Shown here: positions 1 to 64,000 of the stretch, one piece after another
How the letters are laid out: each line of letters starts with the position of its first letter
How positions within the stretch are numbered: position 1 is the stretch's first letter
From: an uncultured Clostridia bacterium
GTDB lineage: Bacteria; Bacillota; Clostridia; Christensenellales; Borkfalkiaceae
Direction: 5' to 3'
DNA length: 64,000 bases
Assembly (NCBI GenBank): GCA_947626685.1
Contig: CANQTD010000002.1
Location: 62,001 to 126,000 of the forward strand
Program-made: the position numbers and the translations under genes
Notes under the pieces: model-generated
The model's database searches: none
What the model saw: only the letters and a program-made list of their open reading frames with translations
What the model was told of the DNA's origin: nothing

Positions 1-3000
1 AGGGAAGACGGAATTTATGAGTTGAACATTGTCCTTGACGAAAACGAGCAATTTACAGTCAATTTGCTCGGTTCCTCCGAAAAGATAGGCTATGAGGCTC
101 TTTTCTCGGCGGAAAATATCCTGACGGAAGGGGAAAACGGTAGCCTGAAAGTTTCCGCTAAGGCAGCCTTCACTCTCCGCTACGATGCGAACAATCATAA
201 TTTGACCTATACTTACACGGCCGAGATCGTGTCCGTGTCTATCACTGCACCCACAAATGAATTGTACGTGGGCGATTCCTATACTTTTATCGGCAGCGTT
301 CTATATTCGGACAAAACGGTTAAATCGGACGTATCGTGGTCCTCAAGCGACCCCGACGTCGCTACGATTACCGACGAGGGCGTTGTCACGGCAATTTCCG
401 CCGGAACGACTACGATAAAAGCCGCAGCCGGTAATTTTTTCGACGAAATTGAAATTACAGTTCAACCGAATTTAGTTCCGGTAGAGAGCGTAGAGCTTGA
501 TCATGAAGAATTAAAACTCGAGCTGAATGAGGAAGCGAAACTTACGCCCACCGTACTGCCCGAAAATGCGACCAACAAAGCGGTCTTGTTTACCTCCGAC
601 GATGAGAGTATTGCCTCTGTCACGGAGGATGGGGTCGTCAAGGCTGTCGGCTATGGCGTCACGACGATCACTGTGACGACGGCCAACGGGGGCAAAGCCG
701 CTGTTTGCGAGGTGACGGTCATCCGCCACGTTGTCGCAATTCGGCTCGATACCGAGGAAATTACCGTTGTCGCGCAAGGTTTACCCGGAACGATCGCTGT
801 TTCTTTTGCGCCGTCAGATTCTACGAATAAGGATTTGACCGTTTCCATCGTATCCGGCAGCGACTTCGTTTCTGTTTCGTGCGTCGGAAATCAGATCAGC
901 GTTCAAGGGTTGGCGGAGGGGACGGCAGAGATCTGCGTTACGTCTACAGACAATTCTGAGGCGGTAGCCTATTTCAACGTCACTGTGCTCGCCGAAAAAT
1001 CTGTTTTGCCGAGTCTCCCGAATTCCATTCGCCTTAAAATCAATGAAGAACAAGTCCTTACGCTGATGATCGAAAATGCTGAGATTCGCAGTGTGTCATG
1101 GGGTATTACTGACATGGGTGTCGCAAGAATCTCACAACACACCTCAGGCTCCGCATCCGTGACTGTGCAGGGAGTTGCGTTCGGGACAACGACGATTAGA
1201 GCTACGGTTTATGATACAAATAACAAGGTATATTCCATATTTAGCGAAATTCAAGTCACCGATGATTATTTCTTTGTCTATGGATACGGTTTTGGCGAAT
1301 ACGATTGGGATTATGAACACTATGTATCGGATAAAAATGCCGCCGAAAAGGCAGGCATCCTTTTCGAGGAAGAACAAAACGGCATCTATACGCTTACCCG
1401 TTATCTGACCCCTCAAAACGGATTCCAGATCATTTTCCCGACGGTTGGAAACTACTTGGACGAAGGAACTCAGCAGTGGAACAGAAATATTCCGTCCGAT
1501 AGCGTTCCTGCGTCGGAATACTATGACGCTTCGCGATCTGATTCCCAATATGTTTCGAACTCTTCGAGCTATTTCAAAGTAAACACTCCGGGCACCTATC
1601 GGATCACGCTTGACCTTACGGGAACAGCGGCGAAAGTCTACATCGAAGCCATCTCGGTCGATCTTTCCTCCATTGCGCTCGCATTGCAAAACGACGACAT
1701 GATCTTGCGAAGCGGCGAGAGTGCGATCATCAATTTCACGTTGGCTCCGGCGGCTGCACTCGTCGATGAGAAAGATCTAATCGTTGAACTGAGATCCTCG
1801 TTTGCAAATTATTCCGACTATGTGACCTTCGAGGTCGATTTTGCCGCTCGGACGATCATTGTGACCGTTACGGAAGCTCCCGAAGAAGAAATTCACTTGA
1901 ACGTTGTATGTTCTGTCGGCGAGGTAACTTCCGAGCTTGAATTGGTGGTTTTGCCTGCTAATGGCGAAGTGACGCCTGTTACAGAGATAGCCTTCGAAGA
2001 GGAGCACTACTACTTCAACGTCAACAATGGCGAGGGGAATTGGACGACCACTGTCAAGGCTTCGGTCAATGAGGATGCCACTATACAGCAGGTGAAGTAT
2101 GCCTGTGTCTCATCGACCTCCGGGTTCTCCTCCGATTATTTCGCGACGGTGGATCCCGATCTCGGGGCGGTGACCGGAAAGAGACTCGGCACCTTCGAGA
2201 TCAAGGCAACCGCAGTCGGGGATAAAAACTATACAGCGACCTGCTATGTGACCTTCTATTCCGACGTGCTCTACCTTACGGGTGAGTTCAATGAGATGAA
2301 CTCCTATGAGGCGCTCGGGCAAGATCAAACGACGACGGATGGGACCAAGTTTGAAAAGTACACCTTCAACATGGACTCCAAGACGCATTTTACGCTTGAG
2401 GTGCAGCTGGAAAAGGTAAAATCGCTCGGCGTAAGAGAGGAATACGGATTCCAGATCGCGCACTGCGGGATGAATGACAATTGGACTTCCCTGATTTATG
2501 GCTGTGCGGATAGTGAGCATTCCTATGGCTTTTCAGAACACTTCAGCTCCTCAGGCGGTGCAAAACCGAGTTGGAAGACGCTCGTGGCGGGCACTTATAT
2601 TCTCGAGGTCGATTTGAGCGGTATGCGTCCGGTTGCGTTCTTCAACTTAAAAGAGACCGCGTTCCAGGACATCGCTTTGCGCGCCGAAAGACAGAGCGCA
2701 AAGAAGGGGGAGATCGTAGAGGTACAAGTCCTCTCCTATCCTTCCTTTACAACGTGGAGCGGCGAGGTGGAATGGTCTGTGCAGGGCAACGAGAATCGTT
2801 ACATCTCCTACCGGTACAATGAAACGACCAAGACGCTCTCTGTGACGGTGATAAACAGCGAACATGCCGACGATGACAAGGAGGTGACTCTTATCTGTAC
2901 GATCGGGAATCTCTCCGCTGAATTGACGCTCACGATTGTAGCAGAGCATCATTTGGAGCGCGTTTTTGATAAAGACGGACATTGGGATCGCTGTACCGAC

Positions 3001-4098
3001 ATGGGATGTAATTACACCGAAAATCATTCGGAACATCATCTGAGTAGTTCACTCACAAACACCGATCCTCGCGGACACTATACAGCGTGCGATGAGTGCG
3101 GATATGAGAGCGGGCTGACCGAACATACTGTGCCCCTGAATAGCAACGGAGTCTTTGATTTTACGAATGATGAGTGCCCGGTCTGTCACTTCAAACTTTA
3201 TACGATCGAAGGCGGAACGCTTACGAGATTTGATGCAAAAGCCGAAAAGGTAAAGATCCCCACAAGCGTCACGGCGATCGGTGACAATGCATTTGCAGGA
3301 CATAGCGAAATCAAAGATCTGCCATTGCCCGCGGATTTGGTAAGCATTGGCAAAGGGGCATTCAAGGGATGCTCCGGGTTGACGTTCATCTTTATTTACA
3401 AAAGTGTCACCACAATCGGAGAATCTGCATTTAGCGGTGTATCGGCTCAAATTCTCTTTGATGTCAATGCGACGATAGACAGACTTGACGGATTCGAGGG
3501 ATATTTAGGTACTTCGTTTACCATACCTGCAAGCGTGAGAAGTATAGCCAGTTGCGCATTTATGGGGTCGAGCCTGACATCTATTGTAGTGCCGGATAAT
3601 GTAAGTATAGGTACAAGTGTTTTTGCAGAATGCCGAGATCTCGTAACGGCTTCCATCGGGAACGGTAGATACATCATGGAATCTACTTTCAGAGATTGTG
3701 TATCTTTGAAAACGGTTTTGACCACATATGGACCGATGAGAAAAGAAGGGTTGGTCGGCATGAATGCTTTCTCCGGATGCACAAGCTTTGAGGCATTGTA
3801 CTTTAAGTTTGATTATACGTCGCTTGGAGAAAAGAGATCGGATATAGTGGTAAGTACTGGCAATGATATCCTGCTCGGACGTTGTTATGCCTATGCAGAG
3901 GAGCAGCCGAAAGATAACAGTTGGCTCTTCAATGACAATGGCACGGATGTTGCCGCCGCGAAATGGTTTGCGGGAACTTGGCACTTTACCGACGAGAAGA
4001 ACCAAACGATCGACAACATCGAAATTTGGGGAACAGCTAAGACCGTGAGCAATGAAACAACGCTTTTCTATATCGAGAAGCGTAAAGGAAATGTTTGA
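1..4098 (+). CDS. Large Ig-like (BIg2) / leucine-rich-repeat surface protein, 5' end outside window
   Basis: The frame is open from base 1, so the start lies upstream; about 1365 residues are visible. Counting from the first possible start at base 22, group-2 bacterial Ig-like repeats lie at about residues 70-148, 152-232, 235-323 and 330-412, with the usual W-S-S-x-D-x-x-V-A-T-I and G-x-A/T-T-I cores. Aromatic beta-rich modules follow at about 416-545 and 755-870; the stub before the first Ig repeat looks like the end of another copy. A Cys/His-rich stretch (about 975-1060, several C-x2-C and H pairs) leads into BspA-type LRRs (about 1062-1260: AIGDNAF, SIGKGAF, TIGESAF). No LPxTG or C-terminal membrane anchor is visible. 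Such proteins are usually exported adhesins or glycan binders; that role is inferred. Its base composition is less GC-rich than the core genes, consistent with accessory DNA. Confidence 0.8.
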   Translation, partial: REDGIYELNIVLDENEQFTVNLLGSSEKIGYEALFSAENILTEGENGSLKVSAKAAFTLRYDANNHNLTYTYTAEIVSVSITAPTNELYVGDSYTFIGSVLYSDKTVKSDVSWSSSDPDVATITDEGVVTAISAGTTTIKAAAGNFFDEIEITVQPNLVPVESVELDHEELKLELNEEAKLTPTVLPENATNKAVLFTSDDESIASVTEDGVVKAVGYGVTTITVTTANGGKAAVCEVTVIRHVVAIRLDTEEITVVAQGLPGTIAVSFAPSDSTNKDLTVSIVSGSDFVSVSCVGNQISVQGLAEGTAEICVTSTDNSEAVAYFNVTVLAEKSVLPSLPNSIRLKINEEQVLTLMIENAEIRSVSWGITDMGVARISQHTSGSASVTVQGVAFGTTTIRATVYDTNNKVYSIFSEIQVTDDYFFVYGYGFGEYDWDYEHYVSDKNAAEKAGILFEEEQNGIYTLTRYLTPQNGFQIIFPTVGNYLDEGTQQWNRNIPSDSVPASEYYDASRSDSQYVSNSSSYFKVNTPGTYRITLDLTGTAAKVYIEAISVDLSSIALALQNDDMILRSGESAIINFTLAPAAALVDEKDLIVELRSSFANYSDYVTFEVDFAARTIIVTVTEAPEEEIHLNVVCSVGEVTSELELVVLPANGEVTPVTEIAFEEEHYYFNVNNGEGNWTTTVKASVNEDATIQQVKYACVSSTSGFSSDYFATVDPDLGAVTGKRLGTFEIKATAVGDKNYTATCYVTFYSDVLYLTGEFNEMNSYEALGQDQTTTDGTKFEKYTFNMDSKTHFTLEVQLEKVKSLGVREEYGFQIAHCGMNDNWTSLIYGCADSEHSYGFSEHFSSSGGAKPSWKTLVAGTYILEVDLSGMRPVAFFNLKETAFQDIALRAERQSAKKGEIVEVQVLSYPSFTTWSGEVEWSVQGNENRYISYRYNETTKTLSVTVINSEHADDDKEVTLICTIGNLSAELTLTIVAEHHLERVFDKDGHWDRCTDMGCNYTENHSEHHLSSSLTNTDPRGHYTACDECGYESGLTEHTVPLNSNGVFDFTNDECPVCHFKLYTIEGGTLTRFDAKAEKVKIPTSVTAIGDNAFAGHSEIKDLPLPADLVSIGKGAFKGCSGLTFIFIYKSVTTIGESAFSGVSAQILFDVNATIDRLDGFEGYLGTSFTIPASVRSIASCAFMGSSLTSIVVPDNVSIGTSVFAECRDLVTASIGNGRYIMESTFRDCVSLKTVLTTYGPMRKEGLVGMNAFSGCTSFEALYFKFDYTSLGEKRSDIVVSTGNDILLGRCYAYAEEQPKDNSWLFNDNGTDVAAAKWFAGTWHFTDEKNQTIDNIEIWGTAKTVSNETTLFYIEKRKGNV

Positions 4099-4120
4099 TT
4101 GATATCAAACGTCCGAACCA

Positions 4121-4149
4121 TTCCTTCCCCAATTCTTTTGGGGAAGGAA
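4121..4149 (+). terminator. Perfect 10-bp hairpin after the surface-protein gene
   Basis: Arms TTCCTTCCCC and GGGGAAGGAA flank a 9-nt loop, 22 nt after the stop codon. There is no U-tract on either strand, so it could be a processed 3' end or a weak terminator rather than a standard intrinsic one. Confidence 0.4.
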
Positions 4150-4200
4150 CTATGGGCGGGCGAAAGGGTACTATCAACTGTAACCGAAGTACGAACGCAA

Positions 4201-4244
4201 TATCCTGGGAGATCGGCAGATCTTATGTATCTGATCTCCAGGAT
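4201..4244. repeat. Imperfect inverted repeat next to the glycosyltransferase relic
   Basis: ATCCTGGGAGATC and its near complement GATCTCCAGGAT form a bulged stem with a short AT-rich loop. It lies just past the stop codon of the minus-strand relic and may be its transcript end or a scar of rearrangement. Confidence 0.35.
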
Positions 4245-4258
4245 TCTTCTTCTATACC

Positions 4259-4453
4259 TCACAGCTTTTCCCTAAACAAATTGAAAGCATGTTGCATTTG
4301 GTTAGGAAACGCACCTATAAAGTATTCCGGTAGTTCAAGATCTTTTATGGACTGATTTAAAATTGAGTCCAAACAACGTTTTAAAGTTGATTGCATATTG
4401 TAAATTGGAACAACTACAGTTAGCAGATTTTGATTGTTTTCTTCAATTTTCAT
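4259..4453 (-). pseudogene. Glycosyltransferase family 2 N-terminal relic (64 aa)
   Basis: The start is sound: ATG preceded by TTGGAGGGAATATT. Residues 10-40 read as the first strand and helix of a GT-A fold family 2 glycosyltransferase (LLTVVVPIYNMQSTLKRCLD, then SILNQS and KDLE). After KDLE the family pattern stops, and a 24-residue tail of unrelated sequence leads to a stop. The rest of the nucleotide-binding domain (DDGS, DxD) is missing. The simplest reading is an internal deletion in a former surface-glycan glycosyltransferase. It could be expressed as a short peptide but cannot be an active transferase. Confidence 0.7.
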
Positions 4454-4802
4454 AATATTCCCTCCAATAATTAGTAGTTATTATGGGCGAAATATACTAA
4501 TATTTTAGAGAATATTTTCGCAATATCTTGACAATTAAGGCGAGGCGAAGGGAGCGGACGCTCTCCTGAAAAACGCTCGCAAAAAAATTCCAAGTCTATA
4601 AAATTCCTTTTTTAGAGTTGTATTCTACCAAGATGTCTTCGGACGAGATTTATCTGTATTAACGATAATGCAGACAGTTATCTCGACCCTGAGTCATTGG
4701 AGAACATCTCTAAAACGGCCGCAGGCTATCCTTACAATTTCAGAGCCGTGCGGCATAAATCCCGTCTGAATGCAAACATTGTATTCGGACGGGATTTGAA
4801 TT
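4454..4802. other. Gene-free AT-rich gap before spoVAD
   Basis: No coding frame here has a ribosome site or a recognisable product. The left half is AT-rich and may hold the promoter of the minus-strand relic. A TTGACA at about 4528 has no matching -10 at normal spacing. The right end carries a strong hairpin (4757-4797). I did not find a clear sigma-G promoter for spoVAD. Confidence 0.5.
4757..4797 (+). terminator. 15-bp hairpin directly upstream of spoVAD
   Basis: Arms 4757-4771 (AAATCCCGTCTGAAT) and 4783-4797 (ATTCGGACGGGATTT) pair at 14 of 15 positions around an 11-nt loop. It ends 5 nt before the spoVAD ATG and so covers the place where a ribosome site should be. It may be a terminator of read-through or a structure that controls spoVAD translation. 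Confidence 0.45.
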
Positions 4803-5795
4803 ATGGGAAACCAAACGATATTCTTCCGCAATCAGCCGCGCATTGTCGCGACGAGCACGATCGCGGGGCCGAAGGAATGCGAGGGGATCATCGGCAGATA
4901 TGTCGAAACGGCGCTCTCGGACGACATGTACGGAGAATCGACGTATGAAAAGGCGGAGTGCAAAATGCTCTCCACCGTCATCGACGGCGCGATCGCGAAC
5001 GCGGGGCTCAAACGAAACGAAGTGGATCTGATCGTCTCGGGCGATCTTTTGAACCAGATCATCTCCGCAAGTTTTGCCGCGAGAGATTTCTCCGTTCCCT
5101 TTCTCGGGGTGTACGGGGCTTGTTCCACTATGGCGGAATCGCTTGCAGTCGCGGCGGCGTTTATCGACGGCGGGCATATCAGACGCGCCGTTGCGGCAAC
5201 GGCGAGCCACTTTGCCTCCGCGGAGAGGCAGTATCGCTATCCGCTCGAATTGGGGTGCACGAGGCCTCCGCAAGCGCAGTGGACGGTGACAGCTGCGGGC
5301 GGCGCGCTCATTTCTGCCGAGGGGGACGGCGTACGTATCACCTCGGCGACACTCGGAAAAGTCGTCGATTTCGGCGTAACGGACGTGAACAACATGGGCG
5401 CCGCAATGGCGCCGGCGGCGTGCGATACGATCTTGGCGCACTTCCGCGGCGGCAAAGAGGAGCCCGAGGCCTACGATCTCATCGTCACGGGCGATCTCGG
5501 CGCGCTCGGGAGCCGCATCCTCAAAGATCTGACGTGGGAGAAGGGGCTCGACATCTCCGCCAATCATGTTGACTGCGGGGAGATCATCTACAATGTGATC
5601 GAGGACGAATTTCAAGGCGGAAGCGGGGCGGGTTGTTCCGCGGTTGTGCTCAATTCCTACCTTTTCAATAAACTCATGGGCGGAAGTTTCAAGCGCATTC
5701 TCTTTGTCGCAACGGGCGCGCTGCTCTCGACGGTTTCCTCTGGGCAGGGGGAAAGCATTCCCTGCATCGCGCACGCCGTCACGCTCGAGAGGTGA
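4803..5795 (+). CDS. spoVAD: Stage V sporulation protein AD
   Basis: The 330-aa product matches SpoVAD in length and layout, a thiolase-fold protein of the spore SpoVA complex that binds dipicolinic acid (DPA) and helps load it into the forespore. Typical segments are the N-terminal P-R-I-V-A-T-S-T-I-A-G-P-K-E run, the central LGVYGACSTMAE and the FGVTDVNNMGAAMAPAA stretch. SpoVAE follows after 19 nt. SpoVAC, normally directly upstream, is absent; its place is taken by a glycosyltransferase relic. No strong Shine-Dalgarno is seen because a hairpin abuts the ATG at 4803. In family members this gene is read by sigma-G in the forespore; no clear promoter of that type was recognised here. Confidence 0.9.
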   Translation: MGNQTIFFRNQPRIVATSTIAGPKECEGIIGRYVETALSDDMYGESTYEKAECKMLSTVIDGAIANAGLKRNEVDLIVSGDLLNQIISASFAARDFSVPFLGVYGACSTMAESLAVAAAFIDGGHIRRAVAATASHFASAERQYRYPLELGCTRPPQAQWTVTAAGGALISAEGDGVRITSATLGKVVDFGVTDVNNMGAAMAPAACDTILAHFRGGKEEPEAYDLIVTGDLGALGSRILKDLTWEKGLDISANHVDCGEIIYNVIEDEFQGGSGAGCSAVVLNSYLFNKLMGGSFKRILFVATGALLSTVSSGQGESIPCIAHAVTLER

Positions 5796-5814
5796 TGGCC
5801 CGCTACATACGATT

Positions 5815-6192
5815 ATGGAATACGTTGAGATCCTTTTGATGTTCTTGAAAGCGTTCGCGGTGGGAGGGGCGATCTGCGCGATCGCACAGGTCGTCATCAA
5901 TCTGACCGACCTCACCGCGGGGAAGATTTTGGTCCTGTTCATGCTCGCGGGCGTTGCCCTCACCGCGATTGGGGTGTACCAGCCCCTTGTGGACTTTGCG
6001 GGCGCGGGAGCGACCGTCCCCATCTCGGGGTTCGGCTATCTTCTCGCGAACGGAGCGATGAAGGGGGCGCAGGTGGGACTTTTCGAAGCCCTCACAGGTT
6101 CGCTTGCGGCGGCGAGCGCGGGGGTATCGGCGGCCGTCGTTTTCTCCTTCATCATGTCGCTGATCTTCAAGTCGCACACCAAATACAATTAA
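5815..6192 (+). CDS. spoVAE: Stage V sporulation protein AE (SpoVAEB type)
   Basis: This is a 125-aa hydrophobic protein with about four membrane segments and the family phrases FAVGGAICAIAQV, YQPLVDFAGAGATVPISGFG and LANGAMKGA. SpoVAE forms, with SpoVAC, the inner-membrane channel for Ca-DPA uptake during sporulation and release in germination. The ATG at 5815 was chosen because the protein then begins at the usual M-E-Y-V position; a longer frame upstream is just the spoVAD overlap. It probably shares a transcript with spoVAD. SpoVAC is not in the window, so the channel must be completed from another locus or differ in this organism. Confidence 0.9.
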   Translation: MEYVEILLMFLKAFAVGGAICAIAQVVINLTDLTAGKILVLFMLAGVALTAIGVYQPLVDFAGAGATVPISGFGYLLANGAMKGAQVGLFEALTGSLAAASAGVSAAVVFSFIMSLIFKSHTKYN

Positions 6193-6254
6193 AAACGGAC
6201 GACCTTTCAACGAAAAAAAATACTATGCTATGCGCCCGATCCGTACAAAAATGA

Positions 6255-6445
6255 CGAGGAAAAATGTCGACAACTCGCCATTTTTTCTGGTTTATAAAGG
6301 GTTTTGCATAATTCTTATGCGTATGTTTTGCATAAAGTTATCCACATTTCGGCGTTCTTTTTTCTTTTTTCGACAAAAAACGTACGTTCATATAACAATA
6401 TATTGAAAAAGTTATCAACAAAAAGGATAACTTTGTGGAAAACCC
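6255..6445. promoter_or_regulatory. DnaA-box cluster with Spo0A-like boxes (candidate origin or titration site)
   Basis: Three DnaA-type 9-mers lie within 105 bp: TTATCCACA at 6338-6346 (perfect), TTATCAACA at 6412-6420 (one mismatch), and TTTTCCACA on the minus strand at 6434-6442 (one mismatch). Between them is an AT-rich tract (about 6354-6411). A full Spo0A core box, TGTCGAA on the minus strand, sits at 6369-6375, and a 6/7 palindromic version (TGTCGAC) at 6265-6271. GTTTTGCATAA occurs twice (6301-6311, 6325-6335). DnaA boxes, an AT-rich unwinding tract and 0A boxes together are features of Bacillus-type origins. dnaA and dnaN are not adjacent, so this could instead be a DnaA-binding reservoir or a regulated promoter. 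Confidence 0.55.
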
Positions 6446-6700
6446 AAAAGAAGTCCCGAGAGGGCGTCGGGATAGGGCATGTCCGCATGGGTACAGCCGC
6501 AAAGAAAAAATTTTTCGGGCAGAGCATACCCATGTCGAGGACGAGGGGGATAGGAGCGGCCGAAGGGGGGTATGTCCCGCAGACGGACGCGCGGTCGGAC
6601 ATGGTGCCGCCCTGCGAAAATCGCATGTTGCGGCCCGAGAGTCTCTGCGGGCGGGGCATTCCGCGCCGCGATCGCGCCATGTAATTTGAAAGTTGCTTCA
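6446..6700. other. GC-rich segment without a supported gene
   Basis: About 250 bp of GC-rich sequence sits between the AT-rich box region and the EamA promoter. Several frames are open, but their products are low-quality Arg/His/Gly-rich strings with no recognisable domain and no good ribosome site. Short inverted repeats (for example TCCCGA/TCGGGA near 6454-6472) would let it fold as RNA. It may be an uncharacterised RNA or a decayed gene. Confidence 0.3.
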
Positions 6701-6805
6701 ATGCTTTCGGGAATCAATATACATCGCCTTTTTGATTTCTATGCTGCCGGCATGAGCTTGCCATAGGCAGCTCACGCCTAAATGCCAAATTCACTTTTTG
6801 ACCGC

Positions 6806-6834
6806 TTGATTTTACTGTACGGCTGTGATATAAT
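6806..6834 (+). promoter_or_regulatory. Promoter of the EamA transporter gene
   Basis: TTGATT at 6806-6811, 17 nt, TATAAT at 6829-6834, with TGTGA just before the -10. The start codon is 26 nt beyond. Confidence 0.75.
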
Positions 6835-6859
6835 GGGGGCGATATCGGGATGAAAAAGG

Positions 6860-7729
6860 ATGTTGTGGGTTTTTGCGGCTGTTTTGTCCGCAGTGTTTGC
6901 GGGTATAACGGCGATACTCTCAAAATGCGGAGTGAAGAACGTTCGTTCGAATGTCGCTACTGCCGTGAGGACTTCGGTAGTATTGGTTTTTGCTTGGATT
7001 ATCGTATTCATTACGGGCGCATACAAAACTCTGAGCGGAATATCCGTGAAATCGTGGGTATTCTTGATCCTTTCGGGGTTGGCAACAGGCGCAAGTTGGA
7101 TATGTTATTTTAAGGCTCTGTCGCTTGGCGAAGTATCAAGAGTCGCGGCGGTCGATAAGTCAAGCGTAGTTTTATCGGTGATATTTGCGATCATCATTTT
7201 CCCCGATGAACGCACGCTCTGGTGGGCGAAACTCCTTTGCCTTGCCGCCATTGCCGTGGGGACGTTTTTCATGACCGATATCAAACGCGGGGAGAATAAA
7301 GGCAAATTTGCATGGCTGATCTTTGCTATTCTTTCTGCGGTATTTGCGGCGGCGACTTCTATTCTCGCAAAGATAGGAATCGAGAATGTGGATTCCAACG
7401 CTGCTACGGCAATACGCACCTGCGTTGTCCTTGTCTTGGCTTGGCTGATCGTGCTTTGCAAAAGGGAAGTGAAATATGTCAAAGCGTTGAGAGCCCGGGA
7501 AATCATCTTTCTTGTGCTTTCGGGATTGGCAACGGGTGCAAGCTGGCTGTGCTATTATTACGCAATTCAGCAAGGCCAAGTCAGCGTTGTCGTGCCGATT
7601 GATAAATTGAGTATTTTGATAACCGTGATATTTTCCCTTATCGTATTCAAAGAAAAACTGTCTGTAAAGGCGTGGCTCGGTTTAGCGATGCTAACAGCGG
7701 GGACTGTTTTCATGGCTGTGTTCACATAA
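6860..7729 (+). CDS. EamA/DMT-family transporter
   Basis: The 289-aa product is a drug/metabolite transporter with two homologous EamA halves (about residues 1-138 and 148-289), each with five membrane helices. The paralogous phrases LSGLATGASWICYFKAL and LSGLATGASWLCYYYAI make the internal duplication plain. The family exports amino acids or other small metabolites across the cytoplasmic membrane; the substrate cannot be told from sequence. ATG 6860 follows AAAAAGG closely, and an ATG at 6850 is in another frame. The gene stands alone between its own promoter and a terminator. It is less GC-rich than the housekeeping genes, hinting at later acquisition. Confidence 0.85.
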   Translation: MLWVFAAVLSAVFAGITAILSKCGVKNVRSNVATAVRTSVVLVFAWIIVFITGAYKTLSGISVKSWVFLILSGLATGASWICYFKALSLGEVSRVAAVDKSSVVLSVIFAIIIFPDERTLWWAKLLCLAAIAVGTFFMTDIKRGENKGKFAWLIFAILSAVFAAATSILAKIGIENVDSNAATAIRTCVVLVLAWLIVLCKREVKYVKALRAREIIFLVLSGLATGASWLCYYYAIQQGQVSVVVPIDKLSILITVIFSLIVFKEKLSVKAWLGLAMLTAGTVFMAVFT

Positions 7730-7771
7730 ATTTCTAAGTTCAGTGATGATTTCGATTCAGCGGAATACAAG

Positions 7772-7803
7772 AAAGGCGAGGGCAGTTTTTGTCCTCGCCT
7801 TTT
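7772..7803. terminator. Bidirectional intrinsic terminator after the EamA gene
   Basis: The 10-bp stem AAAGGCGAGG / CCTCGCCTTT flanks an 11-nt T-rich loop, with A residues before it and TT after it. It ends the EamA transcript and may also block the minus-strand tRNA transcript. Confidence 0.75.
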
Positions 7804-7808
7804 GCATA

Positions 7809-7846
7809 GAAAAGACCAACCTAACTCGGTTCGAATTAGGTTGGTC
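7809..7846 (-). terminator. Terminator of the tRNA-Arg array (minus strand)
   Basis: On the minus strand GACCAACCTAA and TTAGGTTGGTC form a perfect 11-bp stem, followed by TTTTCT. It lies a few bases past the 3' end of the last tRNA copy. Confidence 0.8.
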
Positions 7847-7850
7847 GTGG

Positions 7851-7976
7851 TGCGCCGTAAGGAACTACTTCGCCTGCGGCTCGTGCCGCCTTAGTAGCGC
7901 AATAGAAGTGCGGCGGGGCGAATCCCTAACCTTTGGTTCCGTAGACCAACGCTCTATCCAATTGAGCTAACGGCGC
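7851..7976 (-). pseudogene. tRNA-Arg(ACG) copy interrupted in the T-loop by 52 bp
   Basis: From 7976 down, the acceptor 5' strand, D arm and anticodon arm (loop CTACGGA, anticodon ACG) match the intact gene at 8095-8168. After the T-stem 5' half and TTCG, 52 extra bases (7867-7918) intervene. The T-stem 3' half and acceptor strand then resume and end at 7851. All outer pieces are present, so only removal of the insert would give a normal tRNA. The insert is GC-rich and self-complementary (GCGGC/GCCGC, CCGCC/GGCGG). It is too short for a group I or II intron, so I call it an insertion and the gene broken. Confidence 0.7.
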
Positions 7977-7984
7977 ATATTCGG

Positions 7985-8042
7985 TTTTGTGCGATTCTCG
8001 TTCCTTACAGGAGCTACTTCGCCCTACGGGCTCGTGCCGCCC
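7985..8042. repeat. Partial copy of the tRNA-associated repeat (unit 1)
   Basis: This segment (GTTTTGTGCGATTCTCG onward, through CTACTTCGCCC to GTGCCGCC) is nearly identical to 8176-8232 and sits in the same place relative to a tRNA 5' end. It contains the inverted words GCCC-TAC-GGGC. It breaks off at GTGCCGCC, where the other copies continue with TTAGTAGC. Its GATTCTCGTTCCTTAC part resembles the tRNA T-arm in inverted orientation. Confidence 0.65.
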
Positions 8043-8061
8043 GCGATACAATACAGTAAAA

Positions 8062-8084
8062 CAAAAGGAGGCCAAATGCCTCCT
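8062..8084 (-). terminator. Terminator behind the intact tRNA-Arg gene
   Basis: On the minus strand AGGAGGC and GCCTCCT form a 7-bp stem with a 5-nt loop, followed by TTTGTTTT. It lies 11 nt past the tRNA 3' end. Confidence 0.75.
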
Positions 8085-8094
8085 GTTTGTTTGG

Positions 8095-8168
8095 TGCGCC
8101 GTAAGGAACTCGAATCCCTAGCCTTTGGTTCCGTAGACCAACGCTCTATCCAATTGAGCTAACGGCGC
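8095..8168 (-). tRNA. tRNA-Arg, anticodon ACG (intact)
   Basis: This 74-nt minus-strand gene folds as a full cloverleaf. Acceptor GCGCCGT pairs with ACGGCGC; the D stem is GCTC/GAGC; anticodon stem TTGGT/ACCAA encloses loop CTACGGA; T stem AGGGA/TCCTT (one G-T pair) encloses TTCGAGT. The discriminator base is A, and CCA is not encoded. Anticodon ACG, normally edited to ICG, reads CGU, CGC and CGA arginine codons. Two damaged relatives flank it. A strong promoter upstream of the array (8356-8384) probably drives all three. Confidence 0.93.
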
Positions 8169-8175
8169 ATATTCA

Positions 8176-8261
8176 GTTTTGTGTGATTCTCGTTCCTTAC
8201 AGGAGCTACTTCGCCCTACGGGCTCGTGCCGCCTTAGTAGCACAATAGAAGTGCGGCGGGG
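8176..8261. repeat. Full copy of the tRNA-associated repeat (unit 2)
   Basis: The left part repeats 7985-8042. It then continues with TTAGTAGCACAATAGAAG and GTGCGGCGGGG, the same sequence as the 52-bp insert in the first tRNA copy apart from a few substitutions. It ends exactly where the third tRNA copy begins, inside the T-loop (CGAATCCC on the + strand). Inverted segments (CCGCC/GGCGG, GCCC/GGGC) suggest a folded RNA or a small palindromic element. Confidence 0.65.
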
Positions 8262-8319
8262 CGAATCCCTAGCCTTTGGTTCCGTAGACCAACGCTCTAT
8301 CCAATTGAGCTAACGGCGC
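8262..8319 (-). pseudogene. tRNA-Arg(ACG) copy truncated in the T-loop
   Basis: The first 58 nt (acceptor 5' strand to T-loop TTCG, anticodon ACG) match the intact gene. Beyond that point comes the repeat element, and the T-stem 3' half and acceptor 3' strand are not found, so no tRNA can form. It is the first copy downstream of the array promoter. Confidence 0.75.
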
Positions 8320-8355
8320 ATGTGCGTTCGGGTCTCTCAAACCCGACACCATGAC

Positions 8356-8384
8356 ATTATATCCGAATCCGCACTGTTTGTCAA
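8356..8384 (-). promoter_or_regulatory. Promoter of the tRNA-Arg array (minus strand)
   Basis: TTGACA (8384-8379), 17 nt, TATAAT (8361-8356): both hexamers are perfect. It points toward the tRNA copies, whose first 5' end is 37 nt beyond the -10. Confidence 0.85.
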
Positions 8385-8501
8385 CGGTTTTTGGCGCGAA
8401 AAAGAAAAAATTCCGAGAGCAAATTTCCGCGCTTCACGGCCTGCTTCCGCGATACGGTGCCGCGCCCTCGGTAAATTTGCGTGAAAATTTTCATTCATCT
8501 C

Positions 8502-8530
8502 TTTACAAACCGAACAAAGTGGGGTATAAT
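8502..8530 (+). promoter_or_regulatory. Promoter of the DtxR-family regulator
   Basis: TTTACA at 8502-8507, 17 nt, TATAAT at 8525-8530; the start codon is 19 nt beyond the -10. Confidence 0.8.
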
Positions 8531-8549
8531 ATGCGTGCAGGAGGGGGAA

Positions 8550-8918
8550 ATGAGGACGCACGAATCCGAAGAAATGTATCTCGAAACGATCTTGCTTCTC
8601 AAAGAGAAGCATTCGAGCGTGCACGCGATCGACATTGCGGGCGAGCTCGGCTATGCGAAGTCGAGCGTTTCGCGTGCGGTCGGGCTGCTTTTGCAGCGGG
8701 GCTATATCACGATCAACGAGGCGGACGAGATCTCTTTGACGGAGAGCGGCCTTGCGAAGGCAGCGGACATTTACGAACGCCACCGGGTGATCACCTCTCT
8801 CCTCATGCGCATGGGGGCGGACCGTCCCCTTGCGGAGGATAACGCTTGCCGTATCGAACACGTCATTTCGGCGGAGATGTTCGAACTCATGAAGAAATAC
8901 GTCAAGGACGACCGCTGA
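8550..8918 (+). CDS. DtxR/MntR-family metal-dependent repressor
   Basis: The 122-aa protein has the N-terminal winged helix (EEMYLETI to about residue 65) and the dimerisation/metal-binding domain, but no C-terminal SH3 domain, so it has the short MntR layout. Likely metal ligands are H78, C100, E103 and H104. The C-R-I-E-H-V-I-S pattern resembles DtxR/IdeR (Cys at this place) more than Bacillus MntR (Glu), so iron rather than manganese sensing is possible. The start at ATG 8550 is set by GCAGGAGGGGGAA just upstream; the frame is open further 5' but lacks a ribosome site. No metal transporter gene adjoins it, so its targets lie elsewhere. Confidence 0.85.
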   Translation: MRTHESEEMYLETILLLKEKHSSVHAIDIAGELGYAKSSVSRAVGLLLQRGYITINEADEISLTESGLAKAADIYERHRVITSLLMRMGADRPLAEDNACRIEHVISAEMFELMKKYVKDDR

Positions 8919-8948
8919 CGTTTTCCGTCAGGGGAAGCAGAAAAATTC

Positions 8949-8977
8949 GGCGCGCCGCACGAATCGTGCGGCGCGCC
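8949..8977. terminator. Bidirectional terminator between convergent genes
   Basis: A perfect 12-bp GC-rich stem (GGCGCGCCGCAC / GTGCGGCGCGCC) has a 5-nt loop. The minus-strand side runs into GAATTTTT, the plus-strand side into TTCGTC. Confidence 0.8.
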
Positions 8978-8982
8978 TTCGT

Positions 8983-10689
8983 CTATTCGTTTCTTGCCCG
9001 TTTTCGGCGCGATTTGACGCGCTCCGTGATCGAGACGGCGATGAGATACACGCCGTAGACGGCGAGCATTCCCGGGAGATAGCCGCTAAAATCGATCAAA
9101 ACGTCGGAGAACGCCGCGCCCCGCCCGACGGTGAAGAGGGGAAGCTGCAGGATCTCGGTGAGACCCGCAAAGGCAAATCCGAACAGGATCAGCGCGGCAA
9201 GGACGAGAAGGCGGCGTTTGCCGCTCTTTTTGTCGAAGCAGCACGCAACGCTTCCCGCAAGCATGCCGAGCACCGTGAAGGCCCCGAAATGCCCGAATAT
9301 CTTCCGCACGAAGAGCCCCCAATTCTCCATCTTGTCGCTGAACTGTTGGCGCGTGACCGTGAGGCGTACCGTTATGAAACTGCACAGATCCCCGCCTTCG
9401 CCGCGGAATCCGGCATTGTCCGCCACCGTCACGGTGAGGACGACCTCTTCCGAGGCACGGTAGGTCAGGAGCGTCCCCTCGTCGGAAATGTCCGCGCATG
9501 CGGGGTCGCTCGTCTCATATTTGATGTAGAGATCGCGCAAGGGGGAGGAGATCGCGATGCGGACGGACGAGCCCGCGGGAACGCTCATGGCGTTTTCGCC
9601 CGCCGGGGATAAAATCGCTCCGTCCACATCGGCGGTGAAGTCGAGCGAGCGGTTGCGGACCTCGACGGTGCTGCTGACGGCGACCTCGGGAGCGAACGCA
9701 GAGTAAACGGTCAACGTCGCGACGCCCTTTCCCTTCAGGCGGTAAGAGCCGTCCTGCCCGATCTCCAAGACGTCCTCATCCGAGCTCTCCCACACGAGAA
9801 GGCGGTCGGAGCAGTTTTCGGGGGCGATGGAGGCGGAAAACCGCCCTTCCATGCCCGTGTAACCGACACAGACGCCGTTTTCAAGGGAAAAATCATGGAA
9901 ATCGACGCCGAGCGTTTCGGGAGGGACGATGGGGGAGGCGTTCGGAACAACGCGAACGCTTGCCTCGGCGAAAAGCTCCGCATACGCCTCTCCGCGCGGG
10001 GTGAGGGAGCGGTACGCCGCCGTGACGATCGCTTCTCCCGCAGAGACGGCGCGGACGATGCCGCCGCGATCTACCGTCGCGACCGATTCGTCGCTGCTCG
10101 AAAATTCGACTGCGTCCGCCGTGACGTCATACGGCGAAAAGACGGGCACAAGCGCCGCCGTCATCCCCTCGGGCAACGCTATCGAAGTCTCTCCGCCCTC
10201 AAAGGCAAGCGAAAATTCCTCCGCATAGATCTCGCCTACCGTGACTGGCACGCTCACGGAGACCGCGGGATCGCTTTCGAGGGAGAGCGTGAGCGTCGTC
10301 TGCCCGACCCCGTTGGCGTACAGAATGCCGTTGCGCACTTCGGCGATCTCGGGGTCCGCCGCGTTCCATACGAGCTTGCGGTGGTTCTCCGAGGTCTCGT
10401 CGGGGAAGAAGCGCGCGGAGAGCGCAACTTGCCCGCCGACGGGAACGGCGATCTTTTCGGCTTGTTCGCCGCCGCAGAGAACGGCAACGCTTTCGGGCGG
10501 GACGTCGTAGATCCCGTCGTTTCCCGTAACGTCGGTGATGATGCCGTCGATGACGTCGCCGACCGCCCCGCTCTGCGCGGCGGATTCCGTGCCGGGGGTG
10601 AGAGCTTCGGCGCACAGCACGATCGTCTCGAGCAGCAGGACGAAGAGCAGGAGCGTCCCTGTGATTTGTCTGAAAAGCGAATGTTTCAA
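8983..10689 (-). CDS. Exported Ig-like repeat protein with C-terminal VanZ-like membrane domain
   Basis: The 568-aa protein starts with a signal peptide or anchor helix (about residues 7-28), followed by BIg2-like repeats (about 65-150, 155-245, 260-345, with S-S-S/D-x-x-V-A-T-V cores). From about 445 to 555 it has a multi-helix VanZ-like domain: N-W-G-L-F-V-R-K-I-F-G-H-F, F-T-V-L-G-M-L, the T-E-I-L-Q-L-P motif, G-R-G-A-A-F-S-D and D-F-S-G-Y-L-P-G. VanZ lowers teicoplanin binding in some vanA clusters; most homologues have no known role. Joining it to extracellular Ig repeats suggests a membrane-anchored envelope protein. The start is TTG 10689 with AAGGA nine bases upstream, behind a good promoter. 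Confidence 0.8.
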   Translation of the reverse strand: MKHSLFRQITGTLLLFVLLLETIVLCAEALTPGTESAAQSGAVGDVIDGIITDVTGNDGIYDVPPESVAVLCGGEQAEKIAVPVGGQVALSARFFPDETSENHRKLVWNAADPEIAEVRNGILYANGVGQTTLTLSLESDPAVSVSVPVTVGEIYAEEFSLAFEGGETSIALPEGMTAALVPVFSPYDVTADAVEFSSSDESVATVDRGGIVRAVSAGEAIVTAAYRSLTPRGEAYAELFAEASVRVVPNASPIVPPETLGVDFHDFSLENGVCVGYTGMEGRFSASIAPENCSDRLLVWESSDEDVLEIGQDGSYRLKGKGVATLTVYSAFAPEVAVSSTVEVRNRSLDFTADVDGAILSPAGENAMSVPAGSSVRIAISSPLRDLYIKYETSDPACADISDEGTLLTYRASEEVVLTVTVADNAGFRGEGGDLCSFITVRLTVTRQQFSDKMENWGLFVRKIFGHFGAFTVLGMLAGSVACCFDKKSGKRRLLVLAALILFGFAFAGLTEILQLPLFTVGRGAAFSDVLIDFSGYLPGMLAVYGVYLIAVSITERVKSRRKRARNE

Positions 10690-10717
10690 AATGGTATTCC
10701 TTTATCGAATTGATTTT

Positions 10718-10746
10718 ATCATACCATAAAAAAAGAAAATTTTCAA
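10718..10746 (-). promoter_or_regulatory. Promoter of the Ig-like/VanZ gene (minus strand)
   Basis: TTGAAA (10746-10741), 17 nt, TATGAT (10723-10718), 28 nt before the TTG start. Confidence 0.7.
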
Positions 10747-10822
10747 TATTTTTTTCGCGCGGACGAAAAAAAGACGCAGGAGTTTTTCGGAAAACCGCTT
10801 AAATTTTCCCCATAGCGGCAAA

Positions 10823-10850
10823 AAAGAGGCCGCTTTGCCGCGACCTCTTT
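10823..10850 (-). terminator. Terminator of the flavin reductase-like gene
   Basis: On the minus strand AAAGAGG(T)CGC pairs with GCG(G)CCTCTTT around GGCAAA and runs into TTTT. It starts 14 nt past the stop codon. Confidence 0.8.
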
Positions 10851-10864
10851 GTAAGTCCGTTCGC

Positions 10865-11773
10865 TTATTTTTTTTCGCGCCTGCGCTTGTCGTTGATGAT
10901 CTTGAGCGCGGCCTCGTCGATGACGGAGATATTTTCCTCCTTTGCGATCTTCACCATCTGCGTGAGCGCGGCTTTCAAAAAGACGCGCGGGATCTTCACG
11001 AGTTGGGCGCACGCCCCGTCGGTGAAGGTGACTTCGGGGTCGATGCGCTTTGCCGCATACATGACCGATTGCACGTCGCCCTCTTTCGCGGGGATCTTTT
11101 CGGGGAGCGGACGCTTGAATTTCGAATACCAGAAATTGGTGCTGTCGCGGTAGCCGTAGTCGACGGGCACGTTCGGATAGTTCCCCGCCTTCACGCCGTT
11201 CACGATGGAATTCCAATATTTTTCCTTCATGAGGATCTTGTCGATATTCAGAATGAAGTGCGCGCCGAATTTGCTCGTGATCCCGTTGAAATCGCGGTAG
11301 GGAGGCTCATACCCCTCGAGGGGGCCGGGGCGGTCGAGATAGGCGTTTTCGAGGGCGGAATCCCATGTGCATTCGAACACTTGGAACGCCTCTTTGACGA
11401 CGAGAGGGCGTTCGCCGTCCGCCTGTCCCTTTTCGAGGGTGAAGAGGCAGTTCTTCATCTTTTCCTCCGTCGTCTCGCCGGGGAATCCGAGGCGGACCGC
11501 CTCGCGGAAATACTTGCGGTCGTCGGGGATGAAGTTGAGGGAGACTTTGCTCCCGCGCAGAATGTTCTGGCAGGTATTGGAGCTGTTTCTGCACTCGAGG
11601 AGCATGGCGTAATGTTCCTTGCCCGCGATATAGTAGGGGAAGCAGAGAGAATACGCGCCGAGATTCGTCTTGCCGCTCTCGGAAAGGGTGCCGATCAAGA
11701 TGGTGGGCATGGGGAAGAAGGACGAGGTCTGGTAAAAGTTATCTACGATCCTGAGGTCTTTGAAGCTGCTCAT
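10865..11773 (-). CDS. Flavin reductase-like split-barrel protein with C-terminal PCP_red-like domain
   Basis: The 302-aa protein has two parts. Residues about 8-200 look like the flavin reductase-like FMN-binding split barrel (N-F-Y-Q-T-S-S-F-F-P-M-P-T-I-L-I-G-T, then N-L-G-A-Y-S-L-C-F-P). Residues about 248-297 (V-T-F-T-D-G-A-C-A-Q-L-V-K-I-P followed by a helix and I-S-V-I-D-E-A-A-L) resemble the small PCP_red-type helical domain also found at the end of some oxidoreductases. An FMN-dependent redox role is likely; the substrate is unknown. The start ATG 11773 has AAGGAGAG upstream; an upstream in-frame ATG lacks a ribosome site and would overlap the promoter. It is divergent from nrdR. Confidence 0.7.
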   Translation of the reverse strand: MSSFKDLRIVDNFYQTSSFFPMPTILIGTLSESGKTNLGAYSLCFPYYIAGKEHYAMLLECRNSSNTCQNILRGSKVSLNFIPDDRKYFREAVRLGFPGETTEEKMKNCLFTLEKGQADGERPLVVKEAFQVFECTWDSALENAYLDRPGPLEGYEPPYRDFNGITSKFGAHFILNIDKILMKEKYWNSIVNGVKAGNYPNVPVDYGYRDSTNFWYSKFKRPLPEKIPAKEGDVQSVMYAAKRIDPEVTFTDGACAQLVKIPRVFLKAALTQMVKIAKEENISVIDEAALKIINDKRRREKK

Positions 11774-11810
11774 GAAACTCTCCTTGCTTTTTGATTTCTT
11801 GTCTGATGTC

Positions 11811-11839
11811 AGTGTATTCCCAAAATAAGGAAAAGTCAA
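11811..11839 (-). promoter_or_regulatory. Promoter of the flavin reductase-like gene (minus strand)
   Basis: TTGACT (11839-11834), 17 nt, TACACT (11816-11811). Confidence 0.7.
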
Positions 11840-11903
11840 GCGGTTATGCGCGCATATGGGAAAATATGATGGGAATATCGCGGGGAATATGGGTGCGAAA
11901 TCC

Positions 11904-11932
11904 TTTACAAATCGCATATTTTGTGTTATAAT
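11904..11932 (+). promoter_or_regulatory. Promoter of nrdR-ispG-polC'
   Basis: TTTACA at 11904-11909, 17 nt, TATAAT at 11927-11932, 32 nt before the nrdR start. Confidence 0.8.
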
Positions 11933-11964
11933 ACAAAAAAAGACAGAAGATATTGGAGAAAATT

Positions 11965-12438
11965 ATGCGCTGCTTATTTTGCAACTGCACGGAAAGCAAG
12001 GTGATCGACTCCCGTTCCGCAGACGACGACAGGACGATCCGCCGCCGCAGAGAGTGTATCGGATGCGGCAGAAGATTCACCACATACGAGACGATCGAAG
12101 TCGCTCCCATTCTCGTCATCAAGGCAGACGGCACGCGGCAGGCATACGACGTGGGAAAGGTCAAGCGCGGCATCATCAAATCGTGCGAAAAACGGCCGAT
12201 CCCGCTCGAAAAGATCGACGCGCTCGCCGACGAGATCACCAAAAAGGTCTACAATTCGATGGCGCAGGAGATCTCCTCCAAAGAGATCGGCGAGATGGTC
12301 ATGGCGGGCCTCAAAGAGCTCGACGAAGTCGCCTATGTCCGCTATGCCTCCGTCTACCGTTCTTTCAAAGACATTTCCTCCTTCATGTCGGAATTGCAGA
12401 GCATGATGGAGAAGAAAGAGAGCGAAGGGAAATCATGA
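11965..12438 (+). CDS. nrdR: Transcriptional repressor NrdR
   Basis: The 157-aa protein matches NrdR, the ATP/dATP-sensing repressor of ribonucleotide reductase genes. It has a zinc ribbon (C3, C6, C31, C34, M-R-C-L-F-C and C-I-G-C-G-R-R-F-T-T-Y-E) and an ATP-cone (V-I-K-A-D-G-T-R-Q to about residue 140, with Y-V-R-Y-A-S-V-Y). ATG 11965 follows TTGGAGAAAATT; a TTG 12 nt upstream is in frame but leaves no room for the ribosome site. It overlaps ispG by 4 nt (ATGA), an unusual partner. No NrdR box was recognised in its own promoter. Confidence 0.95.
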   Translation: MRCLFCNCTESKVIDSRSADDDRTIRRRRECIGCGRRFTTYETIEVAPILVIKADGTRQAYDVGKVKRGIIKSCEKRPIPLEKIDALADEITKKVYNSMAQEISSKEIGEMVMAGLKELDEVAYVRYASVYRSFKDISSFMSELQSMMEKKESEGKS

Positions 12439-13484
12439 CCAAACGACTTGTCGGCGTCGGCGGCGTCACGCTGGGCGGCGGACGCGTCGCCGTACAGAGC
12501 ATGACGACCGTGAGAACGAGCGACGTGGAAAACTGCGTCGCTCAAATTCTCGCGCTCGAAGAGGCGGGCTGCGATATCGCGCGCGTCTCCGTGCTCGACG
12601 AGAGCGACGCCCGTGCCATCGCGCAGATCAAGCGGGGCGTGCACATTCCCGTCGTTGCGGATATCCATTTCTCCGCAAAACTCGCCGTGCTCGCGGCGGA
12701 ATCGGGCGCGGACAAACTCCGCGTCAACCCCGGGAACATCGGCGGGGAGAAGGAGCTCGCGCGCGTTGCGGACTGCGTGAAAGCGCACGGGATCCCCGTG
12801 CGGGTGGGGGCGAATACGGGCAGCATCGAGCCGTATTTTCTCGAAAAATACGGCAGGAGCGCGAAGGCGCTCGTCGAGAGCGCGCTCTCCGAGGTCGCGG
12901 CGTTCGAACGGCACGGGGTGAACGCCATCGTCGTCTCGGTCAAGGCCTCCGATGTCCGTATGACTGTGGAAGCATACGAGACGCTCGCCGCGCGCACCTC
13001 TTACCCCCTGCATCTCGGCGTCACGGAGGCGGGGACCCCGCGGAGCGGCGTCGTCAAGAGCAGCATCGGGATCGGCGCGCTGCTTTTGAAGGGGATCGGA
13101 GATACCATCCGCGTCTCCCTCACGGCGGATCCCGTCGAAGAGGTGGCTGCGGCGCACGAGATCTTGCGCGCGCTCGGGCTCGAGAGCGACTATGCGGAAG
13201 TGATCTCCTGTCCGACCTGCGGCAGGTGCGAATACGATTGCATGGGGCTTGCGGAGCGCGTCAACGAACGCGTGAAGGGGGTGCGGAAGCACTGTAAGAT
13301 CGCCGTGATGGGCTGCGTCGTGAACGGCCCCGGCGAAGCGAAAGACTGCGATCTCGGCATCGCGGGCGGAAGGGAATACTGCGTGATCTTCGAAAAGGGA
13401 AAGGAGAACGTCCGCGTGCCGCGCGAGGACGCGGAGCGCGTTTTCTTTGAAAGGATCGACGGCATGACGGGCATCAATCCATGA
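12435..13484 (+). CDS. ispG: 4-hydroxy-3-methylbut-2-en-1-yl diphosphate synthase (IspG/GcpE)
   Basis: The 349-aa enzyme catalyses the sixth step of the methylerythritol phosphate (MEP) isoprenoid pathway, reducing MEcPP to HMBPP with a [4Fe-4S] cluster. Visible signatures are V-A-V-Q-S-M-T in the TIM barrel, A-D-I-H-F, R-V-N-P-G-N-I-G and the C-terminal cluster motifs S-C-P-T-C-G-R and V-M-G-C-V-V-N-G-P-G-E. Length is normal. ATG 12435 overlaps the nrdR stop, and the ispG stop overlaps the next gene, so translation is probably coupled. In many Firmicutes dxr and rseP precede ispG; here nrdR replaces them. Confidence 0.96.
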   Translation: MTKRLVGVGGVTLGGGRVAVQSMTTVRTSDVENCVAQILALEEAGCDIARVSVLDESDARAIAQIKRGVHIPVVADIHFSAKLAVLAAESGADKLRVNPGNIGGEKELARVADCVKAHGIPVRVGANTGSIEPYFLEKYGRSAKALVESALSEVAAFERHGVNAIVVSVKASDVRMTVEAYETLAARTSYPLHLGVTEAGTPRSGVVKSSIGIGALLLKGIGDTIRVSLTADPVEEVAAAHEILRALGLESDYAEVISCPTCGRCEYDCMGLAERVNERVKGVRKHCKIAVMGCVVNGPGEAKDCDLGIAGGREYCVIFEKGKENVRVPREDAERVFFERIDGMTGINP

Positions 13485-14995
13485 AAAGTCAGGAATATTT
13501 GGACGAAATACGAAAATCGGCGGGGCTGAAACGCGCCGTCCTCAGAAATATCACGGTGGAGGGGAACGAAGCCGTCTTTCACCTCGTCACCGACGTCAAC
13601 TATACGGCGGAGGATATCTCCTATGCCGACAGGGTGACCGCGCGCTATGCGCCGGGATTGCGCGCGAGCGTCAAAGTCATGAAGAGCATTGCGGGCGAAG
13701 AAGCCGTCCGCCGCGCCGTTTCGGACATTCTCGCAGCCCGTTTTCCCGCTCTTTCCGCCTTTATCGCCCCGCAGGATATCGAGGTGGCGACGGACGAGAA
13801 CGGCGGGAGGTTTTATATCGGCGTCGGGGAAACGGAGCGCGAGGCGGGGCTTGCGGAGGGCGTGACGGACGCGGTCTCCGCGGCTCTTTCGAGGAGTTTC
13901 TGCGGGAATTGGATCGGGGAACTCCGCGCGGTGAAAAAGAAAACGGTGGAGATCGCGGGCGACCTCCCGCCCGAGGAGATCGTCTTTTCTCCCCGTTATT
14001 TCAACGTTACGAACGTTTCTCCCATCGACGGGGCAACGCCCCGCCCCGAGCGCGCGCTCTATATCGCCGACCTCACGAAAGAGGAGGAGAACGTCACGCT
14101 CTGCGGGCAGATCACATACATAGAGGAGCGCGTGACCAAGAACGGGAAGCCGTATTTCGCGATCACGATCTCAGACGGTTCGGGTTCGCTCCGCCTGATG
14201 TATTTTTCCAAAAAGGCGAGCGTGGAGAAGATCCGCGACCTGAGAAAGGGGATGAACATCTGCGTCACGGGGAAAAACGAGCTCTACAACGGCGCGTTTT
14301 CCTTCCACGTCAAGACGGTGGATCTCGGTTCCCCGCCCGAAGGTTTCGTCCCCGTCGCCCGTCCTTCCCGCCCCGTCCCCGCCCAGTACCGCACGGTATT
14401 CCCCGTGCCCGAAGCCGATCTCGAACAGGCCGACTTCTTCGGCACGAAGGCGATGCCCGCGGGCTTTTCCGACAAGAAATACGTCGTGTTCGATTTAGAG
14501 ACGACGGGGCTTTCGTTGGGCGGCGTGATGGACCATATCATCGAGATCGGCGCCGTCAAGATCGAGGACGGACACATCAGCGAGCGGTTTTCCACGTTCG
14601 TCGCATGCCCCGTCCGCCTCTCCGCGGAGATCGTCTCGCTCACGGGCATCACGGACGAAATGCTCGTCGGGGCGCCCGAGATCGGGGACGTCATCGCCGA
14701 CTTCTACAAGTTTACGGCGGGCTGCGACCTTGTGGCGCACAATACGTCCTTCGATTGCAGGATCATCCGCTATTACGGAGAGAAGGAGGGGTATTTCTTC
14801 GGACAGGAACAGTACGACACCGTCGCGCTCGCGCAGGAGATGCTTCCGCAGCTCAAAAATTTCAAGCTCGGCACGATCGCCGACTACTTCCATTTCGAAT
14901 TCAACCACCACCGCGCCTATGCGGATGCGTTCGTCACGGCGAAGATCTTCATGGAATTGGTGCGCATGAAGGGCGCGTTGCCGAAATCCGCATAA
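13481..14995 (+). CDS. PolC-derived protein: N-terminal and OB domains plus 3'-5' exonuclease, no polymerase
   Basis: This 504-aa protein sits at the usual polC place between ispG and rimP and starts like PolC. It has the N-terminal helper domain (about residues 1-190), the OB-fold (about 200-285, I-T-Y-I-E-E-R-V-T-K-N-G-K-P-Y), then a DEDDh exonuclease from about 333. Catalytic residues are all visible: D338 and E340 (D-L-E-T-T-G), D425 (H-N-T-S-F-D), H477 and D482 (H-H-R-A-Y-A-D-A). PolC normally has about 1400 residues with the exonuclease inserted in a PHP domain. Here PHP is missing on both sides, and the palm, fingers and thumb are absent. The frame ends in a clean stop before the rimP promoter, with no polymerase sequence in any frame after it. 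It could act as a free proofreading or repair exonuclease; a replicative polymerase must be encoded elsewhere. Confidence 0.85.
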   Translation: MKSQEYLDEIRKSAGLKRAVLRNITVEGNEAVFHLVTDVNYTAEDISYADRVTARYAPGLRASVKVMKSIAGEEAVRRAVSDILAARFPALSAFIAPQDIEVATDENGGRFYIGVGETEREAGLAEGVTDAVSAALSRSFCGNWIGELRAVKKKTVEIAGDLPPEEIVFSPRYFNVTNVSPIDGATPRPERALYIADLTKEEENVTLCGQITYIEERVTKNGKPYFAITISDGSGSLRLMYFSKKASVEKIRDLRKGMNICVTGKNELYNGAFSFHVKTVDLGSPPEGFVPVARPSRPVPAQYRTVFPVPEADLEQADFFGTKAMPAGFSDKKYVVFDLETTGLSLGGVMDHIIEIGAVKIEDGHISERFSTFVACPVRLSAEIVSLTGITDEMLVGAPEIGDVIADFYKFTAGCDLVAHNTSFDCRIIRYYGEKEGYFFGQEQYDTVALAQEMLPQLKNFKLGTIADYFHFEFNHHRAYADAFVTAKIFMELVRMKGALPKSA

Positions 14996-15022
14996 TTTTT
15001 ATAAAAAATTTCGGGAAAATGC

Positions 15023-15051
15023 TTGCAATTCCGTTTGCTTCGTGTTATAAT
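15023..15051 (+). promoter_or_regulatory. Promoter of the rimP-nusA-infB operon
   Basis: TTGCAA at 15023-15028, 17 nt, TATAAT at 15046-15051. The transcript would have a leader of about 90 nt. Confidence 0.8.
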
Positions 15052-15079
15052 CAAGATGCTTAATCTATGAAAAGAGATT

Positions 15080-15099
15080 GAGAGCGGTCCGCCGCTCTC
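15080..15099 (+). promoter_or_regulatory. Hairpin in the rimP leader
   Basis: GAGAGCGG and CCGCTCTC form a perfect 8-bp stem with loop TCCG, followed by ATTTCTTG, about 25 nt into the predicted leader. It could be an attenuator or a stability hairpin; no named riboswitch was recognised. Confidence 0.5.
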
Positions 15100-15149
15100 A
15101 TTTCTTGTATATGGGGCGGCCCCGTGACGGGCAGCCCGCAGGGATAGCC

Positions 15150-15605
15150 ATGAAAGTAAAACCGGTTTCAGAGATCGTCGCTTTCCTCGCTCCCGTTGCG
15201 GAAACGGTCGGCGTGGAGCTCGTCGACGCCGAGTGGGACATGCGGAACCGCGCGCTCACTCTCTTCATCGACAGGGAAGGGGGGATCGATCTCAACGTTT
15301 GCGAGGCGTTCCACCGCGCCGTGGACGGACCGCTCGAGGAGCTCGACCCCACCTTCGGGGAGGCGTACACGCTCAACTGTTCCTCTCTCGGGCTCGACCG
15401 TCCGTTCAAAAAGGAAAAAGATTTTCTCCGCCATATCGGGGAGAAGATCGAAGTCCGCCTGTATGCGCCGTTTGAGGGGAGCAAGTACTATGAGGGCGAG
15501 CTCCTCTCCTTCGAAGGTGGGAACGTGCGCCTGCAAACGGAGAAGGGAGAAAGGGAGATCCCCTTTGCGAAGTGCGCAAAGGTCTGCCTTTTGATCGAGG
15601 TATAA
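15150..15605 (+). CDS. rimP: Ribosome maturation factor RimP
   Basis: The 151-aa protein is RimP, which helps assemble the 30S subunit. Its N-terminal alpha/beta domain shows V-E-L-V-D-A-E-W and F-I-D-R-E-G-G-I-D-L, then the S-S-L-G-L-D-R-P-F motif and a small SH3-like C-terminal barrel. ATG 15150 gives the usual N-terminus; the open frame further upstream runs through the leader hairpin and is not coding. It is first in a long operon reaching the terminator near 23.85 kb, in the common Firmicute order. Confidence 0.93.
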   Translation: MKVKPVSEIVAFLAPVAETVGVELVDAEWDMRNRALTLFIDREGGIDLNVCEAFHRAVDGPLEELDPTFGEAYTLNCSSLGLDRPFKKEKDFLRHIGEKIEVRLYAPFEGSKYYEGELLSFEGGNVRLQTEKGEREIPFAKCAKVCLLIEV

Positions 15606-15658
15606 CTTCGGCGGGTCCCGCCGTAAATTACGCGAAAAATAAATCAGGAGTAAACATC

Positions 15659-16756
15659 ATGACCAACAAGGATTTTTTTGCTGCGCTTGCCGACCTTGAA
15701 CGGGAGCGGGGCATCAGCGAGGATGTGTTCATCGACGCGCTCTCCAATGCGCTTGCGGCCGCATACAAGAAGCAGATGTTCGGCGAGACGGGCAATGTCG
15801 AAGTGCGGCTGAATCCCGAAAAGAATACCATCCGCTTTTTCCTTCGCCGCATGGTCGTCGATGACGATGTGGAAGAGCTGGGCGAGAACGAGATCTATCT
15901 CAAAGACGCGCTCGGCATCAAAAAGAGCGCGAAAGTCGGCGAGGAGATCTCGGAAGAGCTCGACCCGAAGGGCGACTTTTCGCGCATTGCGGCGCAGACG
16001 GCAAAGAACGTGATCCTGCAAAAGATCCACGAGACGGAGCGCGACAATACGCTCTCCGAGTTCTCCGATAAGGAAGGGGAACTCATGAGCGGGCTCGTCC
16101 GCAAAGTGGATATGCGCAACGTGTACATCGAGCTCGGAAAGGGTCAGATCGAGGGGCTCATGCTCCCGCAGGATCAGGTGGTCGGCGAACGCTACGAAAC
16201 GGGCGACCGCATCAAAGTGTTTGTCAAGCGCGTCAAGAGCGGCGGAAGGAACGCGCAGGTGCTCGTTTCCCGCGCCGCGCCCGGCCTCGTCAAACGTCTC
16301 TTTGAGGAAGAAGTCCCCGAGATCAAAGCGGGAACGGTCGTCATCAAGGGGATCTCCCGCGAACCGGGACAGCGCACGAAGATGGCGATCGCGAGCGTGG
16401 ATCCGCGCGTGGACGCGGTTGGCGCATGCGTCGGCAATAAGGGCGCGCGCGTCAACGCAGTCGTCGCCGAACTCGGCGGCGAGAAGATCGATATCATCCT
16501 CTGGAGCGAAAATCCGCTCGAATTTATCGCGAAATCGCTCTCTCCCGCGACCGTCGTCTCCGTAACGCAGCTCGGGGAGAAGTCCGCCGTCGCCGTCGTG
16601 CCAGACGAAAAACTTTCCCTCGCCATCGGCAGAAACGGACAGAACGCCCGTCTCGCCGCCCGTCTCACGGGTTGGAAGATCGACGTGAAGAGCGAATCCG
16701 CGGCGGCAAAACTCGACCTCGGCCTCGGAGCCCCGGAAGGCAACGCGGAGGAGTGA
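15659..16756 (+). CDS. nusA: Transcription termination/antitermination factor NusA
   Basis: The 365-aa protein has the NusA order: RNA-polymerase-binding N-terminal domain (about 1-130), S1 domain (about 135-200, with V-R-K-V-D-M-R-N-V-Y-I-E-L) and two KH domains (K-G-I-S-R-E-P-G-Q-R-T-K-M-A-I and S-L-A-I-G-R-N-G-Q-N-A-R-L-A). It lacks the C-terminal acidic repeats of proteobacterial NusA, as in other Firmicutes. ATG 15659 is preceded by CAGGAG. NusA modulates pausing, termination and antitermination. It lies 53 nt after rimP. Confidence 0.96.
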   Translation: MTNKDFFAALADLERERGISEDVFIDALSNALAAAYKKQMFGETGNVEVRLNPEKNTIRFFLRRMVVDDDVEELGENEIYLKDALGIKKSAKVGEEISEELDPKGDFSRIAAQTAKNVILQKIHETERDNTLSEFSDKEGELMSGLVRKVDMRNVYIELGKGQIEGLMLPQDQVVGERYETGDRIKVFVKRVKSGGRNAQVLVSRAAPGLVKRLFEEEVPEIKAGTVVIKGISREPGQRTKMAIASVDPRVDAVGACVGNKGARVNAVVAELGGEKIDIILWSENPLEFIAKSLSPATVVSVTQLGEKSAVAVVPDEKLSLAIGRNGQNARLAARLTGWKIDVKSESAAAKLDLGLGAPEGNAEE

Positions 16757-16759
16757 CCG

Positions 16760-17035
16760 ATGCTGCCGCCCAAAAAGATCCCCATGCGGACGTGCATCGC
16801 TTGCAAAACGGAGCGTCCGAAGATCGAACTGCTGCGCGTGGTGCGCAGTCCCGCGGGCGCGTTTTCGCTTGATTTTTCGGGAAGGGCCGCAGGGCGGGGA
16901 GCCTATGTCTGTCCGGATGAGAGCTGTATCAAAAAGCTCGGGCAGAAAAAGCTCCTGAACCGCGCGTTCTCGGCGCCCGTCGACGACGCCGTGTACCGGC
17001 AGATCGAAGAGGAGTTTTTCGGTGCAACGAAATAA
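16760..17035 (+). CDS. rnpM: YlxR-family RNA-binding protein (RnpM)
   Basis: The 91-aa basic protein begins P-M-R-T-C-I-A-C-K-T and contains G-R-G-A-Y-V-C, the hallmark of the YlxR family. YlxR has been linked to RNase P regulation and renamed RnpM. The conserved cysteines are C12, C15, C51 and C56. It starts 3 nt after the nusA stop and overlaps the next gene by 14 nt. Role and symbol rest on family membership and the conserved nusA-ylxR-ylxQ-infB order. Confidence 0.9.
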   Translation: MLPPKKIPMRTCIACKTERPKIELLRVVRSPAGAFSLDFSGRAAGRGAYVCPDESCIKKLGQKKLLNRAFSAPVDDAVYRQIEEEFFGATK

Positions 17036-17321
17036 GATCAAAACCTATCTCGGCTTTGCGCGCAGGGCGGGAAAGCTCCCGCTCGGCGTGAATGCGGCGA
17101 AGTGCGTCCGCGGGCGGGTCTATCTGCTCGTTGCCGACAGCGGCGCTTCGCCGAATACGAAAAAGGAAATCGAAAATTTGAAAAACAGATTTTCCTGTCC
17201 GCTGATCGAAGTGGACGGATTGGAAGAATTGACGGGAAAACCGCTTTGCAAACTTGCGGCGGTGCGCGAAGAACATCTCGCGCAGGCAGTGCTCGGCGCG
17301 GCGGAGGCCGATCGTCCTTAA
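17022..17321 (+). CDS. ylxQ: YlxQ-family L7Ae-like RNA-binding protein
   Basis: The 99-aa protein resembles L7Ae/L30e/S12e-type RNA-binding proteins of the YlxQ family: I-K-T-Y-L-G-F-A-R-R-A-G-K-L-P-L-G near the start and V-Y-L-L-V-A-D-S-G-A-S in the core. GTG 17022 follows GAAGAGGAG inside the end of ylxR. The exact RNA target is unknown; related proteins bind kink-turns. Operon position before infB is the standard one. Confidence 0.88.
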   Translation: MQRNKIKTYLGFARRAGKLPLGVNAAKCVRGRVYLLVADSGASPNTKKEIENLKNRFSCPLIEVDGLEELTGKPLCKLAAVREEHLAQAVLGAAEADRP

Positions 17322-17339
17322 AGGAGGGTACTTGAAATT

Positions 17340-19910
17340 ATGGCTTATGAAACGATAGAAAAATTGGGTGCTTTCCCGAAGGAAAAGGCGACTTCTTCGC
17401 TCAAAGAGGCGATCGCCGCCAACGAGAAGAAGCTGAGCGGGATCCTCAAACGGCTCGGCGAATTCGAGGCTGCCGCCGCCCAGAAGAGGGCGGAGGAGGA
17501 AGCCGCCCGCAAAGCCGCCGAAGAGCGTGCGCGCGAGGAGGAAAGACGCGCCGCCGAAGAGCAGGCCAAAGCGGAGGAAGCAAAGCGCGCGGAAGAGCTC
17601 GTCAAGGCGGAGGAGGCGAAGGCGGCAGAAGAGGCGAAGAAGTCCGAAGCCCAAAAACAGCCTCCCGAACAGGCGGCAAAGCCCGCGGCAAGACCCTCCG
17701 CGCAGGAGCAGCGTCCGCAGAGGACGCCGCGCACGGGCACGTCAGAGACGTCCGCGCCGCGTACGTTCCGTCCCGATGCGAGAACGGACCGTCCCGCAAG
17801 ACCTACCTATACGCCGCCCGCAGGCCGTCCTTCACAGCCGGGGGCACAGCGCACGTTCACGCCCCGCCCTCAGGGAACGGGAGCGCGTCCTATGGGCGCC
17901 CGCCCTTCGGGTATGCCCGGCCGTCCTTTGGGCGTGAGACCCGTCGCCGCGCCGACGCCTCCTCCCGCATCGCGCAGGGAGCCCGCGAAGAAATTCGAAA
18001 AGACGTATGTCGAAAAGTCGCGCGGTCCCGTCAATAAGCGTGCCCTGCAACGCCAGCAGGGCGCGGATATCGGCGATTTCGATAAGGAGAGCGGATACCG
18101 CAAGGCGCGCTTCGGGAAGAAGGTACGCAAAGAGACGCAGACGGTCAAGATCGACCACGCCGTCGTCACCTCGAAGGAGATCCCGATCAAAGTGCTCTCC
18201 GAAAAGTTGGGCATTTCGGCCGTCGAGATCACCAAGCGGCTCTTCAAAGAAGGGATCATGAAGACGGTCAACGAGTCCGTCGACTACGACAGCGCGGCGT
18301 TTATGGCGCTCGAAATGGGGATCGACCTCGAATATAAGCCCGAAAAGACGGCGGAGGACGTCCTCATCGAAGAGCATGGCGCAGACGAGGCGGAAGATCT
18401 CGTCGTACGCGCGCCCGTCGTCACGGTGATGGGGCACGTCGACCACGGCAAGACGTCTCTTCTCGACAAGATCAGGAGCACGAACGTCACGGCAGGCGAA
18501 GCGGGCGGGATCACCCAGAGCATCGGCGCCTACACGGTCTCGCTCCCGGGCGACAGAAAGATCACCTTCATCGATACTCCCGGCCATGCGGCGTTCACGG
18601 CAATGCGCGCAAGAGGCGCGCAGGTCACCGATATCGTCGTGCTCGTCGTGGCGGCGGACGACGGCATCATGCCGCAGACCGTCGAAGCGATCGACCACGC
18701 GAAGGCCGCAAACGTGCCCATCATCGTCGCGATGAATAAGATGGATAAGCCCAACGTTTTCCCCGACAAGGTGAAGCAGGGGCTCATGAATTACGATCTC
18801 GTCCCCGAGGAATGGGGCGGCGACGTCATCGTCGTTCCCGTCTCCGCCAAGACGGGCGAGGGGATCGACGAACTTCTCGAAAATATCTATCTTCAGGCGG
18901 AGATGCAGGAATTGCGCGCCAATCCCAACCGCCGCGCCAAAGGCGTGGTCATCGAGGCGAAACTCGACAAGGGGAAGGGCCCCGTCGCGAGCGTCCTCGT
19001 GCAGAACGGCACGCTCAGATTGGGCGACAATCTCATCTCGGGAACGACGATGGGACGCGTCCGCGCCATGATCGACGATCAGGGCAAGACGGTCAAGGAG
19101 GCGGGTCCCTCTATGGCGGTCTCCGTGCTCGGCCTCGAGGACGTTCCCAACGCGGGCGACGCGATCTTTGCAGTCGAGGCTTCGCTCATGAAGAAGGTGC
19201 AGGAGGAGCGCAAGAACAAACAGCGCGAATCCCTCATGCAGGATATGCCCAAGAGCCGCTCCTTCGAGGATATGTTCAAGGCCGCGGAAGAGGGCAACAT
19301 GAAGAGCCTCAACGTCATCATCAAAGCGGACGTGCAGGGCTCTGTGGAGGCCGTCCGCTCCGCAGTGGAGAAGCTCTCCAACGAGGAAGTGAAAGTCAAT
19401 GTGATCCGCGCCGCGGCGGGTGCGATCACCGAGAGCGACGTTTCGCTCGCGGAATCGTCCAAAGCGCTCATGATCGGATTCAACGTCAGGCCCGACAGCA
19501 AGGCAAAGACGATGGCGGAGCGAGCGCGCGTCGAAGTGCGCATGTACCGCATCATTTACGAGCTACTCGACGAGATGGAGGCGATCCTCAAGGGCATGCT
19601 TGCGCCGAAGTACAAGGAGACGCTCATCGGAAAGGCGGAAGTGCGCCAGACCTTCAACGTCACGGGCGTCGGCACGGTCGCGGGCTGCCTCGTCGTGGAG
19701 GGGAGGCTCATGCGCGGCGGGAAGCTCCGCATCTACCGCGACAATATCATGATCGTCGAGGGCAACGCCAAGACGCTCAAACACTATAAAGACGAGGTGA
19801 AAGAGATCGCGGCGGGCCTCGAATGCGGCTGTGCGATCGAAGGCTTCAACGAAGTGCGCGTCGGCGACTTCATCGAATGCTATCTCATCGAGGAGGTCAA
19901 ACCCGCATGA
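17340..19910 (+). CDS. infB: Translation initiation factor IF-2
   Basis: The 856-aa GTPase delivers initiator fMet-tRNA to the 30S subunit. After a short N-terminal segment comes an Ala/Glu/Lys-rich coiled stretch (about 30-110) and a Pro/Arg/Thr-rich linker (to about 225). The conserved N2 domain follows, then the G domain with GHVDHGKT at 365-372, D-T-P-G-H and N-K-M-D, and finally the C-terminal domains. An AAGGAGGG site precedes ATG 17340. The stop overlaps rbfA (ATGA). The low-complexity N-terminus is typical and variable in length. Confidence 0.97.
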
Positions 19911-20278
19911 GCAAGCGCACGGAACGGCTCGGGAGCGAGTTCCGAAAGGAGATCTCGGCAGTCATCGCAGGCCCCCTCAAGAACAGAGAACCCGATTTGA
20001 AGGGGCTCGTCAGCGTGACCGAGGCGGACGTCGCCCCCGACTTAAAGACGGCGAAGATCTATGTCAGCGTGTACGCCGCGACGGAAGAGGAGAAGGAGAC
20101 TTCCCTCGGGATCATCCGCGCAAACGCGGGATTCATCCGCCGCGAGCTCGCGCAGGTCATGCGTCTGCGCACCGTTCCCGTGCTCACGTTCCTTGCGGAC
20201 GACAGCTTCGAATACGGCGCGAAGATGGACGAGCTCTTTGCCAAGATCAAAAAGGACGAAAGCGGTGAACACGATTGA
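19907..20278 (+). CDS. rbfA: Ribosome-binding factor A
   Basis: The 123-aa protein is RbfA, a KH-like 16S rRNA-binding factor for late 30S maturation. It starts [15 protein letters not shown] and contains V-A-P-D-L-K-T-A-K-I-Y-V-S and R-R-E-L-A-Q-V-M-R-L-R-T-V-P. It is coupled to infB by a 4-nt overlap and overlaps the next gene by 14 nt. Confidence 0.95.
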   Translation: MSKRTERLGSEFRKEISAVIAGPLKNREPDLKGLVSVTEADVAPDLKTAKIYVSVYAATEEEKETSLGIIRANAGFIRRELAQVMRLRTVPVLTFLADDSFEYGAKMDELFAKIKKDESGEHD

Positions 20279-21233
20279 TGAAATTGCAACTCTTCTGAAA
20301 GCTCTCAAAAGCGCGGTGATCTTTACGCATGCGCGGCCGGACGGGGATACCGTCGGCTCAGGCATGGCGTTGCATCGCGCTTTTTCTATGCTCGGCGTCA
20401 AGAGCGAGGTCGTGAACGAGGGACCCGTCCCCGAAAAGTTCTTTTTCCTGCCCGGCATAAGGGCGATCAAGAGCGCGCCTTCCTTCGACGCGGAGGCGTA
20501 TATTGCGGTAGACGTCAGCGACGCCGCCCGTCTCGGGGCATTGGAGGAGAAATTCCGCTTCGGGGCAAAGAGGAAGCCGACGTTCAACATCGACCATCAC
20601 ATCTCTAACACCCGCTTTTGCAAATATAATTACGTACGCGAGCGCGCCAGCAATTGCGAGAATATCGCGGAGCTCGTTTGCGCAATGGGGGTAACGCCCG
20701 ACAGCGAACTGAGCGGGTATCTCATGCTCGGCATGGTGACCGATTCGGGGTCGTTCAGCCACTCCGATGTGGACGGCGATACTTTCCGCGCGGCGGCCTA
20801 TGCCTGCGACGGCGGCGCGGACGTGCACAAAACGGTCTACGAAATGATGACGCGGCAGAGCAAGGCGCGCGCGTCTCTTTATGCCGAAGTCATCGGCAAG
20901 CTCCGCTATTTTTCAGACGACGCCGTCGTCTTTGCGCTCGTCACGCAGGAACAGCTCCTGCGCTACGGCCTCGGCACGGACGCCACGGAGGGCATCGTGG
21001 ACTTCGGGCTCTCCGTCGACTGCGTCGAAGTCAGCGTCTGTCTGCTCGAAATGAAAAAGGGGCAATATAAAGTTTCCCTTCGCTCAAAGGGGCAGGTGAA
21101 CGTCAACGAGGTCGCCCGCAAGTTCGGCGGGGGCGGGCATGTTCTTGCCTCGGGCTGTATGCTCTTCGGCGACATCGAAGAAGTCTACGATCGGCTGTGC
21201 TATGCCGTATGGCAGCACATGGGTGAGGTATGA
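20265..21233 (+). CDS. nrnA: DHH-family nanoRNase / pAp phosphatase NrnA
   Basis: The 322-aa protein has the DHH phosphoesterase signature: H-A-R-P-D-G-D-T-V-G-S near residue 22, D-V-S-D in the middle and I-D-H-H-I-S-N; then a DHHA1 domain ending F-G-G-G-G-H-V-L-A-S-G. NrnA degrades 2-5-nt RNAs and dephosphorylates pAp. GTG 20265 has AAAGGA at good distance and lies inside the end of rbfA. The order rbfA-nrnA-truB is common in Clostridia. Confidence 0.92.
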   Translation: MNTIDEIATLLKALKSAVIFTHARPDGDTVGSGMALHRAFSMLGVKSEVVNEGPVPEKFFFLPGIRAIKSAPSFDAEAYIAVDVSDAARLGALEEKFRFGAKRKPTFNIDHHISNTRFCKYNYVRERASNCENIAELVCAMGVTPDSELSGYLMLGMVTDSGSFSHSDVDGDTFRAAAYACDGGADVHKTVYEMMTRQSKARASLYAEVIGKLRYFSDDAVVFALVTQEQLLRYGLGTDATEGIVDFGLSVDCVEVSVCLLEMKKGQYKVSLRSKGQVNVNEVARKFGGGGHVLASGCMLFGDIEEVYDRLCYAVWQHMGEV

Positions 21234-22078
21234 CGGGCTTTTTGAATATCGACAAACAGTGCGGCGACACGTCGACCTACGTCGTGAACCGCGTCAAAGG
21301 TCTCGTGCGGAAAAAACTCGGCAAAACGGCGTGCGGGCATCTCGGCACCCTCGATCCGCTCGCTTCGGGCGTGCTGCCCGTCGGCATCGGCAATGCGACC
21401 CGTCTCTTCGATTATTTTCTCCAAAAAGAAAAGCGGTATATCGCGCGCTTCCGGTTCGGCGCGACGACGGACACCCTCGACGGCGAGGGAAAAGTGGAGA
21501 CGGGAGGGCGGATCCCGACGGCGCGGGAGATCGAAGAGGTCCTTCCGCGGTTCGTGGGCTACATCGAGCAGTATCCCCCGAAATTCAGCGCGCGCTGTCT
21601 CGGCGGGAAGCGGGGCTACGAGCTCGCCCGCAAAGGGGAGGAGTTCGAACTTCCCCCCAAAAGAGTGGAAGTGAAGTCGCTCGCTTTGAGAGAACAGACC
21701 GCGCCCGACGAGTTCGAATTTTCGATCGTATGCGGCGGGGGAACATATATCCGTTCCTTTTCGCGCGATATCGCTTCGGCGCTCGGAACGCTGGGCTACA
21801 CGACGTCGCTCCGCCGTACGGCAAGCGGGATCTTTTCCGAAGAATCCGCCGTCCCGCTCTCCGTTTTGACGCCTGAAAATTTCGAAAAATACCTCATTCC
21901 CACGGACATGGTACTCCCGTTTGCGGTCATGGAAGTCAATGACGACCGCTATTACAACGGGCTTGCCTACCCCGTGGACGAAGCGGATGGGACCTATAAG
22001 ATCTATCGCGAAGGCGCATTTTACGGAACGGGCGTCGTGGAGGGAGGGATCCTTCGTCCCGATAAAAAACTATGCTGA
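21230..22078 (+). CDS. truB: tRNA pseudouridine(55) synthase TruB
   Basis: The 282-aa enzyme makes pseudouridine 55 in the tRNA T-loop. It shows G-H-L-G-T-L-D-P-L-A-S-G-V-L-P with catalytic D42, plus K-R-Y-I-A-R-F-R-F-G and C-G-G-G-T-Y-I-R-S. It overlaps nrnA by 4 nt and ribF by 7 nt. The C-terminal tail is short and the PUA domain reduced, as in many Firmicutes. Confidence 0.95.
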   Translation: MTGFLNIDKQCGDTSTYVVNRVKGLVRKKLGKTACGHLGTLDPLASGVLPVGIGNATRLFDYFLQKEKRYIARFRFGATTDTLDGEGKVETGGRIPTAREIEEVLPRFVGYIEQYPPKFSARCLGGKRGYELARKGEEFELPPKRVEVKSLALREQTAPDEFEFSIVCGGGTYIRSFSRDIASALGTLGYTTSLRRTASGIFSEESAVPLSVLTPENFEKYLIPTDMVLPFAVMEVNDDRYYNGLAYPVDEADGTYKIYREGAFYGTGVVEGGILRPDKKLC

Positions 22079-22935
22079 CCCTGCATTGGAAAGCCGATTT
22101 CATGCGCCCTTGCGCGCTCGTCTTGGGCGGGTTCGACGGACTTCATCTCGGGCACCGCATGCTCCTGAAAGCGGCGCAGGAGACAGGGCTTTGCGTGCTC
22201 CTCACGTCTCTGATCGGCGGCAAGGAGGGCATGCTCTTCACCGAGGAAGAACGCTCGTATATCTTTGAGCGGGCGGGCGTGGATTGCGCCCTGTACTTCG
22301 ATTTCGGCGAGGAACTGAAAAACACGCCCGCCGACCGATTCCTCGGCGAACTCTTGGCGCACACCGCGGCGGAACATATCTTTTGCGGAAGCGATTTTCG
22401 CTTCGGAAAAGGCGCATTGGGTACGCCCGAATTTCTCAAAACCCATGCGGCGCGGCCTGTCTCCGTCTTTCCTCTTTTGGAAGTCGGCGGCGAAAAAGTT
22501 GCCGTATCCGGGATCAAACAGCGTCTTTTGAAGGCGGAAATGAACGAGGTGAACGCGCTCCTCGGCACGGATTATTTTATCGGGGGGACCGTGGAGCACG
22601 GCAGAGAAGTGGGGAGGACGTACGGCTTTCCGACGCTCAATCTGACCGTCCCCGCGGGGAAATTGCTTCCGCCGGACGGCGTGTACGGAGGCATGTGCGA
22701 AACGCCGAAAGGGGTGTTCTCCACGATCGTCAATATCGGCGCGCGCCCCACGTTCGGCGTTGAGGAGAGAAAGATCGAGGCGTATTTGGACGGCTTTTCG
22801 GGCGATCTCTATGGCGCGTATGTGCGCGTCTATCCCACGGAGTTCTACCGCGCCGTGAGCAAGTTTTCAGGCGTAGACGCTCTCAAAGAGCAGCTGATAA
22901 AAGACATTGAACGCCTTCGTTCTCGGTATCTATGA
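22072..22935 (+). CDS. ribF: Bifunctional riboflavin kinase / FAD synthetase
   Basis: The 287-aa protein combines an N-terminal nucleotidyltransferase (FAD synthetase: L-G-G-F-D-G-L-H-L-G-H, G-S-D-F-R-F-G) and a C-terminal riboflavin kinase (G-R-T-Y-G-F-P-T-L-N-L, G-V-Y-G-G, I-G-A-R-P-T-F-G). It converts riboflavin to FMN and FAD. Its place after truB matches the Bacillus operon. The ATG at 22072 overlaps the truB end; a later ATG at residue 11 is also possible. The usual rpsO does not follow. Confidence 0.93.
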   Translation: MLTLHWKADFMRPCALVLGGFDGLHLGHRMLLKAAQETGLCVLLTSLIGGKEGMLFTEEERSYIFERAGVDCALYFDFGEELKNTPADRFLGELLAHTAAEHIFCGSDFRFGKGALGTPEFLKTHAARPVSVFPLLEVGGEKVAVSGIKQRLLKAEMNEVNALLGTDYFIGGTVEHGREVGRTYGFPTLNLTVPAGKLLPPDGVYGGMCETPKGVFSTIVNIGARPTFGVEERKIEAYLDGFSGDLYGAYVRVYPTEFYRAVSKFSGVDALKEQLIKDIERLRSRYL

Positions 22936-22988
22936 CGAAAACGGGGGCACCCATGTCCGCAAATCATGCGTACGGAGGAAAAGAAAAG

Positions 22989-23843
22989 ATGATAAAATTC
23001 GGTCCGAGCGGGAACTCGGAGAGTTTCTATGCGGAAGGCCATGAACACACGGAGGAGGCGGCTCTTTTCGTAAAGGAGCGCGGGCTCGACTGTTTCGAAT
23101 ACTCCTTCGGCAGAGGCGTCCGCATGACGGAGGCGAAGGCGCATTCGATCGGGAAGGCCTTTTCGGAGGCGGGCGTCGAGATCTCCGTCCACGCCCCATA
23201 TTTCATCAATTTCGCCAATCCCGACGGGGAGATGGCGGAGAAGTCATACGGTTACGTCCTCGACAGCGCCCGCATGCTCACGGCGATGGGGGGAACACGC
23301 TGCGTATTCCACCCCGCCGCGCAGGGGAAGGACGCGCGCGAGACGGCGGTCGTGCGGACGGCAGACCGTCTGAAAGTCCTGCGCGACAAGATCTATTCGG
23401 AAGGATTGCAGAACGTCATGTTCTGCCCCGAGACGATGGGCAAGGTCGCGCAGATCGGCACGGTGGAGGAGATCGTACGGTTTTGCGAGATCGATCGGAT
23501 CTTCGTGCCCTGCGTGGATTTCGGGCATGTGAACGCCCGCGAACAGGGGAGCCTCAAAACCGCCGCCGATTACCGCGCCCGCCTCGAATATATGATCGAG
23601 CGCCTCAGCTACGAAAAGATGAAGCATTTCCATGTGCACTTTTCCAAGATCCAGTACGGCGCGAAAGGGGAGCTCCGCCACCTCACGTTCGAGGACACCG
23701 TGTTCGGGCCCGAATTTGAGCCCCTCGCCGAGGTATTGCACGAACTCAGGCTCGAGCCGTATGTCGTTTCCGAATCGGACGGGACCCAGATCGAGGACGC
23801 CGCCGAAATGAAGCGGATCTACGAAAGCATTTCGATAGGCTAA
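22989..23843 (+). CDS. TIM-barrel endonuclease IV-like / sugar-phosphate isomerase-like protein
   Basis: The 284-aa protein belongs to the AP-endonuclease 2 (xylose isomerase-like TIM barrel) superfamily. Metal-site positions are visible: V-H-A-P-Y near residue 67, F-H-P-A-A, C-P-E-T-M-G, D-F-G-H, H-V-H-F-S-K and a late E-S-D-G. This fits an endonuclease IV-like enzyme (AP-site repair), but the protein lacks parts of the Nfo signature, so a sugar isomerase or epimerase role cannot be excluded. ATG 22989 has GGAGG at good distance; an upstream in-frame ATG lacks a ribosome site. It is the last gene of the operon and ends at a strong terminator. Confidence 0.75.
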   Translation: MIKFGPSGNSESFYAEGHEHTEEAALFVKERGLDCFEYSFGRGVRMTEAKAHSIGKAFSEAGVEISVHAPYFINFANPDGEMAEKSYGYVLDSARMLTAMGGTRCVFHPAAQGKDARETAVVRTADRLKVLRDKIYSEGLQNVMFCPETMGKVAQIGTVEEIVRFCEIDRIFVPCVDFGHVNAREQGSLKTAADYRARLEYMIERLSYEKMKHFHVHFSKIQYGAKGELRHLTFEDTVFGPEFEPLAEVLHELRLEPYVVSESDGTQIEDAAEMKRIYESISIG

Positions 23844-23845
23844 GT

Positions 23846-23886
23846 AAAAAAGTCGCCCACCTGCGATTGCGGTGGGCGACTTTTTT
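23846..23886. terminator. Strong bidirectional terminator
   Basis: The 11-bp stem AGTCGCCCACC / GGTGGGCGACT, 9-nt loop, has A residues before and TTTTTT after. It ends both the rimP-to-endonuclease operon and the convergent minus-strand gene. Confidence 0.92.
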
Positions 23887-24562
23887 ATGATTCATCGTTT
23901 TGCGATTCTTTCAAAATCGGCAGCAGGGTCACAACTTCTTCAAGGATCTCCGTACGCCTGTCGTCGATTCTTTTTTCATACTGCATGACTGCTTCTTCGT
24001 TCTTTTGCTGTTCTTGGAGGTAGACTTGCATTTTCGCTTTGTGTTTTTTCTTGACCACAACAATGATCGGAATGAAGATCGCAAGCACGACAAACAGTGC
24101 AACGATCACGATGATCTGAAAAAGGCGCAGACCCGAAGTCAAGGATCCGATCAATGCATAAACCCAAACAAACATGAGCGCGCCGAAGATGCCAAAAACT
24201 GCGGGCAATCCCGAGCCGGGTTTCCGTATTTCAACATACGGCGATTTTTCTTTCGGGTAATAATATTCTTCTTCGAGCGCTTTGATGCGGTCGTAATTGG
24301 GCATGTTTTTATCGCGCGAAAAGCGGATGCTGACATAGTGCGTCACGTTCGTCCGCGTTATGGGATTGGATTCGTAGTGGACATCGTGGTAGTTGCCGAA
24401 AATATCTTCTCTGCCGACGAGACGGGTCTCGTTTGAAATGATTTCGGTATTTTCGTTATATACCTCTTGTGTTTGTTCGACTTTCCAGCCCCAAACTTGC
24501 ATTCCCTGACATAACGTGTCAACGCCGTCGGGTTCACATTTCAAAGTTTTGTACTCTAACAT
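23885..24562 (-). CDS. Two-helix membrane protein of unknown function, controlled by a divergent Xre regulator
   Basis: The 225-aa protein is not recognised. It has a hydrophilic N-terminal part (1-118), two membrane helices (about 119-139 and 147-170), and a charged, probably coiled-coil tail (about 171-215). It starts at ATG 24562 behind ACAGGAGAAG. Its promoter (24593-24621) has a palindrome inside the -35/-10 spacer, and a small Xre regulator is divergent. The module is thus likely a self-contained regulated pair. Low GC relative to its neighbours hints at an acquired unit. No toxin, peptidase or transporter motif is visible. Confidence 0.7.
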   Translation of the reverse strand: MLEYKTLKCEPDGVDTLCQGMQVWGWKVEQTQEVYNENTEIISNETRLVGREDIFGNYHDVHYESNPITRTNVTHYVSIRFSRDKNMPNYDRIKALEEEYYYPKEKSPYVEIRKPGSGLPAVFGIFGALMFVWVYALIGSLTSGLRLFQIIVIVALFVVLAIFIPIIVVVKKKHKAKMQVYLQEQQKNEEAVMQYEKRIDDRRTEILEEVVTLLPILKESQNDES

Positions 24563-24592
24563 TTTTCTTCTCCTGTGAATGTTGTTGAGGAT

Positions 24593-24621
24593 ATTATATT
24601 CTCAAAAGATGAGAATGTCAA
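24593..24621 (-). promoter_or_regulatory. Promoter with operator palindrome in the spacer (Xre module 1)
   Basis: Minus strand: TTGACA (24621-24616), 17 nt, TATAAT (24598-24593). The spacer is almost entirely the palindrome TTCTCA-N5-TGAGAA (24599-24615). A repressor bound there would block RNA polymerase on the membrane-protein promoter; the adjacent Xre protein is the obvious candidate. Confidence 0.8.
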
Positions 24622-24655
24622 GTAAAAATCTCAAATTTTGATAAATTATTTTTTT

Positions 24656-24871
24656 GTGGAGACGCAAGATACCAACGGATTTCCGAAAAATTTGAAGCTG
24701 CTTCGCGTTGCGAGAGGCTTGGGACAGCGAGAACTTGCCGTTCGCTTGGGGACGACGCTGAAAACGGTTTCCCATTGGGAGACAGGGTACAGCGAGCCCT
24801 CCATCGGGCAGTTGATCGGGCTTGCCGACTTTTTTGACGTCACTTTGGACGATCTGATGAGACGGGGATAA
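24656..24871 (+). CDS. Xre-family HTH regulator (module 1)
   Basis: This small DNA-binding protein (71 aa from GTG 24656; an in-frame TTG at 24638 would give 77) is a single Cro/C1-type helix-turn-helix: F-P-K-N-L-K-L-L-R, then G-Q-R-E-L-A-V-R-L-G, T-L-K-T-V-S-H-W-E-T-G and P-S-I-G-Q-L. Neither start has a clear ribosome site. It is divergent from the two-helix membrane protein and probably binds the palindrome between them. Its stop codon lies in the loop of its terminator. Confidence 0.85.
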   Translation: METQDTNGFPKNLKLLRVARGLGQRELAVRLGTTLKTVSHWETGYSEPSIGQLIGLADFFDVTLDDLMRRG

Positions 24872-24890
24872 GAGATTTCCCGTCTTTTTT
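24861..24890 (+). terminator. Terminator overlapping the Xre stop codon
   Basis: GACGGG and CCCGTC pair around a 12-nt loop that contains the TAA stop, followed by TTTTTT. Confidence 0.8.
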
Positions 24891-24922
24891 CGCGTCAGCG
24901 CGCGCCTTTTTCCGAAAAATCG

Positions 24923-24951
24923 TTGACTTGTACGCGCGTATTTGGTATAAT
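24923..24951 (+). promoter_or_regulatory. Promoter of the Xaa-Pro peptidase gene
   Basis: TTGACT at 24923-24928, 17 nt, TATAAT at 24946-24951. The expected transcription start coincides with the ATG at 24958. Confidence 0.85.
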
Positions 24952-24957
24952 ATGGTC

Positions 24958-26013
24958 ATGTTTCCCGAAAAGCTACGCAAAATATTCGATGCGGCGGAGG
25001 CGGACGCCCTCTTTTTGGAGTGCGATTTCCTGCGCAGATACGCGACGGATTTTTACTCTACGGACGGGTATGTCATCGTAACGCCCGAAGAGTGCGTGTA
25101 TTTCGCCGATCTCCGTTACTTCGAAGCGGCGGAAAAACAGCTTGCGGGGAGCGCGGTCAAGGTCCTCGAGGGCGGCTATAAGGACGCGCTCAAATACGCC
25201 GCGCCCTATCCGAAGCTCGGCATTCCCTATCCGTTCACGAGCGTTTCCGCGCTCAAGCTGTATGAGGCGGAAGGGCACACGACCGTCGACTGCATGCCCG
25301 CGTTCAAGGCGGCGATGCTTATCAAGTCGGAAGCGGAACTCGGCCGTATCCGCAGTGCCTGCGAGATCGCGGAGGACGCGCTTTTGTCCGTGCTTCCCGA
25401 GATCGCCGAGGGGATGGAAGAGCGCGAACTCGCCGCCCTTCTCGAATACAGGATGCGGCAGCTCGGCGCGAGCGGGACTTCCTTCGAGACCATCGTCGCG
25501 TTCGGGGAGAACGGCAGCGTGCCCCATTACGAGACGGGAACGAGAAAGCTCAGATTCGGCGATCCCGTTCTCATTGATTACGGCTGCAAGTACGAGGGCT
25601 ACTGTTCGGACTGCACGCGCACCTTTTTGTTTGGCGACGACGGAAAGCACGAAGAGTTCAAAAAGATCCATGCGGCGGTGCTTGCCGCGCACGAGCTTGT
25701 CAAGGAGCGCGTGACGGCGGGCATGACGGGAAGGGAAGCGGACGCGGTCGCCCGCGACCATCTCAGAGAAAAGGGGCTCGCGGAGTACTTCACCCATTCG
25801 CTCGGGCACGGGGTCGGCTTGCAGATCCACGAATATCCCGTCCTTTCCCCCCGCGGCGAAGAAAGACTTGAAAACGGCATGGTCTTTTCGGACGAGCCCG
25901 GCGTCTATCTTGCGGGCAAGCTCGGCGTACGCATCGAGGACACCGTCTGTCTGAAGGACGGCAGGGTCGTCTCGTTCATGAGCAAGACGGACCGGAAAGC
26001 ATTGATTTTGTAA
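24958..26013 (+). CDS. M24 Xaa-Pro aminopeptidase-like peptidase
   Basis: The 351-aa protein has a creatinase-type N-terminal domain (about 1-120) and an M24 pita-bread catalytic domain. Metal ligands can be seen: D-Y-G and C-S-D-C-T-R-T (two Asp), S-L-G-H-G-V-G (His), S-D-E-P-G-V-Y (Glu) and R-I-E-D-T (Glu). Such enzymes remove N-terminal residues before proline in the cytoplasm. ATG 24958 begins right at the predicted transcription start, so the mRNA may be leaderless; no ribosome site is possible. efp follows, as in many Firmicutes. Confidence 0.92.
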   Translation: MFPEKLRKIFDAAEADALFLECDFLRRYATDFYSTDGYVIVTPEECVYFADLRYFEAAEKQLAGSAVKVLEGGYKDALKYAAPYPKLGIPYPFTSVSALKLYEAEGHTTVDCMPAFKAAMLIKSEAELGRIRSACEIAEDALLSVLPEIAEGMEERELAALLEYRMRQLGASGTSFETIVAFGENGSVPHYETGTRKLRFGDPVLIDYGCKYEGYCSDCTRTFLFGDDGKHEEFKKIHAAVLAAHELVKERVTAGMTGREADAVARDHLREKGLAEYFTHSLGHGVGLQIHEYPVLSPRGEERLENGMVFSDEPGVYLAGKLGVRIEDTVCLKDGRVVSFMSKTDRKALIL

Positions 26014-26050
26014 AAATTTATAAAGCAAAAAGATAGAAGGAGATACGATT

Positions 26051-26614
26051 ATGGCACAGATCATGGCAGGCGACATCCGCAAGGGCACGACGTTCGAATA
26101 CAAGAGCGGCGTCTACACCGTCGTCGAATTTCAGCATGTCAAACCCGGGAAGGGAGCGGCGTTCGTCCGTACGACGCTCAAAAACGTCGTTACGGGACAA
26201 GTTCTCTCCGACGAGACTTTCAACCCCACGACGAAACTTGAGACGGCGCAGGTCGAGACCAAGAAAATGACCTACTCCTACAACGACGGCGAGTTCTACT
26301 ATTTCATGGACGACGAGTTCAACATGACCCCGCTCAACCGCGATCAGGTCGAGGACGCGCTCCGCTATATCCGTGAGAACGACGTCGTGACCGTGCGCTT
26401 TTTGTATGACAAGGCGTTTTCCGTCGAGCCCGAGAACTTTGTCGAACTCAAAGTCATCGAGGCGGAGCCCGGCGTAAAGGGCAACACCGCGACCAACGTC
26501 ACGAAAGCCGCGAAAGTGGAGACGGGAGCGACCTTCCAGGTCCCGATGTTTGTCGAAGAGGGCGATACCATCCGCATCGACACCCGCACCGGCGAGTACA
26601 TGTCGAGAGTATAA
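26051..26614 (+). CDS. efp: Elongation factor P
   Basis: The 187-aa protein has three beta-barrel domains; the loop H-V-K-P-G-K-G-A carries K34 at the tip that reaches the peptidyl-transferase centre. EF-P relieves ribosome stalling at polyproline. It starts at ATG 26051 behind GAAGGAGATA. Which modification the Lys carries cannot be told here; no modification gene is adjacent. Confidence 0.97.
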
Positions 26615-26618
26615 GCGC

Positions 26619-27056
26619 ATGAGATTCGTCGCGCAGCGTGTTGTCCGCGCGGTGCTCTCCGTAAACGATTTGCCCGTCTCCGAAATCGGATGCGGGCTTG
26701 TCGTTTATTTCGGCGTCAAGGCCGGGGACACCGTAAAACAGGCGGAAAAGTGTATGGAGAAGCTCGCAAATCTCCGCGTTTTCGAGGACGACGCGGGCAA
26801 GATGAACCGCTCGGTGAAAGATGTGGGCGGGGAGATCCTGCTCGTTTCGCAGTTCACGCTCTACGGAGACGCCAAAAAGGGAAACCGCCCGAGCTTTACC
26901 GAAGCGGAGGTCCCCGAAAAGGCGAACGCGCTCTATGAGTACGCGCTCTCCTACCTGAAAACGCTCGGCGTACCCGTCAAAAAGGGCGTCTTTGGGGCGG
27001 ATATGCGCATCGAGCAGATCAATCAAGGCCCTGTCACGATCATTTACGAAATATAA
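26619..27056 (+). CDS. dtd: D-aminoacyl-tRNA deacylase
   Basis: The 145-aa protein is DTD, which hydrolyses D-aminoacyl-tRNAs and mischarged glycyl-tRNA. Both active-site motifs are present: S-Q-F-T-L-Y-G-D and the cis Gly-Pro loop in N-Q-G-P-V-T. It begins at ATG 26619, 5 nt after efp, and in other Firmicutes usually follows relA rather than efp. Confidence 0.95.
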   Translation: MRFVAQRVVRAVLSVNDLPVSEIGCGLVVYFGVKAGDTVKQAEKCMEKLANLRVFEDDAGKMNRSVKDVGGEILLVSQFTLYGDAKKGNRPSFTEAEVPEKANALYEYALSYLKTLGVPVKKGVFGADMRIEQINQGPVTIIYEI

Positions 27057-27058
27057 CT

Positions 27059-27892
27059 ATGCGCATCCAATATCTCGGTACAGGCGCGGCGGAGGGGATC
27101 CCCGCGGCGTTTTGCAACTGCTCCTTTTGCAGAAAAGCAAGGTCGGAAGGGGAGGTCCGCACGCGCGCGCAGATCCTCTTGGACGGCGAACTCTCCATCG
27201 ACTTCCCGCCCGACGCCTTTTTTCATGCCGTAAAATTCGGGGCGGATCTCTCCGCGATCCGCTATCTCTTGGTCACACATGCGCACATGGACCACTTTTA
27301 CGCCCACGACTTTGTGCTGCGGGGGTATAAGTATGCGCGGGACATGACTGCGCCGTCCCTCACCGTCTACGGGAACGCGGAGACGCATGAAGTCTTTCGC
27401 GAGAGCACCGTGCGGGAGATGAAGGAGGACGTGGAAGCGGGGATCCGCTTTGTCGAGGTGAGTCCCTTTGAGGAGATCTCGTTCGGCGACTGGCGGGTAT
27501 GGACGCTGCGCGCCCGCCATTCCTCCCGCGACCCGCTCCTCTTTCTCATCGAACGGGGAGGAAAGCGCGTTCTGCACCTGTGCGACACGGGCGCGCTCAC
27601 ACAGGAGAGCGAGGCGTATTTAGCGGAGCTCGGCGGTCCGCCCTACAAACTTGTCACCCTCGACTGCACCTTCCTGTACGGCAAAACGGAGCCTTCTTCC
27701 CGCCATATGGGGTTGGATGAAAACGCGAGGACGCTGGAAAAGCTCGCGCGCATCGGCTTGGTGAACGGGCGCACGAAGAAGGTGATCACGCACTTTTCCC
27801 ACAATGCAAGCCCCTCGCGGGAACTCCTCTCGCAGGCCGAGCGGGAATACGGCGTGATTGCCGCGTACGACGGCATGCAACTCGAGATCTGA
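27059..27892 (+). CDS. Metallo-beta-lactamase-fold hydrolase, PhnP-like
   Basis: The 277-aa protein has the PhnP-type arrangement: L-G-T-G-A-A-E-G-I-P, a cysteine pair region F-C-N-C-S-F-C (structural zinc), the T-H-A-H-M-D-H metal motif near residue 79 and later L-C-D-T-G and T-H-F-S-H-N. PhnP cleaves cyclic ribose phosphates in phosphonate breakdown. No phn genes are near, so the true substrate is open. It starts 2 nt after dtd and closes the operon. Confidence 0.8.
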   Translation: MRIQYLGTGAAEGIPAAFCNCSFCRKARSEGEVRTRAQILLDGELSIDFPPDAFFHAVKFGADLSAIRYLLVTHAHMDHFYAHDFVLRGYKYARDMTAPSLTVYGNAETHEVFRESTVREMKEDVEAGIRFVEVSPFEEISFGDWRVWTLRARHSSRDPLLFLIERGGKRVLHLCDTGALTQESEAYLAELGGPPYKLVTLDCTFLYGKTEPSSRHMGLDENARTLEKLARIGLVNGRTKKVITHFSHNASPSRELLSQAEREYGVIAAYDGMQLEI

Positions 27893-27897
27893 TGGGC

Positions 27898-27933
27898 GGC
27901 AAAGGCGGTCCGCTTGCGGCGGCCGCCTTTGCC
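27898..27933 (+). terminator. GC-rich hairpin after the PhnP-like gene
   Basis: An 11-bp stem GGCAAAGGCGG / CCGCCTTTGCC has a 14-nt loop and no U-tract. It is a possible terminator or mRNA 3'-end structure. Confidence 0.5.
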
Positions 27934-27957
27934 GTATGGGAAAGTTCGCATAAACGG

Positions 27958-27986
27958 TTTACTTTTGCAAAGAAATAGTGTAAAAT
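27958..27986 (+). promoter_or_regulatory. Promoter of the patatin / aro operon
   Basis: TTTACT at 27958-27963, 17 nt, TAAAAT at 27981-27986, 35 nt before the start codon. Confidence 0.65.
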
Positions 27987-28020
27987 AAAGCTGAAAATCA
28001 AGGTGGAACAGGATTCGTAA

Positions 28021-28920
28021 ATGGGACTGATCGCGTGGATCAAAGAATTTTTCGCCCGCAGGAAGCGCAAACCCGTGCTCGGGCTCGCGCTCGGAAGCGG
28101 GGGCGCAAAGGGCTTGGCGCATCTCGGCGCACTCAAAGCGTTCGAGGAGGAGGGGATCTCCTTTTCCGTCGTGACGGGCGCGAGCGTCGGGGCGATCGTC
28201 GGCGCGCTCTACGCGAAAGGATATTCTTCCGCCGATATGGTCGGCATCGTCGAGGGGCTCAACCGCAGAGAGTTTTCGAAGAATCTCCATCCGTTCGCGG
28301 ATCTTTCTTTTGCGGAACGCTTCCTCTCCCCTTATTTGGAAGGGGACATCTCCTCGCTCCCCAAACCGTTTGCAGCATGGGCGACGGACGCAAAGACGAA
28401 TGTCGGGCTCCCGCTCAAAGAGGGGAATATCGCGCGCGTGCTCACTGCGTCGGCGGCGATCCCGCCCTTCTTCCGCGCGGTGGAGATCGACCGCAGAAAA
28501 CTGTATGACGGCGCGTTTTCCAATGCCGTTCCCGCGGATCTCTGCAAGGAGATGGGCGCCGATCTCGTCATCGGGATCGACCTCTCCGCCTTTCTTCGCA
28601 AGGAAGAGGAAAAGAGCGTGCTCGGCAGATTGGTCGGCAACGCTTTGAACTATGTCATGCCCGTGAAATATACGGAAGATTGCCGTTCCCGCGGCTATGC
28701 TTTCGCCGATGTGATGCTCCGTCCCAATTTGCACGATCACAGCGCGACCGACATCTCCTTTGCGGCGATGAACGCCATGTTCGAGATCGGATACCGCGAG
28801 GCGAAAGAGAGGATGCCCGAGATCAGGCAGGCGATCGAGGAGGCGACCCGCCGTGTCCGAAAAGCGAAAATTAAGCAAACGAGAAAGAGAGATCCGCAGA
28901 AAAAAGGATCTCGAGTATAG
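28021..28920 (+). CDS. Patatin-like phospholipase
   Basis: The 299-aa protein has the patatin fold: oxyanion loop G-S-G-G-A-K-G, nucleophile elbow G-A-S-V-G near residue 60, and catalytic Asp in D-G-A-F-S. A basic N-terminal helix (W-I-K-E-F-F-A-R-R-K-R-K) and a basic tail could bind membrane lipid. It probably hydrolyses acyl esters of phospholipids. It starts at ATG 28021 and overlaps the next gene by 68 nt. Confidence 0.88.
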   Translation: MGLIAWIKEFFARRKRKPVLGLALGSGGAKGLAHLGALKAFEEEGISFSVVTGASVGAIVGALYAKGYSSADMVGIVEGLNRREFSKNLHPFADLSFAERFLSPYLEGDISSLPKPFAAWATDAKTNVGLPLKEGNIARVLTASAAIPPFFRAVEIDRRKLYDGAFSNAVPADLCKEMGADLVIGIDLSAFLRKEEEKSVLGRLVGNALNYVMPVKYTEDCRSRGYAFADVMLRPNLHDHSATDISFAAMNAMFEIGYREAKERMPEIRQAIEEATRRVRKAKIKQTRKRDPQKKGSRV

Positions 28921-29851
28921 GCAGTTCGTCCACCGCTGTATCGTCTTTGCGGTCTCCGCGGCGATCGTCATAGCCGTCGCGCTGTTCGAGTACTTTCTCC
29001 CGTTCGAAACGCTGCTTCCCGCGGCGCATGTCCCCGCGCGCGGCGAGAACGAAATGCGCATCCATTTTTTGTCGGTGGGACAGGGCGACATGACCGTCGT
29101 GGAGTTTCCCGAAGGGGATCTGCTCGTCGTTGACGCGGGCGACGGAAGTTTCGAGCATGCAGACAAGGCGTACCGCTATCTGAAAGGGCTCAGTTTCCGC
29201 TCCCTCTCCCTCCTCATCACCCATGCGGACGCCGACCACTGCGGCGGGGCGGAGGACATCCTCAAAAGGCTCGGCGCGGACAAGCTCTATCTCCCCGCGG
29301 AAGGAAGCGAGGACGACGTGTATCAAAGCATTCTGGAAAGGGCGGAGAAGATCGGCTGTCCCGCGGAACAGCTTTCGCGCTACGGCGTGATCGCGCAGCC
29401 GTGCGGGGCGTATGCCGTCTGCATTTCCCCGCTCTCGCAGGGAGAGAGTTCCGACAACGATTCCTCCACCGTTTTGTATCTCCGCTACGGGCAGACGTCC
29501 GTCTTGCTCACGGGAGACATTTCCTCCGCACGCGAAAGGCGTCTCATGCGCGAGTACGCCCTCGACCATACCATTTTCGACATGGACGGCTATACCGTCC
29601 GCCTCGAGGAGACGGATATCCTCAAAGTCGCGCACCACGGTTCCTCGGCGTCCTCCTGCGAAGAGTGGCTCGAACTTTTGGACGTAAGCGACGCGATCAT
29701 TTCCTGCGGGGAGGATAACGCTTACGGGCACCCGCACTCCGAAACGCTCGAACGGCTCTCGGAGCATGCGGACGCAATTTACAGAACAGATGAACTCGGC
29801 GATATCGTCGTTTCGGTCACGCCGCAGGAATATACGATCATAACGGAGTAG
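28853..29851 (+). CDS. Membrane-anchored ComEC-type metallo-beta-lactamase protein
   Basis: The 332-aa protein has one N-terminal membrane helix (about residues 25-47) and a metallo-beta-lactamase domain like the C-terminal part of ComEC: L-S-V-G-Q-G-D-M-T-V, D-A-G-D-G, T-H-A-D-A-D-H, L-T-G-D-I and V-A-H-H-G-S. Family members stand alone as extracellular nucleases or hydrolases, so it need not relate to competence. GTG 28853 has GAGGAGG upstream, inside the patatin gene. Confidence 0.85.
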   Translation: MSEKRKLSKREREIRRKKDLEYRQFVHRCIVFAVSAAIVIAVALFEYFLPFETLLPAAHVPARGENEMRIHFLSVGQGDMTVVEFPEGDLLVVDAGDGSFEHADKAYRYLKGLSFRSLSLLITHADADHCGGAEDILKRLGADKLYLPAEGSEDDVYQSILERAEKIGCPAEQLSRYGVIAQPCGAYAVCISPLSQGESSDNDSSTVLYLRYGQTSVLLTGDISSARERRLMREYALDHTIFDMDGYTVRLEETDILKVAHHGSSASSCEEWLELLDVSDAIISCGEDNAYGHPHSETLERLSEHADAIYRTDELGDIVVSVTPQEYTIITE

Positions 29852-29854
29852 ATC

Positions 29855-30982
29855 ATGCGCATTACGACAAGCGGAGAATCGCACGGAAAGGGGCTTTTCG
29901 CGATCATCGAAGGGCTTCCCGCAGGGCTTCGCGTGGACGTTTCTTCCATCGACGCGGCGCTTCGGAGAAGGCAGTCGGGGTACGGAAGAGGGACGCGCCA
30001 GCAGCTGGAAAAGGACGCGGCCGAACTTCTTTCGGGCGTGAGGGACGGCGTGACGCTCGGCGGTCCCGTCACGCTCGCCGTGTGGAACCGCGATTACGCG
30101 AATTGGAAGGAATACATGGCTCCCGAGGGGTGCGATACGTCGCAGAGGAAACTCACATGCGTCCGCCCGGGGCATGCCGATCTCGCGGGAATGACAAAAT
30201 TCGGGCACACGGACGCGCGTAACGTTTTGGAGCGGGCTTCCGCGCGGGAGACCGCCGTCCGCGTTGCGGCGGGGGAGATCTGCCGCATGCTTCTCGCCGA
30301 ACTCGGCGTGCAGGTCGCGGGCTACACCGTCTCCATCGGCACGGTCTTCGACAGCAAGCCGTATGCTTTCGAAGAGCTCTCAAAGCGGGAGGGGGAACTC
30401 GGCATGATGGACGCCTCTCTTGCGGAGCGCGCAAAGCGGGAGATCGACGCCTGCCGCGAAGCGGGCGATACGCTCGGCGGCGTCTGCGAGATCCGCGTTT
30501 TCGGCCTCAAAAGCGGGTTCGGGAGCTGTATGACATACAGGGAAAAGTTGGACGCCCGCCTTGCCGCCGCGCTCATGAGCGTACAGGCGATCAAGGGCGT
30601 GGAAGTCGGGCTCGGTTTCGCTGCCGCAAAGATGCGGGGGAGCGAAGTCCACGACGGGATCGTGGGGACGGAACTCGGCTACCGCAGAATGTCCGACCGC
30701 GCGGGCGGGATCGAAGGGGGAATGTCCAACGGGGAAGAGATCGTCCTCCGCGCCGCCATGAAGCCCATTCCCACGCTCATGCGCGGGCTACCCACGGTGG
30801 ATACGGCGACGGGGCTCCCTGCGTCCGCCGCGGCCGAACGGAGCGACGTCTGCGCCATTCTCGCATGCGAGACCGTTCTCGAGAGCGCCGTTTGCGCCGA
30901 ACTCGCATGCGTCGTCCTCGAACGTCTCGGCGGCGATACGCTCGCGCAGGTAAAAGCGCGCTATCTGCAACTTCCGCAATGA
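29855..30982 (+). CDS. aroC: Chorismate synthase
   Basis: The 375-aa enzyme converts EPSP to chorismate with reduced FMN. Signatures seen: G-E-S-H-G at the start, R-R-R-Q-S-G-Y-G-R-G, R-P-G-H-A-D-L-A, A-R-E-T-A-V-R-V-A-A-G and G-G-I-E-G-G-M-S-N-G. It starts 3 nt after the preceding gene and overlaps aroB by 4 nt, heading a tight shikimate cluster. aroA and aroD are not in the window; AroQ replaces AroD. Confidence 0.97.
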   Translation: MRITTSGESHGKGLFAIIEGLPAGLRVDVSSIDAALRRRQSGYGRGTRQQLEKDAAELLSGVRDGVTLGGPVTLAVWNRDYANWKEYMAPEGCDTSQRKLTCVRPGHADLAGMTKFGHTDARNVLERASARETAVRVAAGEICRMLLAELGVQVAGYTVSIGTVFDSKPYAFEELSKREGELGMMDASLAERAKREIDACREAGDTLGGVCEIRVFGLKSGFGSCMTYREKLDARLAAALMSVQAIKGVEVGLGFAAAKMRGSEVHDGIVGTELGYRRMSDRAGGIEGGMSNGEEIVLRAAMKPIPTLMRGLPTVDTATGLPASAAAERSDVCAILACETVLESAVCAELACVVLERLGGDTLAQVKARYLQLPQ

Positions 30983-32037
30983 AAATTATCACGATCAAGG
31001 CCGCTTCTGCGGCAGAAAAAAGTGTTGTCCGTTGCCGTAAAAAGGTAATGGAGAAGGCGCTTCCCGCCGCACTCAACGGCTATCGAGGCGCGCTCATCTT
31101 TACCGATACGAACGTCTACGGGCTGTACGGGAAAAAGCTCGCGCGCTACTTGCCCGGCGTTCCCGTCTTTGCCATGCCCGCAGGCGAGAAAAACAAGAAC
31201 GCGGAGACGCTCTTTTCCCTTCTCGGCGCGATGGCGGAGGCGGGTCTGCACCGCGATTCCGTCCTCGTCGCATTGGGCGGGGGCGTCGTGGGGGACGTCG
31301 GCGGACTTGCAGCGGCCCTCTATATGCGCGGGATCGCCTGCATTCAAGTTCCCACCACCCTCCTCGCGCAGGTGGATTCCTCCGTCGGGGGGAAAACGGC
31401 GATCGACTTCCGCGGCGTAAAGAATCTCGTCGGGGCGTTCAGACAGCCCGCGCTCGTCCTTGCCGACCCTGCGTTTTTCGGAACGCTTCCCCGCCGCGAG
31501 ATCTGTTGCGGGTTGGGGGAGATCGTCAAGCACGGCGCGCTCTCCGCTCCGCTATTCGAGAGGCTTGTCTCCGCGCCCGACCTCTTCGACCTCGGCTTTC
31601 TCGCAGGGATCGTGCCAGAAAATATCGCGTTCAAGGCGGACGTCGTGCGGCGGGATCCCCATGAAACAGGGCTTCGCAAATGCCTCAATTTGGGGCATAC
31701 CACGGGGCATGCCATCGAACTGTGCACCGATCTCTCCCACGGGGAATGCGTTCTGATCGGCCTTATATTCGAAGCGGAACTCGCAAAAAAATATGCCGTT
31801 TGCGACGGTGCGTATTTAGACGAACTCATCGCGCTGTGCAAGCGCGTGCTTTCCTGCGACTTGCGCTCCGTCGACGTTTCCGCCGCGGCAGAGCTTGCGA
31901 GATTGGATAAGAAGAACGAAACGAACGGCAGGGTCGTCGTCTGCGCTCCGAGGGCGCGCGCCTCCTACGCGCTCCTTACGCTCGGGTACGGCGAATACGC
32001 GCACGCGCTCGCCGAAATCAAGGAGAAACTGTGTTAA
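30979..32037 (+). CDS. aroB: 3-dehydroquinate synthase
   Basis: The 352-aa NAD- and metal-dependent enzyme makes 3-dehydroquinate from DAHP. It shows A-L-G-G-G-V-V-G-D, P-T-T-L-L-A-Q-V-D-S-S-V-G-G-K-T, K-N-L-V-G-A-F and L-N-L-G-H-T-T-G-H-A-I-E. ATG 30979 overlaps the aroC stop. Length is normal. Confidence 0.96.
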   Translation: MKIITIKAASAAEKSVVRCRKKVMEKALPAALNGYRGALIFTDTNVYGLYGKKLARYLPGVPVFAMPAGEKNKNAETLFSLLGAMAEAGLHRDSVLVALGGGVVGDVGGLAAALYMRGIACIQVPTTLLAQVDSSVGGKTAIDFRGVKNLVGAFRQPALVLADPAFFGTLPRREICCGLGEIVKHGALSAPLFERLVSAPDLFDLGFLAGIVPENIAFKADVVRRDPHETGLRKCLNLGHTTGHAIELCTDLSHGECVLIGLIFEAELAKKYAVCDGAYLDELIALCKRVLSCDLRSVDVSAAAELARLDKKNETNGRVVVCAPRARASYALLTLGYGEYAHALAEIKEKLC

Positions 32038-32861
32038 AGCTCGCCGTCGTGGGGAAGGACGTCTCCCGTTCCGACAGCCCCGATATCCATCGTTTTATTC
32101 TGCGCCGTTTTTCGGAGAGTTGCGCATATGAGAAGGTGAGTATCCCGCCCGAGGAGTTTTCCATGCGGGCGGAAGAGCTCTTTTCCCGCTATGACGCGTT
32201 CAACGTCACCATTCCCTTCAAGGAGGAGATCGTTCCCTATCTGAAAGGGCTCGAAGGGGACGCGAAGCTGTTCGGGGCGGTGAATACCGTCCTCTCCAAG
32301 CCCCGTCTCGGCTACAATACGGACGGGAGCGGCTTCATGCTCATGCTGAAAAACGCGGGTCTTGCCGTAAAGGGAAGATCTGTTCTCGTGCTCGGCGCGG
32401 GCGGCGCGGGCAGAAGCTGCATCGGAAAGCTGTGCAATGCGGGCGCGGAGGTCTTTTTCTATGAGCGGGACTTCGGGCGGCTCGGGGCTGTCCAAGAGGC
32501 GTTCGGCGCCTCCAAACCCCTGTGGCAGGTCCCCGTGCGCCCCTTCGACATTGTGCTCAACTGCACGGGGGTGGGCATGCACCAAAGCGTCGGCTGTCTC
32601 CCGTCCATTCTCTATGAGGGCGGGGAAACGGACACTGCGGAACGCCTTCTGCGCCTTTGCGGTGCGGCGGTCGATCTCATCTATGTGCCCGCGCAGTCCG
32701 AATTTCTGCGCGTGGCGGAACGGTACGGAAAGCCCGTCCAAAACGGCGCGGCGATGCTCTTCTATCAGGCATATGTCGCAGACTGCATCTATCTCTCCCG
32801 CCGTGCGGACGCGGAAGAGGCGAGCAGGCTGTGGAAGGAATACAAAGAGGTAAAAAAATGA
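32031..32861 (+). CDS. aroE: Shikimate dehydrogenase
   Basis: The 276-aa enzyme reduces 3-dehydroshikimate to shikimate with NADPH. Substrate-domain residues N-V-T-I-P-F-K and N-T-D-G-S-G-F are present, then the Rossmann loop V-L-G-A-G-G-A-G-R-S. GTG 32031 follows AAGGAG and overlaps aroB. The N-terminal S-R-S-D-S-P stands for the usual S-x-S-x-S-P motif, with a small change. Confidence 0.94.
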   Translation: MLKLAVVGKDVSRSDSPDIHRFILRRFSESCAYEKVSIPPEEFSMRAEELFSRYDAFNVTIPFKEEIVPYLKGLEGDAKLFGAVNTVLSKPRLGYNTDGSGFMLMLKNAGLAVKGRSVLVLGAGGAGRSCIGKLCNAGAEVFFYERDFGRLGAVQEAFGASKPLWQVPVRPFDIVLNCTGVGMHQSVGCLPSILYEGGETDTAERLLRLCGAAVDLIYVPAQSEFLRVAERYGKPVQNGAAMLFYQAYVADCIYLSRRADAEEASRLWKEYKEVKK

Positions 32862-33280
32862 AGATTCTGGTGATCAACGGCGTCAATCTCAATCTGACGG
32901 GAAGGCGGGAAAAACATGTTTACGGCGGGGAGAGCCTCGCGGAGATCAACGGGGAACTTTCTGCGTTCGCCCGCTCCGAGGGGCATGAGGCGGACTTCTT
33001 CCAGAGCAATCTCGAGGGGGAAATCTGCACGGCGGTCCAAAACGCGGAGGGCGTCTACGACGGCATCGTGCTGAACGCGGGCGCGTACTCCCATTACTCC
33101 TACGCCATCCGCGACGCGATCGCAAGCGTCTCCGTGCCCGTCGTCGAGGTGCACATGTCCAATGTGTTTGCACGCGAGGGATTCCGTCATACGTCGGTTT
33201 TGACCGAGGTCTGCAAGGGCGAGATCCTCGGCTTCGGAAAGCAAAGCTATTTTCTTGCATTGGAGAGCTTTTGGCGATGA
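32858..33280 (+). CDS. aroQ: Type II 3-dehydroquinate dehydratase
   Basis: The 140-aa enzyme dehydrates 3-dehydroquinate. It has the family start I-N-G-V-N-L-N-L-T-G-R-R, Q-S-N-L-E-G-E, N-A-G-A-Y-S-H-Y-S-Y and V-E-V-H-M-S-N. It overlaps both neighbours by 4 nt. As the type II enzyme it takes the place of the class I AroD. Confidence 0.95.
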   Translation: MKILVINGVNLNLTGRREKHVYGGESLAEINGELSAFARSEGHEADFFQSNLEGEICTAVQNAEGVYDGIVLNAGAYSHYSYAIRDAIASVSVPVVEVHMSNVFAREGFRHTSVLTEVCKGEILGFGKQSYFLALESFWR

Positions 33281-33783
33281 ATATCATTTTGTGCGGCATG
33301 ATGGGAGTGGGAAAATCGAGCGTCGGGATCCGCGTCGCCGAGCTCACGGGGCGCAGATGGTACGATACGGATATCGTCATCTCCGACCGCCACGGCAGGA
33401 TCTCCGATATCTTCGAATATTACGGCGAGTCGCACTTCCGCGCCCTCGAAACGGAGGTGGTGCGCGAGCTTGCGGACAAGGACGGGCTCGTCATCTCCAC
33501 GGGGGGCGGGCTCGTCTTAAAGCCCGAGAACAACGAACTCTTAAAGCGGAACGGCAAGATCTTTTTCATGCGCGCGAGCTTCGAGACGCTGCTCGGGCGG
33601 GTCAAGGCGGATGAGACGCGCCCCCTTCTCAAAGATACGGGAAAGACTGCCGAGAAGCTCGGAGAGCTCTTGGCGCAGAGAACGCCTGTCTACGAGGCGG
33701 TCGCGGACTGCATCGTAGACACCGACGGGAAATCGGTCGACGAGGTCGCGCGCGAGATCGTGCTCCACGCGGAAACGGCATGA
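33277..33783 (+). CDS. aroK: Shikimate kinase
   Basis: The 168-aa kinase phosphorylates shikimate. It has the P-loop G-M-M-G-V-G-K-S-S (residues 7-15), D-T-D in the shikimate site, F-R-A-L-E, S-T-G-G-G and the lid region R-P-L-L. ATG 33277 overlaps the aroQ stop; translation coupling is likely through the whole aroC-aroB-aroE-aroQ-aroK run. Confidence 0.95.
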   Translation: MNIILCGMMGVGKSSVGIRVAELTGRRWYDTDIVISDRHGRISDIFEYYGESHFRALETEVVRELADKDGLVISTGGGLVLKPENNELLKRNGKIFFMRASFETLLGRVKADETRPLLKDTGKTAEKLGELLAQRTPVYEAVADCIVDTDGKSVDEVAREIVLHAETA

Positions 33784-34478
33784 AGCGGGCGGTCGTCACG
33801 GGAGGAACGCGGGGGATCGGTCTCGCGACTTGCAAACTGCTCTCGGAGAGAGGGTACGCGGTCACGGCGACCTATCACAGCGACGAAAACGCCGCCGATC
33901 TCGCACGGAAAGCGCTTCCTTCGGTATGCTTCGTCCGCGCCGACGTCTCCCGCGAAGAGGAGATGCGCGAACTTTTCGCCTCGCTTCGCCGCCTCGACGT
34001 GCTCGTGCTCAATGCGGGCGTCTCTCTCTTTGCGCAGGTGCAGGATACGACCGCCGCTCAGTTCGCGCGCGTCATGGACGTCAACATGGGCGGCGTGTTC
34101 CTGTGCGCAAAGCACGCGGTGAAGAAGATGCTCGCGGAGGGGGGAGCCATCGTCGCCGTCTCCTCCGTTTGGGGAGAGACGGGGGGAAGCTGCGAGAGCG
34201 TGTACTCCGCTTCGAAGGGCGCGGTGATCGCTTTTTGCAAGGCACTTGCAAAGGAACTTGCACCGTCGGGCGTGACCGTCAACTGCGTGACCCCCGGCGT
34301 CATCGACACCGCGATGAACGGTCATCTCACGGGAGCGGAAAAAAAGTCGCTCGAAGAGGAGATCCCGCTCGGGCGGTTCGGCACGGCGGAGGAAGTCGCG
34401 GAGGCGATCCTCTTTCTTGCGGAGCACCGCTATATCACGGGGCAGACGCTCGGCGTGAACGGCGGGTTCCACATTTGA
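33780..34478 (+). CDS. Short-chain dehydrogenase/reductase (FabG-like)
   Basis: The 232-aa SDR has the cofactor motif T-G-G-T-R-G-I-G, N-A-G, the catalytic Ser before Y-S-A-S-K and a G-x-N-G-G-F end. FabG-type 3-oxoacyl-ACP reductases look like this, but many SDRs with other substrates do too, and no fatty-acid gene is adjacent. It overlaps aroK by 4 nt and ends the operon, just before two copies of the 23-bp palindrome. Confidence 0.85.
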   Translation: MKRAVVTGGTRGIGLATCKLLSERGYAVTATYHSDENAADLARKALPSVCFVRADVSREEEMRELFASLRRLDVLVLNAGVSLFAQVQDTTAAQFARVMDVNMGGVFLCAKHAVKKMLAEGGAIVAVSSVWGETGGSCESVYSASKGAVIAFCKALAKELAPSGVTVNCVTPGVIDTAMNGHLTGAEKKSLEEEIPLGRFGTAEEVAEAILFLAEHRYITGQTLGVNGGFHI

Positions 34479-34499
34479 GCCTATATTTGCCTTAACGAT

Positions 34500-34522
34500 A
34501 GTACTTTGTCACGCATAATATG
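34500..34522 (+). repeat. 23-bp palindromic motif, copy 1
   Basis: Left arm AGTACTTTG, centre TCACG, right arm CATAATATG: an imperfect inverted repeat. It is the first of two copies spaced 33 bp (about three helix turns) apart between the SDR gene and dgt. Confidence 0.6.
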
Positions 34523-34532
34523 GGTTTTGTGT

Positions 34533-34555
34533 AGTATTATGTCACGCATAAATAG
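34533..34555 (+). repeat. 23-bp palindromic motif, copy 2
   Basis: Left arm AGTATTATG, centre TCACG, right arm CATAAATAG. Same orientation as copy 1. Confidence 0.6.
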
Positions 34556-34620
34556 GCATATTTGAAGAAAATTCCTGAAAAAAAAAGGAGTTTTTTTCTT
34601 TTTCGGCGAAAAAATGTGTG

Positions 34621-35607
34621 ATGAAAGAGAAAACCTACGAAAAGGAAGCGGCGTTCCTCTCTCCCTATGCCAAGCATTCGAAGGATACGCTCGGGCGCAT
34701 GCGGGAGGAGACCCCGTGCACGATGCGTACGGAGTTTCAGCGCGACCGCGACCGCATCATTTACTCCAAGTCGTTCCTGCGTCTGAAGAATAAGACGCAG
34801 GTTTTCTTCGCGCCGGACGGCGACCACTATATGTCCCGTCTCACGCACACGCTCGACGTGTCGCAGATCGCGCGTTCGCTTGCGAGAGGGCTCTCTCTGA
34901 ACGAGGATCTCGCCGAGGCGATCGCGCTGGGGCACGATCTCGGGCACACCCCCTTCGGACACATCGGCGAACGGGTGCTCGACGCGCTCTGTCCTACGGG
35001 TTTCAAGCATTCCGTGCAGTCTCTGAGAGTGGTCGATGTGCTCGAAAAGGACGGGCGCGGGCTCAACCTCACGTTCGAGGTGCGCGACGGCATCGTCAAC
35101 CATTCGGCGAGCGGCAATCCCGCAACGCTGGAGGGCGCGGTCGTCTCGCTTGCGGACCGCATCGCCTACATCAACCACGATATCGAGGACGCGATCCGCG
35201 CGGGCGTTCTCACCGCGGATGAACTCCCGGCCTGCGTCAGAGTGTTCGGGACGAGCACGTCGTCGCGCATCAACACGGCCATCCGCGACATTTGCACCGA
35301 ATCGGAGGGGAAACCCTTCGTGAGAATGTCCGAAGAGAAGCGGGAGGCGCTCTCGGAGCTGCGTTCGTTCATGTTCGAACATGTCTATGAGCACGCGAAC
35401 AAGCTAATACAGGAGAGTGCGGAGCGCATGCTGCGTGCCCTCTATACATATTTCAACGACAGGCCCGAGGAACTTCCCGACCTTTACAGGGCGACTGCGC
35501 AGACGGACGTACCGCGCGCCGTGTGCGACTACCTCTCCTCGATGACCGACAAATACGCGATCGCGGTGTTCAAGCAGCTCTTTGTGCCGCGGGAGGGCGT
35601 CGTATGA
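34621..35607 (+). CDS. dgt: dGTPase-family deoxynucleotide triphosphohydrolase
   Basis: The 328-aa HD-domain protein has R-L-T-H-T-L-D-V and G-H-D-L-G-H-T-P-F-G-H, the dGTPase signature, and belongs to the short Firmicute branch that precedes dnaG. It cleaves dNTPs to nucleosides and triphosphate, affecting dNTP pools. ATG 34621 is used here; a GTG directly before is also in frame. No ribosome site lies near: AAAAAGGAG is about 30 nt upstream, with a small TTTTTC/GAAAAA hairpin between, so initiation may be unusual. Confidence 0.9.
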   Translation: MKEKTYEKEAAFLSPYAKHSKDTLGRMREETPCTMRTEFQRDRDRIIYSKSFLRLKNKTQVFFAPDGDHYMSRLTHTLDVSQIARSLARGLSLNEDLAEAIALGHDLGHTPFGHIGERVLDALCPTGFKHSVQSLRVVDVLEKDGRGLNLTFEVRDGIVNHSASGNPATLEGAVVSLADRIAYINHDIEDAIRAGVLTADELPACVRVFGTSTSSRINTAIRDICTESEGKPFVRMSEEKREALSELRSFMFEHVYEHANKLIQESAERMLRALYTYFNDRPEELPDLYRATAQTDVPRAVCDYLSSMTDKYAIAVFKQLFVPREGVV

Positions 35608-37406
35608 GCGCGGGAAATGCGGATTTCAGCGAATTTATCCGCATTCTGAAAGAAAAAAACGACATTGTCGACGTCATCGGCTCCTATGTAAAATTGGAGC
35701 GCAGAGGGTATAACTATTGGGCGTGCTGTCCCTTTCACCATGAAAAGACGCCCTCTTTCAGCGTCAATGCCGCCGACCAATTCTACCATTGTTTCGGCTG
35801 TTCCGTCTCGGGCGACGTCATAGGGTTCGTCAAGGCGTACGAAAACCTCGACTTCATGCAGGCGGTCCAGCTTCTTGCCGCGCGTGCGGGGCTTGAAGTC
35901 CCCGCTGCCGACGACCGCGCCGCCGAACAGGCCGCGGAGAAAAAAAAGAAGAGGGACAGGCTCTCTTCGCTCATGCGGCTCACCGCGCGCTTCTATCTCA
36001 AAAATCTCTACTCGGGGAGAGCGGAAGAGCACGTCGACTATCTGGTCAAGCGGGGGATCCAGCCGTCCGTGATGAAAACGTTCGGCATCGGCGCGTCCCT
36101 CGATTACGGCAGTCTGCCCGCCTATCTGCTCGCAAACGGCTATACGGCCGAGGAGTGCGTGGAGAGCGGCGCGTGCGTGAAAACGGACGACGGCAGGCTC
36201 ATCGACGCCGAGGGCGGGCGGCTCATCATTCCCATCATCAACCATATGGACGAAGTCGTCGCGTTCGGCGGCCGCGTCATGAAGCCGACGGACAGGGCGA
36301 AATACAAAAATACCCGCGAGACGATGCTCTTCAACAAGAGCAGGAATTTGTTCAATATCAACCTCGTCAAAAAGGAAAAGAGGGCGGGCGCGATCCCGTA
36401 TCTCATCATGGTCGAGGGGTATATGGACGCCATCTCTCTCTATCAGGCGGGATTCCGCAACGTCGTCGCGAGCATGGGCACTTCCCTCACCAAAGAGCAG
36501 GCCCGCCTCGCCAAACGCTATACGAACAATATCCTCATCAGTTACGACGGAGACTTTGCGGGACAAGCCGCCAATCTGCGCGGGCTCGACATTCTCCGTG
36601 ACGAAGGGCTCAAAGTGCGCGTCGTGCCCCTTCCCGAGGGGCTGGACCCCGACGATGTGGTGCGCAGACAGGGCAAGGAGGGGTATCAGGCTTGCCTCGA
36701 CGCGGCGATGCCTCTCATTGACTTCCGCCTTCTCGCCGTCGAACGCAAACACGATTTAGGCGATCCGTACGAAAAGCGCGAGTTCATACGCGAAGCCCTC
36801 GCCGTCGTCAAAGAGGCGGAGAACGCCACCGAACGGGAGGAACTTCTTGCGCGCATCGCAAAGCTCACGGGCGTGACGCAGACTTCGCTCCTCAGCGATC
36901 TCGAAAACACGCGCGCACCCGCCGAGAAAAAGACGGAGCCCTCCCTTCCCGCCAAGAGAAAGGCCGCGAACGGGGAAATGCGCGCGGCGCGGTTCGTTCT
37001 CGCCGCCTGTTTGTTCTCGAAACCGTACGCGCTCGACTGCGATCTCTCGGCCCGCCAATTCACCGATGTGGAGCATCGCGCGATCGCCGCATATATTCAA
37101 GAGGGCAGGGCTGAGGGCAAAGTCAGTCCCTCGGGGCTGTTCGAGCTCATGGACGCAGACGGGGAACTCTCCGAAGTCATCAATCTCAACTACGGCGACA
37201 ATCTCGACGGACCCGAGGCGGTGAAATACTTTTTGGGGTGCCTCAGAGACCTCGACGCAAGGACGCTGTCCGCCCAAATCGCCGCAGAGCGGGAGCGGTA
37301 CGACGCGGCGGAAACGGAAGAAGAACGGGCGGGGATCCTCAACCGCATCAACGAATACACCAAGAAACTCAAGACCTTGAAGAAACAAAGCGGAGGTAAA
37401 GGATGA
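35604..37406 (+). CDS. dnaG: DNA primase
   Basis: The 600-aa primase makes RNA primers at the fork. It has the zinc domain (C42, H45, C63, C66), the RNA-polymerase/TOPRIM core ([10 protein letters not shown] near 270, S-Y-D-G-D after that) and a C-terminal helicase-binding region. Length matches Firmicute primases. ATG 35604 overlaps the dgt stop. dgt-dnaG-sigA is the standard macromolecular-synthesis operon. Confidence 0.97.
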
Positions 37407-38473
37407 ACAAAACAGAGCGGGATCTTCCCGAACAGCAGATAGACGATCTGATCGAGTCGCTTCTTTCGGACTATAAGAGAAAGGGAAGCATTTCGACGAA
37501 CGCTCTCTGCGACGCGCTCGAAAAGTACGAGCTCAGCCCCCAGCAGATCGACTCCGTCTATAAGGCGTTGCAGGACGCGGGGATCTCCATCTACGACGAG
37601 GACGCGCGCGACAAGGAGCTGTTCGACCAGGCGCTCTCCGATTTCGGGCTCGACGATCCCGTCAAAATGTATCTGAAAGATATCGGCCGCGTGCCCCTTC
37701 TCACGGGCGAGGAGGAGATCGAACTTGCCCGCAGGACGCAGGAGGGGGACGAGCTCGCGAAGAAACGCCTCACCGAGGCGAATCTCCGCCTCGTCGTCTC
37801 GATCGCCAAGCGGTATGTCGGACGGGGGATGCTCTTCCTCGACCTCATCTCGGAGGGCAATCTCGGGCTCATCAAAGCGGTGGAGAAGTTCGACTACCAG
37901 AAGGGTTTCAAATTTTCGACGTACGCGACGTGGTGGATCCGCCAATCCATCACCCGCGCGATCGCAGATCAGGCGAGAACGATCCGGATCCCCGTCCACA
38001 TGGTGGAGACCATCCACAAGCTCACGCGCATCTCCCGCATGCTTCTTCAGGAAAAGGGCCGTGAGCCGACCCCCGAGGAGATCGCGGAAGCAATGGGGAT
38101 CGAGGTCCAAAAAGTCATGGAGATCCAGAAGATCGCGCAGGACCCCGTCTCTCTCGAAACGCCCATCGGCGAGGAAGAGGATTCCCATTTGGGCGACTTC
38201 ATCGAGGACGACAAGACGCAGACGCCGGGGGATTCCGTCACATTCATCATGTTGAAGGAACAGCTCCTCAGCGTGCTCGATACGCTTACCCCCCGCGAAG
38301 AAAAGGTGCTCCGCCTCCGCTACGGCATCGACGACGGAAAGCCGCGCACCCTCGAGGAAGTGGGCAGGGAGTTCAACGTTACCCGTGAGCGCATCCGCCA
38401 GATCGAGGCGAAGGCTCTGCGCAAGCTCCGCCACCCTTCGAGGAGCAAGAAACTCCGCGATTTCCTCAACTGA
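37403..38473 (+). CDS. sigA: Primary sigma factor SigA (RpoD)
   Basis: The 356-aa sigma-70 factor has a region 1.1-like N-terminal domain (about 8-65), region 1.2 ([11 protein letters not shown]), region 2 with [14 protein letters not shown] and the [10 protein letters not shown] -10-reading helix, region 3 and the C-terminal region 4 HTH ([16 protein letters not shown]). The TTGaca/TATAAT promoters in this window are its expected targets. A GGAGG site precedes ATG 37403, which overlaps dnaG. Confidence 0.97.
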
Positions 38474-39147
38474 TGAAAGAACGCATCGCGCACATTTGCT
38501 CCTTCCTTTGCAAGGCGCGCGTGTTCGCCGACGTCGGCTGCGACCACGGGTACATGACCCGTTACATGCTGAAAAACGGGCTTTGCGAACGGGCGTACAT
38601 CTCGGATATCAGCGAGGGAAGTTTACAAAAGGCAAAGACGCTTCTTGCCGCGGAGATCGCGGACGGAAGATGCGTCCCCGTCGTGGCGGACGGCCTCGAC
38701 GGCATTCCCGAACCCTGCGACTTCGTGCTCATCGCGGGATTGGGCGGGGAAGAGATCGTCAAGATCCTCAGACGGGCATATATCCCGCCGCGCTTCCTCT
38801 TCCAGCCCATGAAGAACAGCGAAAAACTGCGCCGCTACCTCGTGGAACACGGTGCGAAGATGGAGCGGGACTACACCTTTTCGGAGGGGAAAGAGCGGCG
38901 CAAATACTACGATCTCATTGCAGGAAGAGCCGTAGGCGGGGATACGTATTCGGAGCGCGAGTTCCGTTTCGGGCGGGACAACCTCAACGGCTGTTCGCCC
39001 TATCCCTTTCTCTTTCAGGCAAGGGAAGAACTTGAAAAGACGGAAGAACGGCTGCGTCTCGCCCTGCGGAAGGACAGCAGGGAAGCACTGCTCGGGCGCA
39101 AGACCGAATTAGAGGAGGTCATCCATGAAGTTACGGGAAATCTATGA
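38473..39147 (+). CDS. trmK: tRNA (adenine(22)-N1)-methyltransferase TrmK
   Basis: The 224-aa class I SAM methyltransferase has D-V-G-C-D-H-G-Y near residue 20, A-D-G-L and G-L-G-G-E, with a C-terminal helical tail, as in TrmK. It methylates A22 of tRNA. It overlaps sigA by 1 nt (TGATG) and the next gene by 23 nt. The sigA-trmK-nif3 order is conserved in Firmicutes. Confidence 0.92.
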   Translation: MKERIAHICSFLCKARVFADVGCDHGYMTRYMLKNGLCERAYISDISEGSLQKAKTLLAAEIADGRCVPVVADGLDGIPEPCDFVLIAGLGGEEIVKILRRAYIPPRFLFQPMKNSEKLRRYLVEHGAKMERDYTFSEGKERRKYYDLIAGRAVGGDTYSEREFRFGRDNLNGCSPYPFLFQAREELEKTEERLRLALRKDSREALLGRKTELEEVIHEVTGNL

Positions 39148-39901
39148 GATCGCCGACGGGCTCGCTCCCTTTGCGATCTCCGAAGAATTTAAGACAAAAC
39201 TCGGCTTTTACGACAACAGCGGGATCATGCTCGACTGCGGCAGAGAGATCTGCGGCGTGCTCTTTTCCCTCGACCTTTCCGCACGCGCGGTGGAAGAGGC
39301 GAAGCGGGCGGGCATGAACTGCATCTTCACCCATCATCCCGCCATTTGGAACGGGATCACGCAGATCGCGGAGGGGAAGGACGGGGAAACGATCGCCCTC
39401 TGCGTCAGGGAGGGGATCTCCGTCATCTCCGCGCATCTCAACCTCGACGCGGCGAAGAACGGCATCGACGAATCGCTGATGCGCGGTTTGGGCGGAAAAG
39501 AGCCTCTCGCGGTCATGCAAGAGGTTGAAGGAGGCGGCTACGGCAGGGTCTACGACGTCAGAGAGACCTCGATGAACGTGTTTGTAGACAGAGTGCGGCA
39601 GGTGTTCCGCACCAAGCGCGTTGTCGCGTACGGGAATGCGCCCGTCTCGCGCGTTGCGAGCTTCTGCGGCGGCGGGTATGACGGCGGTTCCATTGCGTTT
39701 TCAATCCGCCACGGCGCCGATACCATCGTCTCTTCGGACGCCAAGCACCACCTCATCACGGAGGCGGTCGAAAAGGGGATGAACGTGATCCTGCTCACCC
39801 ACTATGCCGCCGAGAACTTCGGCTTTCTGCGCTTTGCGGAGGCCGTGAAACAACAGATCGGGATCCCTGTCGCCGCTTTTACCGACGAGAGGTATTTATA
39901 A
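39125..39901 (+). CDS. Nif3-like (DUF34) dinuclear metal protein
   Basis: The 258-aa protein belongs to the Nif3/DUF34 family: N-S-G-I-M-L-D, F-T-H-H-P-A-I-W near residue 63, S-A-H-L-N-L-D, and S-D-A-K-H-H plus H-Y-A-A-E in the C-terminal half supply the two-metal site. GTP cyclohydrolase I-like activity has been proposed for the family, but its function is unsettled. It lacks the PII-like insert seen in longer homologues. It overlaps trmK. Confidence 0.9.
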   Translation: MKLREIYEIADGLAPFAISEEFKTKLGFYDNSGIMLDCGREICGVLFSLDLSARAVEEAKRAGMNCIFTHHPAIWNGITQIAEGKDGETIALCVREGISVISAHLNLDAAKNGIDESLMRGLGGKEPLAVMQEVEGGGYGRVYDVRETSMNVFVDRVRQVFRTKRVVAYGNAPVSRVASFCGGGYDGGSIAFSIRHGADTIVSSDAKHHLITEAVEKGMNVILLTHYAAENFGFLRFAEAVKQQIGIPVAAFTDERYL

Positions 39902-39922
39902 TCAAAACTTGGAGGATGCAAC

Positions 39923-40621
39923 ATGCCCGTATCGAATGAACTTTTGGAATATCAGAAAGTGGACGGCGAACTCAGAAAGATCGAACAGGAGCTCGCCGCA
40001 AGCGAAGAACGCAAGAAATATATTCAGGCGAAGAAATTCATGGAAGTCGCCCGCGAGAAACTCGACGCGCAGGAAAAACATGCGATGGAGCTCCGCGCGC
40101 TCAGAGAGGATCTCATCGCCCGCGTCGACGAAGTGACGAAGGCGATCGCGGAGTACGACGACCTCGACGAGATGCTCGAGGGGGGCGCCGACATCGCGTT
40201 CTACAAAAAGAACGCCCAATCCCTTCTCGACACGCTCAAAACGTTGAAGTCCGAACTCAACAAGCTCATTGCGGAGTGTAATACGGCGTCGGAAGAGTAC
40301 AAGAAGTTCAAAGAGCAGACGATCGCCATGCAGAAGCAATACAAGGAGTACAGCGAGAAGTTCAAGGAGATCAAAAATTCGCGTGCGGACGAGGTCAAAA
40401 AGATCAACGGCAAGCTCGCCGCGCTCGAAAAGAAGATCGACCCCGTCATTCTCGAACGGTACCAGCAAAAGCGCAAGGAGAGGATCTTCCCGATCGTCGT
40501 TCCGCTCTCGGGCGATTTCTGCATGTGCGGATTCGAATTTCCCAAGCTGCACATCAGCGAACTCGCGGGCGGGAACATGGTCGAATGCGAAAATTGCCGC
40601 CGCTTCATCTATAAAGTGTAA
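39923..40621 (+). CDS. Coiled-coil protein with C-terminal C4 zinc ribbon
   Basis: The 232-aa protein is mostly long coiled coil (about residues 10-180) followed by a C4 zinc ribbon with C-M-C near residue 208 and C-E-N-C near 224. This is the C4-type zinc-ribbon family that often follows nif3-like genes; a nucleic-acid or scaffold role is supposed but not shown. It starts at ATG 39923 behind TTGGAGG. Confidence 0.85.
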   Translation: MPVSNELLEYQKVDGELRKIEQELAASEERKKYIQAKKFMEVAREKLDAQEKHAMELRALREDLIARVDEVTKAIAEYDDLDEMLEGGADIAFYKKNAQSLLDTLKTLKSELNKLIAECNTASEEYKKFKEQTIAMQKQYKEYSEKFKEIKNSRADEVKKINGKLAALEKKIDPVILERYQQKRKERIFPIVVPLSGDFCMCGFEFPKLHISELAGGNMVECENCRRFIYKV

Positions 40622-40654
40622 CGCGGCCCGCAGGACGGGCGCATACGATATGGT

Positions 40655-41665
40655 ATGCAATCCGTTCTTGCCGTTATCGATTTGGATATCATCCGGAACA
40701 ACGCAAAAAAGATCGCGCGCGTCGCGCGCCGTCCGCTCTATGCGGTCGTGAAGGATGACGCCTACGGCCACGGCGCGGCAGAAGTCGCCCATGCGCTCGA
40801 AGGCACCGTTGCGGGGTTCGCCGTTTCCCTTGTGGACGAGGGAGCCGCCCTCCGCGCGGCTGGGATCACAAAAGAAATCCTTGTTTTGACGCCTCCTCTT
40901 TCCAAAGAGGAGGTGTTCCGAATTTCGGCGTACCGTCTCACCGCTTCGCTCAATTCCTTTCACACCCTTCATTTGCTCGCGGGGGAGGGGTGCGGGGCGC
41001 ACATCGTCGTCAACACGGGCATGAACCGCTACGGCGTTCGGCCCGTCCGCGTGGCGTCTCTCTGCCGCGCCGCGGCAAGGGAAGGGATCGCCGTCACGGG
41101 CGTCTACTCCCATCTCTATGCGGCGCAGGACAGCGGCGCGCGGAACGCGCAGACGGAGAGGTTCGCCGTTGCGCAAGCGTGCGTCAAACAGTTTTTCCCG
41201 CATGCGACGGCGCACCTCTCGGCGACGGGAGGGACGCTCGCGGGCGACTCCTTCGACGCGGTCCGCGTCGGCATCGCGCTCTACGGGTATCTCCCGGAAG
41301 GGTTTTGCGGCGTCGGCGTGCGGCCTGCGATGAAGGTGTACGCAACGGTCGCCGAGTGCCGCGCGCCCTTCGGAGAGGGCGCGGGCTATCAGAGAGCGGA
41401 AGAGCATTACCGCAGACTGCACACCCTGCGCGTAGGGTACGGAGACGGGTTTTTCCGTTCGGGCGGGCTCGGGGTCGGAAAACTCTGCATGGACGCCTGT
41501 ATCAGAGAGGGGGACGCGCGCGTCGGAAGGCGTTCGCTCATTTTGGACGACGCGGAAAAATACGCAAAGGAACACGGCACGACGGCCTATGAGGTCCTCG
41601 TCAATGTCGGCAGGAAAGCGCAGAAGAAATATCGCGGCTCTTCCATAGTACTTTGTCAGACATAA
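40655..41665 (+). CDS. alr: Alanine racemase
   Basis: The 336-aa PLP enzyme supplies D-alanine for peptidoglycan. The PLP lysine is K33 in V-V-K-D-D-A-Y-G-H-G; the C-terminal domain keeps G-Y-Q-R (second catalytic Tyr region), R-V-G-Y-G-D-G-F-F-R, C-M-D-A and Y-E-V-L-V. It is about 50 residues shorter than Bacillus Alr but both domains are present. The last seven codons, including the stop, lie inside a copy of the 23-bp palindrome, so the repeat formed the C-terminus. Confidence 0.92.
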   Translation: MQSVLAVIDLDIIRNNAKKIARVARRPLYAVVKDDAYGHGAAEVAHALEGTVAGFAVSLVDEGAALRAAGITKEILVLTPPLSKEEVFRISAYRLTASLNSFHTLHLLAGEGCGAHIVVNTGMNRYGVRPVRVASLCRAAAREGIAVTGVYSHLYAAQDSGARNAQTERFAVAQACVKQFFPHATAHLSATGGTLAGDSFDAVRVGIALYGYLPEGFCGVGVRPAMKVYATVAECRAPFGEGAGYQRAEEHYRRLHTLRVGYGDGFFRSGGLGVGKLCMDACIREGDARVGRRSLILDDAEKYAKEHGTTAYEVLVNVGRKAQKKYRGSSIVLCQT

Positions 41666-41669
41666 TACT
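41647..41669 (+). repeat. 23-bp palindromic motif, copy 3 (overlaps alr end)
   Basis: Left arm AGTACTTTG, centre TCAGA, right arm CATAATACT. It supplies the last codons and the TAA stop of alr. Confidence 0.6.
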
Positions 41670-41708
41670 TTGCAAAACGCGCCAAATAAAAATCAAACGC
41701 ACGGATCC

Positions 41709-41737
41709 TTGACAGCATTTTTCGAAGATGGTATAAT
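41709..41737 (+). promoter_or_regulatory. Promoter of the rsmD-coaD-aroF-pheA operon
   Basis: TTGACA at 41709-41714, 17 nt, TATAAT at 41732-41737: both hexamers are perfect. Confidence 0.9.
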
Positions 41738-41767
41738 ATGGAAAAACGAAAGAGGTGTTTCTGAGCG

Positions 41768-42448
41768 ATGGACGAAGAGCAGAAAACAGAGAAACAGGCA
41801 AGGGACCGTTCGCACCCGACGCCCGTGCAGCTTTTCCTGCGCACGCAGCTCGAGTGCCTCCGCCGTGCCTTGACGCCCTTCCTCATGTACATGTTCATGA
41901 GCATGCTCGGTCTTGCGGTTTTCGCGCTCGCAAAGAATGCGCACGCCGCGGTCAAGATCGCGCTCACGGCTCTCTGCCTCGCTATGGGCGTTTTTTACAA
42001 CGGGCACCTCTGCTACAACGCGGGCAAGCTCCACTTTGCCGCCTATTCGTCGGGTGAGCTGTACAGAAAAAGAGAGGCGGAGGGGATCCCCGTGCCGCAC
42101 GATCACCGTCCCGAGAGGGAGTACCGCGCGTGGAAGGGATTCCTCATCGGGTTTTACGTCGGGCTTCCCGCAGTTATTCTGAGTCTTGCGGGCGGCATTG
42201 TCCAGCTCACTGCGTCGAACGGTTCCATCCCCACGCTCTTGGCCGTGATCTTCATGCTCATCTCCGGGTGGGCGTTCTTCCCCATAACTTGTGCATACGC
42301 CGTTACGGGCGTCACGATAAGCTGGTTTTGGGCGCTTTTGATGGTCCTTCTCCCCATTGCGGTGAGTGGCGCCATGTACCTTGTGGGCGCGCACAGCCGG
42401 GCGCGTTCCCGCAAGCCGTCCGCCCGCGGCGGAGAGGACGCAAAATGA
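41768..42448 (+). CDS. Multi-pass membrane protein of unknown function
   Basis: The 226-aa protein is not recognised. It has a charged N-terminus and about five membrane helices (about 36-58, 62-83, 124-147, 155-178, 186-207), with a hydrophilic loop near residues 95-122 and a basic tail. It heads an operon with rsmD and coaD, overlapping rsmD by 4 nt, behind a strong promoter. Nothing in the sequence suggests an enzyme. Confidence 0.75.
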   Translation: MDEEQKTEKQARDRSHPTPVQLFLRTQLECLRRALTPFLMYMFMSMLGLAVFALAKNAHAAVKIALTALCLAMGVFYNGHLCYNAGKLHFAAYSSGELYRKREAEGIPVPHDHRPEREYRAWKGFLIGFYVGLPAVILSLAGGIVQLTASNGSIPTLLAVIFMLISGWAFFPITCAYAVTGVTISWFWALLMVLLPIAVSGAMYLVGAHSRARSRKPSARGGEDAK

Positions 42449-42978
42449 GGATCATCGCCGGCAAATACCGCGGCAAAACGCTCGCTGAATTTCCCGGGAA
42501 GGACATCCGTCCCACCTCCGACCGCGTAAAGGAGTCGCTCTTCCAGATCTTGTCCCCCAAACTTGCGGGGGCGAGGGTCTTGGACCTGTTTTGCGGCAGC
42601 GGTGCGCTCGGGATCGAGAGCCTGTCCCGCGGGGCGTCGTCCGTCGTCTTTAACGACCTTTCCCGCGAGAGCCTCGCCGTGTGCAGGAAGAACCTCGCTT
42701 CCGTCAAGGAGAAAGGGGAGATCCACGCGTTGGATTTTCGCGCCTGCCTCATGTGCGTTACGGGGAAATTCGATCTCATTTTCTCCGATCCCCCGTATAG
42801 GGAGGATTTCACTGCGGAGATCCTGCGCATCGTCAAAGAGCGCGGGCTCTTGAACGAGGGCGGGCTCGTCGTCGCCGAGAGCGAGCGGGAAGAGATCCCC
42901 GCGGAGGGCTGGGAGATCGCCGATCTCAGAAAGTACGGCAGGACGAAGATCACCATGCTGAAAAGGAGCGGATCATGA
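42445..42978 (+). CDS. rsmD: 16S rRNA (guanine(966)-N2)-methyltransferase RsmD
   Basis: The 177-aa enzyme has the family start M-R-I-I-A-G-K-Y-R-G, R-P-T-S-D-R-V-K-E-S-L-F, the SAM motif D-L-F-C-G-S-G-A-L-G-I-E and the catalytic D-P-P-Y. It methylates G966 of 16S rRNA. It overlaps coaD by 4 nt, a conserved pair in Firmicutes. Confidence 0.95.
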   Translation: MRIIAGKYRGKTLAEFPGKDIRPTSDRVKESLFQILSPKLAGARVLDLFCGSGALGIESLSRGASSVVFNDLSRESLAVCRKNLASVKEKGEIHALDFRACLMCVTGKFDLIFSDPPYREDFTAEILRIVKERGLLNEGGLVVAESEREEIPAEGWEIADLRKYGRTKITMLKRSGS

Positions 42979-43451
42979 AGAAATGCGTTTTTGCGGGCAC
43001 GTTCGACCCCTACACCGCAGGGCATGCGGACACGGTGGAAAAGTGCCTCAAACTCTTCGACGAAGTTGTCGTCGCCGTTGCGGAAAACCGCGGGAAGCAG
43101 TGTTTTTTCTCTCCCGAAGAGCGGGTGGAGATGGTGAAGGCCGTCTACCGAAATGAAGAGCGCGTGCGCGTCGTGCGGTGGGACGGCGTCATCGCAGACC
43201 TTCTCAAAGCGGAAAACACGCCTTTCTATGTGCGGGGCGTGCGCAACTCCGTGGACTTCGAATACGAGACGGCGGACTTTTACGCGAGCCGCAAGCTCAA
43301 TGACGAGATGATCCCGCTCTATATTCCCGCCGAACAAGACCTATTGCATATCAGTTCGACGATCGTACGCAACTCCATCGCATTCGGCAAACCGTACCAA
43401 ACGTATGTGCCGGAAGCGGTCTATGAATACATTCGCAAAAGAGGGACCTGA
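42975..43451 (+). CDS. coaD: Phosphopantetheine adenylyltransferase
   Basis: The 158-aa enzyme makes dephospho-CoA from 4'-phosphopantetheine and ATP. It has G-T-F-D-P-Y-T-A-G-H near residue 8, V-R-G-V-R and the I-S-S-T-I-V-R ATP motif. Its stop overlaps the DAHP synthase start by 1 nt (TGATG). Confidence 0.96.
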   Translation: MKKCVFAGTFDPYTAGHADTVEKCLKLFDEVVVAVAENRGKQCFFSPEERVEMVKAVYRNEERVRVVRWDGVIADLLKAENTPFYVRGVRNSVDFEYETADFYASRKLNDEMIPLYIPAEQDLLHISSTIVRNSIAFGKPYQTYVPEAVYEYIRKRGT

Positions 43452-44479
43452 TGTTCAAAAAACAGATCGAAATTCCATCGGCGGAGCAGATCCTTGCGGA
43501 AAGCCCCGTCCCCGCATCTCTCGCGCAGCTCAAACGGGAGCGCGACCGCCTTCTCATCGACGTCATCACGGGCAGATCGGACAAACTCATCGTCATCGTG
43601 GGGCCCTGTTCCGCCCACGAACCCAAACCCGTGCTCGAATACGTCGACCGCCTCGGCAAGCTGAACGAACGGGTGAAAGACAGGCTCGTGCTCGTTCCCC
43701 GCATCTACACGGCGAAGCCGCGCACGAAGGGCGTCGGCTATAAGGGCATGTTCTCCCAGCCCGACCCCGAGCACAAAGAAGATACCTTGAAAGGCATCTA
43801 CACCATCCGCGAACTGCTTTTGGGCGCGCTCCGCGAATCGGGCCTCTCCGCCGCGGACGAGATGCTCTATCCCGAGAATTTTGCCTATGTCGAAGATCTC
43901 GTCTCCTACGTCGCCATCGGCGCGCGTTCGAGCGAGAACCAGATGCACCGGCTCGTCTCGAGCGGGATCGAACTGCCCGTGGGGATCAAAAATCCCATGA
44001 GCGGAAGCATTCCCGTGCTCATCAACTCCATCTATGCGGCACAGAGCCCGCAAGTGTTCAAATACCATAATTGGCAGGTCGAAACGAACGGGAACCCGTA
44101 TGCCCACGCCGTTCTGAGAGGACGGGTGGACAATTACGGGAACGATATCCCCAATTACCATTACGAAACGGTCATGCAGGTTCTGGAGGGCTACTGCGCC
44201 ACGGAGGGCGGGCTGCGCAACCCCGCCATCATCGTCGACGCTAACCATTCCAATTCGGGCAAACGGTTCGAACAGCAGATCCGCATCGTGGAAGAGGTCC
44301 TGCAAAACCGCCAATACGACGCCGATTTCCGCCGTATCGTCAAGGGCTTCATGATCGAGAGCTTCCTCGTCGAGGGCTGTCAGGAGCATGATTACGTCTA
44401 TGGGAAATCCATCACCGATCCCTGCCTCGGCTGGGAGGATACGGAGAGGCTCATTTACGATATCGCGGAGAAGGTGTGA
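43451..44479 (+). CDS. aroF: 3-deoxy-7-phosphoheptulonate (DAHP) synthase, class I AroG/F/H type
   Basis: The 342-aa enzyme joins PEP and erythrose 4-phosphate, the first step of aromatic synthesis. It has G-P-C-S-A-H near residue 51, R-I-Y-T-A-K-P-R-T, G-I-K-N-P-M-S-G and D-A-N-H-S-N-S-G-K. This is the proteobacterial-like AroFGH form rather than the AroA-beta form usual in Bacillus. Which of the AroF/G/H feedback types it represents cannot be read from the sequence, so the symbol is nominal. pheA follows, separating these genes from the aroC-aroK cluster. Confidence 0.92.
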   Translation: MFKKQIEIPSAEQILAESPVPASLAQLKRERDRLLIDVITGRSDKLIVIVGPCSAHEPKPVLEYVDRLGKLNERVKDRLVLVPRIYTAKPRTKGVGYKGMFSQPDPEHKEDTLKGIYTIRELLLGALRESGLSAADEMLYPENFAYVEDLVSYVAIGARSSENQMHRLVSSGIELPVGIKNPMSGSIPVLINSIYAAQSPQVFKYHNWQVETNGNPYAHAVLRGRVDNYGNDIPNYHYETVMQVLEGYCATEGGLRNPAIIVDANHSNSGKRFEQQIRIVEEVLQNRQYDADFRRIVKGFMIESFLVEGCQEHDYVYGKSITDPCLGWEDTERLIYDIAEKV

Positions 44480-44480
44480 C

Positions 44481-45323
44481 ATGGCGACGGAAGAGAGACA
44501 AACGAACATGTCCCCAAACGCGCGCGCGCCGCTCCGTGTGAGCTGTCTCGGCCCCGAGGGGAGCTATTCCCAGCAGGCGGCGAGACAGATGCGCCCGGGT
44601 GCGGAGATCCTTCTCTGCCATTCTTTCGGCGAGGCCGTGGACAAGCTGCTTTCGGGCCGTGCAGACTATGCCGTCCTGCCCGTAGAAAATTCCCTGAACG
44701 GAGGGGTGCTCGAGTGCCTCGATCTGCTGAGCGAAGAGGAGATCTTCGCCGTCGAGGAATTCCCGCTCGCGATCGACCACAGGATCGCGACATTGAAAGG
44801 GGTCGGGTACGGGGACATCAGGCGCATCTATTCCCACGAACAGGCGATCGGGCAGTGCGCCGACTACATCGGTAAGCATTTCCCGGACGCGGAGTGCGTC
44901 TTTACGACGGCGACGACAGAGAGCCTTGAAAAACTCGACGCGCATTCGGCGGGCATCGTCGGAGCGCATATCGTCCGCGAGGGGGTCGTCCTCTCCGACG
45001 AGAACATAGCGGACAACAAGAACAACTTTACGAGGTTCATTCTCGCCGAACGGCGCAATTCGCTGCCCGAGCACAGTGCGATGGTGTTCTTCTGCGCGGT
45101 CTGCGCGGATAAACCGGGGTCTCTTCTCGGGCTTTTGAAGATCTTTTTGCGGAACGGGCTCAACCTCACGCGGATCGAGTCCCGCCCCGTGAAAGATATG
45201 TTCGGGCAGTACCGTTTCTTCATCGAATTTGCGGGGGATCTCGCAAGCGATTGGGTCAAGAGGGCCCTTTCGGAGGCGAGGGCGTACTGCATGCAATTCA
45301 AGCTGCTCGGCGCGTACAATTAG
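44481..45323 (+). CDS. pheA: Prephenate dehydratase
   Basis: The 280-aa enzyme makes phenylpyruvate, the phenylalanine precursor. The catalytic part shows G-P-E-G-S-Y-S, V-E-N-S-L-N-G-G and N-N-F-T-R-F; the C-terminal ACT domain (from about 200) has the E-S-R-P phenylalanine-binding motif, so feedback inhibition is likely. No chorismate mutase domain is fused. The start at ATG 44481 has GGAGAAGG upstream; the next ATG (44508) is a weaker choice. Confidence 0.93.
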   Translation: MATEERQTNMSPNARAPLRVSCLGPEGSYSQQAARQMRPGAEILLCHSFGEAVDKLLSGRADYAVLPVENSLNGGVLECLDLLSEEEIFAVEEFPLAIDHRIATLKGVGYGDIRRIYSHEQAIGQCADYIGKHFPDAECVFTTATTESLEKLDAHSAGIVGAHIVREGVVLSDENIADNKNNFTRFILAERRNSLPEHSAMVFFCAVCADKPGSLLGLLKIFLRNGLNLTRIESRPVKDMFGQYRFFIEFAGDLASDWVKRALSEARAYCMQFKLLGAYN

Positions 45324-45346
45324 CTGTCAAAAATGGTCGGAAGCGG

Positions 45347-46285
45347 TCAAAACCCGCACAAAAGGGCGAGCCCGAAACACAAGAGCGCGGCGGCAAAACC
45401 CTGCGCAAATTTGACCGCGAGGAACTTCCCCGCGGGGATGCGGATCTGCGTCAGAAAGGCAAGCTGCTGGACGAGCACGCACACCCCGCCGAACGTCGTC
45501 AGAAAGGCGCAGAGGGCGAGGGAGAGCGCAGACCTTTCCGCGGACAGGAGCGAGCAGCCTCCCGTCATTTCGAGCAGTCCCCTGAGGACGGCCACGGCAG
45601 GTTGCGGAAGGGGAAGCGGCGCGCAGAGATCGGCGATCATCTGCCCGAACGCGTAGAAGATTGCGACCGCCCCGCCCACGCACAGGACGGAGAGGACGGA
45701 ATCGGAGAGCAGTTCCGAAAGAGAGATCGGCCTTTCCGCAGAGATTTTGACACTTCGCGTTTGATTTTTCGCAAATAGGCGCACAAAAAAACAGACGAGA
45801 TATACGCCCGCCAAGTGTGAGGCGAAGAGAAGCCATCCGGCCGCCGCGCTGTGAAACATGCCGCTTCCCACGGCCCCCACGAGAAAGGCGGGGCCGGACG
45901 TCGTAGAGAGGCATGCCGCGCGCAGTTTTTCTTCTTCGGGAATGAGTTTCGCACGGGAAAGGTCGTACACCGTGCGCGCGCCGACGGGATACCCCGACAG
46001 GGCGGAGATCAGGGCGGCGCAAGCCCCCGCTCCCGAGACGCGGAAGAGCTTTCCTGAGAGCGGAGAGATCGCGTTCGCCGCATGGGAGAACAGCTTCCGC
46101 CTCGTAAAGATCGCCATGAGAAAGAGCATGGGAAGGGTCGCGGGGAGCACGCTCAACGCCCAAAGGCCGACCCCTTCGCGCACCGCTCCCGCATAGCGGG
46201 CGGGGAAAATGAGAAAGAGAACGATCGCAAGCAGGACCGCCCCCGTCAGGAGTGCGGAGGGCAGCCGCTTGGAAAAATTGCGCAT
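45347..46285 (-). CDS. ylbJ: YlbJ-like sporulation integral membrane protein
   Basis: The roughly 312-aa protein has about eight membrane helices and the nucleoside-recognition ('Gate') motifs of YlbJ: S-G-Y-P-V-G-A-R-T-V-Y-D-L and T-T-S-G-P-A-F-L-V-G-A-V-G-S-G-M-F. YlbJ is needed for a normal spore cortex in Bacillus and is made under sigma-E, whose gene is in this window. The start is uncertain: ATG 46285 is used, but ATG 46312 and a further upstream codon are in frame and none has a good ribosome site. It is convergent with pheA. Confidence 0.82.
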   Translation of the reverse strand: MRNFSKRLPSALLTGAVLLAIVLFLIFPARYAGAVREGVGLWALSVLPATLPMLFLMAIFTRRKLFSHAANAISPLSGKLFRVSGAGACAALISALSGYPVGARTVYDLSRAKLIPEEEKLRAACLSTTSGPAFLVGAVGSGMFHSAAAGWLLFASHLAGVYLVCFFVRLFAKNQTRSVKISAERPISLSELLSDSVLSVLCVGGAVAIFYAFGQMIADLCAPLPLPQPAVAVLRGLLEMTGGCSLLSAERSALSLALCAFLTTFGGVCVLVQQLAFLTQIRIPAGKFLAVKFAQGFAAALLCFGLALLCGF

Positions 46286-46315
46286 ACTGATTTGTATGCA
46301 GAGGGAGGACATGTT

Positions 46316-47116
46316 ATGAAAAAACTCGGCTTTGCGCTTGGCGCAGGCGGTTCGCGCGGGGTCGCGCACGTCGGCTTTTTGCAGGCGATGGAGGAAGCGG
46401 GCATTCGGCCCGACTACGTCTCCGGTTGTTCGATGGGGGCGATCATCGGGGCATGCTACTGCGCGGGCGCAAGTCCCGCGGACATGAAATCGGTCGTCAT
46501 CGACTTAAAACTCGCCGATATCGCCGCCGTCAACATTTCCCCCGTGCGCAGGAACGGGCTGATGAGAATGACGAAGGCGCGCAAGCTCATGGTCGATCTC
46601 ATCGGGGAAAAGTCGTTCGACGAACTCAGGATCCCCTTCGTCTGCGTCGCGACCGACCTCATCAAGGGCAAACTCGTCGTAATGTCGAAGGGGAACGTGA
46701 TCGACGCGGCGCTCGCTTCGGGTTCCATTCCGGGCGCGTTCACGCCCGCGCAGTTCGGCGGCCATTCCATGCTCGTCGACGGCGCGATCTTAGAGCGCGT
46801 TCCCACCCGCGAGGTGAAAAATCTCGGCGCGGAGGCGATCGTCGCCGTGGACGTGCTCGGCAATCTCGTCGTGGAAAAGGAAGTGCAGGGCAATATCGTC
46901 GATACCCTTCTCCGCTGTATGGACATTATGGACACGCGCGCCACGCAGAAGAAACGTCAGTCCCGCAGGTATGTGGACCTTTGGTTGGAGCCCGATCTCG
47001 GCTCGATGGACCAATACGCAGTGAAAGATCTCTCCTTCGCCTATTACAAGGGCTACGAGCTCGGTATTTCGAAGGCGGAGGAGATCAAACGCATTTACCG
47101 AGATGGATCTGTTTGA
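46316..47116 (+). CDS. Patatin-like phospholipase (RssA type)
   Basis: The 266-aa protein has G-A-G-G-S-R-G-V-A-H-V-G, the nucleophile elbow G-C-S-M-G near residue 39 and the catalytic Asp in V-D-G-A. It is the second patatin in the window and shorter than the first, without basic extensions. It starts at ATG 46316 after GAGGGAGG, divergent from ylbJ, and overlaps rarA by 14 nt. Confidence 0.9.
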   Translation: MKKLGFALGAGGSRGVAHVGFLQAMEEAGIRPDYVSGCSMGAIIGACYCAGASPADMKSVVIDLKLADIAAVNISPVRRNGLMRMTKARKLMVDLIGEKSFDELRIPFVCVATDLIKGKLVVMSKGNVIDAALASGSIPGAFTPAQFGGHSMLVDGAILERVPTREVKNLGAEAIVAVDVLGNLVVEKEVQGNIVDTLLRCMDIMDTRATQKKRQSRRYVDLWLEPDLGSMDQYAVKDLSFAYYKGYELGISKAEEIKRIYRDGSV

Positions 47117-48410
47117 TTTCAACGACAACGAGGAGCGCGCAAAACCGCTTGCCGAGCGGATGCGCGCTTCCACATTAAAGGACTTCGTCGGACAGCGGCA
47201 TCTTATCGCGGAGGGTTCGCTCCTTCGCCGCGCCATCGCGCTCGACCGCCTCGGAAGCTGTATTTTCTGGGGGCCTCCCGGTTGCGGCAAGACGACGCTC
47301 GCCAATATCATCGCCGCGCAGACGAACGCGGATTTCATCAAGCTCAATGCGGTCAACGCGGGCGTTGCAGACGTGAAGAAGGCGGTGGAACAGGCGCGCA
47401 ACAATCTGAAAATGTTTGCGCGGCGCACCTATCTCATGCTCGACGAATGCCACCGCTTCAACAAGACGCAGTCGGATTCCCTTCTCCCCGCCATCGAGCA
47501 GGGGACGATCCTCTTCATCGGGTCGACGACGGAAAATCCCTACGCCTCGATGACGCCCGCGATCGTCTCCCGCTGCCGCGTGTTCAAATTCGAGGCTCTC
47601 ACCGAGGAGGATATCCGCGGCGCGCTCGAAAGGGCGCTTCAAGACAAGCGGAAGGGGCTCGGTACATACGGGGCGACGGTGGACGAGGACGCGCTCAGAC
47701 ACCTTGCCTTCACCGCGGGAGGGGATCTGCGCACGGCGTACAACGCGCTTGAACTCGCCGTGCTGACCACGCCGCCCGATGCGGACGGAAAGATCCGCGT
47801 GACCCTTAGGGACGCCGAACAGTCCATCCAGCGCAAGTCGCTCTCCTACAACGAGGACCTTTATTACGACATTCTCTCGGCGTTCTGCAAATCGCTCCGC
47901 GGAAGCGACGCGGACGCCGCGCTCTACTACGCCATGCGGCTGATCGAGGGAGGGTGCGACCCGCTTCTTGTCATCCGTAGATTGATCGCGCACGCGGCGG
48001 AGGACGTCGGAATGGCGGACCCGCAGGCGCTCGTGATCGCCGTCTCCGCGCTCACGGCATTCCAAAACATGGGCTATCCCGAGGGGCTCATCCCTCTCTC
48101 CGAAGCGATCGTCTATGTCTGCGAAGCGGAGAAGAGCAACTCGGTCGTCACCGCGATGGACGGCGCGAGGCGGGACGCGCGCGAAAACAGGGACGACGAC
48201 ATTCCCCGCTATCTCCGCGACAGTTCCTACGGCGACAGGGCGATGAAGGCGGACAGCGCGGGCTACTTGTACCCCCACGACTTCGGCGGCTATGTGCAGC
48301 AGCAGTATCTTCCCGACTCTCTGAAAGAGCGGACGTACTATGTCCCGTCCGACCGCGGATATGAGAAAACGGTCGCCGAGATCAGAAGAAAAAAGGGAAA
48401 GAAGCGGTAA
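47103..48410 (+). CDS. rarA: Replication-associated recombination protein RarA (MgsA)
   Basis: The 435-aa AAA+ ATPase has Walker A G-P-P-G-C-G-K-T-T near residue 58, Walker B L-M-L-D-E-C-H-R-F, sensor 1 G-S-T-T-E-N-P-Y, and the C-terminal tetramerisation domain. RarA acts at stalled forks. It overlaps the patatin gene; its stop codon lies in the loop of its own terminator. Confidence 0.95.
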   Translation: MDLFDFNDNEERAKPLAERMRASTLKDFVGQRHLIAEGSLLRRAIALDRLGSCIFWGPPGCGKTTLANIIAAQTNADFIKLNAVNAGVADVKKAVEQARNNLKMFARRTYLMLDECHRFNKTQSDSLLPAIEQGTILFIGSTTENPYASMTPAIVSRCRVFKFEALTEEDIRGALERALQDKRKGLGTYGATVDEDALRHLAFTAGGDLRTAYNALELAVLTTPPDADGKIRVTLRDAEQSIQRKSLSYNEDLYYDILSAFCKSLRGSDADAALYYAMRLIEGGCDPLLVIRRLIAHAAEDVGMADPQALVIAVSALTAFQNMGYPEGLIPLSEAIVYVCEAEKSNSVVTAMDGARRDARENRDDDIPRYLRDSSYGDRAMKADSAGYLYPHDFGGYVQQQYLPDSLKERTYYVPSDRGYEKTVAEIRRKKGKKR

Positions 48411-48426
48411 CTTCTTTCCCTTTTTT
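48389..48426 (+). terminator. Terminator overlapping the rarA stop
   Basis: The 16-bp stem AAAAAAGGGAAAGAAG pairs with CTTCTTTCCCTTTTTT around a 6-nt loop that contains the rarA TAA. It is bidirectional. Confidence 0.92.
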
Positions 48427-48445
48427 CAGTTGAAATTTGCCGCGT

Positions 48446-48775
48446 CTACACTGCGGCGCTACCGGCGAGCAGGAACATGGGGACGAAGGCAAAGCCGAAA
48501 AGCAAAACCGACACGGCTTCGAGCCCCAATTCCACGCTGCTGATGATGATCCCGGCGCATGCAAGGCCTTCGCCGCCTTCGCCCGATTCGCGGCACTTCT
48601 TCCGCGCGAGGATAGAGCACACGAGCCCCGCAATGGGCACGAGGAACGAGAGGACGAACCCGACGATGGCAAGCGTGTTCGTTCTGGAACTCGTTTCATT
48701 TGTCACCGCGACCCCGCAATGGACGCAGACCGCAGCCTTGTCGTCGATCTCTTTTCCGCAATTTTTGCAAAACAT
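48446..48775 (-). CDS. Zinc-ribbon membrane protein (DUF4190-like), module 2
   Basis: The 109-aa protein has an N-terminal zinc ribbon (C3, C6, C17, C20: M-F-C-K-N-C-G and C-V-H-C-G) and two membrane helices (about 35-58 and 71-105) with a short cytoplasmic loop, as in DUF4190-type proteins. Function is unknown. It starts at ATG 48775; its promoter holds an operator palindrome, and an Xre regulator is divergent. Confidence 0.85.
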   Translation of the reverse strand: MFCKNCGKEIDDKAAVCVHCGVAVTNETSSRTNTLAIVGFVLSFLVPIAGLVCSILARKKCRESGEGGEGLACAGIIISSVELGLEAVSVLLFGFAFVPMFLLAGSAAV

Positions 48776-48803
48776 ACCGATCCTCCTTTTGTGTTATATT
48801 TTT

Positions 48804-48832
48804 ATTATATTCCCATGATAATGGGAAGTCAA
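48804..48832 (-). promoter_or_regulatory. Promoter with operator palindrome in the spacer (Xre module 2)
   Basis: Minus strand: TTGACT (48832-48827), 17 nt, TATAAT (48809-48804). The spacer is filled by operator 1, TTCCCA-N6-TGGGAA (48810-48827). Confidence 0.82.
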
Positions 48833-48838
48833 GTAATT

Positions 48839-48856
48839 TTCCCAATATTGTGGGAA
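48839..48856. promoter_or_regulatory. Second operator of Xre module 2
   Basis: TTCCCA-N6-TGGGAA again, extended by one or two more paired A/T at each side. It ends 9 nt before the xre start, so it could also block that gene (autoregulation). Confidence 0.8.
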
Positions 48857-48865
48857 AATATTTTT

Positions 48866-49081
48866 ATGGATACGGGATTCGGGGAACGGCTTCGGTCGCT
48901 CCGCCAAGAAAAAAACATCGGCCAGATCCAACTCGCGAAGGAGCTCGACGTTGGGAAATCCGTCATCAGCCTTTGGGAGCTGGGGCGGTGCGAACCGACG
49001 CTCTCCAAACTCGTTGCGATTTCAAAATATTTCAATGTGAGCATCGACTATCTTGCGGGTCTTGAAGATACAGACTTGTGA
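48866..49081 (+). CDS. Xre-family HTH regulator (module 2)
   Basis: The 71-aa protein is a single Cro/C1-type HTH: F-G-E-R-L-R-S-L-R, I-Q-L-A-K-E-L-D-V, K-S-V-I-S-L-W-E-L-G and P-T-L-S-K-L. It starts at ATG 48866 with no ribosome site. Two identical-half-site operators between it and the zinc-ribbon membrane gene strongly suggest it binds there and represses both. It has the same size and setting as the Xre protein at 24.7 kb. Confidence 0.9.
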   Translation: MDTGFGERLRSLRQEKNIGQIQLAKELDVGKSVISLWELGRCEPTLSKLVAISKYFNVSIDYLAGLEDTDL

Positions 49082-49097
49082 CGGCCTCCCAAATATC

Positions 49098-49126
49098 GGC
49101 ATATTCCGACAGGATATGCCTTTTTT
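49098..49126 (+). terminator. Terminator of the Xre gene (module 2)
   Basis: GGCATAT and ATATGCC form a 7-bp stem with a 9-nt loop, followed by TTTTTT. Confidence 0.85.
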
Positions 49127-49143
49127 CATGCCGCGAAAACCCC

Positions 49144-49149
49144 TATAAT
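49144..49149 (+). promoter_or_regulatory. Possible -10 element for spoIIGA-sigE
   Basis: TATAAT lies 18 nt before the spoIIGA ATG, with no -35 at 17 nt. In Bacillus the spoIIG promoter is activated by Spo0A~P with wide spacing; no clear 0A box was found here. Confidence 0.4.
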
Positions 49150-49167
49150 GGTCGGCACGGAGCGGAT

Positions 49168-49965
49168 ATGGTCGTCTATGTAGAAGCCGCATTTCTTGAA
49201 AATTTTCTTCTCGACGGGCTGCTTTTGTACCTCGCGCTCAAATGCGCCCGCATCAAGCCTTCCGTCTGGCGTTTGCTGCTCGCGGCCGCGGCGGGCGGGG
49301 CGGAGGCGCTGCTCTTTCCCGTTCTGAAAGTTCCCGTCTGGGCGGCGTATCTTATGAAGATCGCAGGCGGCGTCCTGCTCGTGCTCATCGCGGTCAAGGG
49401 AAAGAAATGCAAGCCTTATTTCGTTGCGGGCGCAATTTTCTTTTTCCTGACGTTTGCCCTCGGCGGACTGCTCACCGCGGCTTACTCTTTCTTCGGGGTC
49501 GAATACGAAGAGGGGAACGGCTTCCTCGTCGAGCGCGCTCCCGTCGGGCTCATCTTGGGCGGCGCGGGCGTCTTTGCCGTCGCCGTGGCGGAGCTCGCGA
49601 AATATCTCTACCGTTACAGGAAGTTCAAGCGGGAACTTCTTCCCTGTAAGCTCAAAGCGGGCGAAAGAGAGGTCCGCTGGACGGGGTATGCAGACAGCGG
49701 GAACAACCTTTTCTATCACGGCAACCCCGTGTGCGTGACCTCTGCGGCGGCGATCTTCGCGCTGTTCGGGAGGGGAGCGAAGGAGGAGGGCCGCATGACG
49801 GTGGGAACGGTCAACGGGAGCCGCACGTCGCCCGTGTTCGTCTGCGAGCGCATGGAGATCTGCGCGAACAAGGAGACGATCACGCGGCAGAACGTCTATC
49901 TCACCGTCGGAGAAGTCTCGCCCGAGTACGGGCTCATTCTCAACACCGCATTGATGGAGGCTTAA
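49168..49965 (+). CDS. spoIIGA: Sigma-E processing peptidase SpoIIGA
   Basis: The 265-aa protein has five N-terminal membrane helices (about 1-140) and a C-terminal aspartic-protease-like domain with the catalytic D176 in Y-A-D-S-G-N-N-L. SpoIIGA cleaves pro-sigma-E at the septum after forespore signalling. It starts at ATG 49168 with CGGAG upstream; the frame is open further 5' but crosses the terminator. It sits directly before sigE, as expected. Confidence 0.93.
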   Translation: MVVYVEAAFLENFLLDGLLLYLALKCARIKPSVWRLLLAAAAGGAEALLFPVLKVPVWAAYLMKIAGGVLLVLIAVKGKKCKPYFVAGAIFFFLTFALGGLLTAAYSFFGVEYEEGNGFLVERAPVGLILGGAGVFAVAVAELAKYLYRYRKFKRELLPCKLKAGEREVRWTGYADSGNNLFYHGNPVCVTSAAAIFALFGRGAKEEGRMTVGTVNGSRTSPVFVCERMEICANKETITRQNVYLTVGEVSPEYGLILNTALMEA

Positions 49966-50679
49966 ATGAAACTTTTCGAACTTCTCAAAAAATGGCTTTG
50001 CAAGCTGACCGGCAACGAGGAGAACGTCGTCCACTATCTGTGCGGCAACGAGGCGCTTCCGCTCCCGCTGTCTGCGGAGGAGGAGGCGGAAATGCTCAGG
50101 CAGCTCGAGGCGGAGGAAAACGCCGAGGCCGTCAAGGCGAAGCTCATCGAACACAATCTGCGGCTCGTCGTGTACATCTCCCGCAAGTTCGACAACACGG
50201 GCGTGGACGGGGACGATCTCATCTCCATCGGGACGATCGGGCTCATCAAGGCGATCAACTCCTTCCGCACAGATAAAAATATTAAGCTCGCGACGTATGC
50301 CTCCCGTTGCATCGAGAACGAGATCTTGATGTATCTCAGGCGCACCGTGAAGCTCAAGAGCGAGATCTCCTTCGACGAGCCGCTCAACACCGACTTCGAG
50401 GGAAACGAACTGCTTCTCTCCGACATTCTCGGCACCGATTGCGAATCCGTTTACAGCGGCGTGGAGAAGAATGTGGAGCGCGAGCTCTTGCGCGACGCGC
50501 TTGCCAAACTTCCCGAGCGGGAGAGAAAGATCATGTACATGCGGTTCGGGCTGGGCGGGGGCGAGGAGATGACCCAAAAGGACGTCGCCGACGTGCTCGG
50601 CATCTCCCAGAGCTACATATCCCGCCTCGAAAAGAAGATCATCGAGCGGCTGAAAAAAGAGATCTCGAAATTGGTTTAG
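49966..50679 (+). CDS. sigE: RNA polymerase sporulation sigma factor SigE
   Basis: The 237-aa sigma factor begins with a pro-sequence of about 30 residues ([16 protein letters not shown]) to be removed by SpoIIGA. Region 2 has [14 protein letters not shown] and the C-terminal [14 protein letters not shown]. It controls early mother-cell genes. It starts right after spoIIGA. sigG, normally next, is displaced by two other genes. Confidence 0.95.
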
Positions 50680-50695
50680 AAAATTCCGGAAAATC

Positions 50696-50724
50696 TTGAC
50701 AGCGCGCCGCAAATCCGTTATAAT
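50696..50724 (+). promoter_or_regulatory. Promoter of the alpha-galactosidase gene
   Basis: TTGACA at 50696-50701, 17 nt, TATAAT at 50719-50724. A GCCAT-CAA-ATGGC inverted repeat (50736-50748) lies between it and the start and could be an operator. Confidence 0.88.
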
Positions 50725-50768
50725 CCTATCAAACAGCCATCAAATGGCATCATAACGGAGAAAAATCT

Positions 50769-51896
50769 ATGATCAAAAACGTTCCTCCGATGGGTTGGAA
50801 TACCTGGAACACCTTTGCCGAGAACATCAACGAAGAGCTTGTTCTCTCCTCGGCGGAAGTTCTCGTTTCGTCGGGCCTCAAAGAGGCGGGCTATGAATAT
50901 GTCGTCGTCGACGATTGCTGGGCGCTCCGCGGGCGGGACAAAGAGGGAAGGCTGATCCCCGATCCCGCAAAATTCCCGCACGGCATGAAGTACGTCGCCG
51001 ACCATCTCCACGCGATGGGTCTGAAATTCGGCATGTATTCGTGCTGCGGCAATCTGACTTGCGCGCAGTACCCCGCGAGCTTCAACCGCGAGTTCATCGA
51101 CGCGGAGACCTTTGCGGGCTGGGGCGTGGATTTCCTCAAATACGATTACTGCTTCAAGCCCGTCTCCGCGGACGGGAAAACGCTCTACCGCCGCATGGGG
51201 CTTGCGCTCTCAAATTGCGGAAGGGACATCCTGTTCAGCGGATGCAGCTGGGGGAGCGACAACACGCACGAATGGATCGGCACGACGGGAGCCAATATGT
51301 GGCGTTCCACGGGCGATATCGTCGACGCGTGGGATTCCGTCAAGGAACTCATCCAAAAACAGTACGAGATCCTTCCGTACGGCGGCGTCGGCTGTTTCAA
51401 CGATATGGACATGCTCATCGTCGGCATGCACGGGAAGGGGCACGTCGGGCTCAAAGGGTGCACGGACGAGGAATACCGCCTGCACTTCGCCGCATGGTGC
51501 CTGCTCGCTTCCCCGCTCATGATCGGCTGCGATATCCGCACGATGGACAGTGCGACGAAGGAGATCCTCACCAACCGCATGCTCATCGGGATCCAGCAGG
51601 ACGCGCGCGGCAACCGTCCCTTCCTCTTCAAACTTTGGGGGAATGAGGAGCTGCCCGTGATCGTCCGCTACCTCGGAAACGGCGACATCGCGCTCGGGTT
51701 CTTCAATCTGACGGACGGCCCCGCGCATATGTGGGTGACGACGGAGGACCTCGGCGTCCCCGAGACCGCGGGCAAGAAGCTGTCGGGCACGGAGGCGTAT
51801 TCGGGCAGAAAGGCCGAGTCGCAAAACGGCGTCGTCATGGCGACGCTCGCCGCACACGCATGCGAAGTGTACCGCTTCAAGGTCGTCGGCGCATGA
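50769..51896 (+). CDS. Alpha-galactosidase, glycoside hydrolase family 27
   Basis: The 375-aa enzyme has the GH27 layout: P-P-M-G-W-N-T-W at the start, V-V-D-D-C-W, nucleophile D126 in K-Y-D-Y-C and acid/base D183 in R-S-T-G-D. A small C-terminal beta domain follows. No signal peptide, so it works in the cytoplasm on imported alpha-galactosides. It has its own vegetative promoter and a possible operator, although it lies between sigE and sigG. Confidence 0.92.
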   Translation: MIKNVPPMGWNTWNTFAENINEELVLSSAEVLVSSGLKEAGYEYVVVDDCWALRGRDKEGRLIPDPAKFPHGMKYVADHLHAMGLKFGMYSCCGNLTCAQYPASFNREFIDAETFAGWGVDFLKYDYCFKPVSADGKTLYRRMGLALSNCGRDILFSGCSWGSDNTHEWIGTTGANMWRSTGDIVDAWDSVKELIQKQYEILPYGGVGCFNDMDMLIVGMHGKGHVGLKGCTDEEYRLHFAAWCLLASPLMIGCDIRTMDSATKEILTNRMLIGIQQDARGNRPFLFKLWGNEELPVIVRYLGNGDIALGFFNLTDGPAHMWVTTEDLGVPETAGKKLSGTEAYSGRKAESQNGVVMATLAAHACEVYRFKVVGA

Positions 51897-52084
51897 AATG
51901 CGCGCGGTGTTCGGCAGGGCTCTCGTATAACGAGCTCGGGCTCAACAAAAAATACAATCCCGCAGGCGGCGCGCTGTGCCTCGGCTGTCTCGCCGCGAAA
52001 TTGGGTGTCAGCGAAGCGCGGCTGCGCGAGAAGATCGAAGAATTTCTCCGCGCGGGCTGCCTTCTGTTCGTCAAGGATACATAA
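51893..52084 (+). CDS. Small CxxC protein of unknown function
   Basis: This 63-aa protein has two C-x2-C pairs (C3/C6 and C29/C32), which could bind one zinc, followed by a short helix-rich end. It overlaps the alpha-galactosidase gene by 4 nt, so it is probably made with it. I do not recognise a family. Confidence 0.65.
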   Translation: MKCARCSAGLSYNELGLNKKYNPAGGALCLGCLAAKLGVSEARLREKIEEFLRAGCLLFVKDT

Positions 52085-52149
52085 AACATAGCCGGATCGC
52101 AGATACTTCTTTTCCGATACATAGAGTTCGCTCTATCTGGAGGTGAAGT

Positions 52150-52920
52150 ATGCTCAGCAAAGTCATCATCTGCGGTGTGGATACCACGGGGCTTCCCAAG
52201 CTCACGGCGCAGGAGAACGAAGTTCTCATGGAAAAACTCAAAAAAGGGGACAGGGCGGCGCGCGATACCTTTATCGTGGGCAATATGCGCCTTGTCCTTT
52301 CTCTCGTCAAGCGGTTTTGGGCGAAGAACGCGAATGCGGACGACGTCTTTCAGGCGGGTTGCGTAGGGCTCATCAAGGCGATCGACAATTTCGATCTGAG
52401 ATTCGGCGTGAAGTTTTCGACGTACGCCGTCCCCATGATCCTCGGGGAGATCAAGCGGTTTTTGCGCGACGGAAACTCTCTCCGCGTCAGCCGCTCCATC
52501 CGCGATACGGCATACCGTATCCTCAAAGTGCGCGAGGCGATCGAGGGGAGAGACGAGGAGGCGACGATCGAGAAGATCGCCGCGGAGATGCAGGTAAAGG
52601 AGCGGGAAGTCGTGTACGCGCTCGACGCGATCTCCGATCCCGTCTCCATCTACGATCCCGTCTACAATAAGACAGGGGACACCCTCACCTTAGTCGACCA
52701 GCTCTGCGACGAGAGCCAGAGCGATGAGATCTGGACGGAGCACGTCGCCCTCCGCGAGGCGATCGAACGGCTCACCGAACGGGAGCGGAAGATCCTCATG
52801 CTCCGCTACTACGAGGGAAAGACGCAGACGGAGATCTCTGCGGAAGTGGGCATCTCGCAGGCGCAGGTGTCCCGCCTCGAAAAGAACGCGCTCGGCGCCA
52901 TCCGCAGAGAAATTTCGTGA
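52150..52920 (+). CDS. sigG: RNA polymerase sporulation sigma factor SigG
   Basis: The 256-aa protein starts with the sigma-G mark I-C-G-V-D-T near residue 7 and has region 2 (D-D-V-F-Q-A-G-C-V-G-L-I-K-A-I), region 3 and the region 4 HTH (Q-A-Q-V-S-R-L-E-K). It drives late forespore genes such as spoVA. A TCTGGAGGTGAAGT site precedes ATG 52150. sigE and sigG are adjacent in most sporulators; here about 1.4 kb separates them. Confidence 0.95.
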   Translation: MLSKVIICGVDTTGLPKLTAQENEVLMEKLKKGDRAARDTFIVGNMRLVLSLVKRFWAKNANADDVFQAGCVGLIKAIDNFDLRFGVKFSTYAVPMILGEIKRFLRDGNSLRVSRSIRDTAYRILKVREAIEGRDEEATIEKIAAEMQVKEREVVYALDAISDPVSIYDPVYNKTGDTLTLVDQLCDESQSDEIWTEHVALREAIERLTERERKILMLRYYEGKTQTEISAEVGISQAQVSRLEKNALGAIRREIS

Positions 52921-52930
52921 GAGAGAAACA

Positions 52931-52940
52931 TTTCGACAAA
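52931..52940. promoter_or_regulatory. Spo0A-box-like sequence before ylmC
   Basis: TTTCGACAAA is a full match to the inverted 0A box (TTTGTCGAAA), 18 nt before the GTG of ylmC and just after sigG. Confidence 0.45.
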
Positions 52941-52958
52941 TTCCGCATACGATAGAAT

Positions 52959-53297
52959 GTGGAAACGAGTTTCATCGAGTTAAAGCACAAGGAAACGGTG
53001 AACCTTCTCGACGGCAAGCAGCTCGGCAAGGTTTGCGATGTCATCTTCTCCTGGCCCGAGAACAGGGTGCAGGGGATCGTCGTCCCCGGGAGAAAGGGGT
53101 TCAGATGGGGGAAGGCGGATCTCTTTATCGACATCCGCTGCGTGAAGAAGATTGGCGTAGACGTCATTCTCGTCGAGATCAAAGCGGCCCCGAAGCCCAA
53201 CAAAAAGAGCGGGAAATGGGCAGATAATCCCCCGGATGCGCCGCCCTATTTCCGCGGGGGAGGAGAGGACCGCCGCGACTACGGCGAATACGAATAA
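52959..53297 (+). CDS. YlmC/YmxH-family PRC-barrel sporulation protein
   Basis: The 112-aa protein has a PRC-barrel fold: F-I-E-L-K-H-K-E-T-V-N-L-L-D-G-K-Q-L-G, V-P-G and I-D-I-R-C-V-K-K-I-G. YlmC/YmxH proteins follow sigG in many Firmicutes and are linked to sporulation, though their job is not known. GTG 52959 is preceded by GATAGAAT with a poor ribosome site. The tail (from about 85) is charged and variable. Confidence 0.85.
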   Translation: METSFIELKHKETVNLLDGKQLGKVCDVIFSWPENRVQGIVVPGRKGFRWGKADLFIDIRCVKKIGVDVILVEIKAAPKPNKKSGKWADNPPDAPPYFRGGGEDRRDYGEYE

Positions 53298-53301
53298 TCA
53301 G

Positions 53302-53342
53302 AAAAGCGGCGCAACTTCCGTTGGGGAAAAGATGCCGCTTTT
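53302..53342 (+). terminator. Terminator after sigG-ylmC
   Basis: AAAAGCGGC and GCCGCTTTT form a 9-bp stem with a 23-nt loop, followed by a further T. Confidence 0.75.
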
Positions 53343-53355
53343 TGCATGTTACGAA

Positions 53356-53378
53356 AGTAATATGCGTGACATAATACT
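53356..53378 (-). repeat. 23-bp palindromic motif, copy 4 (inverted orientation)
   Basis: Left arm AGTAATATG, centre CGTGA, right arm CATAATACT. The centre is the complement of TCACG in copies 1 and 2, so this copy is inverted. It lies between two terminators. Confidence 0.6.
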
Positions 53379-53395
53379 ATGAAAAGTCAAAAATA

Positions 53396-53415
53396 CCCCG
53401 CTTTTGCGGGGTTTT
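53396..53415. terminator. Bidirectional terminator between convergent operons
   Basis: CCCCGC-TTTT-GCGGGG hairpin; TTTT follows on the + strand, and TATTTTTG on the minus strand. Confidence 0.82.
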
Positions 53416-53431
53416 CGCTTGGTTTTTTCCA

Positions 53432-55147
53432 TTATTTCTTATAGCAGTCGCAGGGATAGCCGTCCGGTTTATATCCCGTGTCGGAACACTTCTTGCAGAA
53501 GTATTCTGGGACGAAATCCTTGTCGGAGAGATTGAGGCGGGCGAGCGCGGCCGCGCGCCTCTCTTTGGCGGCAGCCAACTTTGCCTCGATGGAGGGGAGC
53601 GTTTCGGGAGAGTAGAGCTCCGCTTTCGCGAGTTCGAGCTGGCCTTTCCGCAAGACGCTTTCCGCCTCCTTGTAGTCGGCGTCCTTTTCGGCGATGGCGC
53701 GCGCCCGTTCGACGTTGCGCATCGCGAGCCGTTTTCTCTCCGCGTAAAACCGTTCGCGGTCCGTCCGTTCGTCCGCTGCGATCGCGGCTTCGCTCTTGAA
53801 GGGATTCTGCTTTGCGGGTATGGGTGCCGAAGGCTTTTCGGGGATCTCCGAGACGGCAGACACGCCGAGCCGCTTCCATTCGGAGAGGAGCTTGTTCATG
53901 TAGGGGAGGGGAGCGGAAGCAATTTCGCTCCTTTTTGCCGCTTCGAGGATCATTTCGTCCGAAAAGCTCCAATTTCTCCATGTTTCGATCATGTCGAGGG
54001 TCGCCTGCGACTTCTTCACGACCCCGCAGAGACCCTGTATGCGTCCGAGCAGGCGGAGCTGCCCGTCGCGCGCGGCGCAGTATTCCCGCACGCTCTCGTG
54101 GTCGACGACGCCCGCCGCATACAGCCCGTCGATCATGTCGTCGAGCTCCGCAAAGCCGTAGGAGAGGCGGAGCCCCAACGAGGCGAGAAGGGTCAGGCTC
54201 TCTTCGTCGTAACCGCGTTCCAGCCACTTTACGGCGTATTCTTCTATGTAAGGGCGGGGATTCGGCGTTTTCAGACCGAGTTTTTTTGCGACTTTGAACA
54301 CGATGGAGGCGAGTTCCTCCTGTTCGGCGAGGTAGGCTTTCGCGTCGCTCTCGGTGAAGATCTTTTTTTCGGCGAGCTCGCTCACGCGCGCGTCGAGGGC
54401 TTTGAGAGACCCCGTCCCGTTCGAGGAAGCGCAGGCGCAGACGGCACCGATCTCCATGCCCTCCGCGAGCCATTTTTCGAGATACTCGTAGTCGGCGTCC
54501 TGCGGTTTGCGGTAGACGCCGAGCAGCGAAAAGATGTGCGCCAGCTCCTTTTCGCGCGTATGGAAGTCGGCGAGATCCGCTTCCACCTGTTCCAGCGTGA
54601 ATTTCATCGCCTTTGCGAGCTGTTTCGCCTTGTTGAGGATATGGTTCGCCGAAAGTTTCGGCCCGTCCTTGCGGATGCAGTACTCCACGATGAGCAGGAA
54701 CGCCTGATGCTCCATCGGGGTCTCTTCGAGAAATTCGAGGAGCTTGCGGTGATCGTAAGGGGAGAGATCTTTGTTGGCCTTTTGCAGGAGCCGGAAGAGA
54801 TCCTGGTTGAATTGGGCATACTTTTCGGGGCGGAGGGGCTTCGGCTTGCCGACGGAAGCGTTCACGGGGAGATATTCGATGAGGAGCGGCGACTTGGAGA
54901 GGACCTGAACGAGGCCGCACTCTTCCCAGAAGGAGAAGATCTCGGCGAACCTGTCATAGGGGATCTTCAGAAGTTTCGCGGCGTTCTCCGCGTCGAAATC
55001 TTTTCCGCAGTGGCAAAGATACAGCCCGTAGAGATAGGCGCGCACGGCGTCGCCGTCCGCTTCGGGGAGATATTTGGCGATGAACTGGTTTTCCACGCTC
55101 GTGAAGGCGCGCTCGCCGTAATCCTTCGAGAAGGATGAAAATGACAT
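53432..55147 (-). CDS. DnaD-domain protein fused to a DnaI/DnaC-type helicase-loader N-terminal zinc domain
   Basis: This 571-aa protein combines two replication-initiation modules. Residues about 5-95 are the DnaD N-terminal winged helix (V-E-N-Q-F-I-A-K-Y-L-P, A-Y-L-Y-G-L-Y-L-C, then W-E-E-C-G-L-V). DnaD/DnaB-like C-terminal domains follow (about 185-265 and about 385-430, ending Y-M-N-K-L-L-S-E-W-K-R-L-G). Residues about 460-571 resemble the N-terminal domain of clostridial DnaC/DnaI helicase loaders, ending in a zinc cluster C551-x2-C554-S-D-T-G-Y and C566-x-C568. In normal loaders an AAA+ ATPase follows; here the frame stops two residues after the cluster. The next sequence is a terminator with no AAA+ coding in any frame. 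Start ATG 55147 has GGAGG. Either a separate AAA+ protein completes it, or loading works without one. Confidence 0.78.
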   Translation of the reverse strand: MSFSSFSKDYGERAFTSVENQFIAKYLPEADGDAVRAYLYGLYLCHCGKDFDAENAAKLLKIPYDRFAEIFSFWEECGLVQVLSKSPLLIEYLPVNASVGKPKPLRPEKYAQFNQDLFRLLQKANKDLSPYDHRKLLEFLEETPMEHQAFLLIVEYCIRKDGPKLSANHILNKAKQLAKAMKFTLEQVEADLADFHTREKELAHIFSLLGVYRKPQDADYEYLEKWLAEGMEIGAVCACASSNGTGSLKALDARVSELAEKKIFTESDAKAYLAEQEELASIVFKVAKKLGLKTPNPRPYIEEYAVKWLERGYDEESLTLLASLGLRLSYGFAELDDMIDGLYAAGVVDHESVREYCAARDGQLRLLGRIQGLCGVVKKSQATLDMIETWRNWSFSDEMILEAAKRSEIASAPLPYMNKLLSEWKRLGVSAVSEIPEKPSAPIPAKQNPFKSEAAIAADERTDRERFYAERKRLAMRNVERARAIAEKDADYKEAESVLRKGQLELAKAELYSPETLPSIEAKLAAAKERRAAALARLNLSDKDFVPEYFCKKCSDTGYKPDGYPCDCYKK

Positions 55148-55196
55148 AAATTCCTCCGTACGCGCCCTTGTTTTTTCCCGAAAACACGAACAATGC

Positions 55197-55225
55197 TTGC
55201 TTTTTTCAAGAACACGTTGTATAAT
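55197..55225 (+). promoter_or_regulatory. Promoter of the sbcD-sbcC operon
   Basis: TTGCTT at 55197-55202, 17 nt, TATAAT at 55220-55225, 75 nt before the sbcD start. Confidence 0.75.
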
Positions 55226-55299
55226 AGTATATCATAGCGCCCGCGAAAAAGCAATCGTGTTTTTGCCTTGCGGGGAAATTTTTCCGAAAACGGTCGAAA

Positions 55300-56463
55300 G
55301 TGAACATTCTGCACACCTCGGATTGGCATCTCGGCAAACGCCTCATGGACAGGGAACGCCTTGCGGAGCAGTCCGACGCACTCAACGAAATCAAAGAGAT
55401 CTGCGAGAGAGAACATGTGGACCTCGTCCTCGTCGCGGGAGACGTGTTCGATACCTTTCTCCCTCCCGCCGAAGCGGAGGAACTCTTTTTCCGTGCCGTG
55501 AAGGGGATCGCGGGAGAGGACCGCGCGGTCGTGCTCATCAGCGGGAACCACGACGACGGCGTCCGTCTCTCCGCTTCCGCCCCGCTCGCAGCCGAAAACG
55601 GCGTCTATATCTTCGGAGGGAAAGGGCAGCGATTCCCGGTAGGGGGAAACCGCGCCGTAAAGGCCGTGGAGGCGGGGGAAAACTACGTCGTCATCCAAAA
55701 CGCGGCGGGGGAGCGCGTGTACATCAACGCGCTGCCCTATCCGAACGAGGCGCGTCTCAAAGAGGACAAGACGGAGGAGAGCTACGCCGAAAAGACGCTC
55801 CGCTGGATCCAAATGGGCGACGAAGCGTACGACGGGAGCATTCCGCATATTCTGCTCTCCCATCTTTTCGTCGCAGGCGGGAAGGTCTCGGACAGCGAAC
55901 GCTCCATCGATCTCGGCGGGGCGCGCGCCGTGCCCCTTTGCAATCTGCCCGCGTTCGGCTATACGGCGCTCGGCCACCTGCACAGGAGACAGGGATTTGC
56001 CTCCAAGAACGCCCATTACAGCAGTTCCCTCTTGCAATATTCCTTCGACGAGGCGAATACGGAAAAGGTCGTCCTTCTCTTAAAGACGGAGGGAACGGAC
56101 GTCCGCATCGAAAAAGAGATCCCCATCCGTTCGGGCAAACGGCTCGTACGCCTCGAAGCAAACGACGTCCCCGCCGCGCTCGGTCTGCTCCGTGCGCAGG
56201 AGAACAAATTCATCGAACTCACGCTCTATCTCGACGCGCCGCTCCTTGCCGCCGAGACGCAGGCCCTCCGCGAGGCGAACGAGGGGCTCGTTTCCCTCAA
56301 CGTGCACGTCAAAGAGGGGAGCGAAGCGGAGATCGTCCGCCGCTCCGATCTGAGCGAGCGCGAACTGTTCGAAGCATTTTACAGAAAACAATGCGGGGGA
56401 AAAGACCCCCCCGAGGAGATCACGCAGGAGTTTTTGCTCCTCTTGAAGGAGGGCGAGCAGTGA
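55300..56463 (+). CDS. sbcD: Nuclease SbcCD subunit D
   Basis: The 387-aa Mre11-type phosphoesterase has L-H-T-S-D-W-H-L-G at the start, A-G-D-V-F-D, S-G-N-H-D-D, L-S-H-L-F and G-H-L-H. With SbcC it opens hairpins and degrades DNA ends. GTG 55300 is used because it starts the motif at residue 5; it overlaps sbcC by 4 nt (GTGA). Confidence 0.95.
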   Translation: MNILHTSDWHLGKRLMDRERLAEQSDALNEIKEICEREHVDLVLVAGDVFDTFLPPAEAEELFFRAVKGIAGEDRAVVLISGNHDDGVRLSASAPLAAENGVYIFGGKGQRFPVGGNRAVKAVEAGENYVVIQNAAGERVYINALPYPNEARLKEDKTEESYAEKTLRWIQMGDEAYDGSIPHILLSHLFVAGGKVSDSERSIDLGGARAVPLCNLPAFGYTALGHLHRRQGFASKNAHYSSSLLQYSFDEANTEKVVLLLKTEGTDVRIEKEIPIRSGKRLVRLEANDVPAALGLLRAQENKFIELTLYLDAPLLAAETQALREANEGLVSLNVHVKEGSEAEIVRRSDLSERELFEAFYRKQCGGKDPPEEITQEFLLLLKEGEQ

Positions 56464-59039
56464 AACCCATCTCACTTGAATTTTGCGGCATCAACTCTTT
56501 CTCCGAAAAGGCGTCGATCGACTTCGAAAAACTCCTCGAATTCGGGCTCTTCGGCATTTTCGGGGATACGGGCTCGGGCAAGAGCACCATCCTCGACGCG
56601 ATCGGGTTCGCCCTCTACGGGAGCGTGACCCGCTGCCCCCGCCCTTACAGCATCGCAGATATCATCAACTATAAGCACGATTCCGCTTACGTCAATTTCG
56701 AATTTGAGATCGTCTTTGACGGCAAGCGCAGACGGTACCGCGTGGAGCGGACGCTCAAACGGAAGGGCGCAGCCCAGACCGTCGATCTGTACGAATACGA
56801 AAACGGAGCCCGCCGCGCGATTGCGTCGGGCCCGAGGACGGCAGACCCCAAGCTCGAGGAGATCATAGGCCTCGAACAGAGGGACTTCGAACGTTGTATC
56901 GCGCTCCCGCAGGGGCAGTTCGCCCAATTTGTCAAGGCGCCTCCGGGGGAGCGGTTGAAGCTCATGTCCCGTCTTTTCGACCTCGAGCGTTACGGCGCGG
57001 CCCTGACGAAACAGATCAACAAAAAGACCGCGGAGGCGGACAGAACGCTCGGCGAGCTGAACGTCAGGCTCGAACCGTACGCGGAGATCTCCGCCGAGGC
57101 GAACGCCGCGCTTGCCGCCGAGATCGAAGGGCTTCGCGCCGCAGAAACGGAGGCGCGCGCCGCCGCGGATTCCCTCCGTGAAGAGGAAAAGTCGCTCTCG
57201 GCGCGGTTCGCCAAAAAACAGGAGGCGGAACAGACCGCACAGCGGCTCGCCCGTCTCACCGAACGTCTCCCCGCGATGGACGCGCTCGGCAGAGAGCTTT
57301 CCCGTCTCGAAAAGGCGGCGTTCGTCGTCGCCGCGGAAAGAGACGGCAGAGAACTGCGCGCGCAGTCCGTAAAGGCGAAAGAGCGGGTGGAGGAGGCGAA
57401 CGCACGCCTTACCCGCGCCGCGGAAACTTGTTTTGCCGCAGAGACGTGGGATGAAGAGGCGGCCGACGCCGAGATCGAAGAACTGCTCGCCCTTCATATG
57501 AGGGCTTCCGCCGCGGAAAAGGCAGAGGAGCGCAGAAAGCGCGCCGCGGCGCGCGTCGGAGAGATCGACGGCGAAAAGGAGGCCTTCCGCACAAAGTTTC
57601 TCGGCTTCTTCTACGATGACGAAAAAGCGGAGTTCGAAAAGAAGAGAGCGGAGCTCGGCAAAGGGGATTTCCTCACGTTCGCAGAGACGTACGGCAAAGC
57701 CGCCCTCTTCCGCGAAGAATACGGCGAAATGGCGCGCGAGCTGAATGACCTCACCCTCAAATACCCCGAGATCGCGGAGGACAGCGCGCCGCTCATCGAA
57801 AAATACACGCGGCTCGGCACGGGCGAAGAGATCGGATTTTCAGACCTTCGCAGAGAGTACGAGGCGCGGGAGAGCGCGCGCAAACAGCTCGACGCAGACA
57901 TGCTCCGTCTCGAAGCGCGGCGCGGGGAATACGAACTCGCGCAAAGGCGCACGTTACAATTGGACAGGGAGCGTGAAGAGCTCGAGGCGGAGATCGCGGT
58001 CTGCGCAAAGGAGATCGAGGGCGTCACGGCGTCTCCCTCCGAGATCATGGAGACGGTCGAACGCAAAAAACTCGCGCGGAGGCGCATGCTCGAACGCAGG
58101 ACTTCCTGCCGCGAGGAACTTTCCAAGTCGCAAGCCGCCCTCACCGCGGCCGAGGAGATCTCGAAAAATGCGGACGCCGCCCTCCAAGCGGCAAGAGCGC
58201 GTTTTTGCGATACCCTGAAAGCGGGCGGGTTCGAAAGCGCGGAGGAAGCCGAACTTCTCGCCGCGAAATATCCCGATCCCGCCGCCGCAAAGCGCGGATA
58301 CGAAGCGTTCCGCACGGAGTACGCCGCCGTCCGCGCGAGGAGCGAGGAGCTCGCGGGCGAGGACTTTTCGCTTGTCTCGCGGGAGCGTCTCGACGGGGTG
58401 CGTTCCGTGTGCAAGGAGAAGGAAGAGGAGACGAGAGAGATCTCCCGCAAACTTGCCCTCGCCGAGAGAAAACTCGCGGAGGGGGAGAGCCGCCTTCTCG
58501 AAAAAGCCGAGCTCGAAAAGAACCTCCAAGCTGCCCGCAAGCGATACGACGGTCTCGACCTGCTCAGAGGTCTCGTGCGCGACGGGAAGTTCATGGAGTT
58601 CGTGGCGGAAGAATATCTCCAGACGGTCGCGGTCAACGCGAGCACGCGGCTCATCTCCCTCACGGACGGCAGATATTTCCTGCGCTACGACGGCGGATTT
58701 TTCGTCGGGGACAATTTCAACGGCGGGAAACTGCGCGGCGTGCACACGCTGTCGGGAGGGGAGACCTTCCTCGTCTCGCTTTCCCTCGCCCTCGCGCTCG
58801 GCGCGGAGATCTGCGCGCGTTCGCTGCGCCCCATCGAGTTCTTCTTCCTCGACGAAGGGTTCGGGACGCTCGACAGCCATCTGGTGGACACCGTGATGGA
58901 CAGTCTCGAAAAACTCAGAAACGAACATTTCTCGATCGGGATCATCTCCCACGTCGGGGAATTGAAAAACAGGATCGACCGCAAGCTCCTCGTCACGAAG
59001 GCGACCGAGGAGTGCGGATCGGTGATCAAACCGGAGTGA
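56460..59039 (+). CDS. sbcC: Nuclease SbcCD subunit C (SMC-like ATPase)
   Basis: The 859-aa Rad50-type protein has Walker A G-D-T-G-S-G-K-S-T near residue 38, the Q-loop G-Q-F-A-Q-F, a long coiled coil (about 190-700), the signature L-S-G-G-E-T-F and Walker B F-F-L-D-E-G-F-G-T-L-D. A clear C-x-x-C zinc hook was not seen in the middle of the coil. It is shorter than the 1048-aa E. coli protein. GTG 56460 overlaps sbcD; the long open frame upstream is only the sbcD overlap. Confidence 0.94.
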   Translation: MKPISLEFCGINSFSEKASIDFEKLLEFGLFGIFGDTGSGKSTILDAIGFALYGSVTRCPRPYSIADIINYKHDSAYVNFEFEIVFDGKRRRYRVERTLKRKGAAQTVDLYEYENGARRAIASGPRTADPKLEEIIGLEQRDFERCIALPQGQFAQFVKAPPGERLKLMSRLFDLERYGAALTKQINKKTAEADRTLGELNVRLEPYAEISAEANAALAAEIEGLRAAETEARAAADSLREEEKSLSARFAKKQEAEQTAQRLARLTERLPAMDALGRELSRLEKAAFVVAAERDGRELRAQSVKAKERVEEANARLTRAAETCFAAETWDEEAADAEIEELLALHMRASAAEKAEERRKRAAARVGEIDGEKEAFRTKFLGFFYDDEKAEFEKKRAELGKGDFLTFAETYGKAALFREEYGEMARELNDLTLKYPEIAEDSAPLIEKYTRLGTGEEIGFSDLRREYEARESARKQLDADMLRLEARRGEYELAQRRTLQLDREREELEAEIAVCAKEIEGVTASPSEIMETVERKKLARRRMLERRTSCREELSKSQAALTAAEEISKNADAALQAARARFCDTLKAGGFESAEEAELLAAKYPDPAAAKRGYEAFRTEYAAVRARSEELAGEDFSLVSRERLDGVRSVCKEKEEETREISRKLALAERKLAEGESRLLEKAELEKNLQAARKRYDGLDLLRGLVRDGKFMEFVAEEYLQTVAVNASTRLISLTDGRYFLRYDGGFFVGDNFNGGKLRGVHTLSGGETFLVSLSLALALGAEICARSLRPIEFFFLDEGFGTLDSHLVDTVMDSLEKLRNEHFSIGIISHVGELKNRIDRKLLVTKATEECGSVIKPE

Positions 59040-59049
59040 GGTAACCAAT

Positions 59050-60738
59050 TTGACGACTATGCTGACGCCTGTCACCCTTTGGCAGGACTTTGACGATTCT
59101 CTGCCCGCAAATGAGGAACTGCTTTCCGAGAAGAGGGAAGGCGGGGTCGTTTGGCGCGACGTCTATATCTACGGCAGGAACGTCGGTTCCGGGGCGGGCC
59201 GCGTCAAGATCTACGGGAAATACGTTTTCCCCGAGAATGCGGCGAAATTTCCCGTCGTCATGATCTTGTTCGAGGCGGGAATGCCCTTCGACGAAACGCT
59301 CGTTCTCCGCTATGTGAAAAGCGGGTACGGCGTCTTTTGCGTCGACTATTGCGGCGAGAGGGCGGAGGGGTACTATACCGTCTATCCCAAACTCGTCGAT
59401 TACGGAAACCTCGTCCGCGCCGAGCGGCATATCGACTATTGCGACCGCTCCGCAAAGGAGACGAGCTGGTACGAATGGGCGTCAGTCGCGAGGTATGCCG
59501 TCAACTATCTGAGCCGCAGGGCGGAAGTGAGCGCGGTCGGCGCGCTCGGGCTGAAAACGGGAGGCGAGATCCTCTTCAAGATCGCCCCGTATTCGCCCAT
59601 CGGCTGTATGATCTCGGTCTGCGCGGCGGGCTGGCTCGCCTACCGCGGCATCGGTAAGTTCGCGGGCGGCGAAAACCGCGTGCTCGACGACGAACGCCAC
59701 CGCTTCATCGCGGGGATCGACTCGCAGAGCTACGCGCCGCACGTCAAGTGCCCCGTCTTGCTCGTCTCAGCCATCAGCGACAAAAAATACAATTACGACA
59801 GGGTATTCGATACCTTCCGCCAGATCAATCCGAACGTGGAAAAGGCGATCTTGTTCTCCGCGCACGGGAGCGGGCAGGTCGGCAGGCATTCGCTCAAAGA
59901 TATCGACTTGTTCCTCGACAAATATCTGCGCGGGAGAACGGTGTTCCTCTCCAAGCCGATCGGCGTCTCCGTGGAGGAGGACGCGGAGGGCAACCTCGTC
60001 GCGTCGGGCGAATTCGACCCGGGCGGGGAGATCAAGGATTTCGGGATCATCTACACCGAAAACGTCGCCGCCTTCAAGACGAGGGATTGGACGCGCGTGA
60101 TCGGCCGTGCGGAGGATCTCTCCGCAGACAACGTCGGCAAAGTTCCGCTCCCCCTCTATAAGGGGACGGAGAAGGCGCTCGTCTTTGCCTTCGTCAATTA
60201 CAGCAACGAGTTCTCGGTCACTTCGAAGATCCTCGAGGTGAACGTCGCAAAGCGTTATGCGAACACCTGTCCGAAGAGCCGCGTCATTTACAGCGAGGCG
60301 GACGGACGGAACGGCTTTTCCATGTTCTGGAAGAGAACGCGCGCGATCGCGGGGTGTTTTTCGGAGAGCACCAATTCAGGCATCCGCATCGAACCCGGCT
60401 ACGGCGGGATCAAAGGGGTCTCCGTCCGTCCCGGCGTGATCTCCTACCGCGTGGGAGAGGCGCGCTATGAGGCTCCCGAGGGCGCGGGCTTCCGCTTCCA
60501 CGCGTACGCCCCGTCGAAGTCCCGCCTCAAAGTCGTCTTTTACAGGGATGAAGAGGAGCGCACGGGGTATTTCTGCGACGTCGAAGTCGGCGGGGGCGGC
60601 ATCTGGAAGAATATCTTTCTCGAAGCCTCCGATTTCAAGGCGGAGACGGGGGAGACGCTCGAGGAATTCAAAGGCGTCGTCTCCGTCGCGTTCATGAGCG
60701 ACGACGAGGTCCTCATCAACAATGTGTTCTGGATCTGA
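59050..60738 (+). CDS. Alpha/beta-hydrolase-like protein lacking the nucleophile serine
   Basis: This 562-aa protein has an alpha/beta-hydrolase N-terminal half (to about 305) like dienelactone hydrolase or acetyl-xylan esterase, and a beta-rich C-terminal half (about 310-560). At the nucleophile elbow it reads G-A-L-G-L-K-T-G-G, so the expected Ser of G-x-S-x-G is K169. Late candidates for acid and His (S-A-I-S-D, A-H-G-S-G) remain. It is therefore probably not a normal esterase; a binding or other role is possible. TTG 59050 has GAGG at good distance; ATG 59059 is the alternative. It follows sbcC by 10 nt. Confidence 0.72.
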   Translation: MTTMLTPVTLWQDFDDSLPANEELLSEKREGGVVWRDVYIYGRNVGSGAGRVKIYGKYVFPENAAKFPVVMILFEAGMPFDETLVLRYVKSGYGVFCVDYCGERAEGYYTVYPKLVDYGNLVRAERHIDYCDRSAKETSWYEWASVARYAVNYLSRRAEVSAVGALGLKTGGEILFKIAPYSPIGCMISVCAAGWLAYRGIGKFAGGENRVLDDERHRFIAGIDSQSYAPHVKCPVLLVSAISDKKYNYDRVFDTFRQINPNVEKAILFSAHGSGQVGRHSLKDIDLFLDKYLRGRTVFLSKPIGVSVEEDAEGNLVASGEFDPGGEIKDFGIIYTENVAAFKTRDWTRVIGRAEDLSADNVGKVPLPLYKGTEKALVFAFVNYSNEFSVTSKILEVNVAKRYANTCPKSRVIYSEADGRNGFSMFWKRTRAIAGCFSESTNSGIRIEPGYGGIKGVSVRPGVISYRVGEARYEAPEGAGFRFHAYAPSKSRLKVVFYRDEEERTGYFCDVEVGGGGIWKNIFLEASDFKAETGETLEEFKGVVSVAFMSDDEVLINNVFWI

Positions 60739-60797
60739 GGCGCGGCACACGCCGCCCGCATTGCATGCCGTCGGGTCTCCGCGGAGGTGAGTAAGGG

Positions 60798-61469
60798 ATG
60801 GAGAAGAAAAGCGAAAACGAACAGCCAAAAAAGGGCGGGAAACTCTCCGTCGCCCTGTCCGCCGTCATTTCCGTCGCGGTTTCCGCGCTCACGGCGGTCA
60901 TTGTCCTCCTGCTCGTCATCATTGTCTCGGGGAATATCGTCCGCAGCCGCTATCTCATCGTCGAGGTCGACGGCTCTTCGATGTTTTCCACGCTCAGGGA
61001 CGGCGACGTCCTGTACTGCGACAAAAATGACGCGGGCGAGCGGGGCGACATCGTCATCATCGACGTCTCCGGGCAGCCCGAATTCGAGCGCAGGGGCGTC
61101 GGGATCATCATCAAGCGGCTCATCGCCGTCGGAGGCGACAGTATCAAGTGCGAAAACGGCGTGGTCTATCTCGCGGAGGCGGGAGGGGAGTACGAACCGC
61201 TCGAGGAACCGTATATCGAGGGCCGCAACACCATTCCGTTCGAAGTGACGCTGCGGGAGGGCGAGATCTTTGTCATGGGCGACAACCGCGAGGACAGCAC
61301 AGACTGCCGCAGCGATGGAGTGGGCCCCTTGCAAGCGGAGGATATCCTCGGCACGGTGCCCGCGTGGTCAGTCGAACACAAAACGGTCATAACGGGATGG
61401 GAGAACATCAACGAGACCCTCTTCGGATGGATCAGGCGGGGTTCTCTCCTGACGGATAGTAAAGAATAA
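60798..61469 (+). CDS. lepB: Signal peptidase I
   Basis: The 223-aa membrane protease has one N-terminal helix (about 18-48), then the S26 catalytic Ser in G-S-S-M (S61) and Lys in I-I-K-R-L-I-A-V-G-G-D (K106), and M-G-D-N-R-E-D-S-T-D-C-R-S. It removes signal peptides outside the cytoplasmic membrane, for example from the exported proteins at 8.9 kb. GGAGGTGAGTAAGGG precedes ATG 60798. Confidence 0.94.
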   Translation: MEKKSENEQPKKGGKLSVALSAVISVAVSALTAVIVLLLVIIVSGNIVRSRYLIVEVDGSSMFSTLRDGDVLYCDKNDAGERGDIVIIDVSGQPEFERRGVGIIIKRLIAVGGDSIKCENGVVYLAEAGGEYEPLEEPYIEGRNTIPFEVTLREGEIFVMGDNREDSTDCRSDGVGPLQAEDILGTVPAWSVEHKTVITGWENINETLFGWIRRGSLLTDSKE

Positions 61470-61479
61470 GGAGTCATCT

Positions 61480-62322
61480 ATGAGCATTCAGTTAACAGCA
61501 GACAGCACTTGCGATCTCGGGCGGCTCGTCGCCGAAAACGGCATCGGCATCATGCCGCTCTCCGTCATTCTCGGCACCGATTCGTACCGTGACGGCGTGA
61601 ACATTGTTCCGCAGGATATCTTTCAATATGTGAGCAAAACGGGCACGCTGCCCAAGACGGCTGCGCCGAGCATTCAGGACTACGAAGAATTCTTCGGCGG
61701 CTATGTGGAGGCGGGGAAGACGGTCATCCACTTCAATATCTCTTCAAAATCCTCCTCTTCCAACCTCTATGCTACGGAAGCGGCGGAAAAATTCAAGGGA
61801 AAGGTGTACGTCGTCGACACGAAGGCTCTCTCCTCGGGGCAGGGGCTTCTCGTGATGAAAGCGCTCGACCTGCTCCAAGAGGGGAAGGGCGCGGAGGAGA
61901 TCTGCGAGACCGTCAACGCGCTCCGTCCGAAAGTTAACACGTCCTTCATCCCCGACCGCCTCGACTATCTCTTCAAGGGCGGCCGCTGTTCGCGCATGGC
62001 GATGTACGGCGCCAATCTGTTAAAGATCCATCCGCTCATCGAAATGGACGACGGCCAGCTCGTCGCGGGCACGAAGTACCGCGGGAGCATGCAGAAATGT
62101 ATCGAGAAGTACATCGCCGATCTTGCGGTCAAGTATCCGAAATACGACAGGAGGAGATGCTTCATCACGCACAGCAGCGCAGACAGGGAACTCGTGGAAT
62201 TTGCGAGAGAGCAGGTCGGAAAGACGTTCTCCTTCGATGAAGTCATCGAAACGGTCGCGGGCTCCGTCGTCACGGGACACTGCGGAAGAAACACGCTCGG
62301 CGTGCTGTTCATTGCGGAGTGA
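61480..62322 (+). CDS. DegV-family fatty-acid-binding protein
   Basis: The 280-aa protein is a DegV/FakB type: T-A-D-S-T-C-D-L at the start, T-A-A-P-S near residue 60, S-S-K-S-S-S-S near 88, and R-L-D-Y-L-F-K-G-G-R-C near 167. FakB proteins hand fatty acids to the kinase FakA; no fakA is present nearby. It starts 10 nt after lepB behind AAGGAGTC. Confidence 0.92.
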   Translation: MSIQLTADSTCDLGRLVAENGIGIMPLSVILGTDSYRDGVNIVPQDIFQYVSKTGTLPKTAAPSIQDYEEFFGGYVEAGKTVIHFNISSKSSSSNLYATEAAEKFKGKVYVVDTKALSSGQGLLVMKALDLLQEGKGAEEICETVNALRPKVNTSFIPDRLDYLFKGGRCSRMAMYGANLLKIHPLIEMDDGQLVAGTKYRGSMQKCIEKYIADLAVKYPKYDRRRCFITHSSADRELVEFAREQVGKTFSFDEVIETVAGSVVTGHCGRNTLGVLFIAE

Positions 62323-62325
62323 GCC

Positions 62326-62886
62326 ATGACGAAGTTATACAGGGACGCAGATCTTTACGAGAGCACGATGCAGCGCCGCAAGATCCTCGGCGTGTTCATC
62401 GCCGTCTCCGCAGTATGCCTTTTGGCGGTGGCCGCGCTCGTGACCGCCTATACGCAGCTTCCGTACAACGATCCCGCAGGCGGATGGATCATCGCCGCCA
62501 CCTGCGTCGCGGTCGGGGCGTACATGGTCTTTGCCTTCCCCTACATGGGGATCAAATTCAAGCGGGTGAACGCGTATTGCAAAATGTTGAATTTCATTTC
62601 GGAGGGGTTGAAGGAGTGCGCGGTCGCCCCGTTCGCGGACATCGAGGACTGGGTCACCCGTGACGGCGTGGATTGCAACGTCGCCGTTTTTGAAGTGAAG
62701 AATATCAAAAAGGACGAGCCCCTCAAACGCCAGATCTTCATAGACGGCGAAAAGGACTTTCCGCCCTTCGAGGTCGGAATGCCCGTCCGCTTTATCTCGC
62801 AGGGGAACCTGATGATCGCATACGAGATCCAAGAGCGGGAAAACACCAACGAACCCAAACAAGAGAATACCAATAAGGAGACTTGA
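62326..62886 (+). CDS. Two-helix membrane protein of unknown function
   Basis: The 186-aa protein has two membrane helices (about 20-42 and 52-73), then a soluble domain of about 90 residues and an Asn/Glu/Thr-rich tail (N-T-N-E-P-K-Q-E-N-T-N). Not recognised. It follows degV by 3 nt and precedes pepF by 2 nt, so it is part of the operon. Confidence 0.8.
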   Translation: MTKLYRDADLYESTMQRRKILGVFIAVSAVCLLAVAALVTAYTQLPYNDPAGGWIIAATCVAVGAYMVFAFPYMGIKFKRVNAYCKMLNFISEGLKECAVAPFADIEDWVTRDGVDCNVAVFEVKNIKKDEPLKRQIFIDGEKDFPPFEVGMPVRFISQGNLMIAYEIQERENTNEPKQENTNKET

Positions 62887-62888
62887 TC

Positions 62889-64000
62889 ATGGAACGGAAA
62901 GACGTAAGAGCGGAATACAAATGGAGGACGTCGGATATCTTCCCCGACGACGGGGAATGGGAGAAGGCGTTCTCCGCACTCGAAGAAAAGCTCGACCTTG
63001 CCAAATACCGCGGGACGCTCACCTGCGCGGAGAACATTTTACGGTATTTTAAGGCGGAGGAGGCGTTCAGCCTCGCGGCGATGAAGGTGTATCTCTATGC
63101 TTTTTTGAAGCACGACGAGGACGTCCGCGTCACCAAATACAATTCCTACCTCGCAAAAGTCATCTCGCTTTTGACGCGGGCGGGCGCGGAGACGGCGTTT
63201 GCGACGCCCGAACTCACCTCGCTGCCCGAGGAAACGCTCGACGCGCTCATCGCGGACGAACGGCTCAAAGATTACGATTACATGCTCGCGCGCATCAAGG
63301 CGAGCAAGAAATATACGCTCTCGGAGAGGGAAGAGGTCATTCTCGCACAGGCGGGCGAGCCGCTCGCCGTCGCGGGGGACGTGTTCGAAATGCTCGACAA
63401 TGCGGAACTCGACCTTCCCGAGGCCGAGATCGACGGGAAGAAGGTCAAACTTTCGCACGGGCTCTATTCCGTCGTGATGAGCGGGCGCGACCGCGCCAAG
63501 CGGGAAGAGGTGTTCAAGCTCTATTACGGCGCATACAAAAAGATCTTGAGCACGCTCGCGACGACCTATTACGGAAACGTCAAGGCAGACATTTTCTACA
63601 AGACGGTCCGCGGCTATGAGAGCTGTCTCCAAAAGGCGCTCTTCGAAGAGGACGTCGACCCCAGCGTCTACGAGCGCCTCGTTGCTTCGGTGAGCAAGGC
63701 CGCGCCGCTCATGCACCGTTACATGGCTCTCCGCAAGCGCGTTCTCGGCTATGACGAAATGCACATGTACGACATCTATCCTTCCCTCGTTGCGGACGCG
63801 GAGCTCAAACTCACGTTCGACGAGGCGTTCGACCTCTGCCTGAAAGGGCTTGCGCCCCTCGGCGAGGAATACATTTCCCTCTTCAAAAAGGGCAGGGACG
63901 AAGGGTGGATCGACGTCGAGGAGACGGAGGGGAAGCGCAACGGCGCGTACTCCATCGGCATCTACGGCAACCATCCCTATGTCCTGCTCAACTACCAAAA
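62889..64000 (+). CDS. pepF: Oligoendopeptidase F (M3 family), 3' end outside window
   Basis: About 370 residues are visible of a protein usually near 600. The start R-K-D-V-R-A-E-Y-K-W-R-T-S-D-I-F-P is the PepF N-terminus, followed by its helical lobe with Y-L-Y-A-F, E-E-D-V-D-P-S-V-Y-E-R-L and the M-Y-D-I-Y entry to the catalytic domain. The HExxH zinc motif would lie beyond the window. ATG 62889 is 2 nt after the previous gene. Confidence 0.92.
   Translation, partial: MERKDVRAEYKWRTSDIFPDDGEWEKAFSALEEKLDLAKYRGTLTCAENILRYFKAEEAFSLAAMKVYLYAFLKHDEDVRVTKYNSYLAKVISLLTRAGAETAFATPELTSLPEETLDALIADERLKDYDYMLARIKASKKYTLSEREEVILAQAGEPLAVAGDVFEMLDNAELDLPEAEIDGKKVKLSHGLYSVVMSGRDRAKREEVFKLYYGAYKKILSTLATTYYGNVKADIFYKTVRGYESCLQKALFEEDVDPSVYERLVASVSKAAPLMHRYMALRKRVLGYDEMHMYDIYPSLVADAELKLTFDEAFDLCLKGLAPLGEEYISLFKKGRDEGWIDVEETEGKRNGAYSIGIYGNHPYVLLNYQ

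Follow-up and report, generated by a model that had tools for sequence, protein, structure and literature searches.

How does a tRNA gene come to be interrupted within the T-loop, one of the most highly conserved sequences known, and what is the short palindromic sequence that interrupts it? In the window, by which we mean the whole 64-kb stretch of DNA analysed here, we identified three copies of tRNA-Arg(ACG) (A, B and C), all on the minus strand, in the region 7814-8384 (Table 1). The first-pass annotation had described one intact copy, one copy split by 52 nt inside the T-loop with both halves present, one cut at the same point by the same element, and an additional part of the element between the copies. 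Each of these features was recovered: copy B is an intact tRNA-Arg(acg), the insert in copy C lies between TTCG and A, copy A ends at TTCG and is followed by the element e3, and e2 is the additional part. The halves of copy C join into 77 nt that differ from copy B by a single change (position 48, C to T), and ARAGORN calls a tRNA-Arg(acg) in copy C when the 52 nt are removed.

Table 1. Features of the tRNA-Arg(ACG) array, listed in the direction of the minus strand; a slash marks the insertion point in the target.
Feature	Positions	Strand	Remarks
Promoter TTGACA-17-TATAAT	8356-8384	-	12/12 consensus bases; upstream of copy A
tRNA-Arg(ACG) copy A, truncated after T-loop TTCG, without its 3' part	8262-8319	-	58 nt identical to copy B
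Palindromic element e3, full, 54 nt, junction TTCG/AGCTCC	8208-8261	-	Directly after copy A
Spacer with small fold-back hairpin, between e3 and copy B	8170-8207	-	
tRNA-Arg(ACG) copy B, intact, CCA encoded	8092-8168	-	64.8 bits
Terminator-like hairpin separating copies B and C	8066-8084	-	
Partial element e2, without the left arm of hairpin 1; the right part remains, with hairpin 2 and the end of hairpin 1	8016-8039	-	
Spacer, second copy	7977-8015	-	Inside the 123-nt direct repeat
tRNA-Arg(ACG) copy C, 5' part up to TTCG	7919-7976	-	
Palindromic element e1, 52 nt, splits copy C at TTCG/AGTTCC	7867-7918	-	
tRNA-Arg(ACG) copy C, 3' part including CCA	7848-7866	-	
Terminator hairpin after copy C	7814-7846	-	Same hairpin at intact tRNA-Arg loci of G033, G020 and G036

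The array contains a direct repeat of 123 nt with 98% identity (7919-8041 and 8111-8233), showing that a unit of spacer plus tRNA was duplicated. This repeat, together with the same T-loop split in other tRNA types and species, argues against a chance arrangement. A tandem-repeat finder returned zero rows, and the 64-kb window holds no copies of the element other than e1, e2 and e3. The six flanking open reading frames (ORFs) that we tested are ordinary genes, encoding SpoVAD, SpoVAC/AE, an EamA transporter, a DtxR/MntR-like repressor, a Big_2/VanZ protein and one product with no Pfam match. The proposal that a single promoter serves all three copies stands in part: a perfect promoter precedes copy A, but a terminator-like hairpin separates B from C, so copy C may not share a transcript with A and B.

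From 225 copies sampled with their flanks, we obtained 92 non-redundant copies that define an element of 50-60 nt with the order CCCCG, hairpin 1, CGGCACGA, hairpin 2 and GAAGT. The fixed parts (CCCCG, CGGCACGA and GAAGT) were demanded by the search pattern, and three variable pairs of hairpin 1 were left unconstrained. These three pairs are Watson-Crick in 86, 85 and 84 of the 92 copies (shuffled means 57, 44 and 67), as are pairs 2 to 4 of hairpin 2 in 71, 72 and 74 copies (shuffled 52, 30 and 33). Pairs were counted by anchors because hairpin 2 is misaligned in our alignment A1, which holds 74 elements (one of 75 non-redundant elements was left out). About 16 copies have two pairs of hairpin 2 swapped for G.A and A.G. 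The two hairpins of the element thus covary. Summed over the seven variable pairs, there are only 12 G-U pairs versus 518 Watson-Crick pairs, which would be more in keeping with a palindrome in DNA than with a structured RNA. Folding was not unusual for the element alone (mean z -0.70, n=120) or for the split tRNA transcript (z -1.29), and a third stretch that was folded lay 4 nt off the element. Rfam scans assigned the element to no RNA family and no intron family. Longer variants occur at serine loci: in a tRNA-Ser copy (L019, G000:C45:3900-5210) the loop of the second hairpin has gained about 38 nt, and elements of 88 nt are found at Ser loci of G092 (L111).

The first-pass annotation had recommended a search for the element across the genome, and further copies are abundant. 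With the array as query, BLAST returned 33 other matches in the genome of origin (1.78 Mb in 52 contigs). A pattern covering the whole element matched 47 times in that genome and 1,948 times across 66 of the 103 genomes of the genus, compared with 2 matches for the reversed pattern. Within an order-wide sample of 297 genomes, 7 had a match and six of these belong to the same genus; the seventh (G193) has two matches, both without a paired hairpin 1. None of 14 genomes from other genera of the same family had a match, and outside the genus there is almost none of the element in the order. We found at least 119 matching stretches, and among the 80 listed, 74 are from 'uncultured Clostridia bacterium isolate Lapin' metagenome-assembled genomes (MAGs) and the remaining 6 are unrelated records in which the right end is missing. 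A phage origin was considered and rejected: 51 IMG/VR stretches matched the pattern, yet only 1 of 38 distinct matches had both stems.

The copies are similar up to their ends and not beyond them. Eight copies in G010 share a mean pairwise identity of 0.86 inside the element versus 0.29-0.31 in the flanks. Twelve copies in G084 reach 0.98 inside, with 0.34-0.39 in the left flank and 0.69 then 0.40 in the right flank, which is partly common to the copies (a partly shared host repeat). Empty sites were identified in three relatives: copy C minus the 52 nt aligns to an intact tRNA-Arg followed by the same terminator in G033 (94%), G020 (95%) and G036 (98%), and the comparison reveals no target duplication at copy C. 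The empty site suggests that copy C probably occupies the position of the ancestral gene, and that A and B would have been added by duplication. Judged from these sequence comparisons, the element behaves as a mobile unit with defined ends, in line with the small palindromic mobile element initially suspected.

Copies fetched without a TTCG filter had junctions at G/A (48 of 53) or G/T (5 of 53). Over all sampled copies, 189 of 225 junctions are G/A and 36 are not, in a sample enriched for TTCG through the way in which loci were fetched. The host sequences are mainly other palindromic repeats (CATTCTG/AGCG, CATTTCG/A and GTGACTG/AGGGG, read directly) and tRNA arms. We assigned 39 of the 225 copies, at 31 loci, to a tRNA class, in which the sequence around the element corresponds to an arm of a tRNA no more than 400 nt away. 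Without the TTCG filter, 6 of 53 copies lie in tRNA arms and 45 of 53 have no tRNA within 400 nt. The latter is also true of 98 of 141 TTCG-flanked copies, and for one TTCG copy the only tRNA is on the other strand.

The tRNA-class copies cover 13 anticodon types, scored as that of the nearest tRNA: Arg acg/cct/ccg, Ser gct/tga/gga/cga, Glu ctc, Ala ggc/cgc, Tyr gta, Lys ctt and Gly ccc. Of these 39 copies, 35 are at the T-loop TTCG/A, a step that we take to be tRNA positions 57/58, and the other 4 are elsewhere, three following the anticodon stem. In 12 of the 13 types the T-loop is cut at this same step, and the tRNA-Gly case involves the variable arm. The first-pass annotation had considered repeated insertion into the T-loop, and these copies bear that idea out, suggesting that tRNA genes can be a preferred landing site for such repeats. 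All 39 copies are in the orientation of the tRNA, including 15 of 15 at the symmetric TTCG/AA. Since the sequence of TTCG/AA permits both orientations, something besides the short motif may set the orientation.

Arrays of two kinds are found repeatedly at tRNA genes. In the first kind, upstream of an intact tRNA, the repeated unit consists of the tRNA 5' part, TTCG, the element and a fold-back spacer, as in the present window, at L139 and L138 of G097 and at L135 of G010. In the second kind, downstream of the tRNA, an inverted T-arm is followed by TTCG, the element, a tRNA 3' end and a terminator; examples are L131 of G103 (Arg-CCG, three copies), and L137 of G009 and L142 of G103 (Ala). Flanks joined across the insertion fold better than shuffled sequences, with mean z of -3.21 for the tRNA class (n=39), -2.55 for other TTCG copies (106) and -2.00 for the others (80), versus -0.46 at 150 random TTCGA sites. 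At 13 of 39 tRNA-class sites, versus 55 of 800 random G/A sites, an internal loop contains the junction, often with GA opposite GA; at 17 of the 39 the junction is paired (100-nt fold). A hairpin setting is over-represented at targets without being general. The signal from a test for inverted arms was weak: at least 14 of 18 matches in 15 of 141 TTCG copies and 9 of 84 others, versus 23 and 29 of 1500 random sites. An earlier version was also weak, with at least 11 of 14 matches in 22 of 141 and 5 of 84 copies versus 3% of random sites. We hypothesize that the target is folded DNA.

We looked for a gene that could move the element. Y1/RAYT transposases are poor candidates, as Y1_Tnp is present in 9 of 37 genomes and does not track the element; at E 0.001 none was detected in the element-rich genomes G005, G006, G007, G012, G024, G026, G032 and G033. 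Nor do reverse transcriptases (in 24 of 103 genomes) or IS110 (above the cut-off in 4 of 103) track the element. The left-end motif was absent from the 12 Y1 loci fetched, and no autonomous copy with a gene between the hairpins was found among 328 left-end matches. That none of the three enzyme families tracks the element may point to an enzyme, or to a process based on replication, that has so far not been linked with repeats of this kind. Separately, two near-identical IS200-type elements (L086, G000:C10; L095, G000:C39) have a 182-aa Y1 transposase frame and hairpin ends of their own. The ends of the IS200-type elements in the genome studied here are unrelated to those of the palindromic element.

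Having observed dispersal, defined ends, an empty site, a preferred target step, stem covariation and repeated T-loop insertions, we consider it probable that the element is a REP-like, non-autonomous palindromic mobile repeat of 50-60 nt that inserted into duplicated tRNA copies. Insertion occurs between the G and A of a YG/A target, without target duplication, and other palindromic repeats and the tRNA T-loop TTCG/A recur as targets. At this locus, one ancestral tRNA-Arg(ACG) with its terminator would have been tandemly duplicated, and element copies would have landed in the spare tRNA copies and been amplified along with them. The spare copies would then have been free to decay while copy B remained intact; the order of duplication and insertion is presumed. 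Movement would be enzyme-driven and would act on folded single-stranded DNA. More tentatively, these 50-60 nt two-hairpin elements may constitute a so far undescribed class of micro-transposon, moved by an enzyme other than Y1/RAYT, reverse transcriptase or IS110. Such elements would insert without target duplication and in fixed orientation at the G/A of hairpin targets, with tRNA T-arms as a natural hot spot.

Alternatively, there may be no dedicated transposition, and the repeat may spread by template switching during replication and by recombination between hairpins, of which tRNA T-arms are one kind. We regard this as a serious rival, although we think it rather unlikely. Fold-back copies of the T-arm adjoin elements, the joined flanks of the tRNA class fold better than shuffles (in contrast to random TTCGA sites), G-U pairs are few and no tested enzyme tracks the element, all of which speak for this alternative. 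However, the occurrence of near-identical copies (0.98) with differing left flanks and a fixed G/A step suggests a defined cut-and-join reaction. The covarying stems and the constant orientation near tRNAs, which is retained at the symmetric TTCG/AA, would also suit an element that selection maintains as a functional module of tRNA operons, at the RNA or the DNA level, such as a device for processing or termination. This seems improbable, as most unfiltered copies (45 of 53) have no tRNA within 400 nt, the element is absent at the same tRNA in relatives, G-U pairs are few and there is no Rfam family.

The first-pass annotation had also raised the possibility of integrase crossover, and several arrays, in which the tRNA 3' end (A58 to CCA) is repeated with terminator and element, do resemble serial att sites left by repeated integration of islands at a tRNA 3' end. 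This idea was not borne out and we consider it very doubtful: the six ORFs tested beside the array include no integrase family, copy C and the empty site fit one 52-nt insertion with no duplication of ends, and the majority of copies reside, at the same G/A step, in other repeats away from tRNAs. A removable, intron-like insert, where copy C would be transcribed and the 52 nt excised from the T-loop to give a working tRNA-Arg, had been rated the less likely option from the start, and we find it very unlikely. Copy C does hold all 77 tRNA nucleotides (with one change), an encoded CCA and a terminator, and in silico removal restores a tRNA for Arg-ACG, Arg-CCT and one Ser-like locus. Yet these are just 3 of the 225 sampled copies, and in this genome the split Arg, Glu and Ser copies each adjoin an intact tRNA of that type. 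Further, the 3' half of copy A is lost, a terminator lies between B and C, Rfam scans detect no intron family and the same element is found within non-tRNA repeats. That the array is an artefact of assembling repeats is scarcely credible. Although the assembly is in 52 contigs, several of which end in such repeats, the same architecture is present in many assemblies and relatives have a clean empty site.

The nearest known kind of system is that of REP/REPIN sequences and their TnpA_REP (RAYT) transposases. Like these, the element is a short, dispersed, high-copy palindrome (47 copies in its own genome and 1,948 in 66 of 103) whose stems are maintained by base pairing. Among REPs tagged with GTAG or CGTC, some are described in the cited sections as inserted inside other palindromes (PMC3733652), and TnpA_REP is described as processing folded single strands, cleaving at CT next to the REP (PMC8266576). 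The present element, which may work similarly, differs in that it is a unit of two different hairpins in 50-60 nt with a YG/A target step, and has no GTAG or CGTC tag at its 5' foot. Instead, 74 of 74 aligned elements start with CCCCG, which the pattern required, and GTAG arises only where the right flank is AG, spanning the junction. There is also no consistent Y1/RAYT gene in the genus. Given the lack of the defining tag and of a consistent transposase gene, we do not file the element as a member of the REP/RAYT group.

Miniature elements derived from IS200/IS605 insert without target duplication, have two terminal hairpins and need a short flanking target. Insertion without target duplication, as seen against the empty site in three relatives, is common to both. 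In contrast to such miniatures, the present element shares no ends with an autonomous TnpA element (in 12 fetched Y1 loci and 328 left-end matches), most carriers tested lack Y1, and the whole unit is just 50-60 nt. tRNA introns, whether group I or of the archaeal type, interrupt tRNA genes in the anticodon loop; here the insert is 52 nt in the T-loop, belongs to no Rfam intron family and coexists with intact copies. Unlike an integrase att scar, the insertion in copy C involves no duplication, and the six neighbouring ORFs include no integrase family. Rickettsia palindromic elements are dispersed palindromes, some inside genes, which the sections cited here place in spacers and protein genes and not in tRNA T-loops (PMC1950309, PMC3733652). 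Compared with those descriptions alone, the fixed nucleotide step is a difference. A literature search that mostly did not reach subscription papers returned no paper describing palindromic repeats in the T-loops of bacterial tRNAs.

The element leaves behind arrays of tRNA fragments, which provide a handle on how palindromic repeats choose their targets. They bear on whether the substrate is single-stranded or in hairpin form, and on the remodelling of tRNA gene sets. If the micro-transposon reading is true, then throughout a bacterial genus this element has time and again split, duplicated and reshaped tRNA genes.

Several other arrangements were observed at tRNA genes. Upstream of an intact tRNA-Arg in another family of the order (L051, G054), a different palindrome interrupts partial copies of tRNA-Arg close to the D-stem (GCGCCCTTA / TTAGCTC), indicating that the present element is not the only palindrome to split tRNA copies. 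At a tRNA-Pro(CGG) gene (L070, G000:C15), the 3' portion of the tRNA, from anticodon stem through CCA, recurs about 200 nt downstream, and the junction lacks a full element. At a tRNA-Thr(GGT) gene (L009, G000:C3), the terminator hairpin overlaps the 3' end of the tRNA; an element in the opposite orientation comes after this hairpin, and a degenerate tRNA copy is located upstream. Downstream of tRNA genes, a second type of repeat starts directly behind an inverted T-arm (L137, G009:C9; L058; L059) and further along bears an inverted repeat TTGCGG...CCGCAAACTGAACAGC; it looks like another T-arm-anchored mobile repeat.

Follow-up and report, generated by a model that had tools for sequence, protein, structure and literature searches.

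A DnaD protein fused to a helicase-loader docking domain without the AAA+ motor suggests an ATPase-free loading route in Candidatus Gallimonas

The window analyzed here, a stretch of 64,000 nucleotides covering positions 62,001 to 126,000 of contig CANQTD010000002.1, contains a gene whose product joins DnaD to the N-terminal docking domain of a helicase loader (Table 1). The sequence-only reading of this locus had described a DnaD joined to a loader zinc domain with C-x2-C and C-x-C but without the AAA+ part, and profile searches of the protein bore this out. Pfam DnaB_2 was detected in two stretches, the best of which covered residues 381-435 (50 bits against a cut-off of 22), and residues 470-571 matched model positions 16-120 of the 330 positions of NCBIfam PRK06835, a DnaC-type ATP-binding loader, with an E-value of 1.3e-9. 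Beyond this match, the PRK06835 model has a further 210 positions of AAA+ domain, which are missing from the 571-aa protein. Pfam detected neither an ATPase domain nor a G39P domain (PF11417) in this protein, and no Walker A motif was found in the four genus homologues scanned.

The AlphaFold model showed helices and two strands (residues 80-92) within residues 1-100, and winged-helix proteins were present among the weak fold matches of the full-length protein. The model of the docking domain, with a pLDDT of 96.5, combines three long helices with a zinc knuckle. The proposed "DnaI/DnaC" identity of this domain held only in part. The profile match and the alignment identified a clostridial-type loader N-domain with CxxC and CxC, placing it with the clostridial DnaC-type loader family, but no link to the N-domain of B. 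subtilis DnaI was detectable: a PDB-sequence profile search and Foldseek found no likeness between the docking domain and the solved DnaI N-domain, and PDB structure searches returned no useful match for either the full model or the docking domain alone.

Table 1. Positions in the window of the dnaD-loader fusion gene, its parts and its terminator
Feature	Position	Strand	Basis or remark
dnaD-loaderN fusion gene	53432..55147	minus	571 aa; ATG start, TAA stop
N-terminal winged-helix region (DDBH1-like), residues 1-100	54848..55147	minus	AlphaFold model
DnaD/DnaB_2 helical repeats, residues 107-436	53840..54829	minus	Pfam DnaB_2 and AlphaFold model
Fast-evolving linker, residues 437-452	53792..53839	minus	Low pLDDT at 438-448; dN/dS up to 1.1
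Loader N-terminal docking domain, residues 453-571, without AAA+	53435..53791	minus	PRK06835 match, alignment, domain model
C551-x2-C554 zinc-ligand pair	53486..53497	minus	Sequence
C566-x-C568 zinc-ligand pair	53444..53452	minus	Sequence
Intrinsic terminator 3' of the fusion gene	53395..53412	minus	Hairpin 20 nt beyond the stop codon

The closest public records belonged to Candidatus Gallimonas and to uncultured Clostridia, from rabbit, chicken and sheep gut; the genus is one that we take to be placed in the GTDB family Borkfalkiaceae. All 37 Candidatus Gallimonas genomes examined carried the fusion, with full-length homologues at 55-66% identity; this count includes one genome in which the fusion is split over two contig ends (G021) and one with a single in-frame TAG (G022). 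Cysteines C551, C554, C566 and C568 were invariant in an alignment of 17 genus homologues. The dN/dS of the docking domain was 0.09-0.23 in close pairs, showing that this domain is under purifying selection, and the linker was loose, with values of up to 1.1. A sequencing error or frameshift that masks an AAA+ continuation, which would have undone the initial interpretation, was ruled out by the 37 homologues and by the terminator past the stop, whose closeness leaves no room for a frameshifted AAA+ part.

We searched the genomes of the order with a profile built from the AAA+ domains of 12 sister-family loaders. The profile matched 195 of the 248 genomes at E <1e-20, typically with 175-277 bits. 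Of the 53 genomes of the order without a match, a group of 33 may include further losses. The 103 genomes of Candidatus Gallimonas gave DnaA-level matches only (42-58 bits), with the exception of four (G099, G103, G117 and G122), which carry short phage-type AAA+ loaders (62-89 bits) as well as the fusion; a few further genomes of the genus gave weaker second matches. The search covered each of the 60 genomes of the genus with a completeness of at least 90%; nearly all gave DnaA-level matches only, and the absence of the loader is read from the pattern over these 60, as a single draft genome cannot prove absence. The separate AAA+ loader that the first reading had proposed to look for was therefore rejected both for the genome containing the window, where the best match to the profile was DnaA, and as a chromosomal gene of the genus, where matches were at the DnaA level apart from the few phage-type extras. 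DciA (PF05258) was detected in none of the 20 genomes tested, with 7 of 14 controls positive, and was rejected as a substitute loader. The DnaB helicase itself was present once per genome in all 15 genomes tested; in the genome containing the window, its gene lies at C2:127241, shortly beyond the window's edge.

In sister families, the gene immediately after dnaD encodes a loader of ~300 aa. Because these families keep both as adjacent genes, we regard the fusion as the remains of a dnaD-loader pair, in which dnaD is apparently joined to the first ~120 codons of the former loader gene. Fusions were also found elsewhere; the survey of other orders covered a sample of their genomes. Two members of family f28 (G223 and G174) encode fusions of 609 and 613 aa without AAA+, and five congeners (G130, G154, G209, G235 and G248) have kept the dnaD-dnaC pair. 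Both fusion genomes were in the set of 248 searched with the AAA+ profile and were not among its matches. In the DnaD tree they were nested within the gene pairs of their family with 100/100 support, and the strongly supported branches of the tree imply that the fusion label changed four times or more. Family f34 (G474) has a 425-aa DnaD-loaderN protein whose gene adjoins the dnaB helicase gene, and a piecewise reading of the whole genome (1.94 Mb with overlaps) revealed no AAA+ loader, only DnaA. A 405-aa fusion is present in family f71 (G561). To judge from the sequences, the same motor-less fusion arose separately in other lineages, namely f28 and f34. The DnaD proteins of family f16 (G051 and G185) have just the helical half of the docking domain and lack the zinc cysteines, and the AAA+ profile gave no match in G051 and a weak one (5e-22) in G185. 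The two dnaD genes of this family (L052 2209-3831, minus strand; L112 2382-3956, minus strand) end at the same place.

The sister genus g26 has the full fusion in 28 of 41 genomes. DnaD alone was found in seven genomes plus G340, giving eight; G362 was left out of this count, its gene being cut by a contig end. A gene for a protein of ~195 aa abuts dnaD in all eight genomes. This protein matched Pfam Inhibitor_G39P (three of five tested were above the cut-off, best E 4e-9) and the PHROG family "helicase loader", and is otherwise very rare in the order, with matches in 4 of 248 genomes. In the DnaD tree, the genomes with DnaD alone fell inside the fusion group, at two places. With a G39P-family gene in the vacated slot, the docking domain was therefore lost exactly where another ATPase-free loader came in. 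A G39P-like gene was also seen near an integrase and a repressor-like gene (G143:C75:15236-15820; L219; L238 2740-3330, plus strand), a locus that is likely a prophage source for the G39P-type loaders.

The docking domain was also found in initiators of phages and mobile elements. Three unrelated kinds of initiator, with a double HTH, DUF6291 or Lin1244, end in this domain without AAA+. Double-HTH, O-like initiators with a terminal docking domain occurred on contig C35 of the genome containing the window and in several relatives. Contig C35 (L061, 13.9 kb) carries a tyrosine integrase, a large P-loop protein and the HTH initiator ending in the docking domain, and it looks like an integrated phage-like element. 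A 67-kb phage contig from IMG/VR (3300029305_006387) encodes a Lin1244-type initiator with the docking domain at its C-terminus (L244 3035-4120, plus strand), and no AAA+ loader lies next to the initiator on that contig. Searching viral sequences with the zinc-knuckle pattern found one phage, and viral scans with the whole mobile-element initiators as queries gave no matches. MT835484.1 (L363), labeled Bacteriophage sp., was rejected as a phage with the domain: it carries an ordinary bacterial dnaD-dnaC pair, its neighboring genes look chromosomal, and it is probably not a phage. The obvious need shared by the initiators is to recruit the host helicase.

We consider it likely that the fusion protein acts as a helicase loader without a motor, with DnaD holding the helicase directly and so providing an ATPase-free loading route. 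What we infer is helicase binding by the docking domain, DnaD oligomerization and ATPase-free loading. DnaD would come to the origin in the way known from other Firmicutes; its C-terminal docking domain would bind the replicative helicase DnaB and hold it at the opened strand; and ring opening or assembly would be left to the helicase's own ATPase and to clustering by the DnaD oligomer. In B. subtilis, the N-domain of the loader DnaI is the helicase-binding part (PMC3791466), and DnaI is in turn bound, through its AAA+ domain, by the tail of the co-loader DnaB (PMC13326638); because of this latter contact, the AAA+ domain can be viewed as a bridge. In ordinary relatives, the DnaD/DnaB_2 protein leads to the AAA+ loader and the loader to the helicase. 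In the fusion lineage, a covalent link between DnaD and the docking domain would replace the AAA+ bridge, which would therefore be unnecessary. In C. difficile, mutation of the Walker motif leaves the loader able to bind, to permit loading and to release active helicase (PMC5204125), which suggests that the loader ATPase locks rather than loads the helicase. The different loading route proposed in the sequence-only reading gains support from the loader profile match and the missing AAA+ loader. Three further observations agree with it: the fusion recurs in separate lineages, a G39P-type gene takes over in part of the sister genus, and phage initiators use the domain as well.

An alternative is that the helicase is self-loading, or depends on an unrecognised protein for loading, and that the docking domain only regulates or restrains it. 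Ring helicases that load themselves are known, Twinkle among them (PMC9723800), the C. difficile loader ATPase mainly locks the helicase (PMC5204125), and the eight sister-genus genomes with DnaD alone live without the docking domain. However, in the same eight genomes the slot left empty is taken precisely by a G39P-type loader gene, an argument that some protein has to do the loading, and the use of the docking domain by phage initiators is easier to explain by recruitment than by restraint. We regard this explanation as unlikely. Still less probable is that the partner of the docking domain is a different initiation protein (DnaA or primase, for example) and that the domain serves as an adaptor in ordinary loaders, with the helicase contact moved elsewhere. 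The clostridial N-domain indeed has no visible relation to the helicase-binding domain of B. subtilis DnaI, but the N-domain of the B. subtilis loader is the part that binds helicase (PMC3791466), what phage initiators chiefly require is the host helicase, and a helicase loader occupies the place of the docking domain in the G39P branch. That the fusion is a relic with a decaying domain, with the AAA+ loader supplied by mobile elements or lying in unassembled sequence, is highly improbable, for although the genomes are drafts and four genus members have phage-type AAA+ loaders (62-89 bits), with weaker second matches in a few more, nearly all of the 60 genomes at least 90% complete gave DnaA-level matches only, purifying selection acts on the docking domain, whose cysteines are invariant, a terminator closes the fusion gene, and loader loss recurs in unrelated lineages.

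Beyond the reading of the fusion as a motor-less loader, we lean toward the broader view that Clostridia repeatedly dropped the AAA+ motor of the loader, after the docking domain had been tied to DnaD or a phage G39P-type loader had taken over, that phages of these bacteria exploit the docking domain by carrying it on initiators of their own, and that the loader ATPase may be an optional regulator and not the ring-loading machine.

The window also contains a PolC remnant (13481-14995, plus strand), a 504-aa protein with an OB fold and a 3'-5' exonuclease but no polymerase domain, which sits in the usual place of polC, shortly before a rimP-like ORF. The reduced PolC noted in the initial reading is therefore real, but nothing connects it to helicase loading, as had been hinted there; the remnant is independent of the helicase-loading change and is not evidence for it.

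The usual view of AAA+ loaders is that of motors placing the replicative ring onto DNA. A published survey described DnaC/I and DciA as mutually exclusive, with few species having neither (PMC5109545). Here, a whole bacterial family and separate lineages appear to have neither, and two different ATPase-free substitutes occupy the same gene position. These lineages constitute natural experiments on what a helicase loader cannot do without, with defined proteins available to test. No published report of a DnaD-loaderN fusion was found in the literature searched, in which subscription journals were mostly not covered.

Compared with known systems, the fusion recalls the clostridial dnaD-dnaC pair, exemplified by CD3653-CD3654 of C. 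difficile (PMC5204125), in which a DnaD/DnaB_2 protein has the loader gene directly beside it, as in the sister families; in the fusion, DnaD and the loader N-domain are in one chain, and the AAA+ ATPase that is always present in the pair is missing. In the DnaD/DnaB/DnaI system of B. subtilis (PMC13326638, PMC3791466), the loader is reached through the tail of the co-loader and binds the helicase with its zinc N-domain, whereas the fusion system lacks the AAA+ bridge of DnaI and its N-domain is not recognisably the same in sequence or fold. DciA (PF05258; PMC5109545) is likewise a chromosomal helicase loader without an ATPase, but no DciA domain occurs in the fusion or anywhere in the 20 genomes tested. 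SPP1 G39P (PF11417; PMC5615212), unlike the fusion protein, which has no G39P domain, is a separate phage protein; it too is a helicase loader without AAA+, and in some genomes of the sister genus g26 a member of its family stands in for the docking domain.
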